Shown here piece after piece: positions 1 to 13,566 of a DNA stretch of 13,566 nucleotides. The notes under the pieces were generated by a model, which was given only the letters and a program-made list of their open reading frames with translations, was not told the origin of the DNA and ran no database searches. Both the position numbers and the translations under genes were made by a program. This stretch comes from Thermococci archaeon (GTDB lineage Archaea > Hadarchaeota > B88-G9), in contig QMUK01000028.1 of NCBI GenBank assembly GCA_003660555.1, positions 1 to 13,566 of the forward strand, in the 5' to 3' direction. How positions within the stretch are numbered: position 1 is the stretch's first letter; every line of letters starts with the position of its first letter.

Positions 1-876
1 TATTTCCCTCAATGGAATATCTGGATCCCCTTTTTCTCTTGGAGAATCCTCAAAGCAATCTTTTTTATGTATTTTGTCTAACAAGCCAAGTTCTTGCATT
101 TTCTCAAGGGAATAAAGAAGGCAACCTCTCATCTTGACTTTTTCTAGTTCCATTATAGAAAAGAGGTCCTCCAAGAGTCCTACCCTTTCCAGATCAACTC
201 CTATTTCCAATAAAGCATTTGTCGAATCGGGATAAATCACTAAAGGTTGAACCATTAGTTCATCTATTCCTTTCTCCTTGGCCAATTCATTCAGAGACTT
301 CATTTCATCTAGGTTCACTCCTGGCAAGATTACTGCCCTAATCACAGAATAGAGTTCTGAATCACCTAGTACGCTAAGTAGTCTGAGGACTTTCTCTAGA
401 TCCTCTTTCCCCCCTCGGGTTACCTCTGAATACCTCCTCACTGAGTGAAGACTCACTATGATCATGTCTATCCCCTTGGAGTACAGATACTCTAGTTTCT
501 CCTCTACTTCTTTTTCAGATCCTTCTCCGAGAATCACTCCGTTTGTGTGTAAATCAATCCTTTCAGCACCTATTTCATCCTTTAACCACTTGGAATATGA
601 TCCTAATTTACTTATTCCTACCAAAACTGGCTCTCCATACTGGGAAATAGTTACTGCCTCGAATTCGTCCCTTCCGTTGAAGTACAGTCCTGGTTTTATC
701 TCAACTCCTCTCTTCAGAGATATCTCAGAATAGCAGAAGGGGCATCTGAGATTGCACGCTTGCGTTAGCTCCAGAGTCGGGTGATGCCTTGGCCTAGCCT
801 TGTCTTCTATCCCCTCACATCCTAGACAATGCCTAGGAACTTCGAGAGTTCTATCTCTTATCCTGAATCGTCTCAA
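1..876 (-). CDS. Radical SAM enzyme (partial, C-terminus beyond the window)
   Basis: The frame is open from a TTG at 876 to the left edge (292 codons), so the C-terminus is missing. The radical SAM signature CxxxCxxC is at residues 41-48 (CNLRCPFC), which binds the 4Fe-4S cluster that cleaves S-adenosylmethionine. A second Cys pair, CLGC, lies at 17-20 and may bind metal. Further family-like segments follow: a GEP motif after the SQY stretch, then LHTNGV and the VSLHS strand. The TTG start is chosen because two in-frame TAG stops lie just upstream and no ATG or GTG precedes the cysteine motifs; GAGG sits close before it. The start overlaps the end of the DUF211 gene by about 26 nt, so the two are probably co-transcribed. 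The substrate cannot be told from what is visible. The radical SAM assignment is firm; the subfamily is unknown. Confidence 0.88.
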
Positions 877-1174
877 CTTCCTCTACTAACCTCCTCCCAG
901 CTGCAACAACATCTATGCTGTGGATTCTTCCTCCACACTGCTCTATCTTGGACTTTATTTCCTCGTAATTCAGGTCTCTGCCCTCTATAGTTATTTTTAT
1001 GTTCTCTGTGTCCTTATCTAGTTCTATCAGGGATATGTTCACTCCCTCTACTCCAGGCATCTTGCTTATTTCCTTTGCCAGCTCAGTGAGTATTGGTTCG
1101 TGGGGCTTGAGTACGTCCAATACTAACCTCCTTATTCCACCCATCACTTCCCTTGAGCCCCTCTTTGAATCCAT
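851..1174 (-). CDS. DUF211 family protein
   Basis: This encodes a small 107-residue protein resembling the archaeal DUF211 family, whose function is not established. The recognisable part begins at about residue 13 with [14 protein letters not shown], followed by alternating helices and strands ([26 protein letters not shown]) typical of a compact alpha-beta fold of about 100 residues. The start used here is ATG 1174, which would give an almost leaderless transcript from the shared TATA box. ATG 1144, preceded by a GGGAAGTG stretch, matches the usual family N-terminus better and is an alternative. The gene is first in a two-gene minus-strand unit with the radical SAM gene, and it is divergent from the ribosomal superoperon. 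No catalytic or metal-binding motif is evident. Confidence 0.8.
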
Positions 1175-1186
1175 TGGGATGGTTAA

Positions 1187-1211
1187 AACCCTTTTCTAGA
1201 AAAGGTTTTAT
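1187..1211. repeat. Near-perfect palindrome in the divergent promoter region
   Basis: A perfect 14-nt palindrome (CTTTTCTAGAAAAG, 1191-1204) is extended on both sides by AAAACC and GGTTTT, with one extra C on the left. It lies next to and partly over the TATA element, between two divergent genes. That position would suit an operator for a dimeric regulator, but part of the symmetry could simply reflect AT-rich promoter elements facing each way. No regulator is identified. Confidence 0.6.
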
Positions 1212-1214
1212 ATA
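1198..1214 (+). promoter_or_regulatory. BRE/TATA promoter for the rpl7ae superoperon
   Basis: A purine-rich BRE-like stretch (AGAAAAGG) is followed directly by TTTTATATA at 1206-1214, close to the archaeal consensus. Transcription should start about 25 nt downstream, near 1235-1238. This leaves a leader of roughly 35 nt before the preferred TTG start of rpl7ae at 1273. It is the only clear promoter for the long plus-strand gene run. Confidence 0.75.
1206..1214 (-). promoter_or_regulatory. Possible minus-strand use of the same TATA box
   Basis: Read on the minus strand the same bases are TATATAAAA. The DUF211 ATG at 1174 lies about 36 nt from the TATA centre, so a start about 25 nt downstream would leave a leader of about 10 nt. 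No other convincing minus-strand TATA box fits: the TTTTAA at 1183-1188 is too close to the ATG. The upstream BRE is weaker in this orientation, so this is an inference. Confidence 0.4.
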
Positions 1215-1243
1215 CCTCTCCTAGAAGGTGGGTCTGCGATGAC

Positions 1244-1272
1244 TGATGAAGTTCACTGAGGGAGGTGTTCCC
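1244..1272 (+). promoter_or_regulatory. rpl7ae leader: box C/D-like motifs and SD hairpin (candidate L7Ae autoregulatory element)
   Basis: The predicted leader holds UGAUGA at 1244-1249 (box C-like) and CUGA at 1256-1259 (box D-like), the two halves of the kink-turn that L7Ae binds. Directly after it, GGGA (1260-1263) can pair with UCCC (1269-1272), placing the Shine-Dalgarno bases GGUG in the hairpin and next to the TTG start. L7Ae control of its own mRNA through leader K-turns is known in archaea. Against it, I do not see a good closing stem outside the two boxes, so a true K-turn is not shown. Confidence 0.35.
1258..1267 (+). promoter_or_regulatory. Shine-Dalgarno site deciding the rpl7ae start
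   Basis: GAGGGAGGTG is a near-full match to the archaeal anti-SD and ends 5 nt before TTG 1273. The upstream ATG at 1246 lies before this site and has no SD of its own, which favours the TTG. Confidence 0.75.
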
Positions 1273-1644
1273 TTGGCTAAGAAACCTTATGTGAGATTCG
1301 AGGTACCGAAGGAATTAGCAGAGAAGGCCTATGATGCAATACAGAGAGCTAGAGATGGTGGCAAGATAAAAAAGGGTACTAATGAGACTACCAAAGCGGT
1401 GGAAAGAGGGATGGCCAAGTTAGTCTTAATAGCAGAGGACGTAGACCCTCCGGAGATAGTCGCTCATCTCCCGTATCTGTGCGAGGAGAAACAAATACCA
1501 TATATATACGTACCTAGTAAGGAGGAACTAGGGAAAGCATGCGGAATAGAGGTCCCAGCAGCTTCTGCCTGTATATTAGATCCGGGAGATGCTGAGGAAT
1601 TAGTTAAGGAGATAATAAATAAGGTGTCTGAACTCAAGAAGTGA
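1273..1644 (+). CDS. rpl7ae: Ribosomal protein L7Ae (also box C/D RNP and RNase P subunit)
   Basis: L7Ae binds kink-turns in 23S rRNA, in box C/D and H/ACA guide RNAs and in RNase P RNA. The 123-residue product has the diagnostic core [17 protein letters not shown] at about 30-46, which contacts the K-turn G-A pairs, followed by [20 protein letters not shown]. An ATG at 1246 is in frame and would add nine residues. TTG 1273 is preferred because it gives the family N-terminus ([12 protein letters not shown]), a normal length, and has a strong SD 5 nt upstream. It is the first gene after the promoter and precedes rps28e by 10 nt. Its leader has motifs that may allow autoregulation. Identity is firm; the exact start is very likely. 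Confidence 0.96.
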
Positions 1645-1654
1645 GGGATTCTAA

Positions 1655-1867
1655 ATGCCAGAAGACGAAGCAGTTCCAGCAGAAGTTATAGAAATAAGGG
1701 GGAGGACTGGAATAGCTGGAGAAGTGACCCAAGTCAGGGCTAGAATACTTGAAGGAAGAGACAAGGGCAGGATAGTGACCAGGAACGTCAAAGGCCCCGT
1801 GAGAGTGGGAGACATCCTCATGCTGAAGGAGCCAGAGAGAGAGGCTAGGGAGATAAGAGCTCCTTGA
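1655..1867 (+). CDS. rps28e: Small-subunit ribosomal protein S28e
   Basis: This is a 70-residue protein of the full family length, a component of the archaeal/eukaryotic 30S/40S head near the mRNA exit. It is a small OB-type barrel with the recognisable segments [23 protein letters not shown] (read in two parts: [13 protein letters not shown] and [11 protein letters not shown]), then [14 protein letters not shown] and the acidic, Arg-rich tail [10 protein letters not shown]. The ATG at 1655 follows GAGGGA at 1643-1648 with a 6-nt gap. It lies between rpl7ae and rpl24e, the conserved archaeal order L7Ae-S28e-L24e-Ndk. Confidence 0.97.
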
Positions 1868-1877
1868 GGTATCTGAA

Positions 1878-2051
1878 ATGAGGAATTGTAGTTTTTGTGG
1901 TAGGGAATTAAAGCCTGGAACGGGGAGTATGTTCGTTAGGAGAGACGGTACTATACTATACTTCTGCTCTAGTAAGTGCGAGAAGAACATGCTTAAGCTG
2001 GGAAGGAATCCGAGGAAGGTCAAGTGGACCATTAAGTACGAAAAGGGGTGA
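1878..2051 (+). CDS. rpl24e: Large-subunit ribosomal protein L24e (zinc-binding)
   Basis: This gene encodes only 57 residues. Reading from ATG 1878, CxxC at residues 4-7 (CSFC) and Cys 30 and 34 (FCSSKC) form the four-cysteine zinc site of L24e, a 50S protein at the subunit interface. The basic tail ([10 protein letters not shown]) is typical. GAGGTAT at 1866-1872 serves as SD with a 5-nt gap. The gene starts 10 nt after rps28e, and its TGA at 2049-2051 overlaps the upstream candidate starts of ndk. The length is normal for archaea. Confidence 0.96.
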
Positions 2052-2052
2052 T
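2045..2052 (+). promoter_or_regulatory. Shine-Dalgarno site deciding the ndk start
   Basis: GGGGTGAT lies across the rpl24e stop. It is 4-6 nt before TTG 2057, but overlaps the alternative GTG 2048 and ATG 2051, which it could not serve. Confidence 0.6.
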
Positions 2053-2056
2053 GTAC

Positions 2057-2509
2057 TTGAGGACTTTCGTCATGATAAAGCCAGATGGAGTTCAGAGAGG
2101 ACTAATAGGGGAGATAATATCCAGATTCGAGAAGAGAGGTCTCAAGATAGTGGCCATGAAGCTAGTGAAAATAAGTAGAGACTTGGCTGAGAGACAATAC
2201 GAAATGCACAAGGGAAAAAAGTTCTATGACGGACTTATAGAGTACATAACTTCATCTCCTGCAGTAGTAATGGTCGTAGAAGGAAAGGGGAACGTAGTTG
2301 AATTAGTCAGGAGAATGGTAGGATCTACTGATCCATCAGATGCATCTCCAGGAACTATAAGAGGAGATCTCTCCCTAGAAATAGGTAGAAATGTAATACA
2401 CGCTGCAGACTCAGAGGAAAATGCAGAGAGGGAAATATCCATATACTTTTCTCCAGACGAAATCTTAAGTTACAAGAGAATAGACGAAGAGTGGCTTTAT
2501 GAGGGTTAG
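2057..2509 (+). CDS. ndk: Nucleoside-diphosphate kinase
   Basis: The enzyme transfers the gamma-phosphate between NTPs and NDPs through a phosphohistidine, keeping NTP pools balanced in the cytoplasm. From TTG 2057 the product has 150 residues, the usual length. It opens with the family signature [19 protein letters not shown] (Lys 8), has the substrate-loop region [11 protein letters not shown] and [14 protein letters not shown], and carries the active-site His 115 in [15 protein letters not shown] 2048 or ATG 2051 would add two or three residues; TTG 2057 fits both the SD and the family start. The gene sits 5 nt after rpl24e and just before aIF5B, a standard archaeal arrangement. Confidence 0.96.
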
Positions 2510-2511
2510 AA

Positions 2512-4284
2512 TTGTCAATAAGGCAGCCGATAGTCTCGGTTCTAGGCCATGTGGATCACGGCAAGACGACTCTGTTAGACAAGATAAGAGGTACTGCCAT
2601 AGCCAAGAAGGAAGCTGGTGGAATAACTCAGCACATAGGAGCTACCGAGATACCCCTGGAGGTAATAAAGGAGATATGTGGCCCTATTCTGGATAAACTC
2701 GGCGGAAAGTTAACTATTCCTGGCCTACTCTTTATAGACACTCCAGGTCATGAGGCCTTCACGAACCTGAGGAAGAGAGGAGGTAGCATAGCCGACCTAG
2801 CGGTTTTGGTAATAGACGTAAACGAGGGATTTAGGCCTCAGACGATAGAGTCCCTCAACATATTGAGGAGCTACAAAGTCCCTTTCGTGGTAGCAGCTAA
2901 CAAGATAGACAGAATAAGGGGTTGGAATTCGAGGGAAATGAGACCGATATCTGAGAGTATCAGAAAACAAAAAGAGTGGGTAGTCCAAGAGCTAGATAAG
3001 AAGATCTATGAACTAGTGGGCAGCCTATCGAGAATGGGCTTCTCTGCCGAGAGGTTCGACAGGATTAGAGACTTCACAAGGGAAGTGTGCATAGTCCCTG
3101 TGAGTGCTCTTACAGGAGAGGGAATTCCAGAACTACTAGCCATTATATCAGGTCTAGCACAGAAGTACCTGGAGAAAAATCTGAAGATAGAGGCCAAAGG
3201 ACCTGGGAAAGGGACTGTATTAGAAGTAAAGGAGGAACCAGGTCTGGGAATCACGATAGACGTAATACTCTATGACGGTATGATCAGAAGGGGAGACGAA
3301 ATCGTAGTAGGAAGTTTGGAAGAACCCATATTGACTAAAGTGAGAGCGCTTCTTAAACCAAAACCACTGGACGAAATAAGGGATCCAAGGGAGAAATTCA
3401 GTTCGGTAGAAGAGGTCACTGCTGCAGCGGGAGTCAAAATAGCAGCACCATCTCTCGAGAAGGCAGTGGCAGGGTCTCCGGTCTTAGTGGCGAAAGACAA
3501 TAAGGAGGAACTAATTAAGAAAGTCAAAAGCGAAATAAGCGAAATAATAATTGAGAAGAAGGGAAAAGTTGGTTTAGTAGTTAAGGCAGATACACTCGGG
3601 AGTTTAGAGGCAATACTGTCCGAGCTGAGAAATAGAGGAATAGAGGTAAAGATAGCAGACGTGGGGGAAGTCTCCAAGAGAGACGTAATGGAGGCCTATG
3701 CTGTTTCTAAGGAAAATTCCCTCTTGGGAGCTATCTTGGCATTTAACGTAAAGGTTCTCCCTGAAGCTAAAGAAGAGGCTGAGAGGCTAGAAATAGATAT
3801 AATAAAGGACGAAGTGATATACAGGCTAATAGAAAAATATGAAGAGTTCGTTAAATCTAAAAAAGAGGAAGAGAGACGTAGACTTGAAGAAAGAGTTCTT
3901 CCAGGGAAGATAAGAATTCTCCCTGGGTTCGTGTTCAGGAGAAGTGACCCAGCTATATTTGGTGTAGAAGTAATTTCTGGGAGAATAAGACCAAATTATC
4001 CTCTAATTAATGAAAAAGGTAGGAAAATAGGTAGAATAAAAGAGATACAAGACAAAGGAGAGAGATTGAAAGAAGCCAGAAGCGGGAGTAGGGTAGCCAT
4101 ATCGGTTAGTGGACCGACTGTAGGGAGACAGATAAAGGAAGGAGAAGTTCTTTATACCTTGGTATCCAAGGAGGTATTAGATAGATTAGATGATCTGGAC
4201 GAGGAGGACAGGGAATTAGCTTTGGAAATATCTAGGTTGATTGCCATTAGTAGTGGTGGTGATGTGAAGTGGAAATTAAGTTAG
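2512..4284 (+). CDS. infB: Translation initiation factor aIF5B (IF2-like GTPase)
   Basis: This GTPase promotes ribosomal subunit joining and initiator tRNA positioning. The 590-residue protein is typical of archaea, without the long eukaryotic N-terminal extension and without an intein. GTPase motifs are complete: G1 GHVDHGKT at 12-19, switch I GGITQHIGA at 36-44, G3 DTPGH at 76-80, G4 NKID at 130-133 and a G5-like SALTG near 200. Domain II (GTVLEVKEEPGLG), domain III and the C-terminal tRNA-binding barrel (FVFRRSDPAIFGVEV) follow. The start is TTG 2512, two bases after the ndk stop, with GAGG at 2501-2504. The end overlaps rps6e by 16 nt, suggesting coupled translation. Confidence 0.97.
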   Translation: MSIRQPIVSVLGHVDHGKTTLLDKIRGTAIAKKEAGGITQHIGATEIPLEVIKEICGPILDKLGGKLTIPGLLFIDTPGHEAFTNLRKRGGSIADLAVLVIDVNEGFRPQTIESLNILRSYKVPFVVAANKIDRIRGWNSREMRPISESIRKQKEWVVQELDKKIYELVGSLSRMGFSAERFDRIRDFTREVCIVPVSALTGEGIPELLAIISGLAQKYLEKNLKIEAKGPGKGTVLEVKEEPGLGITIDVILYDGMIRRGDEIVVGSLEEPILTKVRALLKPKPLDEIRDPREKFSSVEEVTAAAGVKIAAPSLEKAVAGSPVLVAKDNKEELIKKVKSEISEIIIEKKGKVGLVVKADTLGSLEAILSELRNRGIEVKIADVGEVSKRDVMEAYAVSKENSLLGAILAFNVKVLPEAKEEAERLEIDIIKDEVIYRLIEKYEEFVKSKKEEERRRLEERVLPGKIRILPGFVFRRSDPAIFGVEVISGRIRPNYPLINEKGRKIGRIKEIQDKGERLKEARSGSRVAISVSGPTVGRQIKEGEVLYTLVSKEVLDRLDDLDEEDRELALEISRLIAISSGGDVKWKLS

Positions 4285-4646
4285 TCATATCTGATCCGTC
4301 TAGCGGCAAGGCCCATCAATTCGAGCTAAAGGACGAAAAAGCTAGAATTTTCCTTGGAAAGAAAATAGGAGACACTGTGGACTTGACACCCATAGGGTTT
4401 CCCGGATATAAGGTAAAGATAACTGGAGGAAGCGATAAAGATGGATTCCCAATGAGGAAAGACGTACAAGGGACAGGAAGAAGAAGAATACTTCTCTCAT
4501 CTGGCCCCGGATATAGGCCAAGGGAAAAGGGAATTAGGAAGAGAAAGACCGTTAGAGGGAACACCATATCTGAAGAGATAGTCCAAGTGAACGTCAAGGT
4601 CATAGAATCTGGGGAAAAGAGTCTAGAAGAACTGAGAGGTGGTTAA
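4269..4646 (+). CDS. rps6e: Small-subunit ribosomal protein S6e
   Basis: The 125-residue protein has the archaeal length and lacks the eukaryotic phosphorylated C-terminal tail. Recognisable blocks are GKKIGDTVDL, the Gly-rich KITGGSDKDGFPMRKDV, and the basic rRNA-binding part with LLSSGPGYRPREKGIRKRK and RGNTISEEIVQVNVKV. The start is GTG 4269, inside the end of aIF5B in another frame, with GGTGGTGAT at 4255-4263 as SD. It is followed by aIF2-gamma after 3 nt. The gene therefore links the two initiation GTPases in one transcript. Confidence 0.96.
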   Translation: MEIKLVISDPSSGKAHQFELKDEKARIFLGKKIGDTVDLTPIGFPGYKVKITGGSDKDGFPMRKDVQGTGRRRILLSSGPGYRPREKGIRKRKTVRGNTISEEIVQVNVKVIESGEKSLEELRGG

Positions 4647-4649
4647 CAC

Positions 4650-5861
4650 TTGACTAAACAGTCGGAGATAAACATAGGCATGGTCGGTCACGTTGATCAC
4701 GGTAAGACGACCTTAACTCAAGCCTTGAGTGGGGTATGGACTGACACGCACAGTGAAGAAATAAGAAGAGGAATATCAATAAAACTCGGATATGCTGACG
4801 CTACTTTCAGAAAATGTCCTGTCTGTCCGGAGCCACAATGCTACACCACTAAAGAAATATGTAAGCATTGTGGATCTAAGACAGAATTCCTGAGAAAAGT
4901 TTCATTCGTAGATTCTCCCGGACACGAGACTTTAATGGCAGTAATGCTCTCTGGAGCATCTCTCATGGACGGGGCAGTGCTAGTAATAGCAGCTAATGAA
5001 CCATGTCCTCAGCCTCAGACCAAGGAGCACTTAATGGCACTCGAGATAATAGGTGTGAAGAACGTAGTGATAGCTCAGAATAAAGTCGAACTAGTATCAG
5101 AGAAAGAAGCGAGAGAGAATTACGAGCAGATACTGAAGTTCATTGAGGGCACTGTCGCAGAGGGAGCTCCCATAATACCGATATCTGCTCAGAACGAAGT
5201 GAACATAGACGTCCTAATAATGGCGATAGAGGAAAAGATACCCACACCAAAGAGGGACCCATCCAAACCAGTTAGAATGTATGTAGCTAGAAGTTTCGAT
5301 GTAAATAAACCCGGAACAAAAATAGATGAACTAGTGGGGGGAGTAATAGGGGGATCGATAATTCAAGGCGTTCTTCGAATCGGTGATGAAATAGAGATAA
5401 AGCCAGGAGTCGGAGACAATCCAGAAGAGCCATTGTACACTGAGGTGGTCAGCCTCAGAGTGCCTGACGGAGAAATAGAAGAAGCGAGACCAGGGGGACT
5501 AGTTGGAGTAGGAACCGAGCTAGATCCGAGTCTGACCAAATCCGATAACCTAATAGGTAGAGTGGCAGGTAAACCTGGAACGCTTCCCCAAGTTTTGAGA
5601 GAGCTAGACATCGAGATTCACCTCTTGGAAAAGGTCGTGGGATTAACAGAAGAAACCAAAGTGGAGCCGCTTAAGCGGGGAGAACAGCTCATGATAAACG
5701 TTGGGACATCTACAACAATAGGTAACGTAGTAGAACTCAGAAAGGATGAGGCAGTACTGAGACTCCTAATACCAGTCTGTGCTCAAGAGGGAGATAGGGC
5801 GGCCCTTAGTAGGAGGATCATGGGTAGATGGAGACTAGTAGGATACGGGATCGTCCAGTAG
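4650..5861 (+). CDS. eif2g: Translation initiation factor aIF2 gamma subunit
   Basis: The gamma subunit is the GTP-binding core of the aIF2 heterotrimer that brings Met-tRNAi to the small subunit. The 403-residue protein has G1 GHVDHGKT at 13-20, switch I with [12 protein letters not shown] at 39-50, G3 DSPGH at 88-92 and G4 NKVE at 144-147. A zinc-knuckle insertion lies at 56-74 with Cys 56, 59, 64, 71 and 74, as in archaeal gamma subunits. Domains II and III follow ([27 protein letters not shown] and later [19 protein letters not shown]). The start is TTG 4650 with AGGTGG upstream. The alpha and beta subunits are not in this window. The end overlaps the PIN gene by 34 nt. Confidence 0.97.
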
Positions 5862-6256
5862 TCATACTAGACACCAGTGTAATGATGTATGCAATCCAAG
5901 AGAGAGTAGATTTGCTGGAGGGAATAAAGGAAATGCTAGGAAATGTGGATTTCCTAGTAACAGAGGAAGTAGTAAAGGAAATCTCTGAGTTATCGAGAGG
6001 TAGAGGGAAGAAGGGAGAGCTAGCAAGAGTGTCTGAGAAGGTCTATTTGAGCAAGATAGATACCATCTCGACAGGGGAGAAGTCAGCAGATCTCAGCATA
6101 CTCTCACTCTCAGAGAACATCTCAAGAGAGAGAAGAGTTTTCGTGGCAACAGCTGATATGAAACTCAAAAAAGAGTTGAGAAATAGAGGGATATCAGTAA
6201 TATTTCCTAGGAACAGGAAAAAACTAGAGTTGGACCCACAAATCCCAATTGGATGA
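5828..6256 (+). CDS. PIN-domain ribonuclease, Fcf1/Utp24-like
   Basis: PIN domains are metal-dependent RNases. Archaeal members linked to aIF2-gamma and Rpo7 resemble Fcf1/Utp24 and are thought to act in pre-rRNA processing. The 142-residue protein keeps the four acidic positions expected for activity: Asp 15 (VVILDTSVM), Glu 51 (VVKEISEL), Asp 88 (KSADLSIL) and Asp 110 (VATADMKLK). The C-terminal stretch after the core ([10 protein letters not shown]) is basic. ATG 5828 is used; AGGAGGATCA at 5811-5820 serves it, and no later start would keep Asp 15 with its strand. No toxin-type antitoxin partner is near, so this is a housekeeping PIN gene rather than a VapC. The rRNA role is inferred from family and context. 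Confidence 0.85.
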
Positions 6257-6260
6257 GGTG
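6255..6260 (+). promoter_or_regulatory. Shine-Dalgarno site deciding the rpo7 start
   Basis: GAGGTG overlaps the stop of the PIN gene and ends 6 nt before TTG 6267. It lies downstream of the alternative TTG 6249, which therefore is unlikely. Confidence 0.65.
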
Positions 6261-6266
6261 TTAGTC

Positions 6267-6830
6267 TTGTACAGAGAGTACTTGGTCTTAGATACTGTTA
6301 GAGTCCCTCCTGACAAATTCGGGTCTGACTTGAAGGAAGTAGTAACTGAACTGCTTAGGAAGACCTATGAAGGGAAATGGGACAGAGATCTAGGCGTAGT
6401 CCTAGCTGTAACTGAAGTCGAGGAGATAGGCGTTGGAAAGATAATACCAGGAGATGGAGCCACATATCACGAAGTGAAATTCAAATTGATCTCATTTAAG
6501 CCTGAATTACAGGAAGTAGTTGAGGGAGAAGTAGTAGATGTCGCTGAATTTGGTATATTCGTTAGAATTGGCCCTATGGATGCATTAGCTCATGTATCTC
6601 AGATAATGGAGGATTACATATCTTACGATAGGAAGCAGGGAGTACTAATCGGTAAAGAAAGTAGGAGAAGTATAAAATCAGGAGATAGGGTTAGAGCTAG
6701 GATAATAGCCGTTAGCATGAAGGGAAAGCCTAAGATAGGATTGACGATGAAGCAACCTGGCCTAGGGAAGATAGAATGGATAGAAGAGGAGGTAAAAAAG
6801 AAGGAAAAGGCCAAAGCTAATAAAGGGTGA
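6267..6830 (+). CDS. rpo7: RNA polymerase subunit Rpo7 (RpoE1, RPB7-like)
   Basis: Rpo7 forms the RNA polymerase stalk with Rpo4 and binds the emerging transcript. From TTG 6267 the product has 187 residues. The N-terminal RNP-like domain begins with the family pattern YREYLVLDTVRVPPDKFG, and the S1-type OB fold covers about 80-160 (EGEVVDVAEFGIFVRIGPMDALAHVSQ in parts, then GDRVRARIIAVS and KIGLTMKQPGLG). The tail is Lys/Glu-rich. TTG 6249 is also in frame but would add six residues not usual for the family and has no SD. The gene follows the PIN gene by 10 nt and precedes spt4, the standard rpoE1-rpoE2 pair. Confidence 0.95.
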   Translation: MYREYLVLDTVRVPPDKFGSDLKEVVTELLRKTYEGKWDRDLGVVLAVTEVEEIGVGKIIPGDGATYHEVKFKLISFKPELQEVVEGEVVDVAEFGIFVRIGPMDALAHVSQIMEDYISYDRKQGVLIGKESRRSIKSGDRVRARIIAVSMKGKPKIGLTMKQPGLGKIEWIEEEVKKKEKAKANKG

Positions 6831-6834
6831 GGTG
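6829..6834 (+). promoter_or_regulatory. Shine-Dalgarno site for spt4
   Basis: GAGGTG ends 6 nt before TTG 6841, the same spacing seen at rpo7. The upstream GTG 6832 lies within this site, so TTG is the better start. Confidence 0.6.
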
Positions 6835-6840
6835 AAGGGC

Positions 6841-7029
6841 TTGTCTAAGGAAAGAGCATGCAGGAACTGTCATGCCATAGTTCAAGGGGAGGTATGTCCT
6901 GTCTGCAACAATTCCTCTCTTTCGGAAGAGTGGAGTGGACTAGTAATAATAATAGATCCGGAGAACTCCGAGATAGCCAAGAAAATGAAGATAGAGAGAT
7001 CTGGAAGATACGCCCTAAGGGTGAGATGA
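6841..7029 (+). CDS. spt4: Transcription elongation factor Spt4 (RpoE2)
   Basis: Spt4 pairs with Spt5 to keep RNA polymerase clamped and processive. The 62-residue protein has the zinc site CxxC at 7-10 (CRNC) and 19-22 (CPVC), followed by SLSEEWSGLVIIIDPENSEIA, which is the characteristic beta part with the DPExSEIA motif. The ending GRYALRVR is also typical. Start TTG 6841 is preferred; GTG 6832 would add three residues. The gene lies 10 nt after rpo7, and its TGA shares one base with the ATG of the next gene. Spt5 itself is not in the window. Confidence 0.95.
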   Translation: MSKERACRNCHAIVQGEVCPVCNNSSLSEEWSGLVIIIDPENSEIAKKMKIERSGRYALRVR

Positions 7030-7565
7030 TGAAGATCTCTGAGAGAGATAGAGAGTTTCTCTCTGAACCTAGGGGGAAGCTTTTCAAGAAAATGGACAAT
7101 GAATTCGTTTCAATGTTAAAGGGAAAGTTCTTAATGTCTGTTGGGGACATGGTGACCAAGTCACTGTTGAGAGTAGGTATAGACCCAGACATAGCAATAA
7201 TAGACGGTAAAATAGAGAGGAAAGAAATTGGAATAGAAGAGGGAATAAAGGAAACGTTCGATAGAGTAATTAGGGTGAGAAATCCTCCGGGAGAGATAAC
7301 CAGGGAGTTAGTAGAATCTATAAGAGATTCGATTCTCTCTGGAAAGAGAACACTCATAATAGTTGATGGAGAGGAGGATCTAGCAGGAGTCCCATGTGTA
7401 GCTTTCTCCTCGGAGCATAGCGTCCTAGTTTATGGTCAGCCCGGTGAAGGTGTAGTCCTCTTAGAAATATCGGATTCGGACAGAAGAAAGGCAAGAGAAA
7501 TAGTTGGGGGTATCGACCTTGAAAATAGAATATTTAGAGAGGAAAGAGAACCCACTCTTGAATAG
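7029..7565 (+). CDS. GTP-dependent dephospho-CoA kinase (DUF359 family)
   Basis: This family performs the last step of archaeal CoA synthesis, phosphorylating dephospho-CoA with GTP, as shown for the Thermococcus kodakarensis enzyme. The 178-residue protein has the family blocks VGDMVTKSLL at 38-47, DIAIIDGKIERKE at about 54-66, NPPGEIT, VDGEEDLAGVPC and the strand HSVLVYGQPGEGVVLLEI. ATG 7029 forms a TGATG junction with spt4 and has AAGGGTGAG 4 nt upstream; ATG 7026 would add one Met. The reading frame stays open upstream of 7026, but that part overlaps spt4 and does not look like this family. The 3' end overlaps rps24e by 47 nt. Its place between spt4 and rps24e is a common archaeal context. 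Confidence 0.92.
   Translation: MKISERDREFLSEPRGKLFKKMDNEFVSMLKGKFLMSVGDMVTKSLLRVGIDPDIAIIDGKIERKEIGIEEGIKETFDRVIRVRNPPGEITRELVESIRDSILSGKRTLIIVDGEEDLAGVPCVAFSSEHSVLVYGQPGEGVVLLEISDSDRRKAREIVGGIDLENRIFREEREPTLE
7506..7512 (+). promoter_or_regulatory. Shine-Dalgarno site deciding the rps24e start
   Basis: GGGGGTA lies within the dephospho-CoA kinase gene and ends 6 nt before TTG 7519. It overlaps the alternative TTG 7504, so that start is not served by it. Confidence 0.55.
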
Positions 7566-7827
7566 AACTGAAGTAACAGCACTAGTACACCACGAAGGCC
7601 CCACTCCGAGGAGGTCAGAAGTTAAGGCTAGAATCTCAGCGGAACTAGATGCAGATCCAGATCTAGTGATAGTAGACAAAATAGAACAAGAATTTGGAAG
7701 ACCAGTATCTAGATGCTTCGTGAAAATATACAAGGACAGGGAGTCACTTGAGAAAATAGAACCAGAGCATAAAATAAGGAAAAACATGGAAAAGAAGCCA
7801 GAAAAAGATGAGGGAGGTTCTGAGTAA
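7519..7827 (+). CDS. rps24e: Small-subunit ribosomal protein S24e
   Basis: From TTG 7519 the product has 102 residues and begins with the family signature [18 protein letters not shown], where the ENPLLNR block is diagnostic. [16 protein letters not shown] and the later [25 protein letters not shown] complete the alpha-beta fold, and the tail is Lys/Glu-rich. TTG 7504 is also in frame but adds five residues foreign to the family. The first 47 nt overlap the end of the dephospho-CoA kinase gene, the longest overlap in the window. Its stop shares one base with the ATG of rps27ae. Confidence 0.95.
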
Positions 7828-7976
7828 TGAAGTGGAAGATGTACATCCTGAAAGGAGACAAAGTAATGAGGAGAAACCCATTCTGCCCTAGATGTGGTTT
7901 GGGAGTGTTCATGGCAGACCACGGAGACAGATATGCCTGCGGGAAATGCGGTTACACACAATGGAAGAGGAAGTAA
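7827..7976 (+). CDS. rps27ae: Small-subunit ribosomal protein S27ae (zinc-binding)
   Basis: This gene encodes 49 residues, the usual archaeal length; in eukaryotes the same protein is made as a ubiquitin fusion. Reading from ATG 7827, the zinc site is CxxC at 20-23 (CPRC) and at 38-41 (CGKC). The family segments [11 protein letters not shown] and [15 protein letters not shown] are clear. GGGAGGTT at about 7812-7818 serves as SD. The gene overlaps rps24e by one base (TAATG) and ends 16 nt before kae1. Confidence 0.96.
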
Positions 7977-7992
7977 GTTTGGAGGAGGCTGT

Positions 7993-8970
7993 TTGATCTC
8001 TCTTGGAATAGAAGGGACTGCCTACAAACTCGGAGTCGGAATAGTAACAGATAAGGGAGAAATACTAGCTAATGTATCCAGAGTGTTTTCCCCTAAGAAA
8101 GGGGGGTTGAAGCCAAGAGAGGCAGCCCAATACTATGCTGAGAACATATCTTCTCTAATAAGGGAATCTCTAGAAAAGGCTAATTTGAGTGCTAGGGACA
8201 TAGACATAGTCTCTTTCTCTCAAGGACCTGGTATGGGGCCATGTCTTAGAGTGGTGGCAACTGCTGCTAGGTCCCTTTCCCTGGGCCTAGGAATTCCCAT
8301 AGTTGGAGTCAATCACGGAGTGGCTCACATAGAGATAGGAAGACTCATTACGAAATTGGAGGATCCCCTAGTACTCTTCGTTAGTGGAGGAAACACTCAA
8401 GTCATAACTTTTCAAGACAGGAGATACAGAGTAATCGGAGAAACTATGGACATGGCCTTAGGAAACTGTATAGACAGATTGGGTAGAGAACTGGGGCTGG
8501 AATTTCCTTGGGCCCTTTCGGTTCAAGAGTTAGCTAAGAGAGGGGAGAAGTTCATCGAGTTGCCATACATCGTAAAGGGCATGGAGCTCTCCTTCTCTGG
8601 ATTGTTAACATCAGCTTTAGAAAAAATAGGGAAAGTGAGACCAGAGGATCTATGTTACAGCTTTCTGGAAACGTCATTTGCCATGTTGACTGAAGTGGCA
8701 GAGAGAGGATTGACACTCACTGGAAAAGAAGAATTGTTGCTCTGCGGAGGAGTTGGAGCCCTAGATAGACTCAAAGAAATGCTCAAGGAGATGGTCTCAG
8801 AACACGGGGCTAAGTTAGGAGTAACCCCTCCCGAATATTCCGTTGACAACGGCGCAATGATAGCATGGACCGGGATTCTATATTATAAGTCTGGGACGAA
8901 ACACAAAATAGAGGAGACTGTCGTTAAACAGAGATTCCGAATAGAGGAGGTAGAGGTCAATTGGCGCTAA
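7993..8970 (+). CDS. kae1: KEOPS subunit Kae1 (tRNA t6A37 threonylcarbamoyltransferase)
   Basis: Kae1 moves threonylcarbamoyl from its AMP ester to A37 of ANN-reading tRNAs within the KEOPS complex. From TTG 7993 the protein has 325 residues, the family length. Metal ligands are present: His 108 and His 112 (NHGVAHIEIGR) and Asp 285 (SVDNGAMIAWTG). Nucleotide-site blocks VSGGNTQVI (130-138), DMALGNCIDRLGRELG (153-168), SFSGLLTSAL (200-209) and CGGVGALDRL (251-260) are also there. The start has GGAGGAGG 4-5 nt upstream. Oddly, the segment that usually reads PGGP in archaeal Kae1 and bacterial TsaD reads PWALS here (172-176), possibly from two compensating indels. The gene is not fused to bud32 but overlaps it by 10 nt. 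Confidence 0.95.
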   Translation: MISLGIEGTAYKLGVGIVTDKGEILANVSRVFSPKKGGLKPREAAQYYAENISSLIRESLEKANLSARDIDIVSFSQGPGMGPCLRVVATAARSLSLGLGIPIVGVNHGVAHIEIGRLITKLEDPLVLFVSGGNTQVITFQDRRYRVIGETMDMALGNCIDRLGRELGLEFPWALSVQELAKRGEKFIELPYIVKGMELSFSGLLTSALEKIGKVRPEDLCYSFLETSFAMLTEVAERGLTLTGKEELLLCGGVGALDRLKEMLKEMVSEHGAKLGVTPPEYSVDNGAMIAWTGILYYKSGTKHKIEETVVKQRFRIEEVEVNWR

Positions 8971-9605
8971 TGAGCAAAGGAGCTGAAGCAGATTTATATC
9001 TCGAGGAATACGAGATATCTCCAGGAAATAAGATGAAAGTTGTAGTAAAATTCAGAAAAGAGAAGAAATACAGGGTAAAACAGCTAGACAGAAAGATAAG
9101 GAGTACTAGAACTAGAAAAGAATCTAAATTGATGCATTCTGCCAGAGAAAATGGAGTTCCAGTTCCTTGGATATTGGAGGTAGATCCAGAGAATTTCTAC
9201 ATAGTCATGGAATACGTGGATGGGAAAAGGTTGAGAGAGATCATGCTATCCAAAGAGTTAAGCAAAGAGAGCGTCAATGAACTATTCAGAGAAATAGGAA
9301 GAATTGTCGGAAAATTGCACTCATCGGGAATAGTTCACGGAGATCTCACCACAGGAAACATGATACTATCCGAAGGCGGTGAGCTTTACCTAATAGACTT
9401 CGGCCTAGGGGAATTCTCCAAGAGAGCAGAGGACTTCGCTGTAGATATATACGTCCTCAAGCGAACACTAGAGAGCACTCATTACGAGTACAAGGAAACA
9501 TTAAAGTACTTCCTGGAAGGCTATTCTCAGACATTCGAAAAGGTGAGAGAAGTCCTAGAGAAGTTGAAAGACGTAGAGAGGAGGGGTAGATACGTCGCTA
9601 GGTAG
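8961..9605 (+). CDS. bud32: KEOPS subunit Bud32 (small atypical kinase/ATPase)
   Basis: Bud32 is the ATPase/kinase-like subunit that sits next to Kae1 in KEOPS. The 214-residue protein has the shortened kinase fold of the family: GAEADLYL at 7-14, Lys 30 in VVVKFRKEKKYR, LDRKIRSTRTRKESKLM at 42-58, IVMEYVDGKRLR at 81-92, catalytic HGDLTTGN at 126-133 (Asp 128), DFGLGE at 146-151 and the basic RRGRYVAR tail. TTG 8961 follows GAGGAGGT and overlaps the kae1 stop; ATG 8970 is an alternative that would drop three residues. Unlike in several euryarchaea, the two genes are separate. All catalytic residues look intact. Confidence 0.95.
   Translation: MALMSKGAEADLYLEEYEISPGNKMKVVVKFRKEKKYRVKQLDRKIRSTRTRKESKLMHSARENGVPVPWILEVDPENFYIVMEYVDGKRLREIMLSKELSKESVNELFREIGRIVGKLHSSGIVHGDLTTGNMILSEGGELYLIDFGLGEFSKRAEDFAVDIYVLKRTLESTHYEYKETLKYFLEGYSQTFEKVREVLEKLKDVERRGRYVAR
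9580..9586 (+). promoter_or_regulatory. Shine-Dalgarno-like site upstream of the start-less XTP pyrophosphatase gene
   Basis: GGAGGGG near the end of bud32 ends 5 nt before an ACG codon at 9592, the same spacing as at rpl7ae and rps3ae. It is about 20 nt from ATA 9607, so it would favour ACG if it is used. The bases also encode the Arg-rich end of Bud32, so the match may be coincidental. Confidence 0.35.
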
Positions 9606-9606
9606 G

Positions 9607-10161
9607 ATATATTTCATCACCTCCAATAAAGGAAAATACGAAGAGGTGAAAGAGTTCCTGAAGGATGACGTTGAAGTTTTGATGCTGAGGAAGAGATATC
9701 TAGAAATACAGTCTGAGGACCTAGAGGAGATAGCCCTTGAGTCGATGAAGTACCTCTCTAAGGAGTTGAAGTTGCCCATGATGATAGAGGACTCCGGCCT
9801 CTTTATAGATTGCCTCAATGGATTTCCTGGCCCCTATTCTTCTTACATTTTCGAGAAAATAGGGAACAAGGGAATATTAAAGTTGATGTCTGGCGAGGAA
9901 AATAGGAGAGCTAAATTCGTTTCTGTCATAGCCTATTGGGAACCAGAAATAGAGGTCAAGATATTTAAAGGGCAAACCCAAGGCACGATATCAGAGGAGG
10001 AGAGAGGAGAGAAGGGATTTGGATTTGACCCCATCTTCATACCATCGGGCCAAAACAAGACCTTTGGAGAGATGGACAGGGAGGAGAAAAATAGGTTCTC
10101 CCATAGGGGAAAGGCCCTAGAGCAGTTTAAGAGGTGGTTGAATGGCAAGAATGCACGCTAG
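9607..10161 (+). CDS. XTP/dITP pyrophosphatase (HAM1/RdgB family), non-canonical start
   Basis: The enzyme hydrolyses XTP, ITP and dITP to monophosphates, cleaning deaminated purines from the NTP pool. Family motifs are strong: the N-terminal nucleotide-binding block [36 protein letters not shown] in the middle, and [20 protein letters not shown] with [12 protein letters not shown] near the end. The first ATG/GTG/TTG in frame is GTG 9646, which would remove strand 1 and the TSNKGK motif. From an in-frame TAG at 9574 to that GTG no canonical start exists. The coordinates here use ATA 9607 (184 residues, matching the family N-terminus); ACG 9592 (189 residues) has better SD spacing. A sequence error is also possible. 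The 3' end overlaps rps15 by 20 nt. Confidence 0.85.
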
Positions 10162-10597
10162 AAAACGAGGAAGGTCCGGCTCAACTAGGCCTTACAGGAC
10201 TTCCCCTCCGGAGTGGGTGAAGTACACACCTGAGGAAGTCGAAGACCTAATAGTTAAACTATCTAAAGAGGGGGTCCCCCCAAGTCAAATAGGGATAATC
10301 CTAAGGGATCAGTATGGAATACCCAGAGCTAAACTGATAACTGGTAAAAGAATAACCAAAATACTAAAAGAGAAGGGATTGCTCCAAGATATACCAGAAG
10401 ACCTAATGAACTTGATAAAAAGAGCAGTAAACCTAAGAGAACACTTAGATAAGCACCCAAAGGATCTCCATTCTAGGAGAGGGCTAATACTAATAGAGTC
10501 CAAGATAAGGAGGCTAGTGAAATACTACGTCAATAAGGGGGTACTCCCAGAAGGGTGGAAATACGATCCAGAGCAGGCGAAGTTACTAGTGAGGTGA
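10142..10597 (+). CDS. rps15: Small-subunit ribosomal protein S15 (eukaryotic S13 type)
   Basis: S15 is an early-assembling 30S protein that binds the 16S rRNA central domain. The 151-residue protein has the archaeal/eukaryotic N-terminal extension ([19 protein letters not shown], then [15 protein letters not shown] and the [16 protein letters not shown] helix region). The S15 core follows, with the conserved basic [24 protein letters not shown] and the [15 protein letters not shown] ending. ATG 10142 has GAGGTGGT shortly upstream and lies inside the end of the XTP pyrophosphatase gene. The next gene begins 8 nt after the stop. The S15-RecJ-like order is common in archaea. Confidence 0.97.
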
Positions 10598-10605
10598 GAT
10601 AGGCC

Positions 10606-11979
10606 GTGAAAATACCCAGTGAGATGTCAGAGAGAATCAAGGAACTCGCTGAAGCAATATCAGAAGCAGAGAGAGTAAGAGTAATAACTCACATAGACGC
10701 AGATGGGTTGAGCTCGGCAGGCATAATATGTTCGATTCTTCACAAGGAGGAGAAACAGTTCTCGGTCAAAGCAATTAAACAGTTAGACAAAGACAACATA
10801 TCTGAGCTGTTTTCAAATATGAGGAGTGATCTTCTTATTTTAACCGATCTAGGAAGTGGTCAGGCCGATAAGCTCCCAAAAAACAAGGGAGTTTGTATAA
10901 TAGACCACCATCAACCAGTGAGCAGTGAAATACTACAACTAAATCCACACTTCTTCGGAATAGATGGATCAAGAGAAGTTAGCAGCTCTGGTCTATGCTA
11001 TTTAGTCGCTAGGGAGATGGGATACAGAGATCTATCTCCTCTAGCAATAGTGGGAGCTGTAGGAGATAACCAAGACTCAAGGGGGGAGTTACTCGGACTG
11101 AATAAGGAAATTCTAAAAGAAGCAGAAAAAGAAGGGCTAGTTATAGTGGAAAAGGACATAAGGATATTTGGAAGACAAACTAGGCCACTCTTCAAGGCTT
11201 TGGAGTATACTACTAACCCGTATTTGCCTGGGATAAGCGGTAGTGAGAGGGGGGCAATAGAGTTCCTAGAGGAAATCGGGGTCCCGCTTAAGAGAGGAGA
11301 CAAATGGGTGAGATTGGTAGACTTAACCGAAGAGGAGAAGAAGAAGGTGCTAACAGGCCTAGTCATGAGGATAGTCAAAACAGGAGGAAGCGTGGAATCA
11401 GCCAAAGTGCTTGTGGGAGAAGTTTATACGTTTCCAGCAGAGAAGGGAATGTTAAGGGACGCTAAGGAGTACTCCACTCTTCTGAATGCCTGTGGAAGGA
11501 GAGGATTCCCAGGGGTGGGCATAGCAGTAGCGATGGGAGACAGAAACGAGAACCTGAGGAAAGCGGAGAGTATATTAGATGAATACAGGAGAGAAGTTTC
11601 AGAGGCTATAGAACTACTGCAGAAGGAGGGATTAAAGGAAAAGGGAATCCTCAAGTACTTCCTAGCTGGAGACAGGATAAGGGACACTGTAATTGGAACA
11701 GTGACTTCAATGCTCATGGGCAGAAGGGAGGAAGTTTTAGTCGGCATGGCCAATTCAGAAAACGGGAAAGTAAAGGTATCTGCTAGAACTACAAGGGAAT
11801 TAACCAATAAAGGAGTAAATCTTGGGATAGCTCTTAGAAGAGCGGCAGAGTCGGTGGGAGGAGATGGTGGAGGGCATAGTGTAGCAGCAGGAGCTAAAAT
11901 TCCAAGGGGAAGGGAAATGGATCTGATTGAATTCTTGGAGAAGGAAATAGAGAGACAGGTGAACGAAATTGATGGCTGA
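10606..11979 (+). CDS. DHH-family phosphoesterase, archaeal RecJ/GAN (Cdc45-related)
   Basis: Archaeal RecJ homologues are single-strand exonucleases or nanoRNases; some (GAN) bind GINS and relate to eukaryotic Cdc45. The 457-residue protein has all DHH-domain metal motifs: HIDADG at 29-34, TDLG at 80-83 (Asp 81), DHH at 100-102 and GDNQD at 153-157. The C-terminal DHHA1 domain has GGGHSVAAGAKIP at about 421-433, which binds the nucleic-acid end. With every acidic and His residue kept, it is predicted to be active rather than a Cdc45-like inactive form. GTG 10606 follows GAGGTGA with an 8-nt gap. Context between rps15 and pcc1 supports the archaeal GAN/RecJ group; which paralogue it is cannot be decided here. 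Confidence 0.88.
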   Translation: MKIPSEMSERIKELAEAISEAERVRVITHIDADGLSSAGIICSILHKEEKQFSVKAIKQLDKDNISELFSNMRSDLLILTDLGSGQADKLPKNKGVCIIDHHQPVSSEILQLNPHFFGIDGSREVSSSGLCYLVAREMGYRDLSPLAIVGAVGDNQDSRGELLGLNKEILKEAEKEGLVIVEKDIRIFGRQTRPLFKALEYTTNPYLPGISGSERGAIEFLEEIGVPLKRGDKWVRLVDLTEEEKKKVLTGLVMRIVKTGGSVESAKVLVGEVYTFPAEKGMLRDAKEYSTLLNACGRRGFPGVGIAVAMGDRNENLRKAESILDEYRREVSEAIELLQKEGLKEKGILKYFLAGDRIRDTVIGTVTSMLMGRREEVLVGMANSENGKVKVSARTTRELTNKGVNLGIALRRAAESVGGDGGGHSVAAGAKIPRGREMDLIEFLEKEIERQVNEIDG

Positions 11980-12253
11980 AATAAGAATAGAGTATCCTAG
12001 GGGAGTATCTGGCTTAGTATTCAGTTGCACTGAGATAGAGAATAAAGAAGCTCCACCAGGAGTTTTCGTGAAGTGGCTAGGGGTCAAGAACGAAGAAATA
12101 TCTGGGAAACTAATAGTGGAAGTCGGAAGAGATCTGAAAAATATTAAGACTTTGTTGTCTACCCTAGAGGATTTGCTTCTCCATGTTTTGATAGTAGAAA
12201 CGATTTGGAGGGATTTGCTTGGCGAAGAAAGGAATGGACGCTTGGAGAGCTAA
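11969..12253 (+). CDS. pcc1: KEOPS subunit Pcc1
   Basis: Pcc1 is the small dimerising subunit of KEOPS that contacts Kae1 and helps bind tRNA. The product is about 94 residues with the family's beta-beta-alpha-beta-beta-alpha pattern: strands IRIEYP and GLVFSCTEIEN, then PGVFVKWLGVKNEEISGKLIVEVG, then the amphipathic helix LKNIKTLLSTLEDLLLHVLIVETIW. Sequence conservation in this family is low, so the call rests on length, fold pattern and position between the RecJ-like gene and rps3ae, where pcc1 is found in many archaea. The start is TTG 11969 (AGGTGA 6-7 nt upstream) or ATG 11972. The gene overlaps its neighbours by 11 and 35 nt. Confidence 0.78.
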   Translation: MMAEIRIEYPRGVSGLVFSCTEIENKEAPPGVFVKWLGVKNEEISGKLIVEVGRDLKNIKTLLSTLEDLLLHVLIVETIWRDLLGEERNGRLES

Positions 12254-12785
12254 GTCTTGGTATACAGTAGTCGCTCCAGATTACTTCGGAGGGGTTGAAA
12301 TCGGCGAGACTCCTGCAGACTCTCCTGAGAAGTTACTAGGTAGAGTAATAGAAGTGACTCTGAGGGAACTCACTAATGACATAACTAAGCAACATGTAAA
12401 GCTGAAGTTCCAGATAGACAGAGTAAATGGGGAGAGAGCATACTCCAAATTCATAGGACATTCTTTTACCAGGGATTACGTGAGGAGCAAAGTGAGAAGG
12501 GGGACTACTAGAATAGACGCAATATTTGACGTGAAAACAGCTGATGGGAAGAAAATAAGAGTGTGTGCCATAGCATTCACGAGATACAGAGCTAAGACAT
12601 CTCAAGAAGATGAAATGAGAAGTATAATGAGAGAATACATAACCGAGGAGGCATCCAAGACCAAATTCGAAGATTTCGTTAGGAAAGTGGTAGGAGGAGA
12701 ATACAATAAGGAAATGGAAGAGAGAGTGAGGAAAATCTTCCCTGTGAGAGCTGTAGAGATAAGGAAGACAAAGGTATTGAAATGA
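12219..12785 (+). CDS. rps3ae: Small-subunit ribosomal protein S3Ae (eukaryotic S1e)
   Basis: The 188-residue protein belongs to the archaeal/eukaryotic 30S platform protein S3Ae. Typical blocks are the start AKKGMDAWRAKSWYTVVAP, then GETPADSPEKLLGRVIEVTL, the LKFQIDRVNGERAYSKFIGH region, FTRDYVRSKVRRGTTRID and the C-terminal KIFPVRAVEIRKTKVLK. TTG 12219 has GGAGGGA at 12207-12213, a 5-nt gap, and lies inside pcc1. Its stop overlaps the next start as ATGA at 12782-12785. Identity is firm. Confidence 0.97.
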   Translation: MAKKGMDAWRAKSWYTVVAPDYFGGVEIGETPADSPEKLLGRVIEVTLRELTNDITKQHVKLKFQIDRVNGERAYSKFIGHSFTRDYVRSKVRRGTTRIDAIFDVKTADGKKIRVCAIAFTRYRAKTSQEDEMRSIMREYITEEASKTKFEDFVRKVVGGEYNKEMEERVRKIFPVRAVEIRKTKVLK

Positions 12786-13566
12786 AGGAGGAAGAGTGGA
12801 ACTACCTAATAAAGACACAAAAGGATATGGAAGGCGTAGTGGCTTCTATACTCATGGAGAGAGGATACAAAGCTAAACCAAGACCTTATGGGTTCAAGGG
12901 AATAGTATTAGCTTGTGCTGAGGAAAGGGACCTAAGAGACATACCAGAGATCGAGAAAGCAATAAAAATAGACTTCTTGGTCAGATCAGAGCTGGAAGAA
13001 ATACTTTCCTTGGGATATGAGATATCTAAACGGATAAAAGATGGAGAGACGTTTGCAGTGAGGACCAAAAGAAGAGGAAAACATGATTTCACTTCAATAG
13101 AATTAAACACGAGGTTAGGATCGTTGATAAGAGAGATTAGCGGAGCAGAAGTAAACTTAGAGAATCCAGACAAAACAGTACTAGTGGAGATAATAGGAGA
13201 GACGTCTGTGATATCCATTCAAGAAGGACATATAGGCTACAAGAAGAACAAAGGAAAAATGGTGAGAGATTTGCTTTCTAGGACAACAGTGATTCAGGTA
13301 CCGTATCTTGGCCCTTTGGATGCCTCTAAGACAATGGGTGTAAGAATAGGGAGAAGTGCGCAGGCATTTGAAATAAAGAATCTAATCATATCTCCTTGGA
13401 GAGAAGTCAGGGCAGAGGAACTCTGCACATTCATAGAGGGGCTTCTGGAGGGAATAAGAAGTAGGTACGAGATACAAAAGAGAACTTATGGGAGAGAGCC
13501 TCATAGAGTCTCTGTGACACTCAGAGATCTATATCAGCTAATAAGAGAAATATGGAGCATGAATAA
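12782..13566 (+). CDS. THUMP-domain RNA-binding protein with putative SPOUT methyltransferase domain (partial)
   Basis: The frame runs from ATG 12782 (ATGA overlap with rps3ae) through 261 codons to the right edge, so the C-terminus is missing. Residues about 50-150 look like a THUMP domain, with FAVRTKRRGKHDFTS and AEVNLENPDKTVLVEII, a fold found in tRNA-modifying enzymes. From about 165 the segment IQVPYLGPLDASKTMGVRIG and RSAQAFEIKNLIISP resembles the archaeal SPOUT-type methylase domain fused to THUMP (AF2226-like). It would then be a tRNA or rRNA methyltransferase, but the target is unknown. THUMP is well supported; the SPOUT part is from recollection of the family and is less sure. Confidence 0.75.
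   Translation, partial: MKEEEWNYLIKTQKDMEGVVASILMERGYKAKPRPYGFKGIVLACAEERDLRDIPEIEKAIKIDFLVRSELEEILSLGYEISKRIKDGETFAVRTKRRGKHDFTSIELNTRLGSLIREISGAEVNLENPDKTVLVEIIGETSVISIQEGHIGYKKNKGKMVRDLLSRTTVIQVPYLGPLDASKTMGVRIGRSAQAFEIKNLIISPWREVRAEELCTFIEGLLEGIRSRYEIQKRTYGREPHRVSVTLRDLYQLIREIWSMN

Follow-up and report, generated by a model that had tools for sequence, protein, structure and literature searches.

The window, a stretch of 13,566 nucleotides from contig QMUK01000028.1 of a Thermococci archaeon (Hadarchaeota), carries bud32 and rdgB in overlapping frames, with rps15 downstream of rdgB (Table 1). The bud32 product is recognised by the NCBIfam model arch_bud32 (TIGR03724; 232.8 bits, cut-off 125). 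The open rdgB frame extends from 9577 to its stop TAG 10159-10161. From 9607 on, its product covers the Pfam profile PF01725 completely (positions 1-186 of 186; 194 bits, cut-off 22.5), matches the NCBIfam model for XTP/dITP diphosphatase (NF011396; 255.8 bits, cut-off 203) and has PH1917 as best solved relative (E ~1e-53). Judged by these matches, the frame encodes a full-length Ham1/RdgB-type protein, for which the hydrolysis of XTP and dITP is predicted. Ahead of bud32, the longest kae1 reading frame (GTG 7894) overlaps a small upstream frame for a CxxC zinc-type protein (region 7894-8000); the kae1 start is likelier located at TTG near 7993, after GGAGG.

Table 1. Features of the bud32-rdgB junction, in positions of the window (SD, Shine-Dalgarno).
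Feature	Positions	Strand	Remarks
bud32 (KEOPS kinase/ATPase)	8961..9605	+	TTG start or ATG (8970) start; stop TAG 9603-9605
AGGAGG, SD motif inside bud32 (Arg-Arg-Gly codons)	9579..9584	+	pairing with the 16S 3' end CACCUCCU at -8.6 kcal/mol; ACG at distance 10
rdgB, XTP/dITP pyrophosphatase (Ham1 family)	9592..10161	+	proposed ACG to stop TAG; PF01725 in full length, NF011396
ACG, proposed rdgB start	9592..9594	+	modal SD spacing; L004 and L039 have ATG at the corresponding RGRY overlap of Bud32
ATA, alternative rdgB start	9607..9609	+	SD -2.5 kcal/mol; ATG or GTG there in L010/L038
Conserved N-terminal stretch	9616..9645	+	N 9625, K 9634, E 9643 (nearly) invariant in 69 homologues
GTG, first canonical codon, rejected start	9646..9648	+	downstream of the invariant residues; weak SD

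The rdgB frame and its candidate start codons

The first-pass annotation had reported the absence of ATG, GTG and TTG between the in-frame TAG 9574 and GTG 9646, and direct reading agrees. TAG is followed by 23 codons without a canonical start, which read from 9577 to 9645 AGA GGA GGG GTA GAT ACG TCG CTA GGT AGG ATA TAT TTC ATC ACC TCC AAT AAA GGA AAA TAC GAA GAG. By chance alone such a run is not improbable in DNA; what makes it odd is the conserved gene, which must start somewhere. The claim that an essential N-terminal motif is encoded before GTG 9646 was borne out as well. The TxN..K motif of Ham1/RdgB proteins lies in frame (T 9619, N 9625, K 9634) and is kept across 69 homologues. In their alignment, N 9625 is found in 68 of the 69, K 9634 and E 9643 in every one. 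No canonical start codon preserves this conserved N-terminus. The codons for I-T-S (9616-9624) read ATCACCTCC, identical to the 16S 3' end, so that the mRNA has an anti-SD-like string just past the start. A search for a regulatory fold around the rdgB start gave no significant result (z -0.57).

The 3' end of the 16S gene of the same genome, read directly, is ...GATCACCTCCT. SD distances were counted up to the start codon, beginning at the base that faces the U of CCUCC, using as reference 116 conserved genes of the genome, each with a single canonical start candidate. These unambiguous starts comprise 55 ATG, 45 TTG and 16 GTG codons, TTG being nearly as frequent as ATG. The commonest distance is 10, exactly that of ACG 9592, and the SD of this codon beats 72% of the unambiguous starts (n=116). 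Among 4,440 internal codons, 0.8% have an equally strong SD at a distance of 9-12. ATA 9607 is preceded by AGGT (-2.5 kcal/mol, distance 7) and GTG 9646 by a weak SD (-2.7 kcal/mol). The SD pattern of the genome therefore points to ACG rather than ATA.

The SD-like GGAGGGG noticed earlier was found at 9580-9586, 5 nt before ACG, as described. ACG differs from AUG by one base and has a suitable distance to its SD, a coincidence confounded by the coding of Bud32: the residues RRGRYV are encoded by AGG AGG GGT AGA TAC GTC, the same bases as the SD plus ACG. This was missed in the first-pass annotation. The string has no independent evidential weight, because the Bud32 residues dictate the same bases. 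As a proof by itself it was rejected, since the junction L048 contains a similar string as Bud32 coding, in addition to a GTG with a second SD. Both upstream candidates overlap the end of bud32 or lie within a few nucleotides of it, as is typical of coupled genes. ACG 9592 is located 14 nt inside bud32, and ATA 9607 follows one base past the stop, as had been read before.

Equivalent junctions and the proposed ACG start

A comparison of the junction with relatives had been suggested; it was made with archaea more distant than the genus and family of the window genome. In L004, the sole canonical start codon is an ATG at the same overlap, formed by a Tyr codon TAT and the following G; AGGAGG again stands at distance 10. 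L039 has an ATG at the RGRY overlap of Bud32 (SD -4.4 kcal/mol, distance 7), and so has L015, which offers a TTG as an alternative. Other archaea thus plausibly start rdgB at the bud32 overlap. L048, from a relative within the phylum (G004, family f2), keeps GGGGAAGATACG, yet carries GGGAGG and a GTG further downstream. Next to L048, the junction in the window is shorter by 9 nt and lacks the second SD and start. Start codons of rdgB in distant relatives are GTG, ATG or TTG, and CTG in G028, an archaeon of another phylum. The rdgB gene of G028 (L064; G028:C89) overlaps bud32 and, ahead of the conserved N-terminus, contains none of the three canonical start codons; its CTG is preceded by the SD GGGAGGU (-10.3 kcal/mol, distance 10).

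Translation of rdgB probably begins at the near-cognate ACG 9592. What we infer from the sequence is that initiation takes place at this codon, that the lineage has lost a second SD and start, and that translation is coupled to bud32. The usual initiator tRNA would decode ACG, inserting methionine. AGGAGG in the bud32 mRNA would pair with the 16S 3' end and set ACG in the P site, and ribosomes ending bud32 at 9605 may contribute through coupling. The start site may arise from the C-terminal Bud32 motif RRGRY(V/A), whose other frame would yield an SD and AYG: a Tyr codon TAT, as in L004 and L039, gives ATG, while TAC, as in the window, gives ACG. A mismatch in the second position is expected to make a start weak. 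Further points against ACG are that the other clear near-cognate cases of the genome are CTG, not ACG, and that L048 retains its SD-like string despite a downstream GTG with an SD of its own.

A lax start choice due to missing aIF1 was rejected, since the window genome has SUI1, and so do 27 of 28 genomes in the phylum. No special initiator tRNA was seen in the part of the genome scanned, which contains two tRNA-Met(CAU) genes. On both counts there is no sign of altered machinery.

Genes without a usual start and alternative readings

About 945 kb of the 1.295 Mb window genome were surveyed against the phylum relative G001, covering ~347 conserved genes. The counts rest on overlap filtering and inspection by eye and are partly a matter of judgement. 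Many start-less reading frames of the first pass were antisense frames, rRNA or alignments overrunning the start and were removed; a few weaker flags were set aside as doubtful alignments. Only rdgB, pyrG and argF clearly lack a canonical start near the conserved N-terminus. In pyrG (CTP synthase; G000:C40:2448, plus strand), no ATG, GTG or TTG precedes the conserved N-terminus. The protein would read (L)TKYIIVTGG from a CTG in the CTGA by which the gene overlaps its predecessor, behind the SD AGGAGG (-8.6 kcal/mol, distance 11). In argF (ornithine carbamoyltransferase; L200, G000:C68, minus strand, ~4231), the first 21 codons include no canonical start, and a CTG follows the SD GGGGUG (-7.1 kcal/mol) at distance 10. 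By their sequences, both genes seem to start at CTG in a way similar to rdgB, which is not the sole oddity of its genome.

Two further cases are probable. A cbf5/truB-type pseudouridine synthase gene (G000:C3, minus strand, 7533) has ATA behind the SD GGGGUG at distance 10, its first canonical codon being a TTG ten codons later without SD. A phosphodiesterase gene (C37:9453) has CTG where the relative used for comparison has GTG. In the relative G001, a serA-like gene (G001:C3:245262, plus strand) contains only CTG near the expected start.

The first-pass annotation had left ACG, ATA, reinitiation and a base error open. The stronger SD, together with the ATG at equivalent positions elsewhere, favours ACG. 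The main biological rival is ATA 9607, where ribosomes ending bud32 at TAG 9603-9605 would reinitiate one base downstream at a near-cognate AUA. Reinitiation in Haloferax depends strongly on an overlap or a very short distance (PMC10666635), which the single base between stop and ATA would provide. Methionine occupies the aligned position in L010 (ATG) and L038 (GTG), and ATA may also serve as the start of cbf5 in this genome, there with a good SD. ATA 9607 has no good SD, and most of the homologues inspected begin at least one codon further upstream, so that a start at this codon is regarded as unlikely.

Less likely still is an assembly base error or a minority variant concealing a canonical start of the organism. 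The contig belongs to an assembly of 150 contigs with 91% completeness, and a single base would suffice for either codon. The change of AGG to ATG at 9604 considered earlier would indeed abolish the bud32 stop, but would add only 8 codons to Bud32, up to TAA 9627. Two cheaper changes had not been named. T at 9593 turns ACG into ATG, as found in L004 and L039, and is silent in Bud32 (TAC to TAT); G at 9609 turns ATA into ATG outside bud32. A missing base near 9607 restoring the GTG of relatives was rejected, as two changes would be needed and still give GTA. A high error rate of the assembly is not supported: in 258 conserved proteins, 82,708 aligned residues contained no premature stop of the error type and one possible frameshift, junk extensions before starts excepted. 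A rough estimate yields at most ~0.2 lost starts in the genes tested, compared with three seen, and the other two genes, pyrG and argF, have CTG with well-spaced SDs. An error may be considered for rdgB; as a general cause of missing starts it is unlikely, because two other genes behave alike and the error rate shows no sign of being high.

A start at GTG 9646, giving an N-terminally short protein, is very unlikely, because it would sacrifice the three (nearly) invariant residues N, K and E, and with them the first strand of the fold. Its SD is weak, and the codons upstream would not be expected to retain the family sequence. GTG 9646 is the first canonical codon in frame, and automatic annotation might well pick it, since the shorter protein remains above the family cut-off (231.6 versus 203 bits). 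A ribosomal frameshift at the bud32 end, producing a Bud32-RdgB fusion that needs no rdgB start codon, finds room in the overlap of the two frames and in an rdgB frame open back to 9577, but is hardly credible: nearly all relatives inspected have an rdgB start codon of their own, no slippery site was recognised, and ~18 nt separate the SD from the bud32 stop, a much longer distance than in prfB frameshifting.

Near-cognate starts in known systems

Taken together with the survey, an ACG start of rdgB would fit a wider pattern, which is more interesting than rdgB alone. Tentatively, the lineage may tolerate near-cognate starts (CTG, ACG, ATA) as a regular component of its start codons, in ~1% of its genes, given a well-spaced SD. 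Gene finders limited to ATG, GTG and TTG would then mis-start such proteins, and a synonymous Tyr codon in bud32 would set ATG or ACG for rdgB. If this is true, the list of start codons that an archaeal housekeeping gene plausibly uses grows by ACG, and rdgB, pyrG and argF of one genome would be mis-started by tools accepting only the canonical codons. The junction would offer a testable case of a gene whose start codon depends on which synonymous codon is used in the gene before it. It would also bear on the strictness of start-codon checking in archaea when the SD is strong.

Near-cognate starts are already known, and an archaeal housekeeping gene starting at ACG would add a rare example to them. 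CUG accounts for 0.024% of bacterial starts with 0.86% of the AUG efficiency (PMC11497404), and AUU for ~0.3% (PMC10666635). Rare switches to CUG and AUU occur in groups of related prokaryotes (PMC5622118). A literature search for bacterial or archaeal ACG starts, restricted to open-licence papers and hence a weak negative, returned no paper. The bacterial CUG and AUU starts resemble the proposed rdgB start in being one base away from AUG; they differ in that rdgB is archaeal and the mismatch of its proposed ACG is in the second position.

An ATT start has been proposed for the Asgard archaeal tubulin AtubA of Kariarchaeaceae (PMC13394414). The reasoning is the same as for rdgB: the annotated N-terminus is too short, and a near-cognate start that has a plausible ribosome-binding site would regain a conserved N-terminal strand. 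The codon is ATT in AtubA and would be ACG in rdgB, whose SD and proposed start are located within the gene ahead of it. In archaea, serial genes that overlap or abut can be coupled by termination-reinitiation (PMC10666635). The bud32-rdgB pair shares this arrangement and differs by its near-cognate start and an overlap of 14 nt, if ACG is used; the coupling is putative. A further likeness is offered by the bud32-rdgB junctions of L004 and L039, whose start overlies the Tyr codon of Bud32 in the other frame and whose SD is supplied by Arg/Gly codons. The window departs from them by the synonymous exchange of TAT for TAC, which turns ATG into the proposed ACG.
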